DNA from: Chloroflexota bacterium
GTDB taxonomy: Bacteria > Chloroflexota > Anaerolineae > Anaerolineales > Anaerolineaceae
Length of the DNA stretch: 64,000 nucleotides
Assembly (NCBI GenBank): GCA_012797815.1
Contig: JAAZOK010000163.1
Coordinates: forward strand, 1 to 64,000
Reading direction: 5' to 3'
This document shows positions 1 to 64,000 of this stretch, one piece after another. A program made the translations under genes and the position numbers. The notes below the pieces were generated by a model. The model saw only the letters and a list, made by a program, of their open reading frames with translations, searched no databases and was not told the origin of the DNA. How positions within the stretch are numbered: the stretch's first letter is position 1; each line of letters starts with the position of its first letter.

Positions 1-1
1 G

Positions 2-376
2 ACGTTCTGGCTTCCAGTAAATGCTACAGATGTCCAACACATCCGCGCTATTTCATCTGTTTCACTGCTTGGAAAAGCGATCACAGCCATTCGTAGGAAA
101 CCGAATCAATTGGGAGCTGATTATAGGGCACGCAAAGCCCGTATTCAGGAAGGATTTGAAAATGGAGACCTGCTTTCGAAGGCGGAATTGATTAGAGACC
201 TGAATGGAAGGGTAAGCGTGCATCGCGACAATATCTATGAAGAAAAAATGCTGGATACACTCAAGCAGCAATTTGTGGATGAATGGATGATAGCACACCA
301 ATGCAGTTCCGAGGAAGCACATGAGATCTTGGAAGAGGCTTTACTGGTCAGTGCATCAAAAATGGATAAAGAATAA
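2..376 (+). CDS. carD: CarD/CdnL-family transcription factor (5' truncated)
   Basis: This is the C-terminal part of a CarD/CdnL-type protein. The family binds the RNA polymerase beta subunit and stabilises open complexes. The reading frame is open from base 2, so the gene begins before the window. The visible part has the family's helical C-terminal domain: an LPVNATDV stretch, then a YRARKARIQEGFENGD segment, then helices with AELIRDL, EKMLDTLKQQ and SEEAHEILEEAL. The N-terminal polymerase-interaction (Tudor-like) domain is mostly outside the window. It stops 15 bases before rpmI on the same strand, so the two are probably co-transcribed. The family assignment rests on the pattern of conserved helices and is fairly firm. 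Confidence 0.82.
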   Translation, partial: TFWLPVNATDVQHIRAISSVSLLGKAITAIRRKPNQLGADYRARKARIQEGFENGDLLSKAELIRDLNGRVSVHRDNIYEEKMLDTLKQQFVDEWMIAHQCSSEEAHEILEEALLVSASKMDKE

Positions 377-391
377 GTAGAAAGGAATTTG

Positions 392-601
392 GTGGCAAAA
401 AAATACAAGTTAAAAACTCATAAAGCAACTGCGAAACGATTCAAGAAATCAGGGTCCGGGAAGATCCTGCGTACCAAGGGGAATAAAGGACATTTGCGAC
501 GCAACCGTTCAAAACGCGCAAAACGCCAGTTAGATACTATGAAAGAAGTCCAGGGTAAGCAATATCAAAAGAATATTGAACGTCTGGCACCTTATCTGTA
601 A
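392..601 (+). CDS. rpmI: 50S ribosomal protein L35
   Basis: Small, highly basic protein of the large ribosomal subunit. The N-terminus (AKKYKLKTHKATAKRFK), the GSGKILR segment and HLRRNRSKRAKRQL are typical of L35, and about 69 residues is the normal length. I chose GTG at 392 over TTG at 389 because the AAAGGA ribosome-binding site at 381-386 sits only two bases before the TTG but five before the GTG. The usual partners infC and rplT are not adjacent: carD lies upstream and a foreign-looking gene on the opposite strand lies downstream. Confidence 0.95.
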   Translation: MAKKYKLKTHKATAKRFKKSGSGKILRTKGNKGHLRRNRSKRAKRQLDTMKEVQGKQYQKNIERLAPYL

Positions 602-627
602 GTGCACCAATCTCTGACGTTTTTCTA

Positions 628-1245
628 TTAACTATTTTTAAAAAATAATCGCAGAGTAATAACTAAAAATAAAAGGACAATACTAGTAGGAATTAATTGC
701 GCTGAATTGATTAATAATAAGTTCCAGAACGAAAATGTTTCAAATGCAATATTAGATTGATAAGTTGTGAATTTAATTATCAGTGCAAATATTGACAGCA
801 TAACACCAAAAATTGTAATTAACTTATTCCAAAATTCTTTAGTCATGTCTTGAGCAATATCATTAATGCGTGTCTCCATTGATTTAGTGTATTCTGATAA
901 AGCTATTAGAACTTCGTTCATATCTTCAGCACCAACAAGATCTCCGTGTAGAAAACGTGGAAACTCTCGATCACCGATTATCATTGTGTCCGTTTTTGGA
1001 TAAGCATCTTTATTTATCAGTTCGATTATTTTTCGCTTTCGACTCACATCAGTTGGATTCTCAAAGATTCTTATTGAGATGATTTTGCTCTGTTCTAGGT
1101 CACTTAATATAATATCTAAATCACCATTATTTATTCCTTCAACATACTTTTTTAATAAATTTATGTCTACACCATTTGGGTTCTTATCGACAATAAATTT
1201 AAGGACTTTATTTCTCATAGTACTTATATCTTTTTTATTTGTCAT
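628..1245 (-). CDS. Hypothetical protein: winged-helix-like N-terminus plus two membrane spans
   Basis: I do not recognise this 205-residue protein. Residues about 10-75 look like a winged helix (short helices, LSDLEQSKIISI, then a basic strand region). Residues about 115-135 form an amphipathic, possibly coiled helix (METRINDIAQDMTKEFW). Two hydrophobic segments follow at about 139-160 and 175-200, ending in a basic tail, so the N-terminal domain probably faces the cytoplasm. Base composition is unlike the neighbours: 661-720 and 721-780 hold 14/60 and 15/60 G+C, against 31/60 in a sampled line of pfkA. The gene runs against both flanking genes. This suggests horizontal acquisition. A sensor or defence role is possible but cannot be shown here. 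Confidence 0.75.
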   Translation of the reverse strand: MTNKKDISTMRNKVLKFIVDKNPNGVDINLLKKYVEGINNGDLDIILSDLEQSKIISIRIFENPTDVSRKRKIIELINKDAYPKTDTMIIGDREFPRFLHGDLVGAEDMNEVLIALSEYTKSMETRINDIAQDMTKEFWNKLITIFGVMLSIFALIIKFTTYQSNIAFETFSFWNLLLINSAQLIPTSIVLLFLVITLRLFFKNS

Positions 1246-1257
1246 AATTTCTCCAAC

Positions 1258-1278
1258 AAATGTAAATTACCTACATTT
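1258..1278. promoter_or_regulatory. Inverted repeat between the divergent hypothetical gene and pfkA
   Basis: AAATGTA at 1258-1264 and TACATTT at 1272-1278 form a 7+7 inverted repeat with a 7-base spacer. It lies 12 bases upstream of the start of the winged-helix/membrane gene. It could be an operator for that gene, but AT-rich DNA produces such repeats easily. Confidence 0.35.
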
Positions 1279-1325
1279 AATTATATATACTTAATTCATG
1301 ATGGAAATTTAGAAAGAAGGAAAAT

Positions 1326-2450
1326 ATGGCAAAGTATGTGGGAGTATTGACAGCCGGTGGAGATACACCCGGCTTGAATGCCGCTTTGCGCGGATTGGGT
1401 AAATCGGCTCTGGGCGAATATGATCTCCAGCTTATCGGTTTCTATGATGGTTTCAGAGGATTGATGAATGACCGGTCGGTTATCCTGGATGAGCAACGCT
1501 TATCTGGTATTTTGACCTTCGGTGGGACGATCTTGGGCACCAGCCGTGATAAACCGCATCGTATGCCGGTCGGGGAAAAGATGCTGGATATGACCGATGC
1601 CATGCTGGAGGTGTATGAAAAACATCATCTGGACGCGCTGGTTTGCATCGGTGGGGGAGGGACACAAAAAAATGCCTATCGCTTGATGCAGAAAGGCATG
1701 AATGTGATCACCATCCCCAAAACCATCGATCGCGACATCGCCATGACGGATACCACCATCGGGTTTGATACCGCCCTTGGCATTGCCACCGATGCCGTTG
1801 ACCGGTTGCACAGCACTGCCCACAGTCATCACCGTATCATCCTGGTAGAAATGATGGGGCATAATACCGGTTGGCTGGCATTGGGAGCTGGAGTGGCAGG
1901 TGGTGCGGATGTGATCTTGATCCCTGAGATACCCTACCAACCGGAAAGTATATCCGAGGCGATCCTGGATCGGGTACGTAGCGGCAAACGGTTCAGTATT
2001 GTGGCAATCTCGGAAGGTGCCATAACTAAAAAGTCGTCAGAAGAGCTGGAAGCTCTTACCAAACAGAAAAAAGATGCCAAAGATAAAACAGAGAAACAAG
2101 TTATTGTGGAGAAGATCGAAGCCTGGCAGCGTATGCAATCCAACAAGACCATCACCCTTGCCCAGGAATTAGAAGAACTTACCGGTTTGGAATCGAGGGT
2201 TACCATTCTCGGCTACGTGCAGCGTGGCGGTATCCCATCGGCACGTGATCGGTTGCTGGCGACCGAATTAGGTACGGCTGCTGCTTCTATGATTGCCAAG
2301 GAGAAATATGGTTCGATGGTAGCAGTACGAGGAGAGAAAATGGAAGCGGTTCCCCTGGAAAAAGTAGTGGACCGCCGGCGTACAGTGCCTCTGGAACATT
2401 CGTGGATTAAAGCCGCCAAACGGGTGGGGACTTGCCTGGGCGACGAATAG
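1326..2450 (+). CDS. pfkA: 6-phosphofructokinase (ATP/PPi-PFK family)
   Basis: Phosphorylates fructose 6-phosphate in glycolysis. Length is 374 residues. The family motifs are GGDTPGLN at 11-18, GGGGT at 109-113, PKTIDRD at 131-137 with the catalytic Asp135, and [20 protein letters not shown] near 180. Two key positions are mixed. Gly112 matches the Gly104 that favours ATP in E. coli PfkA. Lys132 matches the Lys124 typical of PPi-dependent enzymes. The Mg-binding Asp103 equivalent is Gly111. The phosphate donor therefore cannot be assigned from sequence. A charged helical insert (about 240-265) is also present. A ribosome-binding site AGAAAGAAGG precedes the ATG, and a terminator follows directly. 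Confidence 0.93.
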
Positions 2451-2456
2451 AGAGTA

Positions 2457-2487
2457 AAAAAGAGGTTTTTTACAAAACCTCTTTTTT
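2457..2487. terminator. Bidirectional rho-independent terminator
   Basis: A 12-bp stem (AAAAGAGGTTTT / AAAACCTCTTTT) with a 4-base loop is followed by T-runs on both strands. It separates pfkA from the convergent lipoprotein gene. Confidence 0.9.
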
Positions 2488-2503
2488 ATAAACCAGTTAG
2501 TCT

Positions 2504-3157
2504 CTATTGACCCACATAATAGTGGAAGTAAACTTCAAAGAAGGAATCACCGCTGCCGTTCTTGAAATACCAGCGCGTAGTGTATTCTCCGGGATTGGCA
2601 GGAGCAATAGAGGGCAGGTCAAAGCACCACTTATCGCCCGGTTTGACTGTATCGCCCAGATGGAAGGTAGTAGTATCCCACCATAACTGTTGACCACTCA
2701 CATATTGCAGATAGTATTTGGTAGTCCAATCGGTAGAGCCAATATTGCCCAGACATACATGGAAGGCAAAATTCTGACTTTTCTCCAGAACAGTGCCGTC
2801 AGTAGGACTTTGGGTGTTCCATTTGGCGCCATCCCCATAACGCTGGGATGTAGCCGTGGGGATACCGGAAGGTTGGACAACAACCGTCGTGGCGACCTGA
2901 GTAGCCTGGTTAGGATCAGTGGTAGCGGTCGGTATCGCTGTGGGCATTTGGGTGGCAGTTGGTTCCGGTGTGGCAGTGGGGGGAACTGCTTCTGCTGTTT
3001 GGGTCATGCTGACCATGACGGTCTCGGCAACCTGTGTAAATACCACATTCGGATCCTGGGTCGGTTCCGCATTTGCTCCACCGGAACAGGCACTCAGTGC
3101 GATGACCAGGATGCCCAGCGGGAGGAACCAGAGAATGCTTTTCTTTTGTTTAAACAT
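2504..3157 (-). CDS. Lipoprotein with Pro/Thr-rich linker and FW (NBR1-type Ig-like) domain
   Basis: A secreted lipoprotein of 217 residues. The signal peptide ends in the lipobox LSAC with Cys24 as the lipidated residue. A low-complexity spacer of PTATPEPTATQMPTA type spans about 55-105. The C-terminal domain (about 117-215) begins with the DGTVLE hallmark, followed by NIGSTDWT, YVSGQQ, VKPGDKW, PANPGEYTTRWYFKN and GDSFFEVYF. This order matches the FW / N_BRCA1_IG beta-sandwich, first known from the autophagy receptor NBR1 and widespread in Chloroflexota. Cys135 and Cys178 could form a disulfide. Its ligand and role are unknown. It stands alone after the terminator shared with pfkA. Confidence 0.85.
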   Translation of the reverse strand: MFKQKKSILWFLPLGILVIALSACSGGANAEPTQDPNVVFTQVAETVMVSMTQTAEAVPPTATPEPTATQMPTAIPTATTDPNQATQVATTVVVQPSGIPTATSQRYGDGAKWNTQSPTDGTVLEKSQNFAFHVCLGNIGSTDWTTKYYLQYVSGQQLWWDTTTFHLGDTVKPGDKWCFDLPSIAPANPGEYTTRWYFKNGSGDSFFEVYFHYYVGQ

Positions 3158-3253
3158 ATTTCTATCTCTCCATCAAAATTTGAAATTTTATTATACCCGA
3201 AGAATATGCCTGTCTATTTATACCATTTTGCAGCTACGTTGGCGGATGGTAAA

Positions 3254-5062
3254 TTAATCCTGATAAAGCAGGTTGTATTTCTTTTCCTGTTCCTGTCGGA
3301 ACTGCTGGGTATACAAGCTATAGTATTTTCCTTTCTTTTTGATCAGTTCATTATGGTTGCCCATTTCGCTGATCTGCCCATTCTCGATGACAAAAATGCG
3401 ATCGGAATTCTTAATAGTGGAGAGACGATGGGCAATGATAAAAGTGGTACGTCCCTGCATGATAGATTCAATGCCATGCTGAAGAGCTGCTTCGGTTAGG
3501 GTGTCCACGGAAGAGGTAGCTTCATCCATGATGAATATCTCCGGATCGGAGAGCACTGCTCTTGCCAGACTGATGAGCTGCTTTTGCCCGACCGACAATA
3601 ATACCCCGCCTTCCCCAACCTGCTCGTCGTATCCATGTTCCATCTTGACGATGAAATCATGCGCACCGGTCAGGCGAGCTGCCGCTTCAATATCCTGGTC
3701 GGTGGCATCCAACCGCCCATAAGCGATATTTTCCTTGATAGTGCCGGAGAACAGATGCGGCGTTTGCAACACCACGCCGATGCGCGATTGGATCGAACTG
3801 AGCGAATAGTCGGTATAATCCTTCCCGTCAATTAAAATGCGACCACGTTTGGGTTCAAAAAAGCGGCAGATCAAATTCACAATGGTGGTCTTTCCCCCAC
3901 CAGTAGAACCGACCAGCGCGATAGTCTCGCCATGATGTACCATGAAACTGAGTTCTTTGATCACGGGGGTGTTGGATTCATACCAGAAAGAAACCTTTTC
4001 AAACTCGATATTGCCGCGGATCGACCCCGGGTCATAAGCTTCGGGTCTGTCCCTTACATCCGGTGTGGTATCAATGAGCGTGAAGATGCGCTCGGCGGAT
4101 GCAATTGCCCGTTGCATTTCCGCGATCACGCGTGCCAGATCCTGGATAGGCCACATCATGGAGGTTATATAAGAAAGGAAAGCCTGCATACCTCCGACGC
4201 TGATGCCACCAATCTGTGCCTGTGCTCCACTGTACCAGATGATGCCTCCCAGGGCGAGGGACGAGATCAATTGAACGGTTGGAAGGAAAAGAGCACTGAT
4301 CCAGGCAGCGCGATAGGAGGCATTGTACATACTGCCGGATTCCTCACTGAACTCACGCAGGTTCTCATTTTCTCTGCCAAGTGCTTTGATGACCCGCACA
4401 CCGGTTATATTCTCATTATAAGAGGCGGTGATCTGAGAGTTGATCTTGCGCACAATGCGATATTGTTTGAGGATACGGGTCTGGAACTTGATGCCTACGA
4501 ATAACAGGATGGGCAAAATGGCGGCTACGATCCACGCCAGTCGGGAGTTGATCCTGAACATAAAATACATCGAGGTGGCGATATTGATGACGCCCCAGGT
4601 GGAATCCAGTAATCCCCAGGTCTCCAGTTCCGCTACCCGCTCGGTGTCATTGGTGACACGTGACATGATCCAACCAACGGGAGTCTGGTTGTAATAGGAA
4701 AGTGAAAGGCTTTGTAAGTGATTGAACATCTTCTGCCGCAGGTCATAACGCACCTTTTCTCCTACAAATCCCACCATGTAGATAAAGGTAAAAACGGTAA
4801 AAGCCTCAAATACCACCAGTGCCCCATATTGATAGATAATGTTCAGCAACACGGGAATGTTGCCAACTACAATACCTTCATCGATGATGCGTTTGCTCAG
4901 ATAGGTCAAATATGCGTCAATGACCGAAGTGAGGATCACCGCGATCAGAAACAGTGCCATCCAGCCCCAATGGGGTTTCATGAATTTCAAGATGCGCAGG
5001 AAGATCTTGCCGGTTGAACCTTCTCTGGAATAATCCTTTTCTTCAAATGTGTTAACTGGCAC
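3254..5062 (-). CDS. ABC exporter half-transporter, subunit with consensus Walker B
   Basis: Second subunit of a heterodimeric ABC exporter (BmrCD / TM287-288 type), 602 residues. Six membrane spans are followed by a nucleotide-binding domain with Walker A GSTGGGKTT, signature LSVGQ, Walker B IFIMDEATSS with the catalytic Glu intact, and switch His in IIAHRLST. I place the start at GTG 5062, because AAGGAG lies 7 bases before it, even though the frame stays open further upstream. This start overlaps the end of the preceding subunit gene by 11 bases, so translation is probably coupled. The LSVGQ signature is the degenerate form found in such partners. Substrate is unknown; drugs or lipids are typical for the family. 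Confidence 0.93.
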   Translation of the reverse strand: MPVNTFEEKDYSREGSTGKIFLRILKFMKPHWGWMALFLIAVILTSVIDAYLTYLSKRIIDEGIVVGNIPVLLNIIYQYGALVVFEAFTVFTFIYMVGFVGEKVRYDLRQKMFNHLQSLSLSYYNQTPVGWIMSRVTNDTERVAELETWGLLDSTWGVINIATSMYFMFRINSRLAWIVAAILPILLFVGIKFQTRILKQYRIVRKINSQITASYNENITGVRVIKALGRENENLREFSEESGSMYNASYRAAWISALFLPTVQLISSLALGGIIWYSGAQAQIGGISVGGMQAFLSYITSMMWPIQDLARVIAEMQRAIASAERIFTLIDTTPDVRDRPEAYDPGSIRGNIEFEKVSFWYESNTPVIKELSFMVHHGETIALVGSTGGGKTTIVNLICRFFEPKRGRILIDGKDYTDYSLSSIQSRIGVVLQTPHLFSGTIKENIAYGRLDATDQDIEAAARLTGAHDFIVKMEHGYDEQVGEGGVLLSVGQKQLISLARAVLSDPEIFIMDEATSSVDTLTEAALQHGIESIMQGRTTFIIAHRLSTIKNSDRIFVIENGQISEMGNHNELIKKKGKYYSLYTQQFRQEQEKKYNLLYQD

Positions 5063-6860
5063 TGTTAATCTCCTTTTGTAAATCTTCCTCGATGCGGGTC
5101 TGGATGTCGAAAATACTGCGATAAACACCTTTTTGCTGGATCAGTTCATCATGTGTGCCTTTTTGGATGATGCTCCCCTTATCCATTACCAGGATCAAAT
5201 CTGCCTGCATGATGCTTTGGATGCGATGAGCGATGATGAAGGTGGTGCGGTTCTGCATCAATTTTTGAATGGCATCCTGGATGACGGATTCGGTTTCGGC
5301 GTCGACCGAAGAGGTTGAGTCATCCAGGATCAGAATGCGAGGATCCTTGAGGAAAGTGCGCGCGATAGCCACCCGCTGTTTCTGCCCTCCAGAGAGGGTG
5401 ACACCCCGCTCACCTACCAGGGTTTTGTAACCCTGCGGGAAGGAAAGGATAACGTCGTGCACGGCTGCCATTTTGGCGGCGGTTTCCACCTGCTCCGTGC
5501 TGACCTGGTCCTTTATACCAAAGGTGATATTTTCGTAAATCGAGCGGGAGAAAAGGAACGGTTCCTGCTCAACGATGCCGATCTGTTCACGCAGATAGCG
5601 ACGAGTGTACAAACGCAGATCATAATCATCCAGCAGAATGGCACCCTCCGTCACATCATAGAAGCGCGGGAGCAGATTAACCAGGGAAGTCTTGCCTGAT
5701 CCTGTGGAACCGAGCAGCGCTACCGACATGCCAGAGTGACATTTGAATGAGATGTCGTGCAGCACTTCGCTACCGTCTTCATAGTGGAATGACACATGCT
5801 TGAATTCGAGGTCTCCACGGATCTTTTCTTTGGAAGAGATACTGCCCTTATCGAGCGGTTCACGATCTTCTTTGATGATCTTGTAAATACGATCGTAAGA
5901 GACCAAACCATTAGACATTTGTACGATCATGCGTCCCAGGTTACGCAGTGGAAAAATGATCCAGATGATCAAACCAGCATATGCCATGTAAGTACCAATA
6001 CTGATCACGCCGTTAATCGCCATTTTGGCGCCAATGTAATATCCCACCAACATCTGGGCACCACAGAAGATATCTGAGATCGGCCAAAACAAGGAGTGGA
6101 TGGTCAGCAATCTGCGACCGCGCTGGTATTTTTCATAGTTATCTTTCTTGAACTTATCGATCTCATAGGGCTGGCGTGCAAATGCTTTGACGACGCGCAC
6201 ACCGCTGAGATTCTCCTGCAGAGTGGTGGAAAGGATGGCATCCTGTTCCTGATAAGCTTCGTAAGCTTTGGCAACCTTACGGAAGAAATAGACCGAGATG
6301 AATACGATGATAGGCACCACGATCACCGAGATCAATGCCAGATAGGTGTTCAACCGTAGCAGGGCAATGAAGTTGACGATGAACAGAATGATGATGCGTC
6401 CCAGACCAATTGCCTGATCGGCATAGAAACGACGGATGGCATCCACATCGGAGGTGCAACGTTGGATCAGATCCCCCGTGTCAGTCTTGGCGTGATAGGC
6501 GAAGGTGAGATTCTGGATGTGGTTATATAAGTAATTGCGCAGTCGTTGGATGGTTCCCTCGGCGGTTTTAGCCGCATTTTTTTGACTAAAAAAAGTAGCC
6601 AGCCCTTGGACAAGGAAGAGCAGGACAAATCCAACTGCAATGACACCAATGCCAAAACCGGAGGTTTGAGCAAGTAGAAAATTATCTACGAAATATTGCA
6701 GGAGTAAATAGGTTCCTGATTTTGCCAAAGCAGATATGGTCTGGTAGAACATGGCACCAATATACTGGGATTGATAGCCACTCATCAACATCCAGAGACC
6801 ATGCAAGCGCTTTTCGGAAAGAACCTTTTTGAGGTCCAGATTATTGATCAAACTCTTCAT
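5052..6860 (-). CDS. ABC exporter half-transporter, subunit with degenerate Walker B
   Basis: First subunit of the heterodimeric exporter, 602 residues from ATG 6860, which has AAGGAAG seven bases upstream. The open frame extends upstream, but no better start is visible there. It has an N-terminal six-span membrane domain and Walker A GSTGSGKTS. The signature is canonical (LSGGQKQR). Walker B is ILILDDSTSS, where Asp replaces the catalytic Glu. So one composite ATP site (this Walker B with the partner's LSVGQ) is degenerate, and the other (partner DEATSS with this LSGGQ) should hydrolyse ATP. This division is the hallmark of asymmetric exporters such as BmrC/BmrD. Confidence 0.93.
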   Translation of the reverse strand: MKSLINNLDLKKVLSEKRLHGLWMLMSGYQSQYIGAMFYQTISALAKSGTYLLLQYFVDNFLLAQTSGFGIGVIAVGFVLLFLVQGLATFFSQKNAAKTAEGTIQRLRNYLYNHIQNLTFAYHAKTDTGDLIQRCTSDVDAIRRFYADQAIGLGRIIILFIVNFIALLRLNTYLALISVIVVPIIVFISVYFFRKVAKAYEAYQEQDAILSTTLQENLSGVRVVKAFARQPYEIDKFKKDNYEKYQRGRRLLTIHSLFWPISDIFCGAQMLVGYYIGAKMAINGVISIGTYMAYAGLIIWIIFPLRNLGRMIVQMSNGLVSYDRIYKIIKEDREPLDKGSISSKEKIRGDLEFKHVSFHYEDGSEVLHDISFKCHSGMSVALLGSTGSGKTSLVNLLPRFYDVTEGAILLDDYDLRLYTRRYLREQIGIVEQEPFLFSRSIYENITFGIKDQVSTEQVETAAKMAAVHDVILSFPQGYKTLVGERGVTLSGGQKQRVAIARTFLKDPRILILDDSTSSVDAETESVIQDAIQKLMQNRTTFIIAHRIQSIMQADLILVMDKGSIIQKGTHDELIQQKGVYRSIFDIQTRIEEDLQKEINSAS

Positions 6861-6900
6861 AGATATCTTCCTTGGCGAAAAATGCTGTTTAGTAGGATGA

Positions 6901-6906
6901 ATTATA
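6901..6906 (-). promoter_or_regulatory. Candidate -10 element of the ABC exporter operon
   Basis: TATAAT on the minus strand, about 40 bases upstream of the exporter start codon. No convincing -35 box is visible at the expected distance. Confidence 0.4.
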
Positions 6907-7018
6907 AGTGAAGTTATCGATAAGAACAGGGAAAAATCCATTGTAGTACAATAGTGTATTATTTTGCTGGTCGGAAAATACAATGGAAATCTGTGAAATA
7001 AATACACACAATAAGTGG

Positions 7019-7042
7019 CAAGTGGATCAATTCATCCACTTG
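7019..7042. repeat. Perfect inverted repeat (hairpin or operator)
   Basis: CAAGTGGAT and ATCCACTTG are 9-bp arms around the 6-base loop CAATTC. No T-tract follows on either strand, so a classical terminator is unlikely. It lies about 105 bases upstream of the aminotransferase start and could act as an operator or a 5'-leader hairpin. Confidence 0.45.
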
Positions 7043-7146
7043 TCTTCTTAATATAGAGAAAATGATCAAAGGAGTTTTAAGCGACGAGCTTTTCCATTTA
7101 TTTCGATGATTTGTGGCAGAAGTGAATTTATTGACAAGGTGATATT

Positions 7147-8280
7147 ATGAGTAGGAATGAAGGGAGTGACGGGTTGGAGAAAAATAAAAAATTTCGCATG
7201 ATGATTCCGGGACCGGTCGAGGTACATCCCGATGTGTTGAAAGCCATGGGTTCTCCAGTGGAACCGCATTATGGAGATGCCTGGGTAGAAAAAAACCGGC
7301 GGGTTCTGGAAATGCTGGCAACTATCTTCAATACTACGGGAGATGTGTTCTTGATGGTTGGTTCGGGCACCTGCGCCATTGATGCCGGTTTTGGGAGCTG
7401 TTTGCAAAGCGGTGAGCGTATTCTGATCGGGAATAATGGGTTCTTTGGTGACCGGTTGGTTTCGATCGCGGAACATAATGGATTGGATGTGGTGCAGATG
7501 AAGGGGGAGTGGGGAAAAGAGCTTGACCCACAGGCTATTCGGGATGTCCTCAAAAAGGATTCTGCCATCAAAGCGGTAGCAATTGTGCATGGTGAAACAT
7601 CAACTACCGTCCTGAATCCCATCCAGGAGATCGGTCCGATAGTTCGCGAATACGGAGCCCTATTCCTGGTGGATGCAGTATCCTCTCTGGGAGGCGTTCC
7701 TTTTGATATGGATAACTGGTGCATTGATGTTTGCGCATCTGCCACACAGAAATGCCTGGGTGCTCCTCCCGGATTGGCTCCCGTCGCTGTCAATGAACGT
7801 GCCTGGAAGAGCATTGACCGCAAAGAAAAGGGTGAGCATGGCTGGTATGCTGATCTGCGTGTGTGGCGGCAATACGCAACCGAATGGGGTGATTGGCATC
7901 CATCCCCGATCACCATGGCAACCAACAATGTCAACGCATTATTGGTGTCGCTGACCCAGCTTATGGAGGAAGGTATCGATGTGCGTATGGAACGCTATCG
8001 AAGCCTGGCAATGCAGTTGAGAGAAGGTCTGCGTGCTGCGGGCATGCCACCTTTTACTACAGATGCAAAAATGAACCCGGTCCTGACCGCGGGTGTTTCT
8101 CCACAGGGCATTAACAGTGCAGAAATTGTGAAGTATCTATTAGATGAGTACGCGGTCCAAATTTCCGGTGGGTTAGGGGAGTTAAAAACAAAGATTTTCC
8201 GTATCGGACATATGTCTCCCATTATGACCAAAGATGATATTCAGATCGTCTGTGACGCGCTGAAAGCCTTTCCGGGTTGA
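7147..8280 (+). CDS. Class V PLP-dependent aminotransferase (alanine-glyoxylate / serine-pyruvate type)
   Basis: A 377-residue fold-type I PLP enzyme of the small class V group, including alanine-glyoxylate and serine-pyruvate transaminases. The N-terminus carries IPGPVEVHPDVL, the usual PGP start motif. MVGSGTCAIDAG binds the cofactor phosphate. LVDAVSSLGG holds the ring-stacking Asp. SATQKCLGAPPG contains the Schiff-base lysine. The C-terminus has FRIGHMSPIMTKDD, typical of the family. ATG 7147 is preceded by AAGGTG; a start nearer the conserved core (7198 or 7201) is possible. No pathway neighbours are present, so the substrate pair is not resolved. Confidence 0.88.
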   Translation: MSRNEGSDGLEKNKKFRMMIPGPVEVHPDVLKAMGSPVEPHYGDAWVEKNRRVLEMLATIFNTTGDVFLMVGSGTCAIDAGFGSCLQSGERILIGNNGFFGDRLVSIAEHNGLDVVQMKGEWGKELDPQAIRDVLKKDSAIKAVAIVHGETSTTVLNPIQEIGPIVREYGALFLVDAVSSLGGVPFDMDNWCIDVCASATQKCLGAPPGLAPVAVNERAWKSIDRKEKGEHGWYADLRVWRQYATEWGDWHPSPITMATNNVNALLVSLTQLMEEGIDVRMERYRSLAMQLREGLRAAGMPPFTTDAKMNPVLTAGVSPQGINSAEIVKYLLDEYAVQISGGLGELKTKIFRIGHMSPIMTKDDIQIVCDALKAFPG

Positions 8281-8318
8281 ACGATATACCGACGTATTTA
8301 TCAGGAAAAAGAACATAA

Positions 8319-8350
8319 GAACCGGAGTTGAAATTCCGGTTCATTTTTTT
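8319..8350 (+). terminator. Rho-independent terminator after the aminotransferase
   Basis: GAACCGGA (8319-8326) pairs with TCCGGTTC (8335-8342), followed by ATTTTTTT. It isolates the aminotransferase from the ABC ATPase gene. Confidence 0.85.
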
Positions 8351-8360
8351 AAAATACGTC

Positions 8361-8366
8361 TATAAT
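8361..8366 (+). promoter_or_regulatory. Candidate -10 element of the ABC ATPase gene
   Basis: A consensus TATAAT lies 34 bases before the ATG at 8401, between the upstream terminator and the GGAGG ribosome-binding site. The -35 region is poor. Confidence 0.5.
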
Positions 8367-8400
8367 TAGATCACTATATTCGTTCCGAAAGGAGGAAACA

Positions 8401-9519
8401 ATGGCAAACGTTATCTTTGACCATGTGGTCAAAAAATTTGGTGACGTTGTCGCAGTAAATGATCTAAGCTTTGTCTTAGAGGATAAGGAATTCCTGGTTT
8501 TAGTAGGTCCCTCGGGATGTGGGAAAACCACCGCCTTACGTTGTTTGGCGGGGCTGGAAGAAGTGACATCAGGGAAAATTCAAATTGATGATAAGGTGGT
8601 CAACGATGTGGCGCCAAAAGATCGCGATATCGCGATGGTGTTTCAATCATACGCCCTTTATCCGCATATGACCGTATTTGACAATATGGCATTCGGTCTG
8701 AAACTGCGTAAAACACCCAAGAATGAGATCAAGAAGAAAGTGGAAGAAGCAGCCAAAGTATTGAATATCGAAATGCTGCTGAACCGCAAACCCAAAGAAC
8801 TATCGGGTGGTCAGAGACAGCGCGTTGCTGTCGGTCGCGCCATCGTGCGTGAACCGAAAGTTTTCCTCTTTGATGAACCGCTCTCAAACCTGGATGCGAA
8901 ATTGCGCGTTCAGATGAGAACCGAGATCACCAAACTTCATCAGCGTCTGCAAACGACCTTCATCTATGTGACCCATGATCAAATGGAAGCTATGACGATG
9001 GGCACTCGCATTGCAGTGCTCAACCATGGCGTTTTGCAGCAGATCGATACCCCGCAGACCCTCTATGATAAGCCGGCTAACCTATTCGTTGCTGGATTCA
9101 TCGGTTCACCGGCAATGAACTTCTTCAACGGTGCCATGGAAAAACGTGATAGCAAATTGTTTGTCAAGACGGAAGGTTTCGAAGTTGAGATTCCGAAAGA
9201 TCGCGTCAAGATCTTTGATCATCTTTCCAGCAAAAAGGTCATTTTTGGGATCCGTCCTGAGGATATCCACAATCCCGAGTACTTGCCGGCAGGCATCAAA
9301 CCGGCGTTGGTCAAGAGCAAAGTGGATGTGACCGAATTGATGGGAAATGAGATCTTCCTGCACTTGAAACATCGCGAAGAGGATCCTGTGTATGTTGCAC
9401 GGGTTGACCCCCGCACGCGTGTGATGGTCGGAGATGAGATCAAAGTTGCTTTCAATATGGAAAATATCCATATCTTCGATCCTTCGCAGAATCCTGAAAA
9501 CCCGATCGCGGTTAGATGA
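8401..9519 (+). CDS. ugpC: ABC transporter ATPase, MalK/UgpC/MsmX type
   Basis: A 372-residue ATPase of carbohydrate importers. The motifs are Walker [11 protein letters not shown]-loop [12 protein letters not shown], signature LSGGQRQR, Walker [13 protein letters not shown] and switch His in VTHDQMEAM. From about 240 on there is the C-terminal TOBE/OB regulatory region with GIRPEDI, typical of MalK-like subunits. It is transcribed alone between two terminators with no permease or binding protein nearby. This fits MsmX-like ATPases shared by several sugar importers, though that sharing is inference here. Confidence 0.93.
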
Positions 9520-9540
9520 TCGTTCCCTAAACTGAAAATA

Positions 9541-9579
9541 AAAACTGACACCTGAAATTCCAAGGTGTCAGTTTTATTT
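9541..9579. terminator. Bidirectional rho-independent terminator
   Basis: 13-bp arms (AAAACTGACACCT at 9541-9553 and AGGTGTCAGTTTT at 9563-9575) surround a 9-base loop. It serves the ABC ATPase and the convergent LysM gene. Confidence 0.92.
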
Positions 9580-9614
9580 ATCTAATGCTTTGAAAGCTGG
9601 TTTTGTTCGCTTTT

Positions 9615-10757
9615 TTATTGTTGAGTGGTACCGATGCCTGACCAGATGAAAACGCGTGCCGTGCTGGGGTAGCCAGCGGTGACCCAGATCGCATCTCCGT
9701 TATCGGTGGTACCAGACTGGCGCACCGGCTGGACATACCAGCGGATGACATGCGGATTGGTTTCAGCAGGGCGGAAACTGACCGGCACGATGTACTTGGT
9801 GTCTTTGGTGTAATCGACCAGTTTCTTTCCTTCACCGGCGGTTAAATCTTCGATAGTGACCGCATAAGAGTCGCTTTCCAGCATACCACCGATAGCTGCC
9901 CACTGCAGGGTAACGGTGTCATTAGTACCATTGAAGACCGCACCATCGGCAGGTAACAGCAGGTTGGTAGCGCTGAAGGGTGACGGTAATGTGGCAGTGG
10001 GTGTGGGTCCGGCAGTTGGCAGGCGTTCGCACAACGGGATGGTCAGGACTTCGTTCAAATATACATTATCGGAAGTTTTGCCATTGTAAGTGCGCAGCGT
10101 TTCTACCGAAATATTGTAGTTAGCGGCAATACCACTGAGGGTATCATTTTCACCCACCGTATAAGTAAGTTTTTGGCAGGCAGCTTCCGTTGCCTGCGCG
10201 ATACTGAGGGTGCCGGTAGGCTGTGGGGAGGCAGTCGGGGTGGGACGCGGGATGAGCAGCTCTTGGTTAAGGGTCAGTACACCGCAATCCGAAGCCAGGT
10301 TATTCAAATCGGCAATACTTTTCACCGATACATTGAACTGGTAAGCGATGGAACTACAGGTATCCCCCGCTTGTACTGCGTAGGAGACAGGGGGCTCAGG
10401 AGTCAGGGTCGGTTCCGGTGTTGGAGAAAGGGTCGGGGTAGGACTCTGCTCTAACGTAGCGGTGGCGGTGGGAGTAGCGGTGGGCTGCGTGGCGGTTATC
10501 TGCCCGGCTCCCCGCAAGACGAAGTAGATTACTCCCGCACCGATGGCGACCAGGATCAAGATCGCACCCAGAGCAACCGGCAAGCTGAGGGTGAATTGCG
10601 GCAGCCCGCGTGTTTTAATTTTATTGGTCGGATTGGTGCTGACTGGCACATCCGTAAACGTTCTCCCGCAGACCAGGCAACGCGTGGCGTTGGGGTTCAA
10701 ATGGGTACCGCAGGTAGGACATACTTTATCGTTGGTTTGTTTATTTTTGGGGTTCAT
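9615..10757 (-). CDS. Zinc-ribbon, single-span membrane protein with two LysM domains
   Basis: A 380-residue protein with no signal peptide. Residues 13-30 form a CxxC...CxxC zinc ribbon (CPTCG, CLVCG). A single membrane span lies at 57-81. A Pro/Thr-rich spacer (about 90-124) follows. Two LysM domains follow, at 126-169 (VQAGDTCSSIA) and 199-241 (VGENDTLSGIA), joined by another PT-rich linker. A C-terminal beta-rich region (about 266-370) begins LLLPADGAVFNG and resembles Ig/FnIII-like modules. The likely topology is a zinc ribbon inside and LysM domains outside binding peptidoglycan or related glycans. Function is unknown. Its PT-rich tracts resemble those of the lipoprotein genes here. Confidence 0.85.
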   Translation of the reverse strand: MNPKNKQTNDKVCPTCGTHLNPNATRCLVCGRTFTDVPVSTNPTNKIKTRGLPQFTLSLPVALGAILILVAIGAGVIYFVLRGAGQITATQPTATPTATATLEQSPTPTLSPTPEPTLTPEPPVSYAVQAGDTCSSIAYQFNVSVKSIADLNNLASDCGVLTLNQELLIPRPTPTASPQPTGTLSIAQATEAACQKLTYTVGENDTLSGIAANYNISVETLRTYNGKTSDNVYLNEVLTIPLCERLPTAGPTPTATLPSPFSATNLLLPADGAVFNGTNDTVTLQWAAIGGMLESDSYAVTIEDLTAGEGKKLVDYTKDTKYIVPVSFRPAETNPHVIRWYVQPVRQSGTTDNGDAIWVTAGYPSTARVFIWSGIGTTQQ

Positions 10758-10825
10758 TTTGCTTCACTCTTTTTGGTTGTAAAAGCCGCAATATTATAAC
10801 ATCAATGATAAGATAGATTTTACTG

Positions 10826-12019
10826 ATGAAAAAAGCAGGAATTTACATCCATTTTCCGTTTTGTAAAAGTCGTTGTGACTATTGTGATTTTAACACAAGT
10901 GCAGGCATGGAAAAGTACTTCCCGGCTTACCGGGATGCCCTGCTGAAAGAGATCCATCTCAGCGCTGCCTGCCTGCCGGAACCTTTCGAGGTCAGCTCGA
11001 TCTATGTAGGAGGGGGAACCCCTTCTTATTTTCCGTCACACTATTTAAATGAAACTCTACAAGCGCTTGCCGAGCATTTTCAGATATCCCCGGAAGTGGA
11101 GATCTCCATGGAATCCAACCCGGCAGATGTCACAGAACGAGTTGCCCAAGATTGGCGGCAGGCTAAGATCAATAGGATAAGCCTGGGGATGCAAAGTGCC
11201 CGGCAGGCGGAATTGAAAATGCTCGGCAGACGGCATTGTTTCCAGGATGTAGTGAAAGCCGTTAAGGTGCTGCATGATATCGGAATCGGCAATATTAATC
11301 TGGATCTGATGTTCGGGCTACCGCGGCAAACGCTGGCAGACTGGCAAGATTCGGTGAGGAAAGCATTGGAACTGCAACCTACCCATCTTTCGTTGTATGC
11401 GCTCACGGTGGAAGAGGAGACCCCGCTGGCGCTCTCCATTCAGCAAGGCGTCCTGCCTGCCGTGGATGATGACCTGGCAGCGGATATGTACGAATGGGTG
11501 ATGGATTTTCTGAGAACACAGGGGTTTCAGCAATACGAGATATCCAACTGGGCAAAGCAGGAGGATGGATACGACTATCGCTGCCAGCATAATTTGTTGT
11601 ACTGGCGCAATTCTGCCTATCTTGGGTTCGGGGCAGCAGCTCACAGTCATCTGCATGGGTGGCGCTGGGCGAATCCTTTCCCCATAACAGAATACTTGCA
11701 TGCTATTTCCGTAGTTGAAAACAGCGATAACCTCACTTTCCCCTTCCCGTGGATGGAGGAAGGGCAGGCGCTGGCATCCGCGGATGAAATGGGAGAAAGC
11801 GCCATGATGGGGTTGCGATTGGTTGACGAAGGGTTGCGCGATGATATTTTTTATGAAAAGTTTGCGAAATCCTTATTCGATGTATATGAAAAACAGATCA
11901 CGGAACTGATGCACCTGGGATTGCTAGAAGTGGTAGAAGAAGCGCCGCGCGCTATCCGTCTGACCCGCCGGGGAAAATTAGTAGGGAACCAGGTCTTTCA
12001 ACGCTTTCTGTTGGATTAA
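10826..12019 (+). CDS. hemW: HemW-like radical SAM protein
   Basis: A 397-residue member of the HemN/HemW radical SAM family. The N-terminus has IHFPFCKSRCDYCDF, giving the CX3CX2C iron-sulfur motif followed by Asp-Phe as in HemW. GGGTPS follows (SAM binding), and the C-terminal HemN_C region closes the protein. HemW proteins are haem chaperones and lack coproporphyrinogen oxidase activity, although they are often misannotated as HemN. No ribosome-binding site is clear upstream of the ATG. It is divergent from the LysM protein gene. Confidence 0.9.
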   Translation: MKKAGIYIHFPFCKSRCDYCDFNTSAGMEKYFPAYRDALLKEIHLSAACLPEPFEVSSIYVGGGTPSYFPSHYLNETLQALAEHFQISPEVEISMESNPADVTERVAQDWRQAKINRISLGMQSARQAELKMLGRRHCFQDVVKAVKVLHDIGIGNINLDLMFGLPRQTLADWQDSVRKALELQPTHLSLYALTVEEETPLALSIQQGVLPAVDDDLAADMYEWVMDFLRTQGFQQYEISNWAKQEDGYDYRCQHNLLYWRNSAYLGFGAAAHSHLHGWRWANPFPITEYLHAISVVENSDNLTFPFPWMEEGQALASADEMGESAMMGLRLVDEGLRDDIFYEKFAKSLFDVYEKQITELMHLGLLEVVEEAPRAIRLTRRGKLVGNQVFQRFLLD

Positions 12020-12061
12020 GGTTTTTATACAGGATTTCAAATCCTTCTATTGAAGGAAAAT

Positions 12062-13090
12062 CTAATAAACCAACACGGGGGTGCGGTAATTCTCACTGTT
12101 GCCATCGTCCGGGATGGTGGTCCAGCGATAGATCCACTTGGCTTCCTCAGAAGGGGTGTTGATGCAACCATGGCTCATGGTCATGCCAAAGTTATTGTGC
12201 CAGAAAGTACCGTGAATGGCGACTCCCGTGGAAGATTCAAAATAGGAAACCCACGGGACGCCGGGCAGCTCGTAGGCTTCGGCATCCGAGCGCAGGGTGC
12301 CGTCTCCCATATGTACGCTGGGTCGCTTGGCGTGGATTTTGAAATTGCCGCGCGGGGTATCGGTGGGAATGGTATTGGGAGCACTGCTCAGATAGGGTAG
12401 ACCGGTGGAAACCTTAACCTCTCTGACAAGTTGATCCCCTTCATATGCCATCAGTTTCTGGAAATCGATGGAAATTTCGATGCGCTTCAAACCGGGTGAG
12501 ACATCCGCATGGATGGGGGTGAGTTCGGCGGCGCTGACCGGTCGCAGATGTTCAACCGGCACATAGTACGAGAGATCCACCAATCCATCTCTGATCTCGT
12601 ACCACGGCAAGCCGTCCGGTCCTTCTTTGGCGCTGAAGACCCAATGGGTAGAACTGTAATATAACCGGTAGAATTTTTCCCAATCCTCATTGGCACGGTG
12701 GCGATACGCATCGGAATATGGCACAGTCAATTCCATCAATTGCCCCTGGCTGGGGAATTCATCGATCAGGGTGTTGAGCTGGTATTTCACCTTCTGCACG
12801 AAGCTGCTATGTACATAACCACCCCATACCCGGTACCAGATGGGGTTGTAGCCCGGACCGTCCGGAGAGGTGACCTCTTCATAAACGTGTAAGATGTCAT
12901 CGCGGTAGTGCTGGAACAGAATGGTACTGGTGTCGTTCGGTTCGGCGTATACACTGAGAGATTCTCGCGTAATCCGCCCCAATTCGGGGGAAAGCAATAG
13001 ATCCGTAGCGCTGGATCTACCCCACAGTGCCAGCCCCACCGCTCCGGCTCCCAGGTTTTTAAGAAAATCTCTTCTGCTAATATCAGTCAT
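12062..13090 (-). CDS. Tat-exported L,D-transpeptidase (YkuD domain)
   Basis: A 342-residue extracytoplasmic enzyme that would form 3-3 peptidoglycan cross-links or attach proteins. The N-terminus has a twin-arginine motif (SRRDFLK) and a short hydrophobic stretch. A middle region of about 200 residues is SH3-like (LSVYAEPNDTS). The YkuD catalytic domain is C-terminal: AIHGTFW, then MSHGCINTPSEEA with the nucleophilic Cys in the SHGCxN motif. A TATAAT box lies only 8 bases before the ATG with no Shine-Dalgarno sequence, so the mRNA may be leaderless. It follows recJ by 38 bases on the same strand. Confidence 0.92.
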   Translation of the reverse strand: MTDISRRDFLKNLGAGAVGLALWGRSSATDLLLSPELGRITRESLSVYAEPNDTSTILFQHYRDDILHVYEEVTSPDGPGYNPIWYRVWGGYVHSSFVQKVKYQLNTLIDEFPSQGQLMELTVPYSDAYRHRANEDWEKFYRLYYSSTHWVFSAKEGPDGLPWYEIRDGLVDLSYYVPVEHLRPVSAAELTPIHADVSPGLKRIEISIDFQKLMAYEGDQLVREVKVSTGLPYLSSAPNTIPTDTPRGNFKIHAKRPSVHMGDGTLRSDAEAYELPGVPWVSYFESSTGVAIHGTFWHNNFGMTMSHGCINTPSEEAKWIYRWTTIPDDGNSENYRTPVLVY

Positions 13091-13098
13091 TTGCGCGC

Positions 13099-13104
13099 AT
13101 TATA
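13099..13104 (-). promoter_or_regulatory. Candidate extended -10 promoter, leaderless L,D-transpeptidase mRNA
   Basis: On the minus strand the sequence reads TTGGTATAAT, an extended -10 (TGn-TATAAT), with its last T eight bases before the ATG at 13090. Transcription would begin at or next to the start codon. Confidence 0.5.
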
Positions 13105-13128
13105 CCAATAATTTGGACAAGCTTGGTA

Positions 13129-15462
13129 TTAATTATTTGTCTGCGTTGTGCCATAATCTTGCAGAATCTGCTCTGGTGATAAACGCAAGAGAAAACGCTG
13201 GAAGGCAGCCATCTCACTGAAAGCTTGCAGTAACAGTGTCTGCCAGTGGACCCGGGCGCTCATATCAGGAAGAGTGTCGCCGGTGCTGATAATGCGTTTC
13301 TCTTTGCCCCTGACTTCTACCTTGATCTGACCTCCTGCCTGAAGCAAGTGCAAGCCAATTTCGATCATGGAAGATGGTACCCCCAGCATAGCAGCATACT
13401 GCTCCGGTGAGATGATGCCCTGTTTTTCACGTAGTGCATATTTGAGCATGCCCACCAACGTTTGCAGGAAAATACGGGGATTCATGGCTTCTTGGGGCAG
13501 GTTGAACAGTGCCATAGTGTGGGGCTGGACTATCGCCAGAATGGATCGCAGGACGGTAGCATGCGGGGGCATGTGCAGAAGTACCAGCAGGGAATGCGGT
13601 TCCAGTTCCAGCCGGTTATGCGCTTGCACCTGGGCAATGGTGATGTGCTCACCCCAACAGAGCGCTTTCCCGCTGCTGCAGACCTGCAGCAGGTCAGGCA
13701 GGCTGTTATTTAGGTGGCGGTGATCCAGAATGGTGATGCCTGGTTCCTTCTCCGTGATAGCTATGGATTCCGGTTGTCGTTCGCGCGCGTCCACCCAACC
13801 CAATTCCAAACTGCTTGCACCGCGGAAGGTGCTGCGCCTGATCGTATATGCCAGATCGATCTCACCGGATGGTAGGGGAGTATCAAAGGCGTGCCACCAT
13901 TTCACTTCATAATGCTGTCCAGCGGCAGATGTGACCTGGATAGAACGGTGTACTTTATCGCGATCGAGATAGCGGAACCCCGCGATGTGCAGATGTTCCG
14001 CCAGGAAGGTGGGAGCGGGATTGCCAGCCCCATAGGGGGCTAATTTTTCCATAGATTGTACGAATGATTCATCCACACCAGCCAGCGGCAGATAAGCATC
14101 GATCGGTAAGGTTGCTTCTATTTCACCAACTCCGACGATGGATGCAATGGAGCTGTTCAGTTGCTGCACAAATGAGTCGAATTGCTGCTGGTGCAGCGCC
14201 ATGCCGGCTGCCATGGCATGTCCCCCATAAGATACCAGCAGATCGCTGTGTGCCTCTAATTGCTGCGTGATATCAATGCCCGGAATAGAGCGGGCGGAAC
14301 CTTTCAACATGTCATGGCGGTCCTTGCTCAATAAAATGGCTGGTTTGCCATAGGTATCGCACAGATGGTTGGCAACGATGCCCAAGATGCCGGCTGGCCA
14401 GGCAGGATTTGCCAGGATGATGATGCTTTTCTCCTTGAAGGCGGGATCTTTTTCAATTTGGGAAACGGCTGCCTGGTATACCTGATTGACCAGCATTTTG
14501 CGCTGGTTGTTCAATCCCTCTAATTCGGCAGCAGTACGCCGGGCAAGCATCAGGTCATCTGTCAACAGAAAGTTCACCATGGGATTGGCATCTCCCAGAC
14601 GCCCGCGGGCATTCATGCGCGGGGCGAGAGTAAAGCTGACGGTTTGCTCATCCACGGAATCCAACGGTACCTCTGCAGTACGCAACATTTCCTGGATAGC
14701 CAGGCGCGGGCGACGATGCAGAAGGTCAAGCCCATATTGCACCATATAGCGGTTTTCGTGAAGCAAGGGGGCAACATCCGCGATGGTGCCCAATGCGACC
14801 AGATCCAAAACCGACTCCTGCCATTCGTCCAGCATATCTAATTCAGCGGCAAGGGCACGGGTCAAAATAAAAGCCGTCCCCACACCACTCAAGTTGTGAA
14901 AAGCATGCTCCGCATCAACAAAATGAGGGTTGATGGCAACCAGCACGGCAGGCAGCTGTTTGGGCGGGGTGTGATGGTCGGTGATGATCACGTCCACGCC
15001 CTGTTGGGTAGCAAATTCCAGTGCTTCATGAGCGGAGATACCTGTATCGCAGGTGACCAACACATCCACTCCCTGCCTGAGGAAATGCTCTAAAGGTGTT
15101 TTGAGAATCCCGTGAGATTCTTCCTCCCGGATAGGGATATGATATTGCACAGGAAGTTGTATCGTGCGAAAGAAATTGACCAGCAGGGCGGTGGAGGTCT
15201 GCCCATCCACGTCAAAATCACCCCAAATGCCGATCCTTTCTTTTTTTGACAGTGCCTGCAAAAGGCGCTGCGTGGCTGTCTCTACTCCGGGCAACTCGTA
15301 TGGATCGGTGGGAGAATAACAGGTGTAATCCAGGAAGGGAATGGCTTGATCGGCAGTGGTGATGCCTTTCTTTACCAGTGCTTCTGCCAGATAGGGAGAA
15401 CGCGCATAATAAGCTTGCAGGCTATCGGGGACGATGATGGGATGGGGGGTTATCCAGCGCAT
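13129..15462 (-). CDS. recJ: Single-strand-specific exonuclease RecJ
   Basis: A 777-residue 5'-3' ssDNA exonuclease of the DHH family, acting in recombination and mismatch repair. Motifs of the DHH domain are DFDVDG, TCDTG, ITDHHTPP and NPHFVD. The DHHA1 domain has YGGHAMAAGMAL, and an OB fold follows. The C-terminal about 200 residues extend beyond the minimal RecJ core, as in many Gram-positive-type enzymes. Its ATG lies two bases after the stop of the upstream nuclease gene, making it the fourth gene of the resection operon. Co-transcription with an AddAB-like set suggests the two end-processing routes are produced together. Confidence 0.93.
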   Translation of the reverse strand: MRWITPHPIIVPDSLQAYYARSPYLAEALVKKGITTADQAIPFLDYTCYSPTDPYELPGVETATQRLLQALSKKERIGIWGDFDVDGQTSTALLVNFFRTIQLPVQYHIPIREEESHGILKTPLEHFLRQGVDVLVTCDTGISAHEALEFATQQGVDVIITDHHTPPKQLPAVLVAINPHFVDAEHAFHNLSGVGTAFILTRALAAELDMLDEWQESVLDLVALGTIADVAPLLHENRYMVQYGLDLLHRRPRLAIQEMLRTAEVPLDSVDEQTVSFTLAPRMNARGRLGDANPMVNFLLTDDLMLARRTAAELEGLNNQRKMLVNQVYQAAVSQIEKDPAFKEKSIIILANPAWPAGILGIVANHLCDTYGKPAILLSKDRHDMLKGSARSIPGIDITQQLEAHSDLLVSYGGHAMAAGMALHQQQFDSFVQQLNSSIASIVGVGEIEATLPIDAYLPLAGVDESFVQSMEKLAPYGAGNPAPTFLAEHLHIAGFRYLDRDKVHRSIQVTSAAGQHYEVKWWHAFDTPLPSGEIDLAYTIRRSTFRGASSLELGWVDARERQPESIAITEKEPGITILDHRHLNNSLPDLLQVCSSGKALCWGEHITIAQVQAHNRLELEPHSLLVLLHMPPHATVLRSILAIVQPHTMALFNLPQEAMNPRIFLQTLVGMLKYALREKQGIISPEQYAAMLGVPSSMIEIGLHLLQAGGQIKVEVRGKEKRIISTGDTLPDMSARVHWQTLLLQAFSEMAAFQRFLLRLSPEQILQDYGTTQTNN

Positions 15463-15464
15463 GT

Positions 15465-16304
15465 TCAGTATGCAATTTCCTCGATATTCTCGAAATCCAG
15501 GTCCAGATCTTCTAGATCCAGGTCCGGAGTGGTCTCCTGGTCATCAGTAAAGATATTGCCTGCCACATCACCTCGTCCGCAGTAGGAACGGTAAACACAG
15601 AAACGGCAGCGCTTTTCGTCTTCGGTCTTAGGGAAAGCAGCTATGGTCTTGCTCTCAATTTCCTCCATCAATCCACGCAGTTGGGTTTCGTCCTGTTGCA
15701 TTTGTACGGATGAATACTTGAAGAGTTCTGGTTCATGCGGATATTGCGGGAACCAATATTCCAATGTAACATTTGCCGGAGAAGCGAGTTGCTTTTCGTT
15801 CACGGATAACCCGGCCTGACATAGGATATACGGGTAAATAAGGGTTTGCATCTTTTCTGCTAAAATGCGACGAGCAGGCTTGTGATCGCCAGCGGTGGTC
15901 TTCCAATCGAAAATGATCACCTTGTGATCGGCAGTGATTGCCAGCACATCAAATTTAGCAATCAGAAGATGATCTCCCAGGCTGCTTTGAAACAGGATCT
16001 CTGAAACGGTGTGGAGAAAAGGCTGTTCACGAATGAATTCCATAAAATGCTGCCACCAGGTGTGCAGATCATTATCGTGGATCTGTTGTTCGATCAACGC
16101 AGGATCGATGTTGTGGAAATACTGGTCCACACAACGATGAAATAACTCTCCCTTATGACGATATTGCTCGAAAACCAGATAAGGGCTGCTCTGTTCGGCG
16201 GGCCAATCCAGCTTCTGGATATAGCGCAGCAAAAAACGACGCTGGCATTCCACATAATCTTGCAGTGATTGCGCGCTGAAACGGAAATCAGTCAAGTGCG
16301 GCAT
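15465..16304 (-). CDS. AddB-type PD-(D/E)XK nuclease with Fe-S cysteines, stand-alone
   Basis: A 279-residue nuclease resembling the C-terminal nuclease domain of AddB or Cas4. I can place all expected elements: His56, Asp119 in KFDVLAI, Asp133-x-Lys135 in FDWKTT, the Gln153-x3-Tyr157 motif, and four cysteines at 20, 233, 236 and 242. The C-terminal spacing CX2CX5C equals that of the AddB iron-sulfur staple as I know it from B. subtilis. In AddB this domain is fused to the helicase-like part; here it is separate. Its start overlaps the end of the upstream helicase gene by 17 bases. It is probably the nuclease subunit of a split AddAB-like complex. Confidence 0.85.
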   Translation of the reverse strand: MPHLTDFRFSAQSLQDYVECQRRFLLRYIQKLDWPAEQSSPYLVFEQYRHKGELFHRCVDQYFHNIDPALIEQQIHDNDLHTWWQHFMEFIREQPFLHTVSEILFQSSLGDHLLIAKFDVLAITADHKVIIFDWKTTAGDHKPARRILAEKMQTLIYPYILCQAGLSVNEKQLASPANVTLEYWFPQYPHEPELFKYSSVQMQQDETQLRGLMEEIESKTIAAFPKTEDEKRCRFCVYRSYCGRGDVAGNIFTDDQETTPDLDLEDLDLDFENIEEIAY

Positions 16305-18510
16305 AATATTGCTCCCAGAAGGCGGTCAATTCCACAAAGGGAATTGCCATCACACAATTATTGAATTTTCCTTCATTCCAGGTCATCACCAATTCACGGC
16401 GGGCACGTGTGATGCCCACATATAACAGTCGCAACCTTTCAGCACTATAGTTGATGCGCGCCTGCATGGTTGGCTCTCCTTCTTGATACGGCTTTCCACC
16501 AGCCAGATTTTTCAGCGCAGCCAACATTTCCGCTTCCAGGTTGAGGCGGTCGCGAATAAAATACCGCTCTGAAATATACTGGTCGTAGGGTTGGTTGGTG
16601 GGGAAATCGTAATTATTCACCGAGACCAGGTAAACGCGATCCCATTCCAATCCCTTGGCTTTATGAATGGTGGAAACCACCACTTCCCCGCGGTGCTGGT
16701 CCGGGTCAAATTCCAGTTCCTCTTCTGAAAAGCCGTTGATGCGGATGCGATTGCTGTAGATGCGATCCAATTCGACGGCTACATCTTTTAATGTCAATGA
16801 CGGGTTGGCAGTAGCAGCCCTTTCCATCATTTCAGCTAATTTATAAGTGAGTGCCAGTTCATGGGCTGCAGTGAATAACTGTACCGAGAGGGTCAGAATG
16901 AATTCATGGATGGGTAACAGGCTGGCTTTCTGGTTTTTCTGTATGAAGATGACGAACTGTTCAAAGTTTTCTCGGAAAGTGGCGGTAAGTGAGTCCAGCG
17001 ATGATGGTTCGTTCTGCTCAAAAGGATGGAAAAGCAGATTTTCCACCAGCGTTTCTTTCTTCAGTTTGGAACAAAAAGCCCGGAAGATTTTTTTCTCTTG
17101 CGCATCCTCGGAATGCTCCTCATACAGGCTCTGGAAGGCGGCTGCCAGTTTTTTGGCGCTTTGTGGTTCTGCAAAAAAATACATCACATCGGATAATATT
17201 TTCGCTATTCTGCGCGTAGCAAAACTGGTATGCAGAAGCTCCACCGTTTTGACCTTTTTGTTCTTCAACTTCTGCACAAGACTGGCGCCTTTGTCGTTGC
17301 GGGTGACCAGGATTGCCACAGTCTGTCGTGGATTTTCTGCCAGCCAGCGCACCACCGACTGCACGACCATATCCTCTTCTTTTTCAGGCGAGAGGGCTTT
17401 ATCATACAGATAGATACGTTCCGGCATATCCGGGGGATTGGGTTGTGGATCATTCTGCCCGGTAGGTTGGATGAGAGGTGGAACAAGTGCCTTTAATAAT
17501 TCCGGTGCGGGTTCTTTTTGATTCCATTTAATGAGGTGGTTTGCCAGGTGGATGATACTGAAAGTGGACCTGCCGGAGTTGGGCAGATCATAGGGTTGCA
17601 CTCCTTTTTCATGCAGAAATTGCAGCAGGTATTTGGGATCAGCCGTGGTAAAGGTTTCATAAATAGCCTGATTCGGATCACCGACCCGTACCCAGTTGCC
17701 CTGTTCCCCGCATAAAAGACGGAGGATCTTTTCCTGCAGGGCGGAGGAATCCTGGGCTTCATCCTCGAGAATATATGGCCAGCGTTGCTGCAGGCGTTGC
17801 AGGTAATCCGCATCCAATTTCAAAATGGAATAAGCTAACCGGATGAGGTCCTGAAAGTCGATGGCAGCTTGATAACTCAAAGCATTCTGGTAATCCTGGT
17901 AGACTTCCACCCCAAAACGCAGCAATTCCTGATCGATGCCATGATGAGCCATTTGTGTCCGGATTTGTTGTGGGTTCAACTCCATATCCTTGGCTTGCTG
18001 GATAAAAGCGGATGCCATAGAAAGCAGTACCTGCTTCCACTTGTTGCCCAAATATTGCATATTGTCACGTGCATCGAGTGCGGTATATTGCAGGAGAAAA
18101 TCGGGGTTGTTGCGTTGCCAGGTGCTGACGATCTGATCCAGCAGATCATTGCTGGCTCGTTCATCCAGGATCTGGAAATTATTGGATAGCCCTGCCAGAT
18201 CGGGTCTTTCGCGCACGATATCGTGTGCCAATCCATGCAGGGTACGCACGCGATAGCCGATATTTTCCAGCAAACCCGCCTGGCGCATAAAAAGTGCGAT
18301 GCGCTTGGAAAAATTCTGCACAGCCGAATTCACCAGCGTCACGATCAGCACTTCCTGATCTTCTTTGATGCGGTCGGAAGCGATCAGATCGGCTGCCAGG
18401 TAGGAGAGGGTATGCGTTTTGCCGCTGCCGGGGACGGCAGCGATGCCCATCTTGCCGTGGGTATAGCGCAGAATGGCTGCCTGAGCGGGACGGGGAATGA
18501 ACTCAGGCAT
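16288..18510 (-). CDS. UvrD/AddA-like superfamily 1 helicase lacking a nuclease domain
   Basis: A 740-residue SF1A DNA helicase. The motifs are Walker A AVPGSGKTHTL at 25-35, Walker B ILEDEAQDSS at about 247-256, VGDPNQAIYETF at 276-287, VVVSTIHKAKGLEWDRVYLV near 610-630 (motif V) and LRLLYVGITRARRELV near 705 (motif VI). All ATPase residues look intact, so this is the motor. AddA proteins carry a C-terminal nuclease; this one ends after motif VI. It overlaps the gene upstream by 8 bases and the nuclease gene downstream by 17, so the three products are probably made in matched amounts. A plain UvrD/PcrA role is the alternative. Confidence 0.9.
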   Translation of the reverse strand: MPEFIPRPAQAAILRYTHGKMGIAAVPGSGKTHTLSYLAADLIASDRIKEDQEVLIVTLVNSAVQNFSKRIALFMRQAGLLENIGYRVRTLHGLAHDIVRERPDLAGLSNNFQILDERASNDLLDQIVSTWQRNNPDFLLQYTALDARDNMQYLGNKWKQVLLSMASAFIQQAKDMELNPQQIRTQMAHHGIDQELLRFGVEVYQDYQNALSYQAAIDFQDLIRLAYSILKLDADYLQRLQQRWPYILEDEAQDSSALQEKILRLLCGEQGNWVRVGDPNQAIYETFTTADPKYLLQFLHEKGVQPYDLPNSGRSTFSIIHLANHLIKWNQKEPAPELLKALVPPLIQPTGQNDPQPNPPDMPERIYLYDKALSPEKEEDMVVQSVVRWLAENPRQTVAILVTRNDKGASLVQKLKNKKVKTVELLHTSFATRRIAKILSDVMYFFAEPQSAKKLAAAFQSLYEEHSEDAQEKKIFRAFCSKLKKETLVENLLFHPFEQNEPSSLDSLTATFRENFEQFVIFIQKNQKASLLPIHEFILTLSVQLFTAAHELALTYKLAEMMERAATANPSLTLKDVAVELDRIYSNRIRINGFSEEELEFDPDQHRGEVVVSTIHKAKGLEWDRVYLVSVNNYDFPTNQPYDQYISERYFIRDRLNLEAEMLAALKNLAGGKPYQEGEPTMQARINYSAERLRLLYVGITRARRELVMTWNEGKFNNCVMAIPFVELTAFWEQYYAALD

Positions 18511-20611
18511 GCTGGGCTGCTCCGCGCAGGCGCTTCAGGAAGAGTTGCATCGCGCTCAGCAGGGGACTGCTCTGGTTGATACAGGCTTGATTCAATCCAA
18601 CTGCGTATAGATAAACATGGCTCTCACAACGCTCCAATAGCCCTTCCACCAATCTTGCCAGTGAAGCTTGATTGGCTTGGTATTCCTCTGCATCGGTCCA
18701 GCGTCTTTCCACTGACCAGTTGCGGTTGAGCACGTAGGGATGGGTGAGGGGTTGGTCGAGGCGCTCCCACCAGCCCATGGAGCCGATATCCAGCCAGAAT
18801 TGATATTTTACGCTCCTGTTCTTCATCAAGAAGGTGAAAGCAGGGGAAATCAGTACTGCATCGGTCTGCTCGTTCCAGAGCGCGTGACGGGAAGGCAGCA
18901 GCCCGTTTTGCAGGGTCTGGATGTACATCTGATTGACATCTACCTGCTGTGCTTCAGCCAGGGCAGCAAAAGTCGTACGAAAATCGTGTATGGAACGGAT
19001 CAGGTTATTCAGCACGGTGGCTTTATCCACATCTTCATGTAATCCGAAACCGGGCTGCGCGAGTTTTTCCCCGAATAACTGCGACAAGAAGATATCCAGT
19101 GGCAAGATTTCCTGCTTAAGCCGGTAAGTTTCGATCCATTGGACCAATTCATCATATTGGTTACCGATCTGGTGGGAGATGCGATCGCGAGTGAATGCCG
19201 GGATATCCGTGAAGGGGTCCAGCCGGTTCCCATCGGTTAGGGAATTTTCTGCCAGCAGTGCAGCACGCAGGATATCGCATTGCGGGAAAACGGTCATGAT
19301 GGCGAGGCGCAGTTCCTCAACTTGGATGGGCAGCTTCCAGTGCGGGTGGGCTGCTTTGGCGAAAACCAGCATGGTGCGGGTGATGGGTTCGTCTGCCAGC
19401 GTGCGCGAAGGACGGCTGGAAATAAAGGGTATGCCCGCGACGCTCAATTTTTGTGCTAATGCGAATTTCAACGAGTCCGGTAAATAAGGAGACAGAACGG
19501 CTATCTGACCGGGGGACTGGTGCTGTTCTGTGACGAGTTTTTGAATGGTCTGGCAGACCGCATCTACCATATCGGGATAAAAGGGCACATTCTGCAATGT
19601 ATAAGCAGCCCGGGCAACAGGCGGAAGTTGGCGGGTTTCTTTTTTTAAAATACAACGCATCAGCGAAGTATTGAAGGCTTTTATATCCTCCGCTATATCG
19701 AATTGTTCGTTGAAAGTAACATGTTGTTGGCAGATGGTTGCCAGCCGTGCGGCACTGGTGGCATCTGCTCCCAGAAAAGAACGGTAACCGGCGTGCTGGT
19801 CGCTGATGAGCAGCATAGATGGGATGTTGTCATCCAGGTCAAGGATCAGATCGTGTAGAACTGGGACATCCTCTTCCAAATTATCTGCGATCAGAAAAGT
19901 GTAGGTATTGAAGAAGTCCTTTTGCAGCGAAACATCTTGCAGGATAAAACGCCGGAACAGCTCCACTTGCAGGGAATAATCCAGCACATTGTTTTGCAAA
20001 CAGAAAGCTCGAAAAGCCAGGGCACACTCCTGGGATTGTTCGTAATGTTTCTCGCGGATATTTTCACCCGTCCAGGCAGCTTTTAAGCGCGGGGCAGTCT
20101 CTTCCAGTGCATACCCGACCAGGGCAGCCTTGTTCATGGTGTCCAGGATCTGGCTGAAAAGGCGCGCACGGTCAATACGGATCTCGAGGAAGTACTTTTT
20201 ATCCAGAAAAGGCTGGCAGACCTGTCCCATGAAATATTGGGCAGTTTCCATGTTGAGGAAGGTTGGGCGGGAACTATGGGTGTTGAAACCTGCCCTTCCC
20301 TGGATAAGCGGCCAGTAAAGCTGGATGAACTGGCGTGATAAGCCAGCCAGGGTGGTAATGGTGGGAGGATTGCCCGCTGGAAATTGTGCTTCCAGCACCG
20401 CCTGGCGATATTTCTCTGCCAGCGATAGTTGGGGCACCAGCACCAGCAAGCGTCCGAACGGGTTGCAATGAGCACTGATCTGCAGCATACGGGCAATCGC
20501 CACGGTAGTTTTACCGCTTTTAAAAGGTCCGTTCAGCGCGATGTGGCCTGGGATGGGTGAATCAAGCAATTCTTGTTGGGCGGTGTTGAAAGAAATAGTA
20601 GTGTCCATCAC
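18503..20611 (-). CDS. AddB-like degenerate helicase subunit (no nuclease domain)
   Basis: A 702-residue protein laid out like the N-terminal part of AddB. Walker A is present (GPFKSGKT, 28-35). The Walker B region is altered (FLIADNLEED, about 239-248, instead of the DE-containing motif). The next motif reads ISDQHAGYRSFLGAD (269-283), matching the GD-Q-IY-FRGA block of UvrD-like helicases with changes. Clear motifs V and VI are not visible. AddB uses such an inactive helicase fold for DNA-end and Chi binding, and its nuclease is fused; here the nuclease is two genes downstream. GTG 20611 and ATG 20608 are both possible starts. Function is inferred from architecture and context. Confidence 0.75.
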   Translation of the reverse strand: MMDTTISFNTAQQELLDSPIPGHIALNGPFKSGKTTVAIARMLQISAHCNPFGRLLVLVPQLSLAEKYRQAVLEAQFPAGNPPTITTLAGLSRQFIQLYWPLIQGRAGFNTHSSRPTFLNMETAQYFMGQVCQPFLDKKYFLEIRIDRARLFSQILDTMNKAALVGYALEETAPRLKAAWTGENIREKHYEQSQECALAFRAFCLQNNVLDYSLQVELFRRFILQDVSLQKDFFNTYTFLIADNLEEDVPVLHDLILDLDDNIPSMLLISDQHAGYRSFLGADATSAARLATICQQHVTFNEQFDIAEDIKAFNTSLMRCILKKETRQLPPVARAAYTLQNVPFYPDMVDAVCQTIQKLVTEQHQSPGQIAVLSPYLPDSLKFALAQKLSVAGIPFISSRPSRTLADEPITRTMLVFAKAAHPHWKLPIQVEELRLAIMTVFPQCDILRAALLAENSLTDGNRLDPFTDIPAFTRDRISHQIGNQYDELVQWIETYRLKQEILPLDIFLSQLFGEKLAQPGFGLHEDVDKATVLNNLIRSIHDFRTTFAALAEAQQVDVNQMYIQTLQNGLLPSRHALWNEQTDAVLISPAFTFLMKNRSVKYQFWLDIGSMGWWERLDQPLTHPYVLNRNWSVERRWTDAEEYQANQASLARLVEGLLERCESHVYLYAVGLNQACINQSSPLLSAMQLFLKRLRGAAQHA

Positions 20612-20622
20612 CCTTTATCCTA

Positions 20623-21258
20623 TCAGGAAATCAGCCATTGGTTAATAGTATGGCAGATCGTACAAGACTTGATCTTGAGGGTATCCCTGATGAGCGGCAG
20701 TCGCAGCAGCATCAGTATTCCATAAACCATCATGTAAACAACAGCACTGCTCTTATCCCCTTTGATGGCGAAATATTGGTGCACCAGGACCAACAGCCCG
20801 ATGAGATATACCAGGCGATGGATGCGCTTCCATATTTTTCCCAGGCGTACCTGCACCCGTTCCCCGGAGGTGAGCGCCAGGGGGATCAAAAGAACCAGCG
20901 CAGCCAAACCCAGCAGCAAATAGGGTTTATCTCTGAATTCGGGGATGAGCCAGTTCAAATTCAATTGATAATCCAGCACGATGAAGGTGAAGGTGTGCAG
21001 CAGGGCATAATAAAAAGCAGCCAGACCAGTGATTTTCCTTACTTTGAGCAGCGCGCTCATTCCAAGCATGTTGCGCAGCGGTGTGCAGGCAAGAGAAACC
21101 AGCAGAAAAAGCAAGGCTGTCCTGGCAGAAAATTGGGTCAGGAACAAAGTGGGATAAGGATCATAAGCATGTCGTATGTAGTTGAACAGGAACACCCCCG
21201 CAGGAACGACCGAGATCAATAGAGTAATGAGGTGGACTTTGCTGAACCTCTTTTTCAT
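20623..21258 (-). CDS. msrQ: Membrane haem protein MsrQ (ferric reductase-like)
   Basis: A 211-residue integral membrane protein with about six hydrophobic segments. It passes electrons to the periplasmic or extracytoplasmic methionine sulfoxide reductase MsrP. Candidate haem ligands are the His in YYALLHTFTF and the two His in KRIHRLVYLIGLLVLVHQYF. Length and layout match MsrQ/YedZ. Its ATG overlaps the msrP stop (ATGA at 21257-21258 region), so translation is coupled. Confidence 0.9.
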   Translation of the reverse strand: MKKRFSKVHLITLLISVVPAGVFLFNYIRHAYDPYPTLFLTQFSARTALLFLLVSLACTPLRNMLGMSALLKVRKITGLAAFYYALLHTFTFIVLDYQLNLNWLIPEFRDKPYLLLGLAALVLLIPLALTSGERVQVRLGKIWKRIHRLVYLIGLLVLVHQYFAIKGDKSSAVVYMMVYGILMLLRLPLIRDTLKIKSCTICHTINQWLIS

Positions 21259-22190
21259 CAGAAATCCACGCTGAGGTCCATACCGGTATAGAGGTTTGCC
21301 ACTTCATCATACCCGTTGAAAAGCAGGGTGTCCCGGCGCCCCGTTTCGCCAATGCGCTGTTCGGAAGCTTGTGACCAGCGCGGATGAGGGACGTTGGGGT
21401 TCACATTGGCATAAAAGCCGTATTCTCGCGAAGAGAGCGCCATCCAGAATGAAGTGGGCATCTCCTCGACCAGGTCGATCTTTTTGATGGCTTTGATGGA
21501 CTTGAAGCCATATTTCCAGGGCACCACCAAACGGATAGGTGCACCATTTTGAGGTGCCAGGTCTTTGCCATAAATGCCGGTTGCCAGGAGCGTCAAATCG
21601 TGCATGGCTTCATCCAGCCGCAGTCCTTCCACATAAGGCCAGGGATAGGTCGAGTAATTTTGTCCGGGCATCTGATCCGGATCGAAAGTCCCCTCAAAGC
21701 GGATGTATTTGGCGGCTGTGGTGGGTTGCACGGCATCCAGCAGGTCTTTGAGCAGGATGCCGCTCCACGGGATCACCATCGACCAGGCTTCCACACAGCG
21801 CATGCGGTAGATGCGGTCGATCAGGTTGAATTGCTGTTTTAGATCACTGACCAGAATTTCTTGTGGTTTCTTTACCAGTCCGCCGATCTGAACTGTCCAT
21901 GGTTGGGTGACAAAATCTGCTGCCAGTTCGGTGGGTTGTTTCTTGTTGGAAGAAAATTCATAATAATTGGTGAATCCGGTGATATCTTCTTCAGAGGTCG
22001 TGGGATTCCCCAATTCGTCACTCATAGAAGATGGTGTGCCAGCCGGGGGTGTCGGGGTGAGGGTGGCAGGCTGGCAGGCTGCCAGCAGGGCGGCAGCCGA
22101 AGAATATGTCAGGCTTGTTTTCAAGAATTTACGGCGCGATTGATACAATTCCTGTGGCGTAATAACATCCGGTTTTCTCTTTTCAGCCAT
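21258..22190 (-). CDS. msrP: Methionine sulfoxide reductase MsrP, Tat lipoprotein form
   Basis: The molybdopterin-containing catalytic subunit that repairs oxidised methionines in exported proteins. A twin-arginine motif SRRKFLK is followed by a hydrophobic stretch ending in LLAACQ, a lipobox, so this looks like a Tat-exported lipoprotein. MRCVEAWSM contains the Mo-coordinating Cys of the sulfite-oxidase fold. The conserved PWKYGFKSIKAI block follows. I prefer ATG 22190 because AAGAAAGG lies nine bases upstream; ATG 22199 directly touches that site. It overlaps msrQ by four bases, completing an msrPQ pair. Anchoring MsrP by lipid fits a cell without a classical periplasm. Confidence 0.92.
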   Translation of the reverse strand: MAEKRKPDVITPQELYQSRRKFLKTSLTYSSAAALLAACQPATLTPTPPAGTPSSMSDELGNPTTSEEDITGFTNYYEFSSNKKQPTELAADFVTQPWTVQIGGLVKKPQEILVSDLKQQFNLIDRIYRMRCVEAWSMVIPWSGILLKDLLDAVQPTTAAKYIRFEGTFDPDQMPGQNYSTYPWPYVEGLRLDEAMHDLTLLATGIYGKDLAPQNGAPIRLVVPWKYGFKSIKAIKKIDLVEEMPTSFWMALSSREYGFYANVNPNVPHPRWSQASEQRIGETGRRDTLLFNGYDEVANLYTGMDLSVDF

Positions 22191-22209
22191 GCGATCCATC
22201 CTTTCTTCT

Positions 22210-23028
22210 TCAAGGTAAATTGTAATAAGCGATCTCAGTCAGTTTGACGGTCATGCCAGCGCTTTGCAATGGATTGCTGACCAATCCAAAATAACCTGAT
22301 TTCAAACCGGAGTCATCCGTGAATTCAGCGGCAAGCCTGTCATTGATATACAGTTTGATGGTGGAACCCTTAGCCCACACACCCAGCGTATTGATCGCAG
22401 CCGGTCCTTGTGTAAGACTATCACTGGCGGTCCAATCTCCCAGGAGGGTGGAATCGTTATTGGTCCAGCGCATCAAGTTGAATTTTCCATCGCAACTGAC
22501 CAGGAAGTAATACCCTGTTTTATCCCCAAAATCGGGTTTGCGAAAAGTCAATCCGTATTGGTCGGTGCCATTACAACTCTGGGTTTCGAATTTTCCCTCC
22601 AGATAAAAATCAGCGATGTTGGGATAAGCGCAATACCATATGTATCCTCCTGAAGCACTGGAGCGATACATGTGGAGACTGCCATCTTCGACCCACACCG
22701 AGGCATTGGTGCCTTCGACCTGGGTTACGTCATTGCCAATTCCGAAGCTATTGCCGGAAGTGAGGGTGTCTTGCCAAGCTGCACTGCCTAATTGTGCTTT
22801 GGGATTATCCGTGGTGCTGGTAGGAGTGAGAGTGGCTTGTGAAGTGGAAGGCGGCAGCGTATTGGTGGGCAGCAGAATGGTGTTTTGTTGGGCTGTTTGT
22901 GTGAAAGCAAGGGCAGCCTGAGTGGCAACCTCATCATTAAAGGACGAACTTCTAAATAAAGGGAAATTGCAGGCTTGTAAAAGTAACAGGGAACTTAGAA
23001 AAATCCCGACGACCAGTATTTTTTTCAT
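22210..23028 (-). CDS. Lipoprotein with C-terminal concanavalin/LamG-like domain
   Basis: A 272-residue exported lipoprotein starting at ATG 23028, with AGGAATGAG upstream. The signal peptide ends in LLLQAC (lipidated Cys). A Thr/Pro/Ser-rich spacer spans about 45-75. The remaining roughly 190 residues look like a jelly-roll carbohydrate-binding or LamG/DUF1080-like domain: a strand with YLEGKFETQ, then YYFLVSCDGKFNLMRW, INTLGVWAKGSTIKLYINDRLAAEF and SGYFGLVS. These are typical of that fold, which often binds glycans. It lies just upstream of msrPQ, but the 20-base gap and different function leave co-transcription open. Function is unknown. Confidence 0.8.
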   Translation of the reverse strand: MKKILVVGIFLSSLLLLQACNFPLFRSSSFNDEVATQAALAFTQTAQQNTILLPTNTLPPSTSQATLTPTSTTDNPKAQLGSAAWQDTLTSGNSFGIGNDVTQVEGTNASVWVEDGSLHMYRSSASGGYIWYCAYPNIADFYLEGKFETQSCNGTDQYGLTFRKPDFGDKTGYYFLVSCDGKFNLMRWTNNDSTLLGDWTASDSLTQGPAAINTLGVWAKGSTIKLYINDRLAAEFTDDSGLKSGYFGLVSNPLQSAGMTVKLTEIAYYNLP

Positions 23029-23055
23029 GTTCTCATTCCTTCTCTTATTATGTTT

Positions 23056-23085
23056 ATTATAGTAAATCCATAAAAGGTTAACCAA
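23056..23085 (-). promoter_or_regulatory. Candidate promoter of the LamG-like lipoprotein
   Basis: On the minus strand TTGGTT and TATAAT are separated by 18 bases. The -10 lies 27 bases before the start codon at 23028. Confidence 0.5.
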
Positions 23086-23159
23086 TTTTAGAACAATATA
23101 AGAAGTTTGCAGAAATGAAAAATAACCCATTTCCAATTCTTTTAGAAATATATGTATTG

Positions 23160-23165
23160 TATAAT
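23160..23165 (+). promoter_or_regulatory. Candidate -10 element of ruvX operon
   Basis: TATAAT with a weak TTCTTT box 17 bases upstream (23137-23142). Transcription would start about seven bases before ATG 23179, favouring that codon as the ruvX start. Confidence 0.45.
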
Positions 23166-23178
23166 GCCAGTGAATGTT

Positions 23179-23634
23179 ATGAATGAAGCAAAGGTCAATG
23201 CAAGGCTACTCGGAATCGATCCGGGAGAAAAACGGATCGGTATTTCCATTTCCGACCCCAGTGGGACGATCTCACGCCCTCTGTTGGTCATCCAGTTTAT
23301 TTCTTACGCAGCCAGTGCACAGCAGATCGTCCAGTTGTGCGAGGAAAAGGGAATTGGGCAGATCATTATCGGTGTTAGCTATGATAAAGATGGAAATGCC
23401 AGTTTTTCCGGGAGAAAAGCATTACGGTTGGGTGAGGCAGTGCATACGATTTCGGATATCCCTGTAATTTACTGGGATGAATATGGCACCACCAGAAGTG
23501 CTCAACGTTCGCGCATCCAAATGGGAGTAAAAAAGAAAGAACGCCAGGGTCATCTGGATGATGTGGCAGCCTGTATCTTACTGCAATCCTATATTGATGA
23601 ACAGATCATGCAGAAAGGAAGAGAACAAGGATGA
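23179..23634 (+). CDS. ruvX: RuvX/YqgF Holliday-junction resolvase-like nuclease
   Basis: An RNase H-fold protein of about 151 residues. The family acts in pre-16S rRNA processing and may resolve Holliday junctions. It carries LGIDPGEKRIGISISDP at the N-terminus with the first catalytic Asp, a GVSYDKDG segment, and DDVAACILLQSYID at the C-terminus with the last acidic pair. ATG codons at 23152 and 23164 are alternative starts. I prefer 23179 because it is closest to the conserved core and to the predicted transcript start. Its TGA overlaps the mltG ATG, and ruvX beside mltG is a common arrangement. Confidence 0.9.
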   Translation: MNEAKVNARLLGIDPGEKRIGISISDPSGTISRPLLVIQFISYAASAQQIVQLCEEKGIGQIIIGVSYDKDGNASFSGRKALRLGEAVHTISDIPVIYWDEYGTTRSAQRSRIQMGVKKKERQGHLDDVAACILLQSYIDEQIMQKGREQG

Positions 23635-24764
23635 CCGGCAAGCGCCTGACCACCATTTTCATATTGATCATCTTCGTTGCTGTCCTCCTGTTAGGCAGTG
23701 CATACATATTTCTGATTGCAATTCCAACCCGTGTGGCGGAGCTGTATGGTGCTCCCGCGAGTGGATTGGGAATAGGGACGGTGAGCCGTTATGCCTGGCT
23801 GTTGTATACCAACCAAGCAGAGTTGCTTAAGGGGACGGATGAAGCATCGCCTGAAACACTGGAAATTAAAATTAATGCGGGGGATGATGCCAGTGTGATC
23901 AGCACTAACCTGGCTGCAGTCGGCTTGATCCCTGACGAGGAAATCTTCCTGAAGTATCTGATCTATAAGGGCTATGATTCCATTTTACAGAGTGGGAGCT
24001 ATTCTTTTTCGGGTGCACAATCTGCTGTGGAAATTGCAGCGATGATGATCGACCCCACCCCGGAAGATGTGGACTTTGTCATCCTCCCCGGTATGCGCTA
24101 TACAGAAATTGCTGCTTTGATCCCAACCGCGGGACTGGATTTTTCGGCAGATGAATTGCTTGCTCTCTTTGAAAGCGGCGAAGGGCTGATCATGCCGGCA
24201 ATTTTTCAAGGTGCGGAAAATCTGGAAGGATTGATCCTGGCAGGCGATTATGTGATCCCTCGTTCAGTAAGTGCTGTGGAATTTTTGCAAGCTCTTATTG
24301 ATCAGACGGCCGCACAGTTTACACCGGAGGTGATCGGGGCTTTCTCCCAGCAAGGGCTGGATGCGTATCAAGCCATCACCCTGGCATCCATCGTTGAAAA
24401 AGAAGCGATTCGGGCAGAAGAAAAATCGGCTATTGTTTCCGTTTTTCTCAACCGTCTGCGGGTCGGTATGCCGCTGCAAAGTGATCCTACCGTTCAATAT
24501 GCACTGGGATGGGATGGAGCGAGCCAATCGTGGTGGAAATCGCCCCTGGCTGCCGCTGATCTGGCGGTTTCTTCACCATATAATACCTATATCTATGGTG
24601 GTCTGACCCCTACTCCTATCTGTTCGGTGAGCATCGATAGTCTGATCGCTGTAGCGTTTCCACAGCAGAGCGACTATTTTTATTTTCGTTCTGCCTGTGA
24701 TGGAAGTGGGTATCATGTTTTTGCGCAGAGCTATGCAGAACATCAGTCGAACGCATGCCCTTAA
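23631..24764 (+). CDS. mltG: Endolytic murein transglycosylase MltG
   Basis: A 377-residue membrane-anchored lytic transglycosylase that terminates glycan strand elongation. One N-terminal membrane span (about 8-30) is followed by a LysM-like region and the YceG domain. The domain shows ASIVEKEA with the catalytic Glu, QSDPTVQYALG, and SPYNTYIYGGLTPTPI, all diagnostic. It overlaps ruvX by four bases (ATGA) and is 12 bases upstream of ppgK. The presence of MltG with an L,D-transpeptidase indicates that the organism makes peptidoglycan. Confidence 0.95.
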   Translation: MTGKRLTTIFILIIFVAVLLLGSAYIFLIAIPTRVAELYGAPASGLGIGTVSRYAWLLYTNQAELLKGTDEASPETLEIKINAGDDASVISTNLAAVGLIPDEEIFLKYLIYKGYDSILQSGSYSFSGAQSAVEIAAMMIDPTPEDVDFVILPGMRYTEIAALIPTAGLDFSADELLALFESGEGLIMPAIFQGAENLEGLILAGDYVIPRSVSAVEFLQALIDQTAAQFTPEVIGAFSQQGLDAYQAITLASIVEKEAIRAEEKSAIVSVFLNRLRVGMPLQSDPTVQYALGWDGASQSWWKSPLAAADLAVSSPYNTYIYGGLTPTPICSVSIDSLIAVAFPQQSDYFYFRSACDGSGYHVFAQSYAEHQSNACP

Positions 24765-24776
24765 CAAGGAGAAAAT

Positions 24777-25535
24777 ATGGCAAAGGTTTTGGGAATTGAT
24801 GTGGGTGGCTCCGGCATCAAAGGGGCTCTGGTCGATACAAGGAAAGGCACCTTACTCACCGAACGAAAACGCTATCCAACGGAAGAAAAGGATAAACCTG
24901 CCAAGGTACTGGAGATCATCCATACCTTTGTAAAAGACCTGCACTGGGATGGGATGATCGGGATCGGTTTTCCGGCGGTTGTCAAGCATGGTATTGCTTT
25001 CACGGCTGCCAACATCAATAAAAAATGGGTGGGGATCAATATTGCCGAGCAGGTCTATCAAAAAACCGGATTGAATACTTATTGTGTCAACGACGCCGAT
25101 GCAGCAGGGCTTGCAGAAATGGAATTCGGGGCGGGGCGTTCCTATAAAAATGATATTGTAATCATTCTGACACTGGGAACGGGAATCGGATCAGCAATTT
25201 TCGTGCGCGGTGAGTTGTTCCCTAACACTGAACTGGGGCATTTGAAGATCAGAGGTAAGTATGCGGAGAAAAGAGCTTCGGATGCAGTCAGACAGAAGAA
25301 AGATCTGCGTTGGAAGGAATGGGCCGTATTGCTCCAAGAATACCTGAACAGAGTGGAGTTTCTATTCAGTCCGGATGTCATCATTATCGGCGGGGGTGCC
25401 AGTAAAAATCATGAAAGATTTTTCCCTTATCTTGATGTAAAAGCCAGATTGTTACCTGCGGAACTTTTAAACCTGGCAGGAATTATTGGTGCAGCCCGCT
25501 ATGCAGAATTGACGAAAAAGAAGAAGGAGTGGTAA
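24777..25535 (+). CDS. ppgK: Polyphosphate glucokinase (ROK family)
   Basis: A 252-residue glucokinase that uses polyphosphate, often also ATP. GIDVGGSGIKGALVD is the phosphate-binding start motif. The central block LTLGTGIGSAIFVRGELFPNTELGHL is followed by the basic segment KYAEKRASDAVRQKKDLRW, which is characteristic of PpgK rather than other ROK kinases. IIGGGASK lies near the end. The gene is last in the ruvX-mltG-ppgK unit, with AAGGAG before its ATG. Confidence 0.93.
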   Translation: MAKVLGIDVGGSGIKGALVDTRKGTLLTERKRYPTEEKDKPAKVLEIIHTFVKDLHWDGMIGIGFPAVVKHGIAFTAANINKKWVGINIAEQVYQKTGLNTYCVNDADAAGLAEMEFGAGRSYKNDIVIILTLGTGIGSAIFVRGELFPNTELGHLKIRGKYAEKRASDAVRQKKDLRWKEWAVLLQEYLNRVEFLFSPDVIIIGGGASKNHERFFPYLDVKARLLPAELLNLAGIIGAARYAELTKKKKEW

Positions 25536-25550
25536 TAAAAACCACTCCTT
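25524..25550. terminator. Rho-independent terminator between ppgK and sodA
   Basis: 10-bp arms (AAGGAGTGGT / ACCACTCCTT) with a 7-base loop overlap the ppgK stop codon. T-runs are short, and the two flanking genes converge here. Confidence 0.75.
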
Positions 25551-25560
25551 TGCTCAATCA

Positions 25561-26178
25561 TTAGGGAAGCGTCGATTCTTCGAATCGTCTCTCGACTTCA
25601 TCCCATTTCACCACATTCCAAAACGCGTCCACAAATTCGTTGCGGCGGTTCTGATATTTCAGGTAGTAGGCATGTTCCCATACATCAATTCCAAGAAGTG
25701 GGATCAATCCCTGGGAGAGAGGGGAATCCTGATTGGGTGTGGAGTGAATGATGAGGGTCCCATCACTGCGCTTGCTGAGCCACGCCCAACCGCTGCCAAA
25801 ACGTGTCAGGGCAGCACTATTAACCTTTTGCTTGAAAGATTCGAAATCGCCGAATTCTTTTTTGATAGCATCTGCCAATTTACCGTTTGGTTCGCCACCC
25901 GCGTTAGGTCCCAGTTCGACCCACCATAAATTGTGATGATAATAACCACCGCCGTTGTTGCGTACGGCTGTTCGAATTTCTTCGGGCACGGAGTTGAGAT
26001 CCGTCAGGATTTCTTCAATGGATTTATCAAAGAATTCCGGGTATTTTTCTAGCGCGGCATTCAGGTTCTTGGTGTATCCGGCATGGTGTTTATCATGGTG
26101 GATCTCTGTGGTTAATGCATCCATATATGGTTCCAAAGCATCATATGCATAAGGAAGTTCAGGTAAAATAAATGACAT
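25561..26178 (-). CDS. sodA: Superoxide dismutase (Fe/Mn family)
   Basis: A 205-residue cytosolic enzyme that removes superoxide. Metal ligands appear in [21 protein letters not shown] and [13 protein letters not shown]. The hydrogen-bonding residue is the Gln in TPNQDSPL, in the position usual for Mn-type enzymes, so Mn or cambialistic use is likely. Length is standard. A ribosome-binding site (GGAGG) precedes the ATG. Its presence beside the msrPQ genes points to oxidative-stress defence in an organism otherwise typical of anaerobes. Confidence 0.95.
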
Positions 26179-26225
26179 CTTTCCTCCATTTCATTTAGTG
26201 AATCTGTAATTTTTGATATGAATAC

Positions 26226-26231
26226 TATAGT
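26226..26231 (+). promoter_or_regulatory. Candidate -10 box seven bases before the EamA start codon
   Basis: TATAGT ends seven bases before ATG 26239, and no Shine-Dalgarno sequence lies between them. A leaderless transcript is possible. Confidence 0.4.
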
Positions 26232-26238
26232 GTAGAAC

Positions 26239-27165
26239 ATGTTACGAAAATATATGAGAACTCTTAATAAACCAAGTTTGATGCTATTTATAGGAATTCT
26301 GGCGGTATCCACCGCCTCCATTTTTATCCGGAATGCCCAGCAGAGCATTCCATCTACCGTGATTGCAGCCGGTCGACTGGGATTGGCTACCATCATCCTG
26401 ATGCCGTTTGGTTTGAAGGATGCAGCCGGGCAGTATTCCCGATTGGAAGGAAAAGATCGCTTTCAGATCATACTGGCTGGGTTATTTCTTGGTTTTCATT
26501 TCCTAGTGTGGATCAAGTCACTGGAGCTCACCAGTATTGCAAGTTCTGTAATTCTTGTCACGACTACCCCAGTCTGGGTGGCATTGTTTTCCCCTCTGGT
26601 GTTGAAGGAACGCATCACATCCAAGATCATCATCGGGTTAGCTATTGCCATGGTAGGGATCGTTATTTTGATCATAGGTCCGTCCAACGGTAACATGCAA
26701 ATGTCCATGACCAAAGAGAATCTGCTGGGAAATTTTCTGGCGTTGTGCGGGGCATGGTTGGCGGCTGCTTATACCATGGTAGGGCGTGGTGTGCGCAACG
26801 AGTTGCCATTGAAAAGTTATGTGTTGCTGGTATACGGTGTGGCGGGGGTGACTGCTCTGATCTTTGCCATACCAGATCTGCCACAAATCGGTGCTGACTA
26901 TCAAAGTGGCTTTTTATGGATCTTTCTGCTGGCGTTGATCCCCCAGGTCATCGGACACACTCTTTTCAACAATGCCGTGCGCCAGATGCAAGCTGTTTAC
27001 GCTTCGATTGCTTTACTGGGTGAACCGCTAGGTTCGATCATCCTGGCATGGCTGTTCCTGCATGAAAACCCCGGACCCTATGACCTGGTCGGCGGGCTCT
27101 TCGTATTGAGTGGAATTTTGCTGGCTTTCCGAAAGGGAAAGCAGGAAATTCAGTCCCTGGAATAA
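26239..27165 (+). CDS. EamA/DMT-family transporter
   Basis: A 308-residue integral membrane protein with about ten hydrophobic segments, arranged as two EamA repeats. The first repeat has AAGRLGLATIIL and FLVWIKSLELTSIASSVILVTTTPVWVALFSPLVLKER. The second has QVIGHTLFNNAVRQMQAVYASIALLGEPLGSIILAWLFLHENP. These blocks are typical of drug/metabolite exporters, and substrates range from amino acids to nucleosides. ATG 26239 is preceded by a -10-like box rather than a ribosome-binding site; ATG 26254 is an alternative. Its 3' end overlaps that of the convergent malQ by 16 bases. Confidence 0.88.
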   Translation: MLRKYMRTLNKPSLMLFIGILAVSTASIFIRNAQQSIPSTVIAAGRLGLATIILMPFGLKDAAGQYSRLEGKDRFQIILAGLFLGFHFLVWIKSLELTSIASSVILVTTTPVWVALFSPLVLKERITSKIIIGLAIAMVGIVILIIGPSNGNMQMSMTKENLLGNFLALCGAWLAAAYTMVGRGVRNELPLKSYVLLVYGVAGVTALIFAIPDLPQIGADYQSGFLWIFLLALIPQVIGHTLFNNAVRQMQAVYASIALLGEPLGSIILAWLFLHENPGPYDLVGGLFVLSGILLAFRKGKQEIQSLE

Positions 27166-28640
27166 AGATGGTTGATCTCAGCAAACCAGTGTCTTAATTT
27201 ATCTGATTCCCATTTAGCATCCATTTTCCATTCCCAATTATTCCCGAGAGAACCTGGTAGGTTCATCCGTGCTTCATCGCCCAGATCAAGCAGATCCTGC
27301 ATGGGAGCGACAGCGAAGACCGCGGATGACATCCATAACAAACGGATCATGGCATGCGCAATCGTTTCTTTGGTTTGACCGGCATATGCCAGGAAGTAGT
27401 CCTGTGCTTCTTCAGGAACGGATTTGAACCATCCTTTGGCTGTCGAATTGTCATGGGTGCCGGTGTACGCGACCGCATTCTCCTGAATGTGATGAGGTTG
27501 GAAATCGACTTCGGGACTGGGATTAAAACCAAACTGGACGATCTTCATGCCCGGTAAGTTGTAGCGTTCGCGCAGTTCAACCACGTCCGGCGTCATGACC
27601 CCAAGATCTTCGGCGATGAAAGGCAAATCCCCAAAGTGAGCGTAAAGGGCGTCGAACAGGTCGCTGCGCGGACCGTCCATCCACTCTCCGATTTCGGCGG
27701 TCTTGTTCCCGGCTGGGATGGCGTAAAAGCCGGCAAAACCGCGGAAATGATCCAGGCGGATGATGTCCACCAAGTCCAGTGTATTTTGAATGCGCCGGAT
27801 CCACCATTGATACCCGCTCTTTTTATGCTTTTCCCAATCATATAAAGGATTTCCCCATAATTGACCGGTCTCGGAGAAGAAATCCGGTGGAACTCCGGCT
27901 ACGATGGTCGGCTTGAACTGATCATCGAAGTAAAAAAGATCGGGATTGGTCCAGGTATCGGCGCAATCAAAACCAACAAAGATCGGGATATCGCCAACGA
28001 TCTGCACACCCTTTTGATTGGCATATTTTTTCAATCGTTGCCACTGTTCAAAAAAAAGATACTGGTAGAATTTTTCTTCGGTGATCGAGTCTTTATTCAA
28101 CCTGGCGAACTCTTTGATCGCTGCGGGATCTCGAAAGCGTAGCGCATCCGGCCAGGCATCCCAGGCGTGCAACTCTTGCTGGTTTTTGATGGTCATGAAC
28201 AGGGCAAAATCATCCAACCAGTCTTTGTTCTTCCCGCAGAATTTCCGGAAATCTTTTTCTTGTTGTGGGGTCTTACGATATTGAAAATTGAGAAACGCTT
28301 GGTGTAATTTTCCCATTTTCCAGAGTATGACCTTCCCAAAATCCACCATGTTCTTGGAAAAACGCGGTCGTTTTGATAATTCTTTTTTCGAAAGAATTCC
28401 AAGGGGAATCAGTTCTTCTAAAGAGATGAATAGAGGATTGCCTGCCGATGCCGAAAGACCCTGGTAGGGGGAATTGCCATAGCCTGTTGGATTCAACGGT
28501 AAAACCTGCCACAATTTTGTCCGGGTGGCGGATAGGAAATCCACGAATTGATAGGCAACGGAGCCCAGGTCGCCAATCCCATCCTGCCCGGGCAGGCTGC
28601 TGACATGCAATAACACACCAGAAGAACGTTTAAAAGTCAT
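27150..28640 (-). CDS. malQ: 4-alpha-glucanotransferase (amylomaltase, GH77)
   Basis: A 496-residue enzyme that transfers alpha-1,4-glucan chains, recycling maltodextrins from glycogen. SGVLLHVSSLPG is the GH77 start. The nucleophile lies in IIRLDHFRG, the acid/base in FIAEDLG, and the third acidic residue in YTGTHDNST. I place the start at ATG 28640 (GGGAGAG upstream); the frame is open to 28694. This start overlaps the end of glgC by 11 bases. The gene closes the glycogen operon. Confidence 0.95.
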   Translation of the reverse strand: MTFKRSSGVLLHVSSLPGQDGIGDLGSVAYQFVDFLSATRTKLWQVLPLNPTGYGNSPYQGLSASAGNPLFISLEELIPLGILSKKELSKRPRFSKNMVDFGKVILWKMGKLHQAFLNFQYRKTPQQEKDFRKFCGKNKDWLDDFALFMTIKNQQELHAWDAWPDALRFRDPAAIKEFARLNKDSITEEKFYQYLFFEQWQRLKKYANQKGVQIVGDIPIFVGFDCADTWTNPDLFYFDDQFKPTIVAGVPPDFFSETGQLWGNPLYDWEKHKKSGYQWWIRRIQNTLDLVDIIRLDHFRGFAGFYAIPAGNKTAEIGEWMDGPRSDLFDALYAHFGDLPFIAEDLGVMTPDVVELRERYNLPGMKIVQFGFNPSPEVDFQPHHIQENAVAYTGTHDNSTAKGWFKSVPEEAQDYFLAYAGQTKETIAHAMIRLLWMSSAVFAVAPMQDLLDLGDEARMNLPGSLGNNWEWKMDAKWESDKLRHWFAEINHLYSRD

Positions 28641-29886
28641 AATCTCTCCCTTTCGGCAACACAAGTTCTCCAAAATGAATTCTTTTTTCGGCAAGGTCGA
28701 CCGGTTTTACATCGCAACCAACCATACCGCCATTTTCAAGGATCGTATTATCAGGCAGTAATACATTTTTCCCGATCATCGAAATACGAGTTCTTTTTCC
28801 ATCAGAAAAGCCGATGTGTGATCTGGCACCGACGTTGGTATGCTTATCAATGATGCTTTTTTGGATCACGCTTTGTTCTCCAACCACCGTATCTGTTAAA
28901 ACAATCGAGTTTATAACCTGCGTTCCGCGGCGGATCATCACCCCCGGCGAAAGGACACTGTTTTGAATGACTACATTGGGTTCTATTATACAACCGTCGC
29001 AAATCAATGAACTTTGGATACTGGCATTGGGGTGAATGTAGGCCGGCGCGCGTTCTTCTGAACGGGTGTGGATCACCCAATGACGATCACGGATGTCATA
29101 CTTGGGCGGTTCTGTGAGCAGGTCCATATGGGCATTCCAATAAGATTGGACCGTGCCAACATCCACCCAATAATCATGGAAAGCATAAGCCACCATAGGA
29201 ATTTTGGATTTCACCAGACCAGGCAGTATGTTCTTACCAAAGTCATGCTGGGATGTGATCTCTCTGGCATCTTTGATCAGAAGTTGCTTGAGGGTCCCCG
29301 TATTGAACAGATAGATACCCATGTTGATCATATTGGATGAGGGATTGTCCGGTTTTTCAACGAAGTTGGTGACCCGCATCTTTTTATCGACTTCTACCAC
29401 TCCGAATCGGCTGGCCTGGCTTTTGGGCACGCTGTGGATGCAGATGGTGATCTCCGCTTTGTTCTGTTCATGATAGCGGATCAACTCATCGTAGTTCATG
29501 GAATAAATATGATCACCCGAAAGTATCAGAACATGTTCTGGATTGCTGCTCAATATGTAGCTTAGATTTTGCATCACTGCGTCAGCAGTGCCGGAGAACC
29601 AGTTGATGCCCTGGGTTTTATATGGGGTAAAGATCTTGATGCCACCGGTGAACTCACGATTGAGATCCCAGGGACCTCCCGATCCGATATGATGGATAAG
29701 GGACTGGGGACGATATTGCGTGATGAGCATCACATCGAAGATCTTGGAGTTGACACAATTGGAAAGCGGAAAATCGATAATGCGATATTTTCCTGCAAAA
29801 GGGACTGCCGGTTTGGTGCGTTTTGCGGTCAGCACACCCAGCCGGGTGCCTTCTCCCCCAGCCAGAATAACCGCACGAGTATGCAT
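28630..29886 (-). CDS. glgC: Glucose-1-phosphate adenylyltransferase
   Basis: Makes ADP-glucose, the donor for glycogen synthase. Length is 418 residues. The N-terminal nucleotidyltransferase domain opens with [23 protein letters not shown] and has [19 protein letters not shown] and VEKPDNP. From about 290 the C-terminal left-handed beta-helix carries repeated hexapeptide turns. The gene follows glgA by two bases and overlaps malQ, so synthesis and remodelling of glycogen are made together. Confidence 0.96.
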
Positions 29887-29888
29887 TT

Positions 29889-31352
29889 CTACTCCCTTAA
29901 AATTGATTCATAAACTTCCAGATATTTCCTGGCGGATTTTTTCCATGAAAAATCCTGCTGCATTGCTCTTTTTTGTATGATACCCCATTCCCCGGGTTTT
30001 CGATATCTCCTTAATGCTTTGTTTAATACGGCTAGAAAACCCTTGACGGTGGCGTCATAAAAAAGGAACCCGGTGCGCTGTTCTTCCTCATCTTGAATGG
30101 AATCGACCAAGCCACCCACGGCATGCGCGACCGGGATACATCCATAGCGCATGGCGATCATTTGCGATGTACCACATGGTTCGTAAAGAGAAGGCATCAA
30201 GAACATATCTCCCCCGGCATATAACTGATGGGAGAAAGCTGCTTCAAAACGATTGATGACCCGTACCCGGCGGGGAAAATCCTGTTCCAGTCGGCGGGTT
30301 AATTGTTCCTGGGCAGCATTCCCCGTCCCCAGGATGACCGCCTGCCAATCCATCTCAGGAAGGGCGCGCAGAGTATCCACCAGCAAATTCACCCCTTTTT
30401 GAATATCCAGGCGACTTACCATGACCAACAGGGGAGTTTGAGAATTTGTTTCAAGGGAGAGAGATAATTGTAGATGTTCCTTGTTCATGGCTCTGGCTTT
30501 CAGATCTGAACAGGAGAAATTCCTGGCAATATAGGGATCTGTTTCCGGATCCCAGATGGATTGATCGATACCGTTAAGAATGCCGGATAATTTATCTTGC
30601 TGTGTGTGCAGAAAATCCTGCAAACCATTTCCAAAATCCGGTGTCAGAATCTCTTTGGCATAGGAAGGGGAAACCGTGATCACTTTATCTGCATTCACGA
30701 TCCCTGAAAGCAGCGGAAGATCATTGCCCCAATGTGGAAGAGCAGGATGGGAAACCGCTTCGATGCCATATTCTTTCATTGTAGGAGCTGTGCCCGCCCC
30801 CATGAACGGCAGGTTATGGATGACAAAAATGCTTTTTACGGTTCTGGTAGATTTAGTATTGTGTGCTTTCAACCAGGCACACAGCACGCCCGTTTGCCAG
30901 TCATTGCATTGGACAATATCCGCTTTCCAATCCAGTTTGTCCATCAAATCGCTACAAGCCAGAGAAAAAGAAATGAACTTTTCTCCATCTTCTGCCGGGT
31001 CTGCTGCATAGACATTTTGTTGCAGATGAGGGAGGGTGCTGTTTTCGAGGATATAATGCGGGATGGCATCTACAACCGCGGTATAAACATTGAAATGGTT
31101 CGTTTTATTTCCATGGTTGCTTGTAAAAGAAAACAGTTGTTCCCGGTCGATGAAAAGCGGATTGATCCCCTGTGCAAAGGGAAGTGCGATACGAATATCT
31201 ATTTTGATATTCACATCCCTTTGATGTGCTTCGCTAATCAGTGCTTTGGGTAATGAACCAACATAATCACCCAATCCACCTATCTTGATCAATGGAGCAG
31301 CTTCGGAGGCGACGAAAAGAATATTAATTTTTTCCATGTTGGAAAATGGCAT
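29889..31352 (-). CDS. glgA: Glycogen synthase (GT5)
   Basis: Elongates alpha-1,4-glucan from ADP-glucose. Length is 487 residues. The N-terminal Rossmann domain has [28 protein letters not shown], the donor-binding KxGGLGD motif. The C-terminal domain has VSRLDIQKG and [28 protein letters not shown], with the conserved EPCG glutamate. ATG 31352 lies two bases after the stop of the upstream deaminase-CYTH gene, which suits translational coupling; ATG 31337 is the other option. No ribosome-binding site is obvious for either. Confidence 0.95.
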
Positions 31353-31354
31353 GT

Positions 31355-33334
31355 TTATTTCAGATAACCTTCAACCATTTCCAAATAATCTTTGCAGATT
31401 TTCTCTTCTTCCTCGATGCCAAGAGAGCGGATCAATTTGCCAATTTTCTCAGATTTCTCCTCTGCATCGTTCATACTCCAGGTTCTGGCTTTGATTTCCA
31501 GGAAGTGCCCCATATCGGGTTTATTCATCTGGTCAAGATTGACGAAAAATTCCTCTCCTTCAAATTCGATCAAAAAACGCAGGCGGTCTTTTTCGATCTC
31601 GATCTCCGAATCCGGTTTAAAATATTCGCGGTAGAACCGCAGGCTCTGAGTGGCTGGAGCGAGGTAACGACTGCGAGACAATAATACATCCTGTGGGTAA
31701 TGGTGCTCTCGGGTTGGTCCGATGAGGGTCAAGCGGGAACGCACGTGAGAGATTTTTCCATTGTCTTCTACGAAATGATCTTCGCGAAAACGAACAGTGC
31801 CTTCGTCGCTGGAAGCGAATTTGAAATAGGTATCATATTCATGATAATGGCGCTTGCGAATGATAGAAATCTGGTCGCTTTCCAATCTCTTTAAAATTTT
31901 CTTGCGATCTTTAATGGCGACCTTCGCTTGAACTTCGAAACTTTCCTCCTGGCTGGCGCCTCCAATGGCGATAAGCTTTGAAAGAACGGATTTTTCTCTG
32001 GAAATGATGAAGGCATCCATCTTTTCTGCGTAGCCCTGGCTTTGCGCAATGAGATCTTTTTCATCTATTCCCAGCAACTGATGCTCCCGCATTAACCACT
32101 TCCCATTAACCATTACATCACTTACATCTGTGGATTTCCCGGCGTAGATCAATTGTGCATACACTCCGTATTCACTATGCTTGAAGGTTGGACTGTTATG
32201 CAATGTGTGAATATCGATAAGGATGAGATCCGCTTTCTTGCCAACTTCCAGGGTTCCGATTTGATCTGCCATGTGAATGGCTTCGGCACCGATGCGGGTA
32301 GCCATGGCAAGAGTTTGTTGTGCGGGGACCACGGTGGGATCGCCGGTTGACCCTTTGGCAAGGAAGGACGCCAGGCGCATTTCCTCGAAAAAGTCGAGAT
32401 CATTGTTGGAGGCTGTGCCATCCGTGCCGATACCAACCTTCAGCCCAAGTTCTAGCATGCGCGTGACAGGCGCAATGCCGGAGGCAAGCTTGAGGTTTGA
32501 GGAGGGATTGTGAGCAACTCCAACATTAGCGTGTTCAAGTGTGCGCATCTCGCCCTCATCTATATGAACGCAATGGGCTGCGATGGTCTTCGCTTCGAAT
32601 ACTCCCTGTTTTTTCACAAAAGGAACCACGGGCATGCCTTTTTCTTTGCGCATAGTTTCCACTTCCTGCGCCGTTTCGGAAATGTGAATGTGCAATGGCA
32701 CATCATATTCCAGGGCGAGGTCTTTGGTTGCCTTCAGGATCTCTTCACCGGTGGTATAGGGAGAATGTGGCGCCACGGATGGGGTGATGAGTTCATGCCC
32801 CTTCCACTTTTTAATAAAGCGGGTGCAATATTCCATGGCTTCTTCATAGGAATGTGCATCCGGAGTGGGGTATTTCATCACAGTTTCTGAAAGCACGCCG
32901 CGCAGACCTATTTCAGAGGTAGCTTCCGCAATCACATCTTCGAAATAATACATATCCAGGAAACAGGTGACACCCGTGCGGATCAATTCGGCGCAGCCCA
33001 GTTGTGTACCCAGGCGTACGAAATCGGGGGTGACAAACTCCCTTTCGACCGGCATAATATATCCGTTAAGCCAAACGTCCAACCGCAGGTCATCCGAAAA
33101 ACCGCGTATCAGATTCATGGCGATATGGGCATGGGTGTTCACAAAGCCTGGCATCAACACCTTGCCACCACAATCGATGAACTTCGCGTCAGGAAATTGG
33201 TTTTCTATCTCGGTTTGATCTCCAACAGCCGCGATGGTGCTGCCTGTTACTGCCACGGCTCCTTTTTCATATTTGGTCAGGGGTTCATCCATCACCAGGA
33301 CAAGAGCATTTTTAAGAACGATTGTTTTTTCCAT
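31355..33334 (-). CDS. mtaD: MTA/SAH deaminase fused to a C-terminal CYTH domain
   Basis: A 659-residue fusion. Residues 1-450 form a TRZ/ATZ-type amidohydrolase close to 5'-methylthioadenosine/S-adenosylhomocysteine deaminase. Metal ligands are His68 and His70 (NTHAHI), His217 (PLHIHISE) and Asp305 (GIGTDGTASNN). Glu220 and His254 (AAHCVH) would bind substrate. Residues about 464-640 resemble a CYTH triphosphate-tunnel domain: a start strand FEVQAK, then VRFRED, RSRLTLIG, EIEKDRLRFLIEFEG, VNLDQM and HFLEIKAR. The usual ExExK start motif reads ExQxK. CYTH domains hydrolyse or cyclise nucleoside triphosphates or other triphosphates; whether this one is active is open. Plain MtaD proteins stop near residue 430-450. 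It lies between a CinA-like gene and glgA in one operon. Confidence 0.88.
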   Translation of the reverse strand: MEKTIVLKNALVLVMDEPLTKYEKGAVAVTGSTIAAVGDQTEIENQFPDAKFIDCGGKVLMPGFVNTHAHIAMNLIRGFSDDLRLDVWLNGYIMPVEREFVTPDFVRLGTQLGCAELIRTGVTCFLDMYYFEDVIAEATSEIGLRGVLSETVMKYPTPDAHSYEEAMEYCTRFIKKWKGHELITPSVAPHSPYTTGEEILKATKDLALEYDVPLHIHISETAQEVETMRKEKGMPVVPFVKKQGVFEAKTIAAHCVHIDEGEMRTLEHANVGVAHNPSSNLKLASGIAPVTRMLELGLKVGIGTDGTASNNDLDFFEEMRLASFLAKGSTGDPTVVPAQQTLAMATRIGAEAIHMADQIGTLEVGKKADLILIDIHTLHNSPTFKHSEYGVYAQLIYAGKSTDVSDVMVNGKWLMREHQLLGIDEKDLIAQSQGYAEKMDAFIISREKSVLSKLIAIGGASQEESFEVQAKVAIKDRKKILKRLESDQISIIRKRHYHEYDTYFKFASSDEGTVRFREDHFVEDNGKISHVRSRLTLIGPTREHHYPQDVLLSRSRYLAPATQSLRFYREYFKPDSEIEIEKDRLRFLIEFEGEEFFVNLDQMNKPDMGHFLEIKARTWSMNDAEEKSEKIGKLIRSLGIEEEEKICKDYLEMVEGYLK

Positions 33335-33343
33335 TTTTAATCC

Positions 33344-34456
33344 TTATTGTTTCAAGAATTGATAAAGCGATCCCATAGTGCGATTAAAGACCCATTCGTC
33401 AAAGGCACTAATGTCATTTGAAAATGTAAAATCTTCAGCAGAATTTGTCGAACCATCATTGAGAGAGACCGTCAATCTTGTTTTCTTATCTATAGGATGC
33501 AAGGTTATATCCATCTTGATATATCTCCTGTTGGTATTATTGTACTGATTTTTATCAAGATTTTCCGCCACCTCAAGTTGTAATTGAGCTAGAGTATTGT
33601 CAAGTTTGCTTAATTCAGGGGGAATTCTGAAAACCATGATGCAATTTTGATCGACCAATAAATCGCGAAGCACGGTGGATAAGGTCTGCTGATCGTAGCC
33701 GTAGATATATTTGCCCAATAACGCCTGAATGCTTTTCAATACGGGTTGGATCATTTCCTGCGCACTTTTTGTATCATGTGCTTTAGCGGAGATGCGGATA
33801 TCCACGCTGCCCATATGAGCTGCCAATCCAACCGTGGGGTTTTGAAGCTGTTCCAGATTGCCGATCAACTGATCGATGTGCGATTCTCCAATGCCGATAG
33901 TATGGATGATGGTGGTGAGCAAAATGGCATTGGTAGGGAGATATTCTCTGATGAGAGGCTTGACATGCTTCGCAAAAAGAAAACGCATCTCAGAGGGCAC
34001 TCCCGGCAGAGAGCATAAGAACGTGCCCTGATGAGTAATATAGAAAGCCGGTGCGGTTCCGACCTCGTTTTCGATGGCAGTGGCATTGGCTGGTATATAA
34101 GCCTGTCGCTGGTTATTTTCAGTGGGAAGACGATTGAAACCCCGAAAACGGGCTTCGATCTGTTCCCATAACTCCTCGTGGTAGACAGTGCTTACATCAA
34201 AAGCCAGAGCGACGGCATCACGGGTGGGATCATCGATCGTGGGTCCCAGACCACCGGTGGTGATGATGAGGTCACTGCGTTGCAAAGCTTCACGAATGAC
34301 CTGGGAAATGCGCGTGACATTATCCCCTACCGTAGAAACACGAAAGACATCAAAGCCCTCATCATTGAGCGCTTTGGCTAAATACTGAGAATTCGTATCA
34401 GGAATTTCACCTAAGAGCAATTCCGTGCCGATTGTAATGATCTCTGCAATTGCCAT
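33344..34456 (-). CDS. CinA-like protein, MoCF domain with unrecognised C-terminus
   Basis: A 370-residue protein. Residues 1-170 are the molybdopterin-binding-like (MoCF) domain of CinA: IITIGTELLLGEIPDTNSQYLA, TTGGLGPTIDDPTRDA, and PGVPSEM near 150. The CinA middle region follows to about 255 (TIGIGESHI, IYGYDQQTLSTVL). CinA then normally carries the PncC nicotinamide-nucleotide amidase domain beginning with an EScTGG-type motif. That motif is absent. Instead there are about 110 unrelated residues rich in charged and polar strands. The DNA of this part is AT-rich (33481-33540 is 18/60 G+C). A pyrophosphatase-type role in nucleotide or NAD repair is plausible for the first part only. It is nine bases upstream of the deaminase-CYTH gene. 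Confidence 0.8.
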   Translation of the reverse strand: MAIAEIITIGTELLLGEIPDTNSQYLAKALNDEGFDVFRVSTVGDNVTRISQVIREALQRSDLIITTGGLGPTIDDPTRDAVALAFDVSTVYHEELWEQIEARFRGFNRLPTENNQRQAYIPANATAIENEVGTAPAFYITHQGTFLCSLPGVPSEMRFLFAKHVKPLIREYLPTNAILLTTIIHTIGIGESHIDQLIGNLEQLQNPTVGLAAHMGSVDIRISAKAHDTKSAQEMIQPVLKSIQALLGKYIYGYDQQTLSTVLRDLLVDQNCIMVFRIPPELSKLDNTLAQLQLEVAENLDKNQYNNTNRRYIKMDITLHPIDKKTRLTVSLNDGSTNSAEDFTFSNDISAFDEWVFNRTMGSLYQFLKQ

Positions 34457-34519
34457 TTAAATCCTTCGGAAATTTCACCAATTTTAGCAGAAATTTACTT
34501 TGTGAGATATGAGGAATGT

Positions 34520-35563
34520 TCATTTCTCAAATGCTGGATAAATTCCTGCTTCCACGTAATACCACTTCCCATCGCGTACGGCATAGAACCAGGTCATGTA
34601 GCCGGTGCCATCCGGATTAAACATAGCGGGTTCGCAGCATTGATAATGCGCGATGTCATCGTAGCTCTGGTCAAGCAGTTTCCCGGCATAAACCATGGAA
34701 TAGGTGCTGCTTTCATCATCGTACACAAAGAAGAACGGTTCTCCCTGAATAATGCGCCATTCAAAGATTTCATCAAAGCCGAATTCTTCATTCAAGGATT
34801 TCCCATCCATGATCACTTCCCCTTCTTTTTCCAGTATCCAGTGATTATTCCAGCTCTGAAAAGATTGAATGGGAGCCATTACCGGATTGGAAGGCAGGGA
34901 GGTTTCGTAGATAACCTCTCCACTTTCTGAGACAATTTGAATCGTGGAATCTCCAAATTCAGAAGCAACCTGACTTGTGTAATGGATCACCGGATAGACC
35001 AACTCGTTCTGATAATAAACGGGTGTATAGGTGTAAACTCCACCTGGCTGCCATTCCTGAAGCCCTGATTTTTGAAGAAGATAGGAATCTCCCTCGTAAT
35101 TTTGAACCAGCAGAGCGAAATTATCCTGATCCTGATTTTCGGTAGCGATCCCGACCGGATAGATATCATTCAGGAGAATGGCGTAGTTTTCCAATAAGCG
35201 ATAAGTATAGGAAGACAGCATGGGTTCATGTTCGATGCTGTAGCCGTATTTCGAAAGGACAGTGTTGATATCCTGAACCGCGCAATCGGGGGTGAGATTT
35301 TTCCATACTGCCCGTTTATGGATCATATCAGGAGTCAACCATTGCGTAAATTCCATATGGGTGGGTGAATCCGTTTCAACATCTACCAGTTCATATTCCT
35401 CGACAATCAGGTCAGAACTGCCTGAAGAAGATTTTAAGAGAGATAGATCAATTGGCTCGTTATTTGCTTCACATCCCGTAAAGAGCAGCATTCCGACGAG
35501 AACCATCAAGGAAATCAGTATTGTTCCCCGGCTATTCCAAATGGCGTATTGTTTTGTTTTCAT
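34520..35563 (-). CDS. Lipoprotein of unknown function
   Basis: A 347-residue exported lipoprotein that I cannot assign. The N-terminus has a hydrophobic segment ending in LLFTGC, the lipobox. The rest is predicted mixed beta structure with many Trp and Tyr residues and no repeats. The segment QVASEFGDSTIQIVSESGEVIYETSLPS, split by loops, and the closing region with YQCCEP, GYMTWFYAVRDGKWYYVEAG resemble solvent-facing beta-propeller or sandwich blades. It is transcribed alone, divergent from yraN and 63 bases before the CinA-like gene, which may or may not share its transcript. Confidence 0.75.
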   Translation of the reverse strand: MKTKQYAIWNSRGTILISLMVLVGMLLFTGCEANNEPIDLSLLKSSSGSSDLIVEEYELVDVETDSPTHMEFTQWLTPDMIHKRAVWKNLTPDCAVQDINTVLSKYGYSIEHEPMLSSYTYRLLENYAILLNDIYPVGIATENQDQDNFALLVQNYEGDSYLLQKSGLQEWQPGGVYTYTPVYYQNELVYPVIHYTSQVASEFGDSTIQIVSESGEVIYETSLPSNPVMAPIQSFQSWNNHWILEKEGEVIMDGKSLNEEFGFDEIFEWRIIQGEPFFFVYDDESSTYSMVYAGKLLDQSYDDIAHYQCCEPAMFNPDGTGYMTWFYAVRDGKWYYVEAGIYPAFEK

Positions 35564-35601
35564 AGTTTCGATTTTCCCCTCCCGTTGGAAAGAAATTCAA
35601 T

Positions 35602-35607
35602 TATGAT
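35602..35607 (+). promoter_or_regulatory. Candidate -10 box six bases before the yraN start codon
   Basis: TATGAT ends six bases upstream of ATG 35614, again without a ribosome-binding site between them. This would give a leaderless mRNA. Confidence 0.35.
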
Positions 35608-35613
35608 AGTACT

Positions 35614-35979
35614 ATGACTAGGCGTACCATGCAAATTGGAAAAACCGGTGAAAAACAGGCTGCCAGATATCTTGAGAGCAATGGAGTGGCTGTTCTCACC
35701 ATGAACTACTATACGCCGTATGGGGAGATCGATATTATAGGGAAAAGAGGAGATTTACTGATATTCTGTGAAGTGAAAACGCGTACCTCACAGAAATATG
35801 GATTCCCCGAAGAAAGCATCACCGTGAAGAAAAAGAACGCCCTGATCAATTCCAGCCTGTTTTATTTACAGGAGCGTGACCTGCTGGATTCCTCCTGGCG
35901 GATCGATGTGATCTCGATCTTTAAAAAGGGACATGCCGTGCAGTATGATTGGATCGAAAATGCCATTACCAGTGAGTAA
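35614..35979 (+). CDS. yraN: UPF0102 family endonuclease-like protein YraN
   Basis: A 121-residue protein of the YraN family, a restriction-endonuclease-like fold. IGKTGEKQAARYLESNG is the family start. GEIDIIGKRGDLLIFCEVKTR holds the D-x(n)-E-x-K catalytic pattern. RIDVISI closes the core. ATG 35629 is the alternative start nearer to the conserved region. Its 3' end overlaps miaA by about 20 bases. The physiological role of the family is uncertain. Confidence 0.92.
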   Translation: MTRRTMQIGKTGEKQAARYLESNGVAVLTMNYYTPYGEIDIIGKRGDLLIFCEVKTRTSQKYGFPEESITVKKKNALINSSLFYLQERDLLDSSWRIDVISIFKKGHAVQYDWIENAITSE

Positions 35980-36910
35980 CCCTGTCGTCGTCATTTTGGG
36001 TCCTACGGCGGTTGGCAAGACGGCCTTCTCCATTAAACTGGCTCAGCATTTTGACGGAGAGATCATCTCTGTTGATTCCCGGTATCTCTATCGGGGCATG
36101 GATGTTGGAACAGCCAAACCCACGCCGGCTGAGAGAAAAGGGATCCCCCATTTCATGATCGATGTGGTGGACCCCGACGAATCGATCAGCATGGCTGTGT
36201 TCCAATCAGATGTCTACCAATACATCGATGAAATTCATCAAAGAAAGAAAATTCCATTTTTAGTGGGTGGAACAGGTCAGTATTTATGGAGTGTGGTGGA
36301 AGGTTGGCACCCCCCACGAACGAAACCGAATACGCGCTTACGAGAGGTGTTGGAAAACTTATCCGCTGAGATTGGTGCGGTCGATCTATTTCATTATGTA
36401 GAGCTGATCGATCCCAAAGCAGCTGAAAAGATCGAGGCCAATAATGTCCGTCGATCCATCCGGGCGCTGGAGGTCATCTTTAGCAGTGGAGAATTATTCT
36501 CAAAACAAAAAGAAAAGAATCCTCCCCCGTATAATTTCAAGATCATCGGATTGAATCGTCCGCGCAGTGATCTATATCAGCGGGCAGATTTGCGCATAGA
36601 GAAGATGCTGGAACAAGGCTTCCTCGAAGAAGTGAAAAAACTAGCAGCCAAAGGATATGACCCCACATTACCCTCTATGTCTGCGATAGGATACAAGGAA
36701 ATCCGTGCCTATCTGAATCAGGAACTTTCGATGGAAGAGGCAGTAGTATTGATCAAACGCCGCACGCGTAACTTCATCCGGCATCAAGCGAACTGGTTCA
36801 AACTTACGGATAAAAGGATCCATTGGTTTGACGTTGCCGATACGGACATAGAGGATTTAATAGAGTTCATTTCATCAAATGACGGATGGGAAAGAGAAAC
36901 CGAGCAATGA
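35960..36910 (+). CDS. miaA: tRNA dimethylallyltransferase
   Basis: Adds an isopentenyl group to A37 of tRNAs that read UNN codons. Length is about 316 residues. The N-terminal P-loop is VILGPTAVGKTAFSIKLA, and the substrate-binding motif is ISVDSRYLYRGMDVGTAKPT. VGGTGQYL and the C-terminal SMSAIGYKEIRAYL and RRTRNFIRHQANWF complete the family pattern. I place the start at ATG 35960; the frame is open from 35933. It overlaps yraN upstream and the acyl-CoA ligase start (ATGA) downstream, so the three form one operon. Confidence 0.95.
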   Translation: MPLPVSNPVVVILGPTAVGKTAFSIKLAQHFDGEIISVDSRYLYRGMDVGTAKPTPAERKGIPHFMIDVVDPDESISMAVFQSDVYQYIDEIHQRKKIPFLVGGTGQYLWSVVEGWHPPRTKPNTRLREVLENLSAEIGAVDLFHYVELIDPKAAEKIEANNVRRSIRALEVIFSSGELFSKQKEKNPPPYNFKIIGLNRPRSDLYQRADLRIEKMLEQGFLEEVKKLAAKGYDPTLPSMSAIGYKEIRAYLNQELSMEEAVVLIKRRTRNFIRHQANWFKLTDKRIHWFDVADTDIEDLIEFISSNDGWERETEQ

Positions 36911-38589
36911 AGAATATATATAAACAAAAACCGTGGCTGGAATATTATGATCGTTTTGTACCTCCATCTTTACCCTATTCGACTTTAAACATCCCGCAAA
37001 TGCTTGAAAAAACTTCCCTGGAGTTTCCCGACAGCATCTGCCTGGACTACCTTGGAAGAGAGTACAGTTATCACCAGATCAATTGTGCTTCCGATTCGCT
37101 GGCAAAATGGTTGAGCTTTTATGGTGTAAAAAGGGGAGAGCGGGTGGGGGTGATCTTTCCCAACTCACCACAATTTGTGATCTCATTTTTTGCAGTGTTG
37201 AAAATTGGCGGGATCGTAGTAGCGATGAATCCACTTTACAAGGAACCAGAATTCAGGAGGATCATCCAAGATTGTGACGTCCGTTGTCTTATCTGTATGG
37301 AAGATCAGTATTGCTTGCTACAAGACCTTGTGGAACAAGAACAATTCCATTGTCTGGTTATCTCTAAAAAAGAGGATTTCATCAGGGATGATCCGTTGGA
37401 TGGTTCGTATGAAAAGATCGAGGACACCGAAATCCGTTCGATCCAGAATCCAACTGCCTTCACCGATTGCATCCGTAAAGAAATCCGGAACATCACCCTT
37501 GATTTCTCATTCAGTTCTGAAACTCCGGCGATCTTTCAATACACCGGTGGAACGACCGGAACCCCCAAAGCTGCCATCGGATTGCATAAGAACATTATTG
37601 CCAATACATTACAATTCCTAACCTGGTGTGATCTGCAGGTAGCAGCAGAAACTTTTGTAGCGATGATCCCTCTTTACCATGTTTACGGGATGGTTCTGGC
37701 GATGGTGTTAGGGATCAGAATAGCCGCTAAATTATTGCTATTCCCTGATCCACGGGATCAGGATTTCGTACTTCAAAGTATCACCGATAAAAAAGCGACA
37801 TTTTTCCCAGGCGTGCCGAATTTCTATGCCAGCATCCTCAGCAATAAGAAATTGCAGGCAGGTAAATATGATCTGCGTTCCATTAAAGCCTGCATCTCGG
37901 GTTCTGCCCCGCTCCCTGCGCGTGTCAAAGCTGAATTTGAACGCATCACGGGTGGAAAATTAGTAGAAGGATATGGGCTTTCCGAAGCTCCTACGGCAGC
38001 CCATTGCAATCCGCTGATGGGACAAAATAAGAGTGGGTCGTTTGGTCTGCCCCTCCCGGATGTGGAATGTATGGTGGTGGATGTAGAAAACGATCAAAAA
38101 ATTGTGGACTGTGGTGAACAGGGCGAACTGCTCATCCGTGGTCCGCAGGTCATGGCTGGTTATTTTCAAAATCGCAGTGAGTCAAAATTAGCTTTAAGGA
38201 ATGGGTGGCTGCACACCGGAGATATCGTGCATATGGATGAACAGGGCTATTTCTATTTCGTCGACCGGAAAAAGGACTTGATCAAGGTAGGTGGGTTTCA
38301 GGTGTGGCCTAATGAAATCGAAGAAGTGTTATTTCAAATTAGGGGGGTTAAAAACGCGGTCGTGGCAGGCATCCAGGAAGAAACAGGGGATGAGAAAGTG
38401 ATCGCATGGCTTATGTTGGATGAAGGCACGACATTGGAAAGCGAGACCGTGCGGGACCATTGCCGAGAATTTCTGGCTGCTTATAAAATCCCCAAAGAAG
38501 TGATCTTTGTCGACGAAATACCTCGTACCAGTGTGGGGAAAATTCTGCGCAGAGAACTGGTCAAAAGATATGATGAAAAAAGGTCTTGA
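36907..38589 (+). CDS. Long-chain acyl-CoA synthetase (AMP-binding family)
   Basis: A 560-residue adenylate-forming enzyme that activates fatty acids to acyl-CoA. Core motifs are FQYTGGTTGTPKAAIG (P-loop), YGLSEAP, GWLHTGDIVHMDEQGYFYFVDRKKDLIKVGGFQVWPNEIE, and PRTSVGKILRREL with the catalytic lysine. Overall layout matches FadD-type ligases. I place the start at ATG 36907, overlapping the miaA stop as ATGA; ATG 36886 in frame is less likely. A strong terminator covers the stop codon. No beta-oxidation genes are nearby, so use in lipid synthesis or fatty-acid recycling is open. Confidence 0.9.
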   Translation: MKNIYKQKPWLEYYDRFVPPSLPYSTLNIPQMLEKTSLEFPDSICLDYLGREYSYHQINCASDSLAKWLSFYGVKRGERVGVIFPNSPQFVISFFAVLKIGGIVVAMNPLYKEPEFRRIIQDCDVRCLICMEDQYCLLQDLVEQEQFHCLVISKKEDFIRDDPLDGSYEKIEDTEIRSIQNPTAFTDCIRKEIRNITLDFSFSSETPAIFQYTGGTTGTPKAAIGLHKNIIANTLQFLTWCDLQVAAETFVAMIPLYHVYGMVLAMVLGIRIAAKLLLFPDPRDQDFVLQSITDKKATFFPGVPNFYASILSNKKLQAGKYDLRSIKACISGSAPLPARVKAEFERITGGKLVEGYGLSEAPTAAHCNPLMGQNKSGSFGLPLPDVECMVVDVENDQKIVDCGEQGELLIRGPQVMAGYFQNRSESKLALRNGWLHTGDIVHMDEQGYFYFVDRKKDLIKVGGFQVWPNEIEEVLFQIRGVKNAVVAGIQEETGDEKVIAWLMLDEGTTLESETVRDHCREFLAAYKIPKEVIFVDEIPRTSVGKILRRELVKRYDEKRS

Positions 38590-38615
38590 TTGAATCAAGA
38601 CCTTTTCCTTTTTTA
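38578..38615. terminator. Bidirectional rho-independent terminator
   Basis: AAAAGGTCTTGA (38578-38589) pairs with TCAAGACCTTTT (38595-38606), followed by CCTTTTTT. It overlaps the stop of the acyl-CoA ligase and lies just before the convergent ftsH stop. Confidence 0.9.
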
Positions 38616-40472
38616 TGCATTGGCTAATTGCGGAATGCCACCATTATTTTTGTCAACGGGCGGAGGGAAGATAGCCTCAAATTCAGCTTTGCTGAGAGTC
38701 TCTACTTCAAGCAATTTGGTAGCAACCGCTTCCAGTTGTTTGCGGTATTTCTTTAAAATATTCTTTGCGTTGACATAAGCCTGTTCAACCAGCTTCTGTA
38801 CTTCCACATCGATCTTTTCGGCAACCGCTTCCGAATAATCACGCTGCTCGCCAATTTCACGCCCTAAGAAGACAAGTTCGTCTTTCTGCCCGTACACCAT
38901 CGGTCCGAGATCAGCACTCATGCCCAGACGGGTCACCATCTTGCGAGCTAATTTGGTGACATTTTCAATGTCATTGGAAGCACCGGAGGTGATGTCGTTA
39001 AAGATTAATTCCTCCGCAGCGCGACCACCCAACAGCCCGGTCATTTCTGCCATGATCTTTTTCCGAGAAGTAAGTGAGTGATCGTCATCCGGGAGTGCAA
39101 TGGTATAACCCGCAGCCATACCACGGGAAATGATTGAGATTTTATGCACCAGGTCAGCTTCAGGCAGAGAGGCAATCACGATGGCATGTCCGGCTTCATG
39201 GTAAGCAATGATGCGTTTTTCGTCTTCGTGGATCAAACGACTCTTCCGTTGTGGTCCTGCAATGACGCGTTCGATCGCTTCTTCAAAATCGGTCTGGTCA
39301 ATGATTTTCTTATTATGGCGGGCTGCCAAGATAGCGGCTTCATTAACAAGGTTTTCGATATCCGCACCCACAAAACCGGGTGTCCCTTTCGCCAACACCG
39401 ACAGATCAACATCCTTGGCGATCGGTTTTCCACGGACGTGCACTTTTAGGATCGCTTCTCTTCCGCGGACATCCGGTCGGTCAAGTACCACACGGCGGTC
39501 AAAACGACCGGGGCGCATCAGTGCCGGATCGAGGATATCAGGGCGGTTTGTGGCAGCCATAATGATCACGTTCGTATCGGTGTCAAAACCATCCATTTCA
39601 ACCAGCATCTGGTTTAGGGTCTGCTCTCGTTCATCATGGCTTCCACCCAGTCCCGCGCCACGATGACGACCCACTGCATCGATTTCATCAATGAACACGA
39701 TACAGGGGGAGTGTTTCTTGGCCTGGTCAAATAGGTCACGTACACGGCTGGCACCCACACCCACGAACATTTCCACAAATTCTGAGCCGGAAATCGAGAA
39801 AAATGGTACGCCGGCTTCTCCGGAAACGGCTTTTGCCAGAAGAGTCTTTCCTCCTCCGGGAGGTCCGACCAGCAAAACACCTTTGGGGATCCGTGCTCCC
39901 AGGGAAATAAATTTCTGCGGTTCCCGTAGAAATTCAACGACTTCCTGTAATTCTTCTTTCGCTTCGTCTACACCTGCCACATCCGCAAAAGTGACCTTCG
40001 GTTTATCACCGCTGAACATTCTTGCTCTTGACTTTCCAAATGCCATGGCTGAATTGTTACTGCCCTGCGCCTGTCTAAAGATGAAAAAGAAAGCGATAGC
40101 AATGAATATGAAGGGTAATAAGTAACTCAAGAGAGATAACAGACTGGTCCACAAACCAGGTTGTTTAATCTGAATAGATAGAGTTGATGATTGTAGATCT
40201 TCAGCAGTTACACCATATTGAATCAACTGTTCGACCAAAGTGGAATTGCTTTCTTTGGTAGATGTGAATTCCTGCTGGTCAATCGTAACAATGGTTAGCG
40301 CATTGTCATCCTCGACAATCTTTGAAACTTGCCCCGCTTGAATTCGTGAGGCCAATTCATTGATCGATATCTCACTGATAGCGTTGGCATTGTTAAAATT
40401 CAAGAAAACCATTGCAAGGATCGCAACGAGAATTAGCAGGTATACAAAATTTGTTTGAAAACTCGGTTTCAC
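38613..40472 (-). CDS. ftsH: ATP-dependent zinc metalloprotease FtsH
   Basis: A 619-residue membrane AAA protease for quality control of membrane and regulatory proteins. Two membrane spans (about 6-27 and 109-131) flank an extracytoplasmic region. The AAA domain has Walker A GPPGGGKT, which has Gly in place of the usual Thr, Walker [11 protein letters not shown] and the second region of homology [22 protein letters not shown]. The protease motif is YHEAGHA, with a third ligand in the [11 protein letters not shown] region. The start codon is GTG 40472 with GGAGG nearby. A -10 box (TATAAT) lies at 40505-40510 on this strand. Confidence 0.96.
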
Positions 40473-40504
40473 CTAAACCTCCATAGTACGTAAATTCATG
40501 TGAG

Positions 40505-40510
40505 ATTATA
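40505..40510 (-). promoter_or_regulatory. Candidate extended -10 element of ftsH
   Basis: Minus strand reads TTGGTATAATCTCAC, with TG one base before TATAAT. The same TATAATCTCAC string precedes efp at 41219-41229. No -35 box is convincing at either. Confidence 0.5.
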
Positions 40511-40575
40511 CCAATCATTCATTAACATAATCTATAAAGCATTTGTTTACCGGATTATTAAGAGATTTCATATAT

Positions 40576-40611
40576 AAATATAGATCCCACATTTCTGTGG
40601 GATCTATATTT
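40576..40611 (-). terminator. Perfect hairpin terminator after efp
   Basis: A perfect 16-bp stem (5' arm 40576-40591, 3' arm 40596-40611) with a 4-base loop lies between the efp stop and the ftsH promoter. The arms end in AT-rich runs on both sides. Confidence 0.85.
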
Positions 40612-40624
40612 GGGTTGTTCAATG

Positions 40625-41188
40625 TTAATTCTGAACACGTGTTACGTATTCGCCGGTTCTTGTATCAATTCTGATGATGTCGCCATTATTGATGAAGGCT
40701 GGCACACTGAATTCAAAACCCGTATCAACTTTAACCTTTTTATTGACCCCAGTAGCAGTATCGCCTCTAACGGCTGCCTCGGACTCGACGACTTCGAAAT
40801 CCACTGTGGTGGGCATCTCAACATCGAGCGGTTCGGTCCCGAAATACGTCAGTTTAACTTCTGTGCCTTCTTTGAGGTAGGCTATGTTGTCGCCCAATAG
40901 TTCCTTGCTGATGCCTGGTTGTTCAAAGGTTTCGGTGTCCATGAAATAGTAGAGGTCGCCATCAGAGTAAAGAAATTGTACTGTGTGATATTCCAAACGA
41001 ATATCCTGTACTCTTTCTCCGGAGCCGAATGTCTTATCGATGGTCGCTCCGGTTCGCAAATTACGAGCTTTGATGCGAATGGTAGCTGCACCTCTACCTG
41101 GTTTATTGTGGTGGTAATCCAAGACCTTGTAAAGGTCGTTATCGATCTGAAATGTCACACCTTTTCTTAGTTCGTTTACATCAATCAT
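40625..41188 (-). CDS. efp: Elongation factor P
   Basis: A 187-residue translation factor that relieves ribosome stalling at polyproline stretches. The three beta-barrel domains are complete. The loop that reaches the peptidyl-transferase centre reads NKPGRGAA, so the modified residue position is Arg32 rather than Lys. Elsewhere such arginines may be rhamnosylated by EarP or left unmodified. No EarP or EpmA gene is in the window. Demand is plausible here because the lipoproteins and the LysM protein carry long Pro/Thr-rich stretches. AAGGTG lies before the ATG. Confidence 0.95.
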   Translation of the reverse strand: MIDVNELRKGVTFQIDNDLYKVLDYHHNKPGRGAATIRIKARNLRTGATIDKTFGSGERVQDIRLEYHTVQFLYSDGDLYYFMDTETFEQPGISKELLGDNIAYLKEGTEVKLTYFGTEPLDVEMPTTVDFEVVESEAAVRGDTATGVNKKVKVDTGFEFSVPAFINNGDIIRIDTRTGEYVTRVQN

Positions 41189-41223
41189 ACCTGCACCTTA
41201 TTGTGAATTAAATACTCGGTGAG

Positions 41224-41229
41224 ATTATA
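41224..41229 (-). promoter_or_regulatory. Candidate extended -10 element of efp
   Basis: The minus strand reads TGCTATAATCTCAC (TGn-TATAAT), about 35 bases before the efp ATG. Confidence 0.5.
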
Positions 41230-41255
41230 GCATGCAAACGACAATCCGATGAAGG

Positions 41256-41813
41256 TCAGCCTATTTCAGGTACGATCAATCCATAGCTCCCATCACGGCG
41301 TTTATACAAGACATTGATCTTGTTGGTATTGGCATTGTAAAAAATAAAGAAATCCTCGTGTCCGAGCAATGTAATTTGTTCGATCGCCTCGCATTCGTCC
41401 ATTGGAATCAATGTGAAAGTTTTTCTGCGGGCGATGAGATCGCTACCGGATTCCTCATTCTCCGTTTCAGGTGTCATTTCAGCAGTGCCGCTGGGTTCTG
41501 TCCGTTTCAGATACTTTTTCCCCTTATAACGCTCAATCTGGCGCTGGATCTTATCGATCACTAGATCGATGGCTGCATTAATATCTTTTGCTCTTTCTTC
41601 AGCACGCAAGATGAACCCTTTTCCCCGTAATGTGATCTGAGCAATGAAGCGATTGTTGGATTCCCGGGCGGTTTTTGCGTAAGATAGATCAACACGAATT
41701 TCTTCAACCGTTTTGAGGTATCGATTCAATTTTTTCGTTTTCTTGGTCACATAGTTTTGCAGATCATCAGTTAATGTCAGGTTCTTTACGAAGATCTCGG
41801 GTTTTTCAGACAT
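41256..41813 (-). CDS. hpf: Ribosome hibernation promoting factor, long form
   Basis: A 185-residue protein that dimerises and silences 70S ribosomes in resting cells. The N-terminal RaiA/HPF domain has IFVKNLTLTDDLQNYVTKKTKKLNRYL and the basic helices of the family. After a linker of about 45 residues, the C-terminal dimerisation domain (RRKTFTLIPMDECEAIEQITLLGHEDFFIFYNA) identifies the long form. The start is ATG 41813 with AAGGAGG seven bases upstream, and it overlaps the end of comF by 8 bases. Confidence 0.95.
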   Translation of the reverse strand: MSEKPEIFVKNLTLTDDLQNYVTKKTKKLNRYLKTVEEIRVDLSYAKTARESNNRFIAQITLRGKGFILRAEERAKDINAAIDLVIDKIQRQIERYKGKKYLKRTEPSGTAEMTPETENEESGSDLIARRKTFTLIPMDECEAIEQITLLGHEDFFIFYNANTNKINVLYKRRDGSYGLIVPEIG

Positions 41814-42570
41814 ACGTACCTCCTTCTTGATGGTGATGATTTTTGATGGTTGATCGAGCAATGGTTAAAGCCAATATTTTCCTTGCACCTGCCTTTCTTA
41901 ACACGCGGGCACACTCATTCAATGTTGCCCCGGTGGTGATCACATCGTCCAAAATTACAATATTCTTTCCCCTTATTTGGTCAGTATTTACAGAAAAGGC
42001 GCCGTGAATGTTCTTCCAACGCTCGTCTGCGGAAAGGGAAACCTGAGATGTTGTCTCTTTATTCTGGGTAAGGATGGTTGTATTGAGAGGACTCCCGATC
42101 ATTTTCCCTAATGGGACTCCCCACACCGCAACTTGATTATAACCACGCTGTTTTAGCCTCTTTTTACTCAAAGGAACTGGAATAAGGTAGTCGAAAGAAA
42201 AATTTGATCTTTCCATGAGGGCAACCAGGTCTGGCAGGATCAACTCGGGTAAGCCGAGGTCACGCTTGAATTTCATGGCGAGAATGTAGTTTCGTAAGAT
42301 CCCCTGATATGGACCTAATGACCGGATCTTATCAGGGCTCTGAGATGTGGTCGCACATTTCTCGCATCTCGAGTTTTTTCGTAGTGGAGAGCCACAGATA
42401 TCGCAGATCTCTTCCGAGAAATAGATACGCTGCTGCCAGCAGGTCGGGCAGATCCTGTAACCAATCTTTCTGCATTGAATACATTGGGGAGGATAAATAA
42501 AATCGACAAACTTCCAGGCAAGAGAATATGCTTTTAGCCATTTTGTATTTTTATATAGGGCTATCTGCAT
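41806..42570 (-). CDS. comF: ComF-family phosphoribosyltransferase
   Basis: A 254-residue protein. An N-terminal double zinc-binding region (CIQCRKIGYRICPTC, then CDICGSP and CEKC) is followed by a phosphoribosyltransferase fold with the PRPP loop VILDDVITTGAT. KRLKQRGYNQ is also typical. ComF supports DNA uptake in naturally competent bacteria, but comF genes are common in species without proven competence. The start chosen is ATG 42570 with GAAAGTGAG upstream; ATG 42618 is in frame. It overlaps hpf by 8 bases. Confidence 0.9.
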   Translation of the reverse strand: MQIALYKNTKWLKAYSLAWKFVDFIYPPQCIQCRKIGYRICPTCWQQRIYFSEEICDICGSPLRKNSRCEKCATTSQSPDKIRSLGPYQGILRNYILAMKFKRDLGLPELILPDLVALMERSNFSFDYLIPVPLSKKRLKQRGYNQVAVWGVPLGKMIGSPLNTTILTQNKETTSQVSLSADERWKNIHGAFSVNTDQIRGKNIVILDDVITTGATLNECARVLRKAGARKILALTIARSTIKNHHHQEGGTYV

Positions 42571-42629
42571 CTCACTTTCTTTCGTTGATTCAGATTCTTG
42601 GTTAATATCATACAACAATATCGCGGAAG

Positions 42630-42785
42630 TTAAGATGTTGACACGGATTCTAATAAATTTTCGATAAAGGCTTTTACTGCGGGACCCAACAGATTATATA
42701 GAACACGGACAACTAAAATGATCAAGATGGCAATGAGAATATATTCAATAATGCCCTTTGCTTCGAAATCAGATGAACTTTTCAT
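42630..42785 (-). CDS. Flp-type small pilin-like protein
   Basis: A 51-residue protein, too short for usual gene-length cut-offs. The sequence has a short polar N-terminus, then GIIEYILIAILIILVV, one long hydrophobic helix with an acidic residue before it, then LLGPAVKAF and a polar tail. This is the pattern of Flp/TadE-like pilins of Chloroflexota (GQGLVEYALIL-type helix followed by LLGP). A ribosome-binding-like AAGAAGAGA precedes the ATG. It lies 60 bases upstream of comF on the same strand. No tad assembly genes are in the window. Confidence 0.7.
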   Translation of the reverse strand: MKSSSDFEAKGIIEYILIAILIILVVRVLYNLLGPAVKAFIENLLESVSTS

Positions 42786-42912
42786 GGTGTAAGTCTCTTC
42801 TTTTCAGTATAACGTAAAAACAATATTACGCAACTTATCTAGATGGATTACGTATTATAAAAAGAAATATATAATATTTAAATACAAGGTAAATGAATCT
42901 GCGGAGGATAAA

Positions 42913-43446
42913 ATGACGGATTATTATCAGCGTGTTACTGATGAACAAGATTTCTTCAAGAAAATTCTTGGAAAGATACCTGGCTTCAGCGGCTATGCAG
43001 AACGCAGTAATCGGCGATCCGCCGATAAGCTGCTGAGAGAAACCATCGCGACACAGTTTGAGAGTTTATGGCAGCGGACATCTGAACTACAACGATCTTT
43101 TATTTCTGAAGGTGAAATCGAAGTGGTGGACGATATTGAAGCTGCTGCGATCAAATTACGCCAGTTCATCGACCGGATTAAAAATGCCGCCTATGGTTAT
43201 GCCGGTTTCTTTGACGCAATTAAAGTGAAACAAGAAGAATTGGCTGCTATCTATGAATATGATCTGCATTTCCTTGATCTGGGAGATGAAGTTGCCAGTG
43301 CCATCGACAATATTCAAAGTTCAGTTGGTACGGATGGGCTACCGGCATCGATCCGAAATCTGGTAAGTCTTGCTCAAAGTTGCATCGACACCTTTGAAAA
43401 ACGCAAAGAGGTTATCCTTTCACTCAGTGGTGAAAGCGAAAGCTAG
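42913..43446 (+). CDS. Helical protein of unknown function upstream of the SPFH gene
   Basis: A 177-residue cytosolic protein that I do not recognise. It is almost wholly alpha-helical with charged coiled-coil character: FESLWQRTSELQRSF, IEAAAIKLRQFIDRIKNAAYGYAGFFDAIKV and LVSLAQSCIDTFEKRKEVIL. No membrane span or catalytic motif is seen. A GGAGG ribosome-binding site precedes the ATG. The SPFH gene follows after 40 bases on the same strand, and the pairing suggests a partner role such as an adaptor of a membrane-associated SPFH assembly. That is inference. Confidence 0.75.
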   Translation: MTDYYQRVTDEQDFFKKILGKIPGFSGYAERSNRRSADKLLRETIATQFESLWQRTSELQRSFISEGEIEVVDDIEAAAIKLRQFIDRIKNAAYGYAGFFDAIKVKQEELAAIYEYDLHFLDLGDEVASAIDNIQSSVGTDGLPASIRNLVSLAQSCIDTFEKRKEVILSLSGESES

Positions 43447-43486
43447 TAAATCTGTAAAATAACTGAACCATGAATGGAGAAATATA

Positions 43487-44524
43487 ATGGCTAGAATTTT
43501 TGATGTAGTCGAATATCCAAGTGAGATGAAGGATGAAATCGTCCATCGTTTTCCAGAGCAGGGGGTGGCTGACCTCCGTATCGGATCACAGGTAATTGTC
43601 CGTGAATCACAGGAAGTTGTCTTCTTTCGAGATGGGAAAGCGCTGGATGTTTTAGGACCGGGAAGGCATACTATTTCAACTGCCAATATTCCCCTCTTGA
43701 TCGATCTGATAGGAAAGGCTTTCAACAACCGCACTCCTTTCACTGCTGAAGTGTATTACGTTTCTAAGAAGGAATTTGCCGACCAGAAATGGGGGACGCC
43801 CCAACCGATCATTGTGCGCAATGCCGGCGTTGGGCTCGGGATCGCCTTGATTCAAGGTTTCGGCACCTACAGTTTCCAGGTGAAGGATTCTCAACAGGTC
43901 GTGACCCAACTGGTCGGAGCGCAGGGGATGTATCGCATGGAGGATATCGAATCCCGTTTGAAAGCCATGCTACTTTCAAAATTGCAGGACCTGTTAGGCG
44001 AAACAACCGGTAAGAAATCAGTGTTAGATCTGATTGGGTTGACAGAGGAAGTCGGAGCCGGAGTACGTGCAAAGGCACAAGATGACTTTGCAGCTATTGG
44101 TCTGACACTCAAGTCATTCTATATTGCTAATCTAAAACCCTCCGACAAGTCAGCGGAAGAACTACGCGCGATGGGTATGCTCGATATGAATACTTATACC
44201 CAATTGCAAGCGGCCGACGCGTTACGCGATGCTGCTAAGAATCCAAGTGGTGGTGCAGGCTTGACGGCTGGCATTGGCGCCGGTATGGGATTGGGAAATG
44301 TGATCTCCGAGTCACTAAAAAATACCGGGAAGAGTTCTGCAACTCCGGAAAATATACCTGCTGGCATTCCTTCTGTGATGACGCCGGCAGAGGCGGCAAA
44401 TATTTTACGGGTCTCCGAAGAAGATGTGTTGGCTGCTATTGCGGATAGTTCATTGAAAGCCAGAAAGATAGGGAATGCCTATCGTATCAGCAAAGAAGCT
44501 TTGGAAGACTTCCTCAAAGGATAG
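43487..44524 (+). CDS. SPFH-domain protein with C-terminal excisionase-type HTH
   Basis: A 345-residue protein. Residues about 20-230 look like the SPFH (band 7) domain of the YdjI/virion-core-like group: VREGSQEVVFF-like strands (here SQEVVFFRDGKALDVLGPGRH), FGTYSFQVKD and a long helical tail SRLKAMLLSKLQDLLGE. Residues about 240-290 are Gly/Ala-rich (GGAGLTAGIGAGMGLGN). The last 48 residues (298-345) form a MerR/excisionase-like helix-turn-helix: MTPAEAANILRVSEEDVLAAIADSSLKARKIG, then YRISKEALEDFL. YdjI-like proteins more often end in a zinc ribbon. The HTH may bind DNA or act as a protein-interaction module. No hydrophobic N-terminal anchor is present. Confidence 0.83.
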   Translation: MARIFDVVEYPSEMKDEIVHRFPEQGVADLRIGSQVIVRESQEVVFFRDGKALDVLGPGRHTISTANIPLLIDLIGKAFNNRTPFTAEVYYVSKKEFADQKWGTPQPIIVRNAGVGLGIALIQGFGTYSFQVKDSQQVVTQLVGAQGMYRMEDIESRLKAMLLSKLQDLLGETTGKKSVLDLIGLTEEVGAGVRAKAQDDFAAIGLTLKSFYIANLKPSDKSAEELRAMGMLDMNTYTQLQAADALRDAAKNPSGGAGLTAGIGAGMGLGNVISESLKNTGKSSATPENIPAGIPSVMTPAEAANILRVSEEDVLAAIADSSLKARKIGNAYRISKEALEDFLKG

Positions 44525-44544
44525 GGAAGTACCAAGTGACCTTG

Positions 44545-44573
44545 AGCCCGGTGATATTCATCGGGCTTTTTCT
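44545..44573 (+). terminator. Rho-independent terminator after the SPFH gene
   Basis: AGCCCGGTGA and TCATCGGGCT form a 10-bp stem with one G-T pair and a 3-base loop, followed by TTTTTCTTT. Confidence 0.88.
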
Positions 44574-44588
44574 TTCCCGTGCCTATGT

Positions 44589-44594
44589 TATAAT
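44589..44594 (+). promoter_or_regulatory. Candidate extended -10 element of sucCD
   Basis: TGTTATAAT lies about 38 bases before ATG 44633, just after the terminator. No -35 box is evident, and no strong ribosome-binding site precedes the sucC ATG. Confidence 0.4.
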
Positions 44595-44632
44595 CCCCAA
44601 AGGTGGGCAACATTCCATAATGTAAAATTAAA

Positions 44633-45778
44633 ATGAAAATACAAGAATACCAAGCCAAGCAAATTTTCTCAAAGTACGAAATCCCAATTCCTAAAGGACA
44701 AGTCGCATTAAATGCAAGTTACGTTGAACAAATAGCCGAAGACCTCGGTGATAAAGTCGTAATCAAAGCCCAGGTATTGGTTGGTGGCAGGGGCAAAGCC
44801 GGTGGCATTCGGTTGGCGAGCAGCCCAGATGAAGCCGAAGAAATTGCAACAGAGATGATGGGGATGGAAATCAATGGATTTCCAATTCACAAAGTGTTGG
44901 TTGAAGAGGCGGTTGATATCCAACAAGAACTTTATCTCGGTATAGCTACAGACCGGTTGCAGGCATCTCCCGTGATCATAGCTTCCAGTTATGGAGGGGT
45001 GGATATTGAAGAAGCAGCTGAAGAGGCGCCAGAAAAGATCTCCCGCGTTCAAATCAATCCGCTGGTAGGGTTGTGCGATTTCCAGATCCGCTGTCTGGCA
45101 GTTTCCATCGATCTTTCCAGAAAACATTGGAGAAGATTCGCTCAGATAGCCAATGCATTGTGGGAAATCTATGAATCATATGATGCATCGTTGGTAGAAA
45201 TCAATCCGTTGGTTATCTCAGAGGGAAATGGATTAATGGCGTTGGATGGAAAGATGACTATCGATGAAAATGCACTGTTCCGGCATCCTGAATTGACTGA
45301 CTTACGCGATCTGGATATGGAAAATCCTTATGAGCTCGAAGCGCAAAAATATGGGATTTCGTATATCCATATGCCAGGTAATATCGGTTGCCTGGTGAAT
45401 GGGGCGGGGTTGGCGATGGCAACCATGGATATCTTGAAATTGAAGGGTGGAGAACCGGCAAATTTCCTTGATATTGGGGGAGGTGCCAGCGCAGAAAAGG
45501 TATCTTCTGCATTTCGTATCCTTTTATCGGATGAGAAAATCTCGGCGATTCTGGTGAATATCTTCGGTGGAATAACCCGTTGTGATGAAATCGCACAGGG
45601 CATAGCCACGGCTCTGGAAGAGCAAAAAAAGAAGAAGATCCCTATTGTGGTACGCCTGGCGGGCACCAATGCCGAAGAAGGATACAGGATCCTGGAAAAG
45701 CGGAAATTGCCGGTAGGGCATTCATTGACGGAAGCTGCTCAATTGGCGATCAATCTGGCAGAGGGGAAGAAATCATGA
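44633..45778 (+). CDS. sucC: Succinyl-CoA ligase beta subunit
   Basis: The ADP/GDP-forming ligase beta subunit, 381 residues, with an N-terminal ATP-grasp domain ([31 protein letters not shown]) and a C-terminal CoA-ligase domain ([44 protein letters not shown]). It makes ATP from succinyl-CoA in the TCA cycle or runs in reverse. The stop overlaps the sucD ATG (ATGA), so the two subunits are coupled. Confidence 0.95.
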
Positions 45779-46635
45779 GCATTCTCATCAATCGCGAGAC
45801 CCGTCTGTTAGTTCAGGGAATAACCGGTAAAGAAGGTTTATTCCATAGCGAGCAAATGCGCAAGAATGGCACCCATATTGTTGCCGGGGTAACACCAGGG
45901 AAGGGCGGAGAATGGGTTTTGGATGAAAAAGTCCCAATCTTTGATACTGTTCAAACGGCAGTGAAGGCGACCGGTGCCAATGTAAGCGTTATTTTCGTCC
46001 CGGCGAAGTTTTCCTTTGACGCTATTTATGAGGCAATCGAATCACAATTGGAATTGATCGTATGTATCACAGAAGGTATTCCCGCAATGGACATGCTGAA
46101 GATCAAATCCATTCTCAGAACTTCGAATTCGATCCTGATCGGTCCAAATTCACCGGGGATCATTACTCCTGGGCAGGCGAAAGTCGGCATTATTCCGGGG
46201 AATATTGCTCTTCCCGGGAACATCGGGGTTGTATCTCGATCAGGAACGCTCACCTATGAAGTGTTGCATGCCTTGAAAGAAAATGAAAAAGGCGTGTCCA
46301 CCTGCGTGGGAATCGGCGGTGACGCTATCATCGGATCGGGATTTATCGATATCCTTTCCATGTTCGAACAGGATGCGGATACTGAAAAAGTGATTTTGAT
46401 CGGGGAAATTGGTGGTAAAGAAGAAGAACTTGCTGCTGATTACATTGCAACCGAGATGACGAAACCGGTGATAGCCTACATAGCCGGAAGAACTGCCCCC
46501 AAAGGAAAGAGAATGGGGCATGCCGGTGCCATTATCGAAGGAAGAGCAGGTTCCGCTATGCAGAAGATCGAACTGTTTAGAAAAGCCGGTGTCAAAGTTG
46601 CGGAATACCCGGAAGATATTCCTGCTCTTCTCTAA
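45775..46635 (+). CDS. sucD: Succinyl-CoA ligase alpha subunit
   Basis: A 286-residue partner of SucC, with an N-terminal CoA-binding Rossmann domain ([16 protein letters not shown]) and the phosphohistidine domain. The active-site His lies in [10 protein letters not shown] near the end. [20 protein letters not shown] and SRSGTLTYE are typical. It is translationally coupled to sucC. Confidence 0.96.
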
Positions 46636-46654
46636 GATAAATCAATTTGATGCG

Positions 46655-46885
46655 CTACTTTTTTTCAATAAAGTCAACTGCATCTTTGACTGTCTTGATA
46701 TTTCTGGCGTCTTCATCAGAAATAGACAGGTCAAATTTCTCACAGAGTCCATCGATGAGGAAGAATTGATCCATGGAATCAGCTTTCAGGTCATCCACAA
46801 AACTCGTCCCCAGTGAGATATCTTTTTCATCGACCTTCAGGACATCCACGATCACTTCTTTTACACCTTTCAATACATCACTCAT
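46655..46885 (-). CDS. acpP: Acyl carrier protein
   Basis: A 76-residue acidic four-helix protein. The phosphopantetheine site reads ADSMDQFF, with Ser in the DS-D motif; the usual DSLDxVE is altered to DSMDQFF, so the Glu after the loop is missing. Length and acidity fit a fatty-acid or specialised ACP. It stands alone, convergent to sucD and divergent from fni, with a strong GGAGGT ribosome-binding site. No fab genes are nearby. Confidence 0.9.
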   Translation of the reverse strand: MSDVLKGVKEVIVDVLKVDEKDISLGTSFVDDLKADSMDQFFLIDGLCEKFDLSISDEDARNIKTVKDAVDFIEKK

Positions 46886-46964
46886 GCAGATACCTCCAAA
46901 TACAATTTAAATGTAAAATCAATTATAGTATTAAACACATAAAATCAAGAAGTGTTGCAGATTA

Positions 46965-47987
46965 ATGAAAAATAATATCGATTTACGGAAGGAAGACCAT
47001 TTACGAATAAATCTTGAGGAAGATGTCAGTTCTGCTATTTCAAATGGACTGGAACGTTATTATTTTGAACACCAGGCTCTTCCAGAACTTGATCTAGAAA
47101 AAATTGATACCTCCGTAAAACTGTTCGGAAAAATGCAAAAAGCCCCCATCTTTATTTCTTCTATGATTGGTGGTACCGAAGAAACCTTTCTGATCAATAA
47201 AAGGTTAGCTTCGGCAGCACAACATTTTGGAATTGGTATGGGAGTCGGTTCGCAACGCATCGGGCTTGAGGAAGAAAAAAAGATGGCATATTTTGATATC
47301 AGGAAATATGCTCCCGATATCGTCATGATGGCAAATATTGGTGCGGTGCAGTTAAATTATTCGATTTCTCCTGAGGATTGCAAGGCTATTGTTGAGAGCA
47401 TCGGTGCGGATGCGCTCATTTTGCACTTGAATCCGCTCCAGGAAGCTTTACAGCCGGAAGGGAACACTAATTTTGCCGGGCTACAAAAAAAGATCGAAGC
47501 AGTTTGCCGTCGTGTTCCGGTACCGGTTATTGTCAAGGAAGTGGGTTGGGGGATTTCGCGAGAAACTGCCAAAAAGCTGATGGCGAGCGGTGTGGCAGCG
47601 ATTGATGTGGCAGGCGCAGGAGGGACATCCTGGTCTGAGGTCGAGAAATATCGTATGGATAATGAAGTATATAGGAACATTGCTTCTTCGTTTCGTGATT
47701 GGGGGATCAACACAGCACAATCAATCATCAATGTGCGTGAAGCATGCCCGGGATTGCAGACCTTTGCTTCGGGGGGGCTGCGCAGTGGTGTGGATGTGGC
47801 AAAATGTATTGCATTGGGAGCATGCAATTGTGGATTTGCGGGGTTATTCCTGCGAGCTGCGTCTGTATCCAAAGAGAAATTGATTGAAAAGATCAACGAA
47901 ATAATCATCGGTCTGCGCATCAGTATGTTCGTTGCGGGAGCACCGGATATTTTGTCATTACAAAAAATCCCTCTAGGAAAACGATAA
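46965..47987 (+). CDS. fni: Type 2 isopentenyl-diphosphate isomerase (FMN-dependent)
   Basis: A 340-residue TIM-barrel flavoenzyme that interconverts IPP and DMAPP. RKEDHLRINLEEDV and GTEETFLINKRLA are near the N-terminus. GVGSQRIGLE, NIGAVQL, LHLNPLQEALQPEGNTNFAGL, VKEVGWGISRETA, VAGAGGTSWSEVE and FASGGLRSGVDVAK are diagnostic. It is followed after one base by the polyprenyl synthase gene, giving a short isoprenoid module. Confidence 0.95.
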   Translation: MKNNIDLRKEDHLRINLEEDVSSAISNGLERYYFEHQALPELDLEKIDTSVKLFGKMQKAPIFISSMIGGTEETFLINKRLASAAQHFGIGMGVGSQRIGLEEEKKMAYFDIRKYAPDIVMMANIGAVQLNYSISPEDCKAIVESIGADALILHLNPLQEALQPEGNTNFAGLQKKIEAVCRRVPVPVIVKEVGWGISRETAKKLMASGVAAIDVAGAGGTSWSEVEKYRMDNEVYRNIASSFRDWGINTAQSIINVREACPGLQTFASGGLRSGVDVAKCIALGACNCGFAGLFLRAASVSKEKLIEKINEIIIGLRISMFVAGAPDILSLQKIPLGKR

Positions 47988-47988
47988 T

Positions 47989-49002
47989 ATGCCATTGGAA
48001 AAATACAGAGAGTTGTTCATTCCAATGATAGAGAATGAATTGTTCGCAACATTAAGAACGGTGCTTAATGAAAGTTACCCGGAGTTAAAGGAAGCGATCT
48101 ATTATCATTTTGGGTTTTCTGAAAATGAAAGCATACAAAAACATGGGAAATTCATCCGTCCATTGCTAATTCTTTTGACCGCGGAATTGCTTGAACAAGA
48201 TTGGCATAAGATCCTGCCGGCTGCTTGCGCGGTAGAAATGCTGCACAACCTTTCATTGATCCATGATGATGTTGAAGATCACAGCGCCCTTCGAAGAGGG
48301 AGAGCAACCGTATGGAAACGCTGGGGTGTTGAGAAGGCGATCAATATCGGCGATGCGCTTTTTGCAATTGCAGGTAAAACCGTGCAAACAGTATCCGAAG
48401 GAATCAACGTGAAAAATATTTTGCAGGGTTCACAAGCTTTCATGCAGTGTTCCTTTTCCTTATTTCAAGGACAACAGATGGATATGGCTTATGAAAACCA
48501 ACCATCAATTCGCCTGGATGATTATTTGGAGATGATCGCTGGAAAAACAGGCGCATTGCTCGCTTTCAGCAGTGAGATCAGTGCCATCCTTTTTAACGAG
48601 GAGAAAGAAATTAGAAATAAACTACATTCATTTGGATTGAATCTGGGGCTGGCTTTTCAGATTTATGATGACTGGCTGGGCATTTGGGGAGACGAATGGC
48701 AAACTGGCAAGCCGGGTTCGAGTGATCTGATCGAAAAAAAGATCAGCTATCCGGTCCTGTTGGGAATGCAACAAATCACTGAATTCAAGCAGATCTGGCT
48801 GGGTAGTAAAGAATTTTCACCTGGGCAGCTCTCAGAAATGGTAGAGTTGCTTGACCGACATGATATCCAGCAGCAGACTCTGAGTACAGCTGCATATTAT
48901 AATGATAAAGCACTTTCAATGATCAAAGCAATTGGTGGTAATAGAAATGCGTTGAATGCAATCGTTCAATTGACCGATGAACTGCTTGATAGAAATTATT
49001 AA
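47989..49002 (+). CDS. Short/medium-chain polyprenyl diphosphate synthase
   Basis: A 337-residue trans-prenyltransferase that condenses IPP with allylic diphosphates (FPP or GGPP synthase type). The first aspartate motif is LIHDDVEDHSALRRG, and the second is IYDDWLGIWGD. Product length depends on residues near the first motif and cannot be read safely. With fni directly upstream it supplies precursors for quinones, carotenoids or lipid carriers. Confidence 0.92.
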   Translation: MPLEKYRELFIPMIENELFATLRTVLNESYPELKEAIYYHFGFSENESIQKHGKFIRPLLILLTAELLEQDWHKILPAACAVEMLHNLSLIHDDVEDHSALRRGRATVWKRWGVEKAINIGDALFAIAGKTVQTVSEGINVKNILQGSQAFMQCSFSLFQGQQMDMAYENQPSIRLDDYLEMIAGKTGALLAFSSEISAILFNEEKEIRNKLHSFGLNLGLAFQIYDDWLGIWGDEWQTGKPGSSDLIEKKISYPVLLGMQQITEFKQIWLGSKEFSPGQLSEMVELLDRHDIQQQTLSTAAYYNDKALSMIKAIGGNRNALNAIVQLTDELLDRNY

Positions 49003-49026
49003 ATTAAATTGAGAGGACTAAAAAAT

Positions 49027-49671
49027 ATGACACGAGTGGAATGTAATGAGTCAGAGCTATTTCAATTTGCCGACCTTTTTTGTGATTCAGAAATGGATAC
49101 CAAAAAAATTGAAAAAGCCGTTGAGGAAATACTGGATGCGATCGGTGAAGATAAAACACGGGAGGGATTGGAGAAAACACCTGATAGAGTTGCCAGAGCT
49201 TACCGCGAAATGCTGGAAGGCTATCGGACCGATCCCATTAAATTGGTGAACAAGGCGTTGTTCAGCGTTGAATATGATGACATGGTGATTGTGCGAGATA
49301 TCGAATTTTTTAGCATGTGTGAACATCACATGCTGCCATTTTTAGGGAGAGCTCATGTTGCCTATCTTCCCAATGAAAGGGTGATTGGACTATCAAAGAT
49401 CCCTCGCATCGTGGATATGTTTTCGCGCAGATTGCAGGTCCAGGAACGCATGACCCGCCAGATCGCTGATTTTATCAATGTCCTGCTTAAACCACGTGGG
49501 GTCGCGGTTGTAGTCGAAGCTGTTCATATGTGCGCCATGGTACGGGGGGTACGCAAACATGATGCGCGCATGACCACTTCTTCGATGCTGGGCGCTTTTA
49601 GAAATAGAGAAGCCACCCGTATGGAATTTCTGGATAATATCTCCCGCGGAGCCCGACCGTTAGAATTCTAA
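49027..49671 (+). CDS. folE: GTP cyclohydrolase I
   Basis: First enzyme of tetrahydrofolate synthesis, 214 residues. Zinc and catalytic residues lie in [19 protein letters not shown] and [55 protein letters not shown] is the central block. I place the start at ATG 49027, with GAGAGG ten bases upstream; an upstream TTG at 49009 is in frame. It follows the prenyl synthase by 24 bases and converges with folK, leaving two bases between the stop codons. Confidence 0.95.
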
Positions 49672-49673
49672 CT

Positions 49674-50138
49674 TTAAAAACAATCCGAATAAAAAACAGC
49701 CAGACCCTGATCGAGCATACCTTGTGCAATTTCATGCAAGGGTTTACCGGAATCAGGGTCTTTCAATTCCGGTAATAAATCAGCCATCGGAACCGTGATG
49801 AAAAATTTATTCCATAACCCCTGATCAAGCACCTCGCCATCAAAGATGATAATATCCACATCGATTGTGCGTGGAGCATTTTTATCAGAGGTACGTTTTC
49901 TTTTCAATTTCATCTCAATTGAAGTGATTAATTGCGTCTTGACCTGATCCTTTTCCATGGGAGTATCGACAAGGGCGACAATATTCAAGAAATCAGGTCC
50001 GGCACTGCCATAGGGTGTGGTTTTCCATATTTTCGAACATCTTTTGATCATGCAATTGCCATCCAACATCTTCAGAGCCGCCTGAATGTTTTGCTGTGGT
50101 TGAATATTTGATCCGATCAAAAGATAGACCTGATGCAT
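49674..50138 (-). CDS. folK: 2-amino-4-hydroxy-6-hydroxymethyldihydropteridine pyrophosphokinase
   Basis: A 154-residue HPPK, acting after FolB in folate synthesis. LIGSNIQPQQNIQAAL is the N-terminal motif. APRTIDVDIIIFDG carries the metal-binding Asp pair. It follows folB by one base on the same strand, and both belong to a folate group with the upstream pteridine reductase. Confidence 0.94.
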   Translation of the reverse strand: MHQVYLLIGSNIQPQQNIQAALKMLDGNCMIKRCSKIWKTTPYGSAGPDFLNIVALVDTPMEKDQVKTQLITSIEMKLKRKRTSDKNAPRTIDVDIIIFDGEVLDQGLWNKFFITVPMADLLPELKDPDSGKPLHEIAQGMLDQGLAVFYSDCF

Positions 50139-50139
50139 A

Positions 50140-50502
50140 TTAAGACTTTTCTTTACTTCTGGTTATCTCCACTCCCACTGATCTTGAAAAACGCACTGCC
50201 CCTGGTTTTTCAACCATTACCTTAACTTTTTCTACATTCTCCGTTTTCAGACAAATATCGGCAATATCCTGTGCCAGCGCTTCGACAGTATAGCGGGCAG
50301 CTTTTTCAACGTGTGCAATAATGGATTTTGCAACGGTACGATAATTTACACAATGATCGATATTATCGGTTTGAGAGCCGTGGGTGATATCGGTGTACAT
50401 GGTGACATTCACCATAATGTCTTGCGCTTGAGATCGCTCGCGCTCACTGATACCTATAACGCCGCGAATCATTAAGTCTTTAATAAATACTTTATCCATC
50501 AT
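50140..50502 (-). CDS. folB: Dihydroneopterin aldolase
   Basis: A 120-residue enzyme that cleaves dihydroneopterin to hydroxymethyldihydropterin. IKDLMIRGVIGISERERSQAQDI and NYRTVAKSIIAHVEKAARYTVEALAQDIA are typical of FolB. I take ATG 50502 (or 50499), four bases after the stop of the reductase gene, although the frame is open to 50532. Confidence 0.93.
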   Translation of the reverse strand: MMDKVFIKDLMIRGVIGISERERSQAQDIMVNVTMYTDITHGSQTDNIDHCVNYRTVAKSIIAHVEKAARYTVEALAQDIADICLKTENVEKVKVMVEKPGAVRFSRSVGVEITRSKEKS

Positions 50503-50506
50503 CGTA

Positions 50507-51238
50507 TTAGACCAGGTGTCTTCCTCCATCAATATGAATGATCTCTCCGGTGAGATATGCGGGAGCGGTCAGTAAAAATAAAAATGTGTCGGTCACTTCT
50601 TCCATATCTGCCCAGCGGTGTGCAGGAACAGAGTTGATGATTGTATCGCTGTTCCCCCCATCCGAGGGAGGTAAAATAGCGCCCAGTGCCAGTCCATTCA
50701 CCTGAAAGTTAGGTGCCAGCGCCAGAGCGGATGCTTCGGTCAGCGATGCTAAACCAGCTTTGCTGATGGTATAGGCAAAATGATCACGTCCGGGTCGTAA
50801 TGCCCTCCAGTCCAACATATTGATGATCTTTCCCTGGTGGTTAACCGGTGAATTGGCATACGCCTGGGTGAGTAAAAAAGGGATGGTCAGGTTGACAGCA
50901 AAATGAGTATTCCAATCTGTAAGAGAGGCATCCAATAAATGGTTTTGGCGAAATAGGGATGCGTTATTAACCAACCCGTCGATTTTGTTCTCAGAAAGAA
51001 TCGGGGATAATTTATGCATACCCTGTTCAGGGTCGGAGAAGTCAGCCTGAACAAGCATGCATTGAACGCCCAATGTCTCTATGGCAGATTTGGTGGAAAA
51101 TGCCTCCTCCTTTGAATTTCCGTAATGCAGGATGATATTGGCGCCTTCCTGTGCTGCCACCAGGGCGAGTTCGCGTCCGATACGTTTAGCGGCGCCTGTG
51201 ATGAAAATAGTTTTCCCGTTTAGTTTTTTCATTTCCAT
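50507..51238 (-). CDS. Short-chain dehydrogenase, pteridine reductase/FolM-like
   Basis: A 243-residue SDR enzyme. The cofactor motif reads TGAAKRIG; the TGxxxRIG form, with Arg instead of a second Gly, marks pteridine reductases (PTR1, FolM) that use NADPH. NNAS, the catalytic YTISKAG and a C-terminal GEIIHIDGGRHLV follow. Its place at the head of a folB-folK operon and beside folE supports reduction of dihydropterin or dihydrofolate. It could compensate for a missing folA, which is not in the window. Confidence 0.85.
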   Translation of the reverse strand: MEMKKLNGKTIFITGAAKRIGRELALVAAQEGANIILHYGNSKEEAFSTKSAIETLGVQCMLVQADFSDPEQGMHKLSPILSENKIDGLVNNASLFRQNHLLDASLTDWNTHFAVNLTIPFLLTQAYANSPVNHQGKIINMLDWRALRPGRDHFAYTISKAGLASLTEASALALAPNFQVNGLALGAILPPSDGGNSDTIINSVPAHRWADMEEVTDTFLFLLTAPAYLTGEIIHIDGGRHLV

Positions 51239-51262
51239 TTTAATTTTATCCTACAAGATTAT

Positions 51263-51278
51263 CTCTTGATGTCAAGAG
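51263..51278. promoter_or_regulatory. Perfect palindrome between folM-like and copZ
   Basis: CTCTTGATGTCAAGAG has 7-bp arms around TG. It lies 25 bases upstream of the reductase start and about 80 bases upstream of copZ, so it may be an operator for either gene. Confidence 0.4.
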
Positions 51279-51324
51279 GAACAGTTCTGCAAATATGTTA
51301 ATATTTATGAAAATAATCATGTAA

Positions 51325-51330
51325 TATAAT
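51325..51330 (+). promoter_or_regulatory. Candidate -10 element of copZ-copA
   Basis: TATAAT lies 30 bases before the copZ ATG. The -35 region is AT-rich without a clear box, as expected for an activated or repressed metal-response promoter. Confidence 0.45.
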
Positions 51331-51360
51331 TCTCATAGAAACTAGAAAGGAAAAGTGAAA

Positions 51361-51564
51361 ATGAACAAGACCTATTCCGTACCAAGCATTCACTGCCAGC
51401 ATTGTGTACATACCATCAAGATGGAGCTATCTGAACTGGAAGGTGTTCAAAATGTGGATGCCGATCTGGATTCAAAAAAAGTAAGTGTTACATTCGATAA
51501 TCCGGAACTTGAAAAAACCATTCTGGAAACACTGGATGAAATTGGATATCCTGTTGAAGGCTAG
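51361..51564 (+). CDS. copZ: Copper chaperone CopZ (HMA domain)
   Basis: A 67-residue single HMA-domain protein. The metal site is HCQHCVH, with the CxxC pair that binds Cu(I). It delivers copper to CopA. AGAAAGG lies ten bases before ATG 51361; an in-frame GTG at 51355 is less likely. copA follows after 16 bases. Confidence 0.93.
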   Translation: MNKTYSVPSIHCQHCVHTIKMELSELEGVQNVDADLDSKKVSVTFDNPELEKTILETLDEIGYPVEG

Positions 51565-51580
51565 AGCGTAAGGATTAATC

Positions 51581-54004
51581 ATGGAAAAAACCAAGAATAT
51601 CATTTTACCGATCCAGGGGATGACCTGTGCCAATTGTGTGGCAACCATTGAGCGTAATCTTAAAAAAGAGAAGGGTGTTTCCCAAGTATCGGTCAATCTT
51701 TCATCGGAACGTGCGGTTGTAAATTTTGCAGAAGATGAAACCGATCTGGATGCCCTGGTAAAAAGAGTAGAACGCGCCGGGTATGGGGTATTACAGGTAA
51801 AAAATGATATTCTGCTTGAAAAGCTTAGTGATACCCATGAGGTTGATCGAATTGTAAAAAAAATATCCGAGTTGGAAGGTATTACCGGTGTAAGCGGGAA
51901 CGTAGTGAAAGAAGAAATCTCTGTCACATATATCCCGACCATCATCGATATTCAGGAAATTCATAAGGCCATCAGGAAACTGGGCTTTACTCCCATCATC
52001 CCGGATGGCACCATTGATTCTGAACAATCCGCCCGAGAACGAGAGATCAAAAAACAGCGTACCTTGTTGATAACGGGATTGATTTTCACTGTGCCGCTGT
52101 TTATTTTATCTATGGCTCGTGATTTTGGTTTATTGCCACAGTTTCTGAGTGAAGCGGGCTGGTTGAACTATCTCTTCTTGGCATTGGCGACCCCCGTGCA
52201 ATTTTATGTGGGTGCACAATATTACCAGGGTGCAGTCAAATCCTTACGAGGTGGATCTGCCAATATGGATGTATTGATCGCCCTGGGTTCTTCCGTTGCT
52301 TATATATTTTCCATTCTGGTTATGAGTGGATTAGTGAAAGGGCACGTGTATTTCGAAACATCTGCCATGATCATTACTTTGATCCGCATAGGTAAATTTC
52401 TGGAAGCAAAGGCTAAAGGGAGAACCAGTGAAGCGATCAAGAAACTGATCAACTTACAGGTAAAACAAGCCACGGTGAAGAAAGATGGGGAAGAGATAAA
52501 GATCCCGGCTGAAGAAATCCAGATCGGAGACATCATTGTGGTTCGTCCGGGTGAAAAGATCGCGGTAGACGGTGAAGTCATCGAGGGGCATACCTCCATA
52601 GACGAGTCGCTGATCACCGGTGAATCTTTACCGGTCAGTAAAACCCAGGGAGATCAGGTGATCTGTGGAACCATCAACAAACATGGCTTGATCACATTTA
52701 AGGCAACCAAGATCGGTAAAGATACGGTACTCTCCCAGATCATTAAAATGGTGGAAGAGGCACAGAGCAGCAAGGCTCCCATTCAACGATTGGCAGACAC
52801 GGTTTCTGCATATTTTGTACCGATCGTGATTTTGTTGGCGGCAATCACATTTTTACTGTGGTATTTTATCCTCCAGATTCCTTTGAGTGATCCTGAACAA
52901 ACCTTATTCTCACGCGCTTTGATCAATATGACCGCAGTTCTGGTAATTGCCTGCCCCTGCGCCATGGGATTGGCTACCCCTACGGCGGTTATGGTGGGTT
53001 CGGGAAGAGGAGCAGAGATGGGGATCCTGTTCCGGTCCGCTGAATCGCTGGAAAAAGCGGGCAGAGTAGACACACTGGTTTTTGACAAGACCGGTACGAT
53101 CACGAAAGGACAGCCTGCCGTTATCAATATCTTTGTGATCGGCACACGTTACGGGGAGAATGAATTATTGCAAATGGCTGCCAGCGTTGAAAACGGAAGC
53201 GAGCATGTCTTGGGCGAAGCCCTCCTGGCAGAAGCGGGCAATCGAGGATTGAAGTTATCTTCCATGACCGATTTTCATGCATTCCCCGGGATGGGTGTCT
53301 CTGCAATGATTGGCGACAAGATCGTTCAAATCGGGAATGAGCGTTTTCTGAGGGAAAACAACATCCCCAACAACATAGACAAGCAGCTGAAAAAGCTGCT
53401 TCAGGAAAATGCTCAAACAGGGATTTACATTGCGGTGGATGGTGAACTGGTTGGTGTTTTTGGGATTGCAGATCAGATCAAATCGGAATCCATCCAAACA
53501 GTACAAGAACTCAAAGCGATGGGTATGCAGGTCGTGCTGTTGACTGGCGACAATCAAGCTACGGCTGAAGCGATCGCGCACCAGGCGGGCATCGATACGG
53601 TGATGGCAGATGTCTTGCCGATGGGAAAAGCCGATGCGATAAAAACCTTGCAAAATCATGGAAAGAACGTTGCGATGGTAGGGGATGGGGTGAACGATGC
53701 TCCCGCGCTAGCACAAGCTGATATTGGCATTGCAGTCGGCACAGGGACGGATGTGGCACTTTCCACTGCTCCTATCACGCTACTCAGTGGTGAACTTGGT
53801 AAAGTAGTGGACGCCATCAAACTCTCTCGTAAAACTCTCGGTACGATCAAACAGAATCTGTTCTGGGCTTTCTTTTATAACGTAATTCTCATTCCGGTGG
53901 CCGCGCTGGGTTATTTGAGCCCCATGTTCGCAGCCGGGGCGATGGCATTCTCCAGTGTATTTGTGGTTACCAACAGTCTGCGTCTGAAGCGGAGAGAACT
54001 GTAA
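51581..54004 (+). CDS. copA: Copper-exporting P-type ATPase
   Basis: An 807-residue P1B-type ATPase that pumps Cu(I) out of the cell. The first HMA domain has [12 protein letters not shown] (Cys16, Cys19). A second HMA-like domain (about 85-150) keeps the fold pattern, but its CxxC is missing. Eight membrane spans are expected. [15 protein letters not shown] is the transport motif, DKTGTIT holds the phosphorylated Asp, SEHVLGEAL carries the HP-like region, and [24 protein letters not shown] is the hinge. It forms a two-gene unit with copZ. Confidence 0.95.
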
Positions 54005-54047
54005 AAATAGCTGGATATTTGTTGGTTGGCGCGCTTATTCGACAGGA

Positions 54048-54077
54048 TTGATTTAGGATTTAACCGCATGGTAGAAT
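54048..54077 (+). promoter_or_regulatory. Candidate promoter of the tkt operon
   Basis: TTGATT (54048-54053) and TAGAAT (54072-54077) are separated by 18 bases, about 30 bases before the tkt start. Confidence 0.45.
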
Positions 54078-54107
54078 AACAGAAATTTATTGTCCCAAGG
54101 AAAAAAC

Positions 54108-56114
54108 ATGAGCACAAATAAAGATCTGGAAACGAGAGCAATTAAAACATTGCGATATTTATCAGTGGATGGGGTCCAGACTGCCGATTCAGGGCATCCT
54201 GGATTGCCGATGGGTACGGCAGCAATTGCGTATACCATTTGGACCCGGCATCTCAAGATCAACCCTAGCAATCCAAACTGGTTCAACCGGGACCGGTTTG
54301 TTCTTTCCGGTGGGCATGGATCAATGCTCATTTATTCATTGCTCCATCTCTCGGGCTTTGATTTAAGTCTGGATGAGTTGAAACATTTCCGTCAGTGGGG
54401 TAGCCTGACGCCTGGTCATCCGGAATATGGATTAACACCCGGTGTTGAGGTAACCACCGGACCATTGGGGCAGGGATTTGCCAATGGGGTAGGTATGGCG
54501 ATCGCCGAAGCGCATATGGCGGCTGAATTCAATGAGTCGCAGTTTGATGTGGTCGATCATTATGTTTATGCTATTGTGACGGATGGCGATCTAATGGAGG
54601 GGGTGGCTTCAGAGGCTGCATCTCTGGCAGGAACCCTGAAGTTGGGAAAATTGATCTATCTCTATGATGATAATCGCATCTCCATCGATGGTTCGACCGA
54701 CCTGGCATTTACCGAAGACCGTGCTAAACGTTTTGAAGCTTATGGATGGCATGTACAGCATGTAGAAGATGGCAATGATGTGGATGCGATTGATAAGGCA
54801 ATCAATGCCGCAAAACAGGACCCACGCCCATCCATCATCGTTTGCCGTACCCATATTGGTTATAGTTTACCTACCAAACAAGATACCGCAGGAGCTCATG
54901 GTAGCCCTCCGGGGTGGAGCGAAATCGACGCGTCGAAAGAAGCTCAGGATTGGCCTGTAGAACCACATTTCTTCATTCCAGAAGATGTCTTATCCCTGTA
55001 CCGGAACATTCAAGTAAATGGTGAAAAATACGAGACTGAATGGAATGAATTGATCAAGAAGTATCAGGAGAAATATCCGGAGAAGGCATCTGAACTCAGC
55101 CGCAGGATAAGGGGAGATTTACCGGCTGCGTGGGAGAAAACTCTTCCCGTATTTCCAGCGGATGCAAAGGGCATGGCTACCCGTGTTTCTTCCGGGAAGG
55201 TGATCAATGCCATCGCGAAAGAATTGCCGGAGATGATGGGTGGTTCAGCCGATCTGACACCATCAACGAAGACGTGGATGAATGAAAGTGGGACTTTTTC
55301 CGCGAGCGACCGGGCGGGTGCGAATCTGCATTTCGGAGTTCGCGAGCATGGTATGGGATCGGTAGTAAATGGCATGGCAGTCCACAAGGGATTGATCCCT
55401 TATGGAGCGACATTCCTGGTATTTTCCGATTATATGCGCCCTGCCATCAGGGTCTCGGCGTTGTCCCATTACCCGGTGGTATGGGTCTTTACCCATGACA
55501 GTATCGGGTTGGGCGAAGATGGACCGACCCACCAACCGGTGGAACATTTAGCGGCTCTGCGGGCGATTCCTCATCTTGTCACCATCCGTCCGGCAGATGC
55601 GAACGAAGTAAGCCAGGCGTGGAAGGCAGCCGTACAACGGAAGGATGGTCCGACTGTCTTGGTGCTCAGCCGTCAGGATCTACCAACCATTGATCGTTCC
55701 GTATATAGCTCTGCGGAGGGATTGTTGAAAGGTGCTTATGTATTGGCAGATATGGGGAAGGGCGATCCTGAAATAATTCTCATGGCGACCGGATCGGAAG
55801 TGCAGCTTGCTATCGCTGCCGCTAAAGCATTGGTTGAAAAAGGGAAATCGGTACGTGTGGTTTCCTTCCCATCCTGGGAATTATTCAACAAGCAGTCCAA
55901 GGAATATCAAGATTCCGTCCTGCTCCCATCTGTTCAAAATCGGGTTGCGATCGAAGCCGGTATCAAACAGGGTTGGGAAAAATGGTTGGGTGAAAAAGGC
56001 ATCATGATCGGGCTTGATCACTACGGCGCTTCTGCTCCGGCAGAGGTCTTATTTGAAAAATTTGGTTTTACCGTTGAGCATGTGGTAGATCAAACCTTGA
56101 AATTTTTCAATTGA
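54108..56114 (+). CDS. tkt: Transketolase
   Basis: A 668-residue thiamine-diphosphate enzyme of the pentose phosphate pathway. It has [39 protein letters not shown], the ThDP motif with TDGDLMEG, and in the C-terminal part [15 protein letters not shown] and [18 protein letters not shown]. The start is ATG 54108 after AAGGAAA; the frame is open from 54090. It heads a cluster with rpiB and tal-pgi, which together cover the non-oxidative branch. Confidence 0.96.
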
Positions 56115-56128
56115 AAGAAGGATCAACA

Positions 56129-56590
56129 ATGAAGGTAGCAGTTGGGACAGATCATGCAGGGTTTCTCTTAAAACAAACCGTGGTTGACACCGTCAAAGAG
56201 TTAGGACACGAAGTGCTCGACGTCGGTACTTTTTCCGATGCCAAATCGGTCGATTATCCGGATTTTGCATACAAGGTAGGAAAAACTATCCAAGACGGGC
56301 TGGCGGTACGCGGGATCACCATCTGTGGTTCCGGAATTGGCGCATGTATTGCTTCCAACAAAATGAATGGAATATATGCCGGGATATGTCATGATACTTA
56401 TTCGGCTCACCAGGGTGTGGAGCATGATGGAATGAACGTGCTGTGCCTGGGTGGTCGTGTGATCGGCCCGGAATTGGCGCGTGAGATCGTGATCAGTTTT
56501 CTCAATGCGCAAACCGAAGAAGTGGAACGGCATCAGAAGCGCCGTGGAAAAATCAAAGCAATCGAATCAGGAACTTACACGGGGGACTGA
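56129..56590 (+). CDS. rpiB: Ribose-5-phosphate isomerase B
   Basis: A 153-residue isomerase interconverting ribose 5-phosphate and ribulose 5-phosphate. VAVGTDHAGFLLKQTV, YPDFAYKV and ITICGSGIGACIASNKMNGIYAGICHD (active-site Cys in CGSGIG) are typical of RpiB/LacAB. The start is ATG 56129 with AAGAAGG upstream. Its stop overlaps the tal-pgi ATG by one base. Confidence 0.95.
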   Translation: MKVAVGTDHAGFLLKQTVVDTVKELGHEVLDVGTFSDAKSVDYPDFAYKVGKTIQDGLAVRGITICGSGIGACIASNKMNGIYAGICHDTYSAHQGVEHDGMNVLCLGGRVIGPELAREIVISFLNAQTEEVERHQKRRGKIKAIESGTYTGD

Positions 56591-59352
56591 TGGATAAATT
56601 TGCAGCTTTGTCAAAAATTGGTCAATCCATATGGTATGACAATATCCAGCGAGATCTGCTTGAGGATGGGACTATCGAACGATATGTTAATGCCGGAATG
56701 ATTTCCGGCATTACTTCAAATCCATCGATTTTCAAGAAAGCTATTTTAAATTCCCCCAGTTACCGACAACCGCTAAAAACCATGGCTTGGGCAGGTTGGA
56801 AAACGTCCCAGATCTATGAGGAACTGGCAGTGGAGGATATTCAAAATGCTGCAGCGTATCTATTCCCTATATATAGGGATAGTGGAAGAAAAGATGGTTT
56901 TGTAAGTTTGGAGGTCGATCCACGTCTGGCGTATGATACCAATGCCACCATCGCGGAAGCCAGTCGCTTATGGAAAGTTGTGGATCGGGAAAACCTGATG
57001 ATAAAGATCCCGGCTACCACAGCAGGTATTCCGGCTATCCGTGCCAGCATAGCGGCGGGAATCAATGTCAATGTGACACTGATCTTTTCCATACAGCGCT
57101 ATGGGGAAGTGATGGATGCTTATTTGAATGGACTGGAAGATCGTCTTCGGGAAGGCAAGGAAATCTCCGGCATCGCATCCGTGGCTTCTTTCTTCGTTTC
57201 CCGTTTTGACACGAAAATCGATAAACGTTTAGCAGATCTCTCTATTTCCCAAACCGGTGGGCTATTCGGTAAAGCGGCTATTGCGAATGCCAGACTGGCA
57301 TATGACAGTTTCAAACGAGTATTTCAGGGTGAGCGATTCCTTGCCCTAAAGAAAGAAGGTGCCCAGCTTCAAAGACCTCTATGGGCTTCTACCAGCACGA
57401 AGAATCCAGATTATCGCGATGTATTGTATGTAGAGGAATTAATCGGTGCTGACACCGTTAATACGATTCCTCCCGCTACTCTGGAAGCATTTGCAGAGCA
57501 TGGAGAGGTTGTGGATAAGCTTTCTGATCCTTCAGCCGGGGCTGCCAGGATCGTAAAAACATTGTCCGGATTCGGGATTGATCTCGAAGAGGTTGCCGGA
57601 GAACTTGAACACGAGGGTGTCCGGCAATTCATGGATGCCTTCACGGAAATGATGGATGCCCTGGAAGATCAACGTGCCAAAGCTGTCCGTGAATTGGGCT
57701 CTCTACAGCAGGTGGTAGCGGATCGTGTTGCCACTCTTGATCAGGACCAATTCTGCTCAGGAATGTTTGCCAAACAGGCTGACTTGTGGACCAAGGATGA
57801 GGCCGGGCAAGCAGAAGTGAAAATCCGATTGGGCTGGTTGGAAGCTCCGGAGAATGGATTTTCATTCGTACCTGAATTGGAAAATCTTACGAAAATTCTT
57901 CATAAAGAAGGATATCGTCATGCAGTTCTGATCGGTATGGGCGGATCTTCCCTGGCAGCAGAGGTAATGAGCAGAATCCTGGGAAAACAGGGGAACGGAC
58001 TTGAATTGCGTATATTGGATTCAACAGATCCATCGCAGATAGAGCACCTGTTCACATGGGCTGGGATCGAAAAAACGATCTTCCTGATCAGTAGCAAATC
58101 CGGGGGAACCGCAGAAGTCATGGCTGGGTTCCAGTACGCCTGGCAGCAAACGGTCGCCGAAGGAATAAAAGAACCGGGCAGCCATTTCATCGCAGTTACC
58201 GATCCGGGCACCTCCTTACAAAAATTGGCAGAAGAGCATCATTTTCGGGCAGTTTTCAATGCTGATCCGCATGTGGGGGGGCGTTACTCCGCATTAACTG
58301 CATTCGGACTCGTTCCTGCTGCTTTGATCGGAAGCGATGTTACATCGTTATTGAAATCGGCGCAGACAATGCGTGAAAAATGTGATCCGCACGTGCCTGC
58401 CGGCAGAAATCCGGGTCTGGTTTTAGGCGCTGTGCTCGGAGAAGCATATCGCAATGGAAGAGATAAGCTGACCATTATCACTGATGCGGGATGGCTTCCT
58501 TTCGGTTCGTGGGTCGAACAACTGATCGCAGAAAGCAGTGGAAAAGAAGGAAAGGGCATCCTGCCGATCGATCTGGAACCGGTCAGGGATGCGACCCATT
58601 ATGCACAGGATCGTATCTTTGTATATCTACGTCAGGATGGAAAAGAGGACCAACGGATTGCAGATATTCAGGGTGCCGGACATCCCTGTTTGGTATTGGA
58701 AGTGACTGAAAAGAATGCACTGGTACAGGAATTCTATCAATGGGAATTTGCTACTGCCACTGCCTGTGCCATCATCGGAGTGAACGCCTTCGACCAACCG
58801 AATGTCCAGGATAGCAAAACACGCACCAAGAAAAAGATCAAAGCCATCCAGGAGACCGGTAAGCTTGAAAAAGAAAATATCCTGTGGGAGGATGAAAATG
58901 TTCAAGTATCCTCAAACTCCATCGAAGAAGTGAAGAGTCGAAATTTTAGAGGGATATTACAGCAATTCCTAAGTGATATATCTCCTGATAACTATGTGGC
59001 TCTGAACGCCTTTGTCGAACGCGATGAGAATAATCAAACCCTATTGCAGAATTTCAGACAGCAAATTGGCGCCCAATATGGCGTTGCAACCACGCTTGGT
59101 TTTGGACCACGTTTCTTACATTCCACCGGACAGTTACATAAGGGGGGCAAGAATAATGGTTACTTCATCGTTATCACGACCACTGAAAAACAACACATTA
59201 TAGTGCCTGATCTTGGCATCACCTTCGAACAACTTATCCATGCACAGGCCCTGGGCGATATCGAAGCGTTGGATGCCTCGAAGCGCAAGGTGCTCTATTT
59301 GCATTTTAAAGCTGATAATCTTAAATCACTTGCTGTGGAATTGGAGAGCTAA
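56590..59352 (+). CDS. tal-pgi: Bifunctional transaldolase / glucose-6-phosphate isomerase
   Basis: A 920-residue fusion. Residues 1 to about 370 are transaldolase: GMISGITSNPSIFKKAI, the Schiff-base lysine in NLMIKIPATTAGIPA, and GIASVASFFVSRFDTKIDKRL. From about 430 onward is phosphoglucose isomerase: AVLIGMGGSSLAAEVM, SSKSGGTAEVMA, and the C-terminal GFGPRFLHSTGQLHKGG. Such fusions are known in several bacteria and link the pentose phosphate route to glycolysis. The gene overlaps rpiB by one base and converges with the ROK kinase gene, overlapping by four. Confidence 0.95.
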   Translation: MDKFAALSKIGQSIWYDNIQRDLLEDGTIERYVNAGMISGITSNPSIFKKAILNSPSYRQPLKTMAWAGWKTSQIYEELAVEDIQNAAAYLFPIYRDSGRKDGFVSLEVDPRLAYDTNATIAEASRLWKVVDRENLMIKIPATTAGIPAIRASIAAGINVNVTLIFSIQRYGEVMDAYLNGLEDRLREGKEISGIASVASFFVSRFDTKIDKRLADLSISQTGGLFGKAAIANARLAYDSFKRVFQGERFLALKKEGAQLQRPLWASTSTKNPDYRDVLYVEELIGADTVNTIPPATLEAFAEHGEVVDKLSDPSAGAARIVKTLSGFGIDLEEVAGELEHEGVRQFMDAFTEMMDALEDQRAKAVRELGSLQQVVADRVATLDQDQFCSGMFAKQADLWTKDEAGQAEVKIRLGWLEAPENGFSFVPELENLTKILHKEGYRHAVLIGMGGSSLAAEVMSRILGKQGNGLELRILDSTDPSQIEHLFTWAGIEKTIFLISSKSGGTAEVMAGFQYAWQQTVAEGIKEPGSHFIAVTDPGTSLQKLAEEHHFRAVFNADPHVGGRYSALTAFGLVPAALIGSDVTSLLKSAQTMREKCDPHVPAGRNPGLVLGAVLGEAYRNGRDKLTIITDAGWLPFGSWVEQLIAESSGKEGKGILPIDLEPVRDATHYAQDRIFVYLRQDGKEDQRIADIQGAGHPCLVLEVTEKNALVQEFYQWEFATATACAIIGVNAFDQPNVQDSKTRTKKKIKAIQETGKLEKENILWEDENVQVSSNSIEEVKSRNFRGILQQFLSDISPDNYVALNAFVERDENNQTLLQNFRQQIGAQYGVATTLGFGPRFLHSTGQLHKGGKNNGYFIVITTTEKQHIIVPDLGITFEQLIHAQALGDIEALDASKRKVLYLHFKADNLKSLAVELES

Positions 59353-60239
59353 TCGACCAGCGAGCGCGCCAGCGCAATTGCTCCCAATACTCCTGATCTG
59401 GTTCCCAATCCCGGTGGGACGATATATTGATCGATGTTTTCAAGGATAGCAGGAATTTGTAAGTAGCCATTCAGCAGTTCGATGACCTTGATACGGATCA
59501 AAGGGAATAGATGAGTTTGCTGCATTACCCCGCCTCCCAGAATGATGATTTCCGGAGATAAAACGTTGATATAGGTGCTCAATGCCTGGGCAATGTAAAA
59601 TGTCTCCTGATCCCAGGCAGGATGGTGCGGTTCTAATAGGGCAGCATCCCTTCCCCAGCGTGCTTTCAAAGCAGGACCACTTGCCAATCCTTCAAAACAA
59701 TGGGAATGATAGGGACAAACCCCTTTAAAGTCGTCTTCACTGAAGGGTTGTGCGAGGAAAATATGCCCCATTTCCGGATGCAAAAGCCCATGATAGGGTT
59801 TGCGTGCAATGATGGCTCCTCCACCGATGCCTGTACCGATGGTGAGATAAAGAATGTTTTGTAACCCCTGTCCGGCACCCCAATACAATTCCCCCAGAGC
59901 AGCTGCATTTACATCGGTATCCAGATCAATGGGCAGGTGTAACCTGTCTTCCAGTTCTTTAACGATATTTACGTTCTGCCAGGCGGTTTTCGGTGTGGAG
60001 GTAATGCATCCATAATGAGTTGATCGCTTATTCAGGTCCAATGGACCAAATGATCCAATCCCAAGCGACTTTAAAGTTATCTTTCTTGAAAGAGATTCTT
60101 CGAGGAAGAAATTTACCACCCTGGTGAGGGTTTCATGCGGAGTGGTGGTGGGAATTCTGGTTTCAACTAGAATGTTTTGAGGATCCTCTGCAATAATACA
60201 ATTAAATTTTGTTCCGCCTGCTTCGATACCAGCATACAT
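59349..60239 (-). CDS. ROK-family sugar kinase (fructokinase/glucokinase type)
   Basis: A 296-residue kinase. AGIEAGGTKFNCIIAE is the phosphate-binding start. LTIGTGIGGGAIIARKPYHGLLHPEMGHIF contains the catalytic region, and CPYHSHCFEGLASGPA the ROK zinc motif. This layout is closest to fructokinases of the ScrK/GmuE group, although substrate specificity among ROK kinases is hard to tell. I take ATG 60239 (AAGGAA upstream); an in-frame TTG at 60245 is possible. It is the second ROK kinase in the window after ppgK. Confidence 0.9.
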   Translation of the reverse strand: MYAGIEAGGTKFNCIIAEDPQNILVETRIPTTTPHETLTRVVNFFLEESLSRKITLKSLGIGSFGPLDLNKRSTHYGCITSTPKTAWQNVNIVKELEDRLHLPIDLDTDVNAAALGELYWGAGQGLQNILYLTIGTGIGGGAIIARKPYHGLLHPEMGHIFLAQPFSEDDFKGVCPYHSHCFEGLASGPALKARWGRDAALLEPHHPAWDQETFYIAQALSTYINVLSPEIIILGGGVMQQTHLFPLIRIKVIELLNGYLQIPAILENIDQYIVPPGLGTRSGVLGAIALARSLVD

Positions 60240-60353
60240 ATTCAATTCCTTTTTTTACCTTTATTTTAACTTTAAAATTCCCCTTTAATTCCATATCGCT
60301 TTTATAATACAGGGGTTATTCATCTTGGACTAAAGCGAAAGGATTCATAGCGT

Positions 60354-61532
60354 ATGGATATTTTTAAAAAATGCAGAGAATACACCGACGCGAAGGCCGT
60401 TATGGCAAAAGGGATCTACCCTTACTTTCTTCCACTGACGGAAAATGAAGGGACGGAGGTGGTGTATGAGGGGAAACGTATCATTATGTGCGGTTCCAAT
60501 AATTATCTGGGGCTTACCACCCATCCAAAAGTAAAGGAAGCCGCGATTAAAGCCATTGAACGTTTCGGCACAAGCTGCACCGGCTCCAGATTCCTGAACG
60601 GTACGTTGGAATTGCACGAGCAGCTTGAGAAAGAACTGGCTGATTTTGTAGGTAAAGAAGAAGCGCTGGTTTTTTCAACTGGTATGCAGACTAACCTGGG
60701 AACTATCAGCAGTCTGATGACCAGAGACGATGTCGTGATTCTTGATAAAGAAGATCACGCCAGTATTGTGGACGGAGCCCGTCTTGGATATGGCAAGATC
60801 GAACGTTTCCGCCATAATGACATTGAACATCTTGAACGAGTTTTAAAATCCATCCCTGAGAACAATGGAAAACTGGTCGTTGTTGACGGTGTATTTTCCA
60901 TGGGTGGAGATCTGGCGGATCTCCCTCAAATACTCCCATTGGTAAAGAAGTATGGCGCCCGTATCATGGTGGATGACGCACATGGCATGGGTGTGACCGG
61001 GGGGGGAAAGGGAACCGCGCATGAATTTGGCATGGATGACGATGTAGATCTGATCATGTCCACATTCAGCAAATCCTTCGCTTCTCTGTGGGGCTTTATC
61101 GCAGGAGATAGTGATGTTGTCCATTATATAAAACACACTGCACGAGCCCTTATATTTAGTGCCAGTATTCCTGCTTCCAATGCGGCTTCCGTTCTTGAAG
61201 CGATCAAAGTTATCAGAGCCGAACCAGAACGGGTCGATCGGGTAAACGCCATTGGCGAGACAATCCGCACTGAATTGCGCAGGATGGGTTTTAATATCGG
61301 TGATTCGGTAACCCCCATTGTTCCGGTCATCATTGGAGACGATACGCTCACATTCATGACATGGAAAGCCTTGTTTGAAAACGGGGTTTTTGTCAATCCG
61401 GTGGTCTCCCCGGCCGTGCCGGCAGGACAGCAATTATTGAGAACCAGCTACATGGCTACTCAGACAGATGAACAGATCGATAAAGTGTTGCAGGTCTTTG
61501 AGAAAGTTGGGAAGGATCTTGCCATCATCTAG
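60354..61532 (+). CDS. Alpha-oxoamine synthase (serine palmitoyltransferase / KBL / BioF family)
   Basis: A 392-residue PLP enzyme that condenses an amino acid with an acyl-CoA. GSNNYLGLTTHPKV, RFGTSCTGSRFLNGT, HASIVDGARL, VDDAHGMGVTGG and the lysine in STFSKSFASLWGF are present. The SKSFAS sequence and extended N-terminus resemble bacterial serine palmitoyltransferases more than BioF or Kbl, but the assignment is not safe. A methyltransferase gene overlaps its 3' end. If it is a palmitoyltransferase, the organism may make sphingolipid-like lipids. Confidence 0.82.
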   Translation: MDIFKKCREYTDAKAVMAKGIYPYFLPLTENEGTEVVYEGKRIIMCGSNNYLGLTTHPKVKEAAIKAIERFGTSCTGSRFLNGTLELHEQLEKELADFVGKEEALVFSTGMQTNLGTISSLMTRDDVVILDKEDHASIVDGARLGYGKIERFRHNDIEHLERVLKSIPENNGKLVVVDGVFSMGGDLADLPQILPLVKKYGARIMVDDAHGMGVTGGGKGTAHEFGMDDDVDLIMSTFSKSFASLWGFIAGDSDVVHYIKHTARALIFSASIPASNAASVLEAIKVIRAEPERVDRVNAIGETIRTELRRMGFNIGDSVTPIVPVIIGDDTLTFMTWKALFENGVFVNPVVSPAVPAGQQLLRTSYMATQTDEQIDKVLQVFEKVGKDLAII

Positions 61533-62097
61533 AAAGATCGGCTTTTTTAACCTGACCGCTCCTATTTATGATCATGTTTTCCACCCTGCTCTGGGCGAAC
61601 TTTGCCAGCAGGGTGGATTTGCAGACGAGGGGATCATTGTCGATATCGGTGGGGGAACCGGACGGATGGCGGCTTCGCTCCAAAATGGAAAAAGAAAGGT
61701 ATTGGTTGCCGATGCATCGATGAAGATGCTGCTGCAATCCATCAAAAGGGCGGAACTGTGGGCAGTAGGTGCCGATGCTGTACACTTGCCCTTTCGCACA
61801 GGGTGTGTTGCCGGCATTCTAATTGCAGATGCTTATCACCATTTTCAAAAGCGGGAAGAAGTGATCAGGGAGAGTGCCAGATTATTGCGCAAAGATGGTA
61901 TTCTCTACATTTTTGAGCCCAATATCAAAAAGATTGCAGTGAAAATCGTTGCTTTGCTTGAATGGATGTTAGGTATGAAAAGCAAGTTCTTTCATATATC
62001 GGAAATTCAATCTCTGGTCAGCGGATACGGCTTCCAGGTAATAGAACTCAAAGAAGATGGTGCTTCAATTCGTTTGTGTTTTAAGCGGATCGGTTAA
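61519..62097 (+). CDS. Class I SAM-dependent methyltransferase
   Basis: A methyltransferase of about 192 residues. IIVDIGGGTGRMAASL is motif I, VLVADAS follows, and GILIADAYHHFQKREEVIRESARLLRKDGILYIFEPN fits the UbiE/type 11 group. The start is uncertain. The open frame begins at ATG 61468, but that would overlap the preceding gene by 65 bases. TTG 61519 has AAGGA just upstream and gives a 14-base overlap, so I prefer it. Substrate is unknown; coupling to the oxoamine synthase suggests lipid modification. Confidence 0.75.
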   Translation: MPSSRKIGFFNLTAPIYDHVFHPALGELCQQGGFADEGIIVDIGGGTGRMAASLQNGKRKVLVADASMKMLLQSIKRAELWAVGADAVHLPFRTGCVAGILIADAYHHFQKREEVIRESARLLRKDGILYIFEPNIKKIAVKIVALLEWMLGMKSKFFHISEIQSLVSGYGFQVIELKEDGASIRLCFKRIG

Positions 62098-62438
62098 AAT
62101 AATCCCCAATTGAAGGAAGACGGGTCTTCCATCATCGATTGATCCCATACTTCGCTGCCGTAGATCACAGTAGCCTTTTTCCCACTGGTATCTTTGGCGA
62201 TCCGGCGAGCGGATTCCAGCAAAGCAGGACCATAAGGGCAATAGGGGGTCGTGAGAATCATGGTGATGATGATCTGTTCGTCAGAAATTTCCACATCCCG
62301 CACCAATCCCAGCTGGATGATATCACTCCCTATTTCAGGATCTTTCACGTCGCGAAAAGCTTCTCGCAATTCGCCGGCGAGTTCAGGATGAGTGGTATTG
62401 GCTTTCCATTCAGGTATATTAATTTCTTCTTCAGGCAT
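62094..62438 (-). CDS. sufT: SufT/MIP18-family iron-sulfur cluster assembly protein
   Basis: A 114-residue DUF59-family protein. The conserved REAFRDVKDPEIGSDIIQLGLVRDV and the Cys in TTPYCPYGP are typical of SufT, which aids Fe-S cluster maturation. Its start overlaps the end of the regulator gene by 8 bases. The regulator is divergent from sufC, so this gene belongs to the suf locus. It converges with the methyltransferase and overlaps it by four bases. Confidence 0.88.
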   Translation of the reverse strand: MPEEEINIPEWKANTTHPELAGELREAFRDVKDPEIGSDIIQLGLVRDVEISDEQIIITMILTTPYCPYGPALLESARRIAKDTSGKKATVIYGSEVWDQSMMEDPSSFNWGLF

Positions 62439-63054
62439 TTTGATTTATCACAGTAAAGGAATAGGTACAAAGGTCTTTATCTTGTTTCTGGCGTGAGATC
62501 TGGCTGACGGGGATATCCAGAATATTGGAAATAATAGAGCGATCGAACAAACATACTTCGGGATGATTATCACCGATCTTGAAAAACGGGCATGAAATTT
62601 CCCTTATTCGATATTCATCTCCGTCTTTTTCCCATTCCACATCAAAACCCTCATTATCCAGCACGGTGGTAAGCAAATCAAGTCGTTCTTCGATCGTCAT
62701 GGTTTTCAATAAAGGTTCATATTCTGAGGTCAGTTTTTCTGCCATATTATTGAAGATAGCATTGATATTGTTGGCTGGTAAAGCATTCTTAATCTCGTCC
62801 ATCAAGGAATTGACCAGGTGGTAGTAACGAGAAGGAAAATTTTCCATGCCCATTTCGGTCAGAGAGTATACCAACCTTGGGCGACCAACACCATGACGTT
62901 CCTCTTCAGCGATGATCAATCCCTCCGCCTGTAGATTGGTGAGGTGGTGTCGAACTGAAATGGCATTGATATCCACCTGTTCGGCGATCTCGACGATCGT
63001 TGATTTCGGATGGGTCTTAATGGTCGATAACACTTTTTCGCGAGTTGTTTTCAT
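62431..63054 (-). CDS. sufR: SufR-like winged-helix iron-sulfur regulator
   Basis: A 207-residue regulator from ATG 63054. The N-terminal winged helix (EIAEQVDINAISVRHHLTNLQAEGLI) is followed by GVGRPRLVYSLT, as in SufR and related regulators. The C-terminal region has cysteines at 155, 168 and 196. The first two are spaced CX12C, the spacing at the start of the cyanobacterial SufR cluster motif (CX12CX13CX14C as I recall it). The third is 27 residues on, where the family's last Cys would fall with the middle one missing. It may therefore sense Fe-S status and repress the suf genes. It is divergent from sufC and coupled to sufT. Confidence 0.85.
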   Translation of the reverse strand: MKTTREKVLSTIKTHPKSTIVEIAEQVDINAISVRHHLTNLQAEGLIIAEEERHGVGRPRLVYSLTEMGMENFPSRYYHLVNSLMDEIKNALPANNINAIFNNMAEKLTSEYEPLLKTMTIEERLDLLTTVLDNEGFDVEWEKDGDEYRIREISCPFFKIGDNHPEVCLFDRSIISNILDIPVSQISRQKQDKDLCTYSFTVINQNA

Positions 63055-63082
63055 ATTCTTATTTCTACTATTTTCCGGTAAC

Positions 63083-63111
63083 ACTATAACATGGGCTGGC
63101 AGAAAAGTCAA
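63083..63111 (-). promoter_or_regulatory. sufR promoter
   Basis: On the minus strand TTGACT and TATAGT are separated by exactly 17 bases. Both boxes are near-consensus for a housekeeping sigma factor. The -10 ends 28 bases before the sufR start. Confidence 0.75.
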
Positions 63112-63119
63112 TAATAGTG

Positions 63120-63136
63120 ATATTTATAATAAATAT
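63120..63136. promoter_or_regulatory. Palindrome between the two suf -35 boxes
   Basis: ATATTTA-TAA-TAAATAT is a 7+3+7 palindrome that touches the sufC -35. A regulator bound here could control both promoters. Confidence 0.5.
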
Positions 63137-63164
63137 TGACCAAATCGTAGCAGCATGGTATACT
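63136..63164 (+). promoter_or_regulatory. sufC operon promoter
   Basis: TTGACC and TATACT are separated by exactly 17 bases. The -10 ends 31 bases before ATG 63196. The -35 boxes of sufC and sufR lie back to back, 24 bases apart. Confidence 0.8.
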
Positions 63165-63175
63165 CTCGCTGCTAC
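63147..63175. promoter_or_regulatory. Inverted repeat flanking the sufC -10 (candidate SufR operator)
   Basis: GTAGCAGC (63147-63154) and GCTGCTAC (63168-63175) are perfect 8-bp arms separated by 13 bases that hold the -10 box. Their position suits a repressor that blocks polymerase. Confidence 0.6.
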
Positions 63176-63195
63176 CGGAAAGGAACAAAAAAAGA

Positions 63196-63948
63196 ATGAT
63201 GGGTTTAGAGATAAAAAACCTTTATGTAGAAGTTGACGCCACTGAAATCCTGCATGGGATTGATCTTAAGGTACCCGCCGGTGAGGTACATGCTATCATG
63301 GGACCCAACGGAACGGGTAAGTCTACCCTGGCATATTCTCTTATGGGACATCCAAAATACACGGTCACCAAGGGAGATGCTTTATTGAATGGGGAAAGCA
63401 TTATGGGGTTGGCTCCGGAGGAACGGTCACATAAAGGATTATTTCTGGCGTTTCAATATCCGGTGGCAATTCCCGGTGTAACCGTTGCAAATTTTCTGCG
63501 AACTGCGATCAATACTCAGCGGAAATCTGTTGACCCTGATTATCACGGCATTTCGATTCCGGAATTCAGGAAGTTGATGCTAGAAAAAATGGAACTGCTT
63601 GACATGGACCCCAAAATGGGGGGGCGATACCTGAACGACGGCTTTTCGGGCGGTGAGAAAAAACGCGTTGAAATTTTGCAGATGGCAATGCTGGAGCCGA
63701 ATATGGCAGTGTTAGATGAAACGGATTCCGGATTGGATATTGATGCATTGCGTATTGTTGCTCAAGGCATCAATACATTAAAAAATGAAAAATTGGGAAT
63801 CCTTGTGATAACCCATTACCAGCGTATTCTTAATTATCTCAAACCGGATGTGGTCCATGTGATGGTGGATGGGAAAATTGTGGAAAGTGGAGGACCTGAC
63901 CTTGCACTTCGTCTAGAGGATGAAGGTTATGGCTGGGTGAAAGCTTAA
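63196..63948 (+). CDS. sufC: SUF system ATPase SufC
   Basis: A 250-residue cytosolic ABC-type ATPase of the SufBCD scaffold for Fe-S cluster assembly. Walker A is GPNGTGKST, the signature is FSGGEKKRVEI and Walker B lies in MAVLDETDSGLDIDAL. VITHYQRIL gives the switch His. All are characteristic of SufC. AAAGGA precedes the start; ATG 63199 is an equal alternative. sufB begins 30 bases after its stop. Confidence 0.96.
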   Translation: MMGLEIKNLYVEVDATEILHGIDLKVPAGEVHAIMGPNGTGKSTLAYSLMGHPKYTVTKGDALLNGESIMGLAPEERSHKGLFLAFQYPVAIPGVTVANFLRTAINTQRKSVDPDYHGISIPEFRKLMLEKMELLDMDPKMGGRYLNDGFSGGEKKRVEILQMAMLEPNMAVLDETDSGLDIDALRIVAQGINTLKNEKLGILVITHYQRILNYLKPDVVHVMVDGKIVESGGPDLALRLEDEGYGWVKA

Positions 63949-63978
63949 AAATTGACCTCTCCACTGGAAAGACAAAAT

Positions 63979-64000
63979 ATGACGACAGAAGACGATATCC
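63979..64000 (+). CDS. sufB: Start of the next suf gene, probably sufB (truncated by window)
   Basis: ATG 63979 opens a frame MTTEDDI that runs to the window end, preceded by GGAAAGA. Only seven codons are visible. The position after sufC is the usual place of sufB, so the name rests on context. Confidence 0.5.

Follow-up and report, generated by a model that had tools for sequence, protein, structure and literature searches.

Gene order at the locus

The window, which is the complete stretch of 64,000 nucleotides that was analyzed, carries four genes on its reverse strand that form an operon with overlapping frames and are named here B, H, N, and recJ in the order of reading. B (positions 18503..20611) starts with GTG and encodes a protein of 702 amino acids (aa), for which an SF1A fold with degenerate motor motifs was predicted; it has no nuclease and appears as a "dead" motor similar to AddB or AdnA. 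H (16288..18510, 740 aa) is an intact SF1A helicase of the UvrD family, likewise without a nuclease (PF00580, 9e-49; PF13361, 2e-24). N (15465..16304, 279 aa) is a free PD-(D/E)XK nuclease with an iron-sulfur (Fe-S) staple of the AddB/AdnA/Cas4 type (PF12705, 1e-23). The product of recJ (13129..15462, 777 aa) scored above the TIGR00644 cut-off in the profile search (4e-149); RecJ is a 5'-3' exonuclease for single-stranded DNA. All these genes and the motifs described below are on the reverse strand. The coordinates of the open reading frames confirmed the overlaps of 8 nt between B and H and of 17 nt between H and N, and also the distance of 2 nt between N and recJ, as given in the first-pass annotation.

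This gene order was also found elsewhere in the Anaerolineae, a class of common bacteria in soil and sludge. Among 57 loci with at least 5.5 kb of sequence behind B, the genes B, H, and N were linked in 46, and recJ was in line with them in 44. The 8-nt overlap of B and H was seen again in 15 loci and the 17-nt overlap of H and N in 7. The neighborhood of the four genes is conserved and of a housekeeping nature, with yqgF and mltG upstream and no defense island.

A gene for a DEDDh exonuclease of 190 to 230 aa (PF00929, RNase_T, 4e-15) was located directly upstream of B in approximately 23 Anaerolineae loci, about 550 to 720 bases away and on the same strand (L081, L087, L065, and about 20 others). 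Because of this position directly before B, the operon at those loci may be exo-B-H-N-recJ. In the genome that contains the window, the exonuclease profile gave a weak match only, within a frame of 946 aa.

Two motor proteins and a free nuclease

The Walker A motif of B (GPFKSGKTT, 20504..20530) is retained, with K34 present in 36 of 36 readable sequences. Motif II (D243-N244-x-E246-E247, 19871..19885) reads DNxEE instead of the expected DExQD, so that the catalytic glutamate is replaced by asparagine. N244, E246, and E247 were present in 37 of 37 B sequences and D243 in 35 of 37. The unvarying asparagine argues for a retained, non-catalytic role of B and not for decay. The description of B as a protein with a Walker A motif, a degenerate motif II, and no nuclease domain thus stands.

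Direct searches with B against Pfam, NCBIfam, and the PDB sequences yielded nothing above threshold, and profiles of the B and N families performed weakly better against the PDB than the single sequences. The AlphaFold2 (AF2) model of B (pLDDT 89) predicts a four-domain SF1A motor along the full length of the protein. With flexible domains allowed, the model matched UvrD, Rep, and PcrA with Z scores of 28 to 29; the best rigid full-length match was the AdnB motor (Z 25, 4.1 Å over 616 residues). It also covered residues 2-696 of AddB (Z 22), and in a profile comparison, B was collinear with AddB 13-610 (E 6e-14), which bears out the earlier assignment of the 702-residue protein as AddB-like. 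The probable kinship of B to these motors is known only from its predicted fold and from profile comparison. A direct clue in the sequence comes from PF21445 (ADDB_N), which gave weak matches to the N-terminal 70 residues of the B homologues of G143, G161, and G057, reaching 27.3 bits in G143 together with neighbors. In the helicase tree, B occupies a very long branch beside the AddB motors and a probably mis-called frame, PcrA_L194; because of both the branch length and this adjoining frame, the exact position of B in the tree should not be trusted.

The invariant residues D157, K161, and R630 of B are located at places roughly matching E129, R132, and R629 of AddB, which form the ionic latch in that protein (PMC4824097). 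In addition, motifs V and VI of B are separated by an insertion, QPLTxPYVLSRxW, that is conserved. An ionic latch in B is not claimed; H, too, bears a long insertion between these motifs.

H keeps all motifs from the Q-motif through motif VI with their invariant residues, including a Walker A motif (VPGSGKT, 18415..18435) that does not vary in 24 homologues, and the protein ends after motif VI. The first-pass annotation of an intact SF1 helicase without nuclease was therefore correct. In the helicase tree, H joins UvrD and PcrA whereas AddA joins RecB, with an SH-aLRT value of 94, which is moderate support for the placement of H. H resembles UvrD proteins of the GajB type, and the matches to GajB represent generic UvrD similarity.

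N belongs to the PDDEXK_1 superfamily (PF12705, 85 bits at a cut-off of 22), and a direct sequence search against the PDB gave no match. The elements of an AddB nuclease listed in the first-pass annotation were all recovered: D119, D133-x-K135, Q153, Y157, and the cysteines C20, C233, C236, and C242 with CX2CX5C spacing are unvarying in 28 homologues, and so is H56. The active-site stretch from D119 to K135 is at 15900..15950, C233/C236/C242 are at 15579..15608, and their partner C20 is at 16245-16247. The closest structural match of the AF2 model of N (pLDDT 84) was the AdnA nuclease (Z 19.2, 2.6 Å over 217 residues), followed by the Argonaute-associated, Cas4-like ACE1 (15.7), the AddB nuclease (14.9), and Cas4 (12.6). 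In the profile comparison, N matched AddB 793-1070, cysteines included (E 1e-11), and gave no match to the AddA nuclease. In the nuclease tree, N forms a clade of its own (support 100/92), with a starred branch between it and the AddB nucleases that belong to the same class. The pLDDT falls below 50 from residue 253 onward, and disorder is predicted for the 27 C-terminal residues of N. They nevertheless contain, behind an acidic linker, a peptide with the consensus LDFEQIxEIxF (15468..15512) that was matched in 24 of 28 homologues. A tail that is predicted to be disordered but is conserved looks like a docking tail.

Being collinear with AddB, B and N together resemble an AddB/AdnA-type subunit in two pieces. 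This similarity, which in N extends to the Fe-S cysteines and in B to the contact with ADDB_N in three genomes, would suit a true fission of an ancestral AddAB, with AddB giving rise to B and N, and AddA minus its nuclease to H. Such an origin is nevertheless quite improbable. The UvrD-Cas4 fusions are the better profile match for all three proteins (B, 2e-20; H, 4e-54; N, 2e-19), for B and N in comparison with AddB; H is on the UvrD/PcrA branch instead of with AddA; N is outside the AddB nuclease branch; and intact AddAB exists alongside the trio in other genomes. Taken together, these four observations indicate that the trio is not simply a broken-up AddAB. It would be a parallel machine built from parts of the superfamilies that also provided AddAB. 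The first-pass annotation is thus supported in its AddAB-like logic, in which a live and a dead SF1 motor are combined with one free Fe-S nuclease, but descent by a split of AddAB is not supported, the more so as the best fold match of the nuclease is AdnA.

Distribution and coexistence with AddAB

Co-occurrence was evaluated in 199 evenly drawn Anaerolineae genomes. The single genes were found in 109 (B), 111 (H), and 101 (N) of them; 95 contained all three genes, 85 contained none, and 12 contained B and H but no detectable N. Fisher's test, with kinship ignored, gave p values of 1e-48 for B-H and 2e-37 for B-N, which overstate the co-occurrence since related genomes are not independent. Strong B matches were confined to Anaerolineae in a sample of 301 genomes of the phylum Chloroflexota. 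A scan of 84,980 species identified 435 relatives, the best 80 of which all belonged to the Anaerolineae or to unnamed Chloroflexota and included cultured members of Longilinea, Anaerolinea, Bellilinea, Pelolinea, and Ornatilinea. The B-H-N arrangement is conserved across the Anaerolineae and is not a local accident.

In several genomes, N and sometimes H are far away from B. All three genes are retained despite their dispersal on the single contig of G067 (2.22 Mb for B, 0.20 Mb for H, and 1.03 Mb for N), and G027 is a second example. This dispersal, and the precedent of RecJ as a separate enzyme, would be expected if B, H, N, and RecJ were linked enzymes of one repair pathway that do not form a stable complex. 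The translational overlaps at many loci, the invariant surface-type residues of B, and the docking-like conserved tail of N suggest contact instead, so that a pathway of separate enzymes seems rather unlikely.

Alternatively, H and N may be a split relative of the UvrD-Cas4 proteins with a function in defense or accessory repair and with B as a regulatory paralogue, degrading foreign DNA instead of resecting chromosomal breaks. UvrD-Cas4 fusions are the best profile match for all three proteins and have been linked to defense loci, and an unfused operon of a UvrD and a Cas4-like protein in Clostridiales provides a precedent (PMC5704561); the similarity of H to GajB-type UvrD agrees with such a function. 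On the other hand, that Clostridiales operon was described outside a defense context with a proposed role in repair (PMC5704561), the genes are in a conserved housekeeping neighborhood with recJ, yqgF, and mltG, and they occur in about half of the class and in most genomes of the family to which the window belongs (N in 36 of 41). Degradation of foreign DNA as the task of the trio has therefore a low probability.

The source genome is a draft assembly that is 92% complete. In this assembly, the matches to PDDEXK_1 were limited to N and a pair of short proteins (277 and 185 aa), so that no fused nuclease of AddA, AddB, RecB, or AdnAB was found; ADDB_N gave no match, and the RecC domain (PF04257) was not detected. 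The first-pass annotation would have been contradicted by an intact addAB or recBCD in the same organism, and none was found there, but AddAB occurs in about one-third of the B-bearing relatives. Genuine AddAB, with ADDB_N and two fused nucleases, was present in 57 of the 199 Anaerolineae genomes, in 37 of the 109 genomes with B, and in 35 alongside the full trio. B, H, and N thus co-occur across the class, but full-length addA and addB are not always missing where they do. Where AddAB is present, the trio is not alone as a machine of this kind and may have another job. Neither ADDB_N nor fused nucleases were found in the cultured type strains of Pelolinea, Longilinea, Anaerolinea, Bellilinea, and Ornatilinea. 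In these five and in three further good genomes, PDDEXK_1 matched short frames (180 to 411 aa) in the absence of ADDB_N, which leaves the trio as the sole candidate found by these profiles in part of the class.

Several other loci were noted during these searches. True AddB-AddA pairs in trio-bearing Anaerolineae are at L164 4284-10964, L165 7042-13361, and L171 5978-12759. Of the two short proteins in the source genome, that of 277 aa (L002 1399-2232, C134) is a second free PDDEXK_1 nuclease with CX2CX5C and no adjoining helicase. That of 185 aa (L003 1489-2046, C127) is Cas4-like with an N-terminal hydrophobic stretch, and its gene is near NAD kinase-like and ssb-like genes; the further genomes examined also contain short PDDEXK_1 proteins with partial matches of this kind. 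Two-gene helicase-nuclease pairs in other Chloroflexota (L182 4609-10619 and L184 1518-7540) encode a first protein of about 1,000 aa without NCBIfam match and are possibly another divergent AddAB/AdnAB-type system. These first proteins were rejected as fused counterparts of B and N because their profiles did not match B.

A candidate end-resection machine and its relation to known systems

In AddAB of Bacillus subtilis, the DNA is unwound by a single SF1A motor, and each strand is cut by a nuclease of its own, the 3' strand by that of AddA and the 5' strand by that of AddB; the inactivated helicase domains of AddB scan for Chi (PMC4824097). By analogy, B, H, and N may be the three subunits of a machine for end resection at double-strand breaks, similar to AddAB and AdnAB but with the catalytic parts on separate polypeptides, a reading to which we assign a probability of roughly 60%. 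Points in its favor are the near-perfect co-occurrence of the three genes, also in genomes where they are dispersed, their operon with recJ in a housekeeping neighborhood, the predicted folds of B and N, and the negative searches for ADDB_N and fused nucleases in the source genome and the five cultured relatives. Points against it are the presence of AddAB beside B in part of the class, the closeness of H to UvrD/PcrA, the 12 genomes with B and H but no detectable N, the limitation of B to evidence from fold and profile, and the draft state of the source genome. From this analogy we infer that the three proteins form a complex with a defined strand polarity and a role in RecA-dependent repair. 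H would be the single live 3'-5' SF1A motor that unwinds the DNA end. B, a motor-fold partner devoid of catalysis, may hold or scan a strand in a structural role like that of the N-terminal module of AddB. N would be the sole nuclease and should cut the 5'-terminated strand, as it belongs to the Fe-S nuclease class that in AddAB is located on AddB. Unwinding and trimming of the 5' strand would leave a 3' tail for RecA, and RecJ, encoded in the same operon and with 5'-3' polarity, would act on the same strand as N. Since an AddA-type nuclease for the 3' strand is missing from the trio, the destructive mode that Chi regulates in AddAB should not exist in this machine.

As a tentative extension, possible rather than probable, the trio may be a fourth lineage of double-strand break resection besides RecBCD, AddAB, and AdnAB, with three subunits, one motor, a single 5'-strand Fe-S nuclease, and no destructive Chi-regulated mode, and may, in concert with RecJ, be the principal system for resection in Anaerolineae without AddAB. 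In a published survey that covered 5,563 bacterial genomes, 88% had RecBCD, AddAB, or AdnAB; Chloroflexi are not mentioned there (PMC6452273). Such a survey would count many Anaerolineae, cultured type strains among them, as being without these enzymes, a gap that the trio would fill, provided that it acts in resection. In that case, a live motor, a dead motor, and an Fe-S nuclease that are fused elsewhere would be separated on three polypeptides, so that the purpose of two parts of AddAB, its dead motor and its second nuclease, would become testable. The trio is of interest because it is class-wide, the sole candidate in many genomes, and so far unnamed. No description of B or of a B-H-N cluster was found in the literature searched, nor any report on Anaerolineae with RecBCD or AddAB or with RecJ.

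Among the known systems, AddAB shares with the trio one live SF1A motor, one inactivated subunit with motor fold, and an Fe-S nuclease of the AddB class. In AddA, however, the SF1A motor carries a fused nuclease of the RecB type, whereas H is on the UvrD/PcrA branch and has no nuclease. AddB is an inactivated SF1 module fused to its Fe-S nuclease, but B and N are encoded by separate genes. The trio also has no counterpart of the AddA-type nuclease, and N does not group with the AddB nucleases. AdnAB likewise combines two UvrD-like SF1A motor modules with a nuclease of the Fe-S type, and the motor and nuclease folds agree with those of the trio. AdnA and AdnB, however, are both motor-nuclease fusions, which gives two nucleases, compared to three polypeptides with one nuclease here. 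RecBCD is characterized by RecC and the fused nuclease of RecB, neither of which was found in the source genome. In Gabija (GajAB), the OLD-type nuclease GajA is beside GajB, whereas H has B, N, and RecJ as neighbors.

The UvrD-Cas4 fusions, helicase-nucleases with PF12705, provide the profiles closest to B, H, and N, and the order of H and N corresponds to their order of motor and then nuclease. They are, however, single fused proteins, mostly in defense contexts and with no B partner reported (PMC5704561), whereas H and N are unfused and accompanied by B and recJ at a housekeeping locus. The published description of the operon from Clostridiales mentions neither a dead motor of the B type nor recJ (PMC5704561). 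This operon has the helicase and the Cas4-like nuclease in separate genes as does the trio, a likeness by description only, and is the nearest earlier report in the literature searched (PMC5704561).
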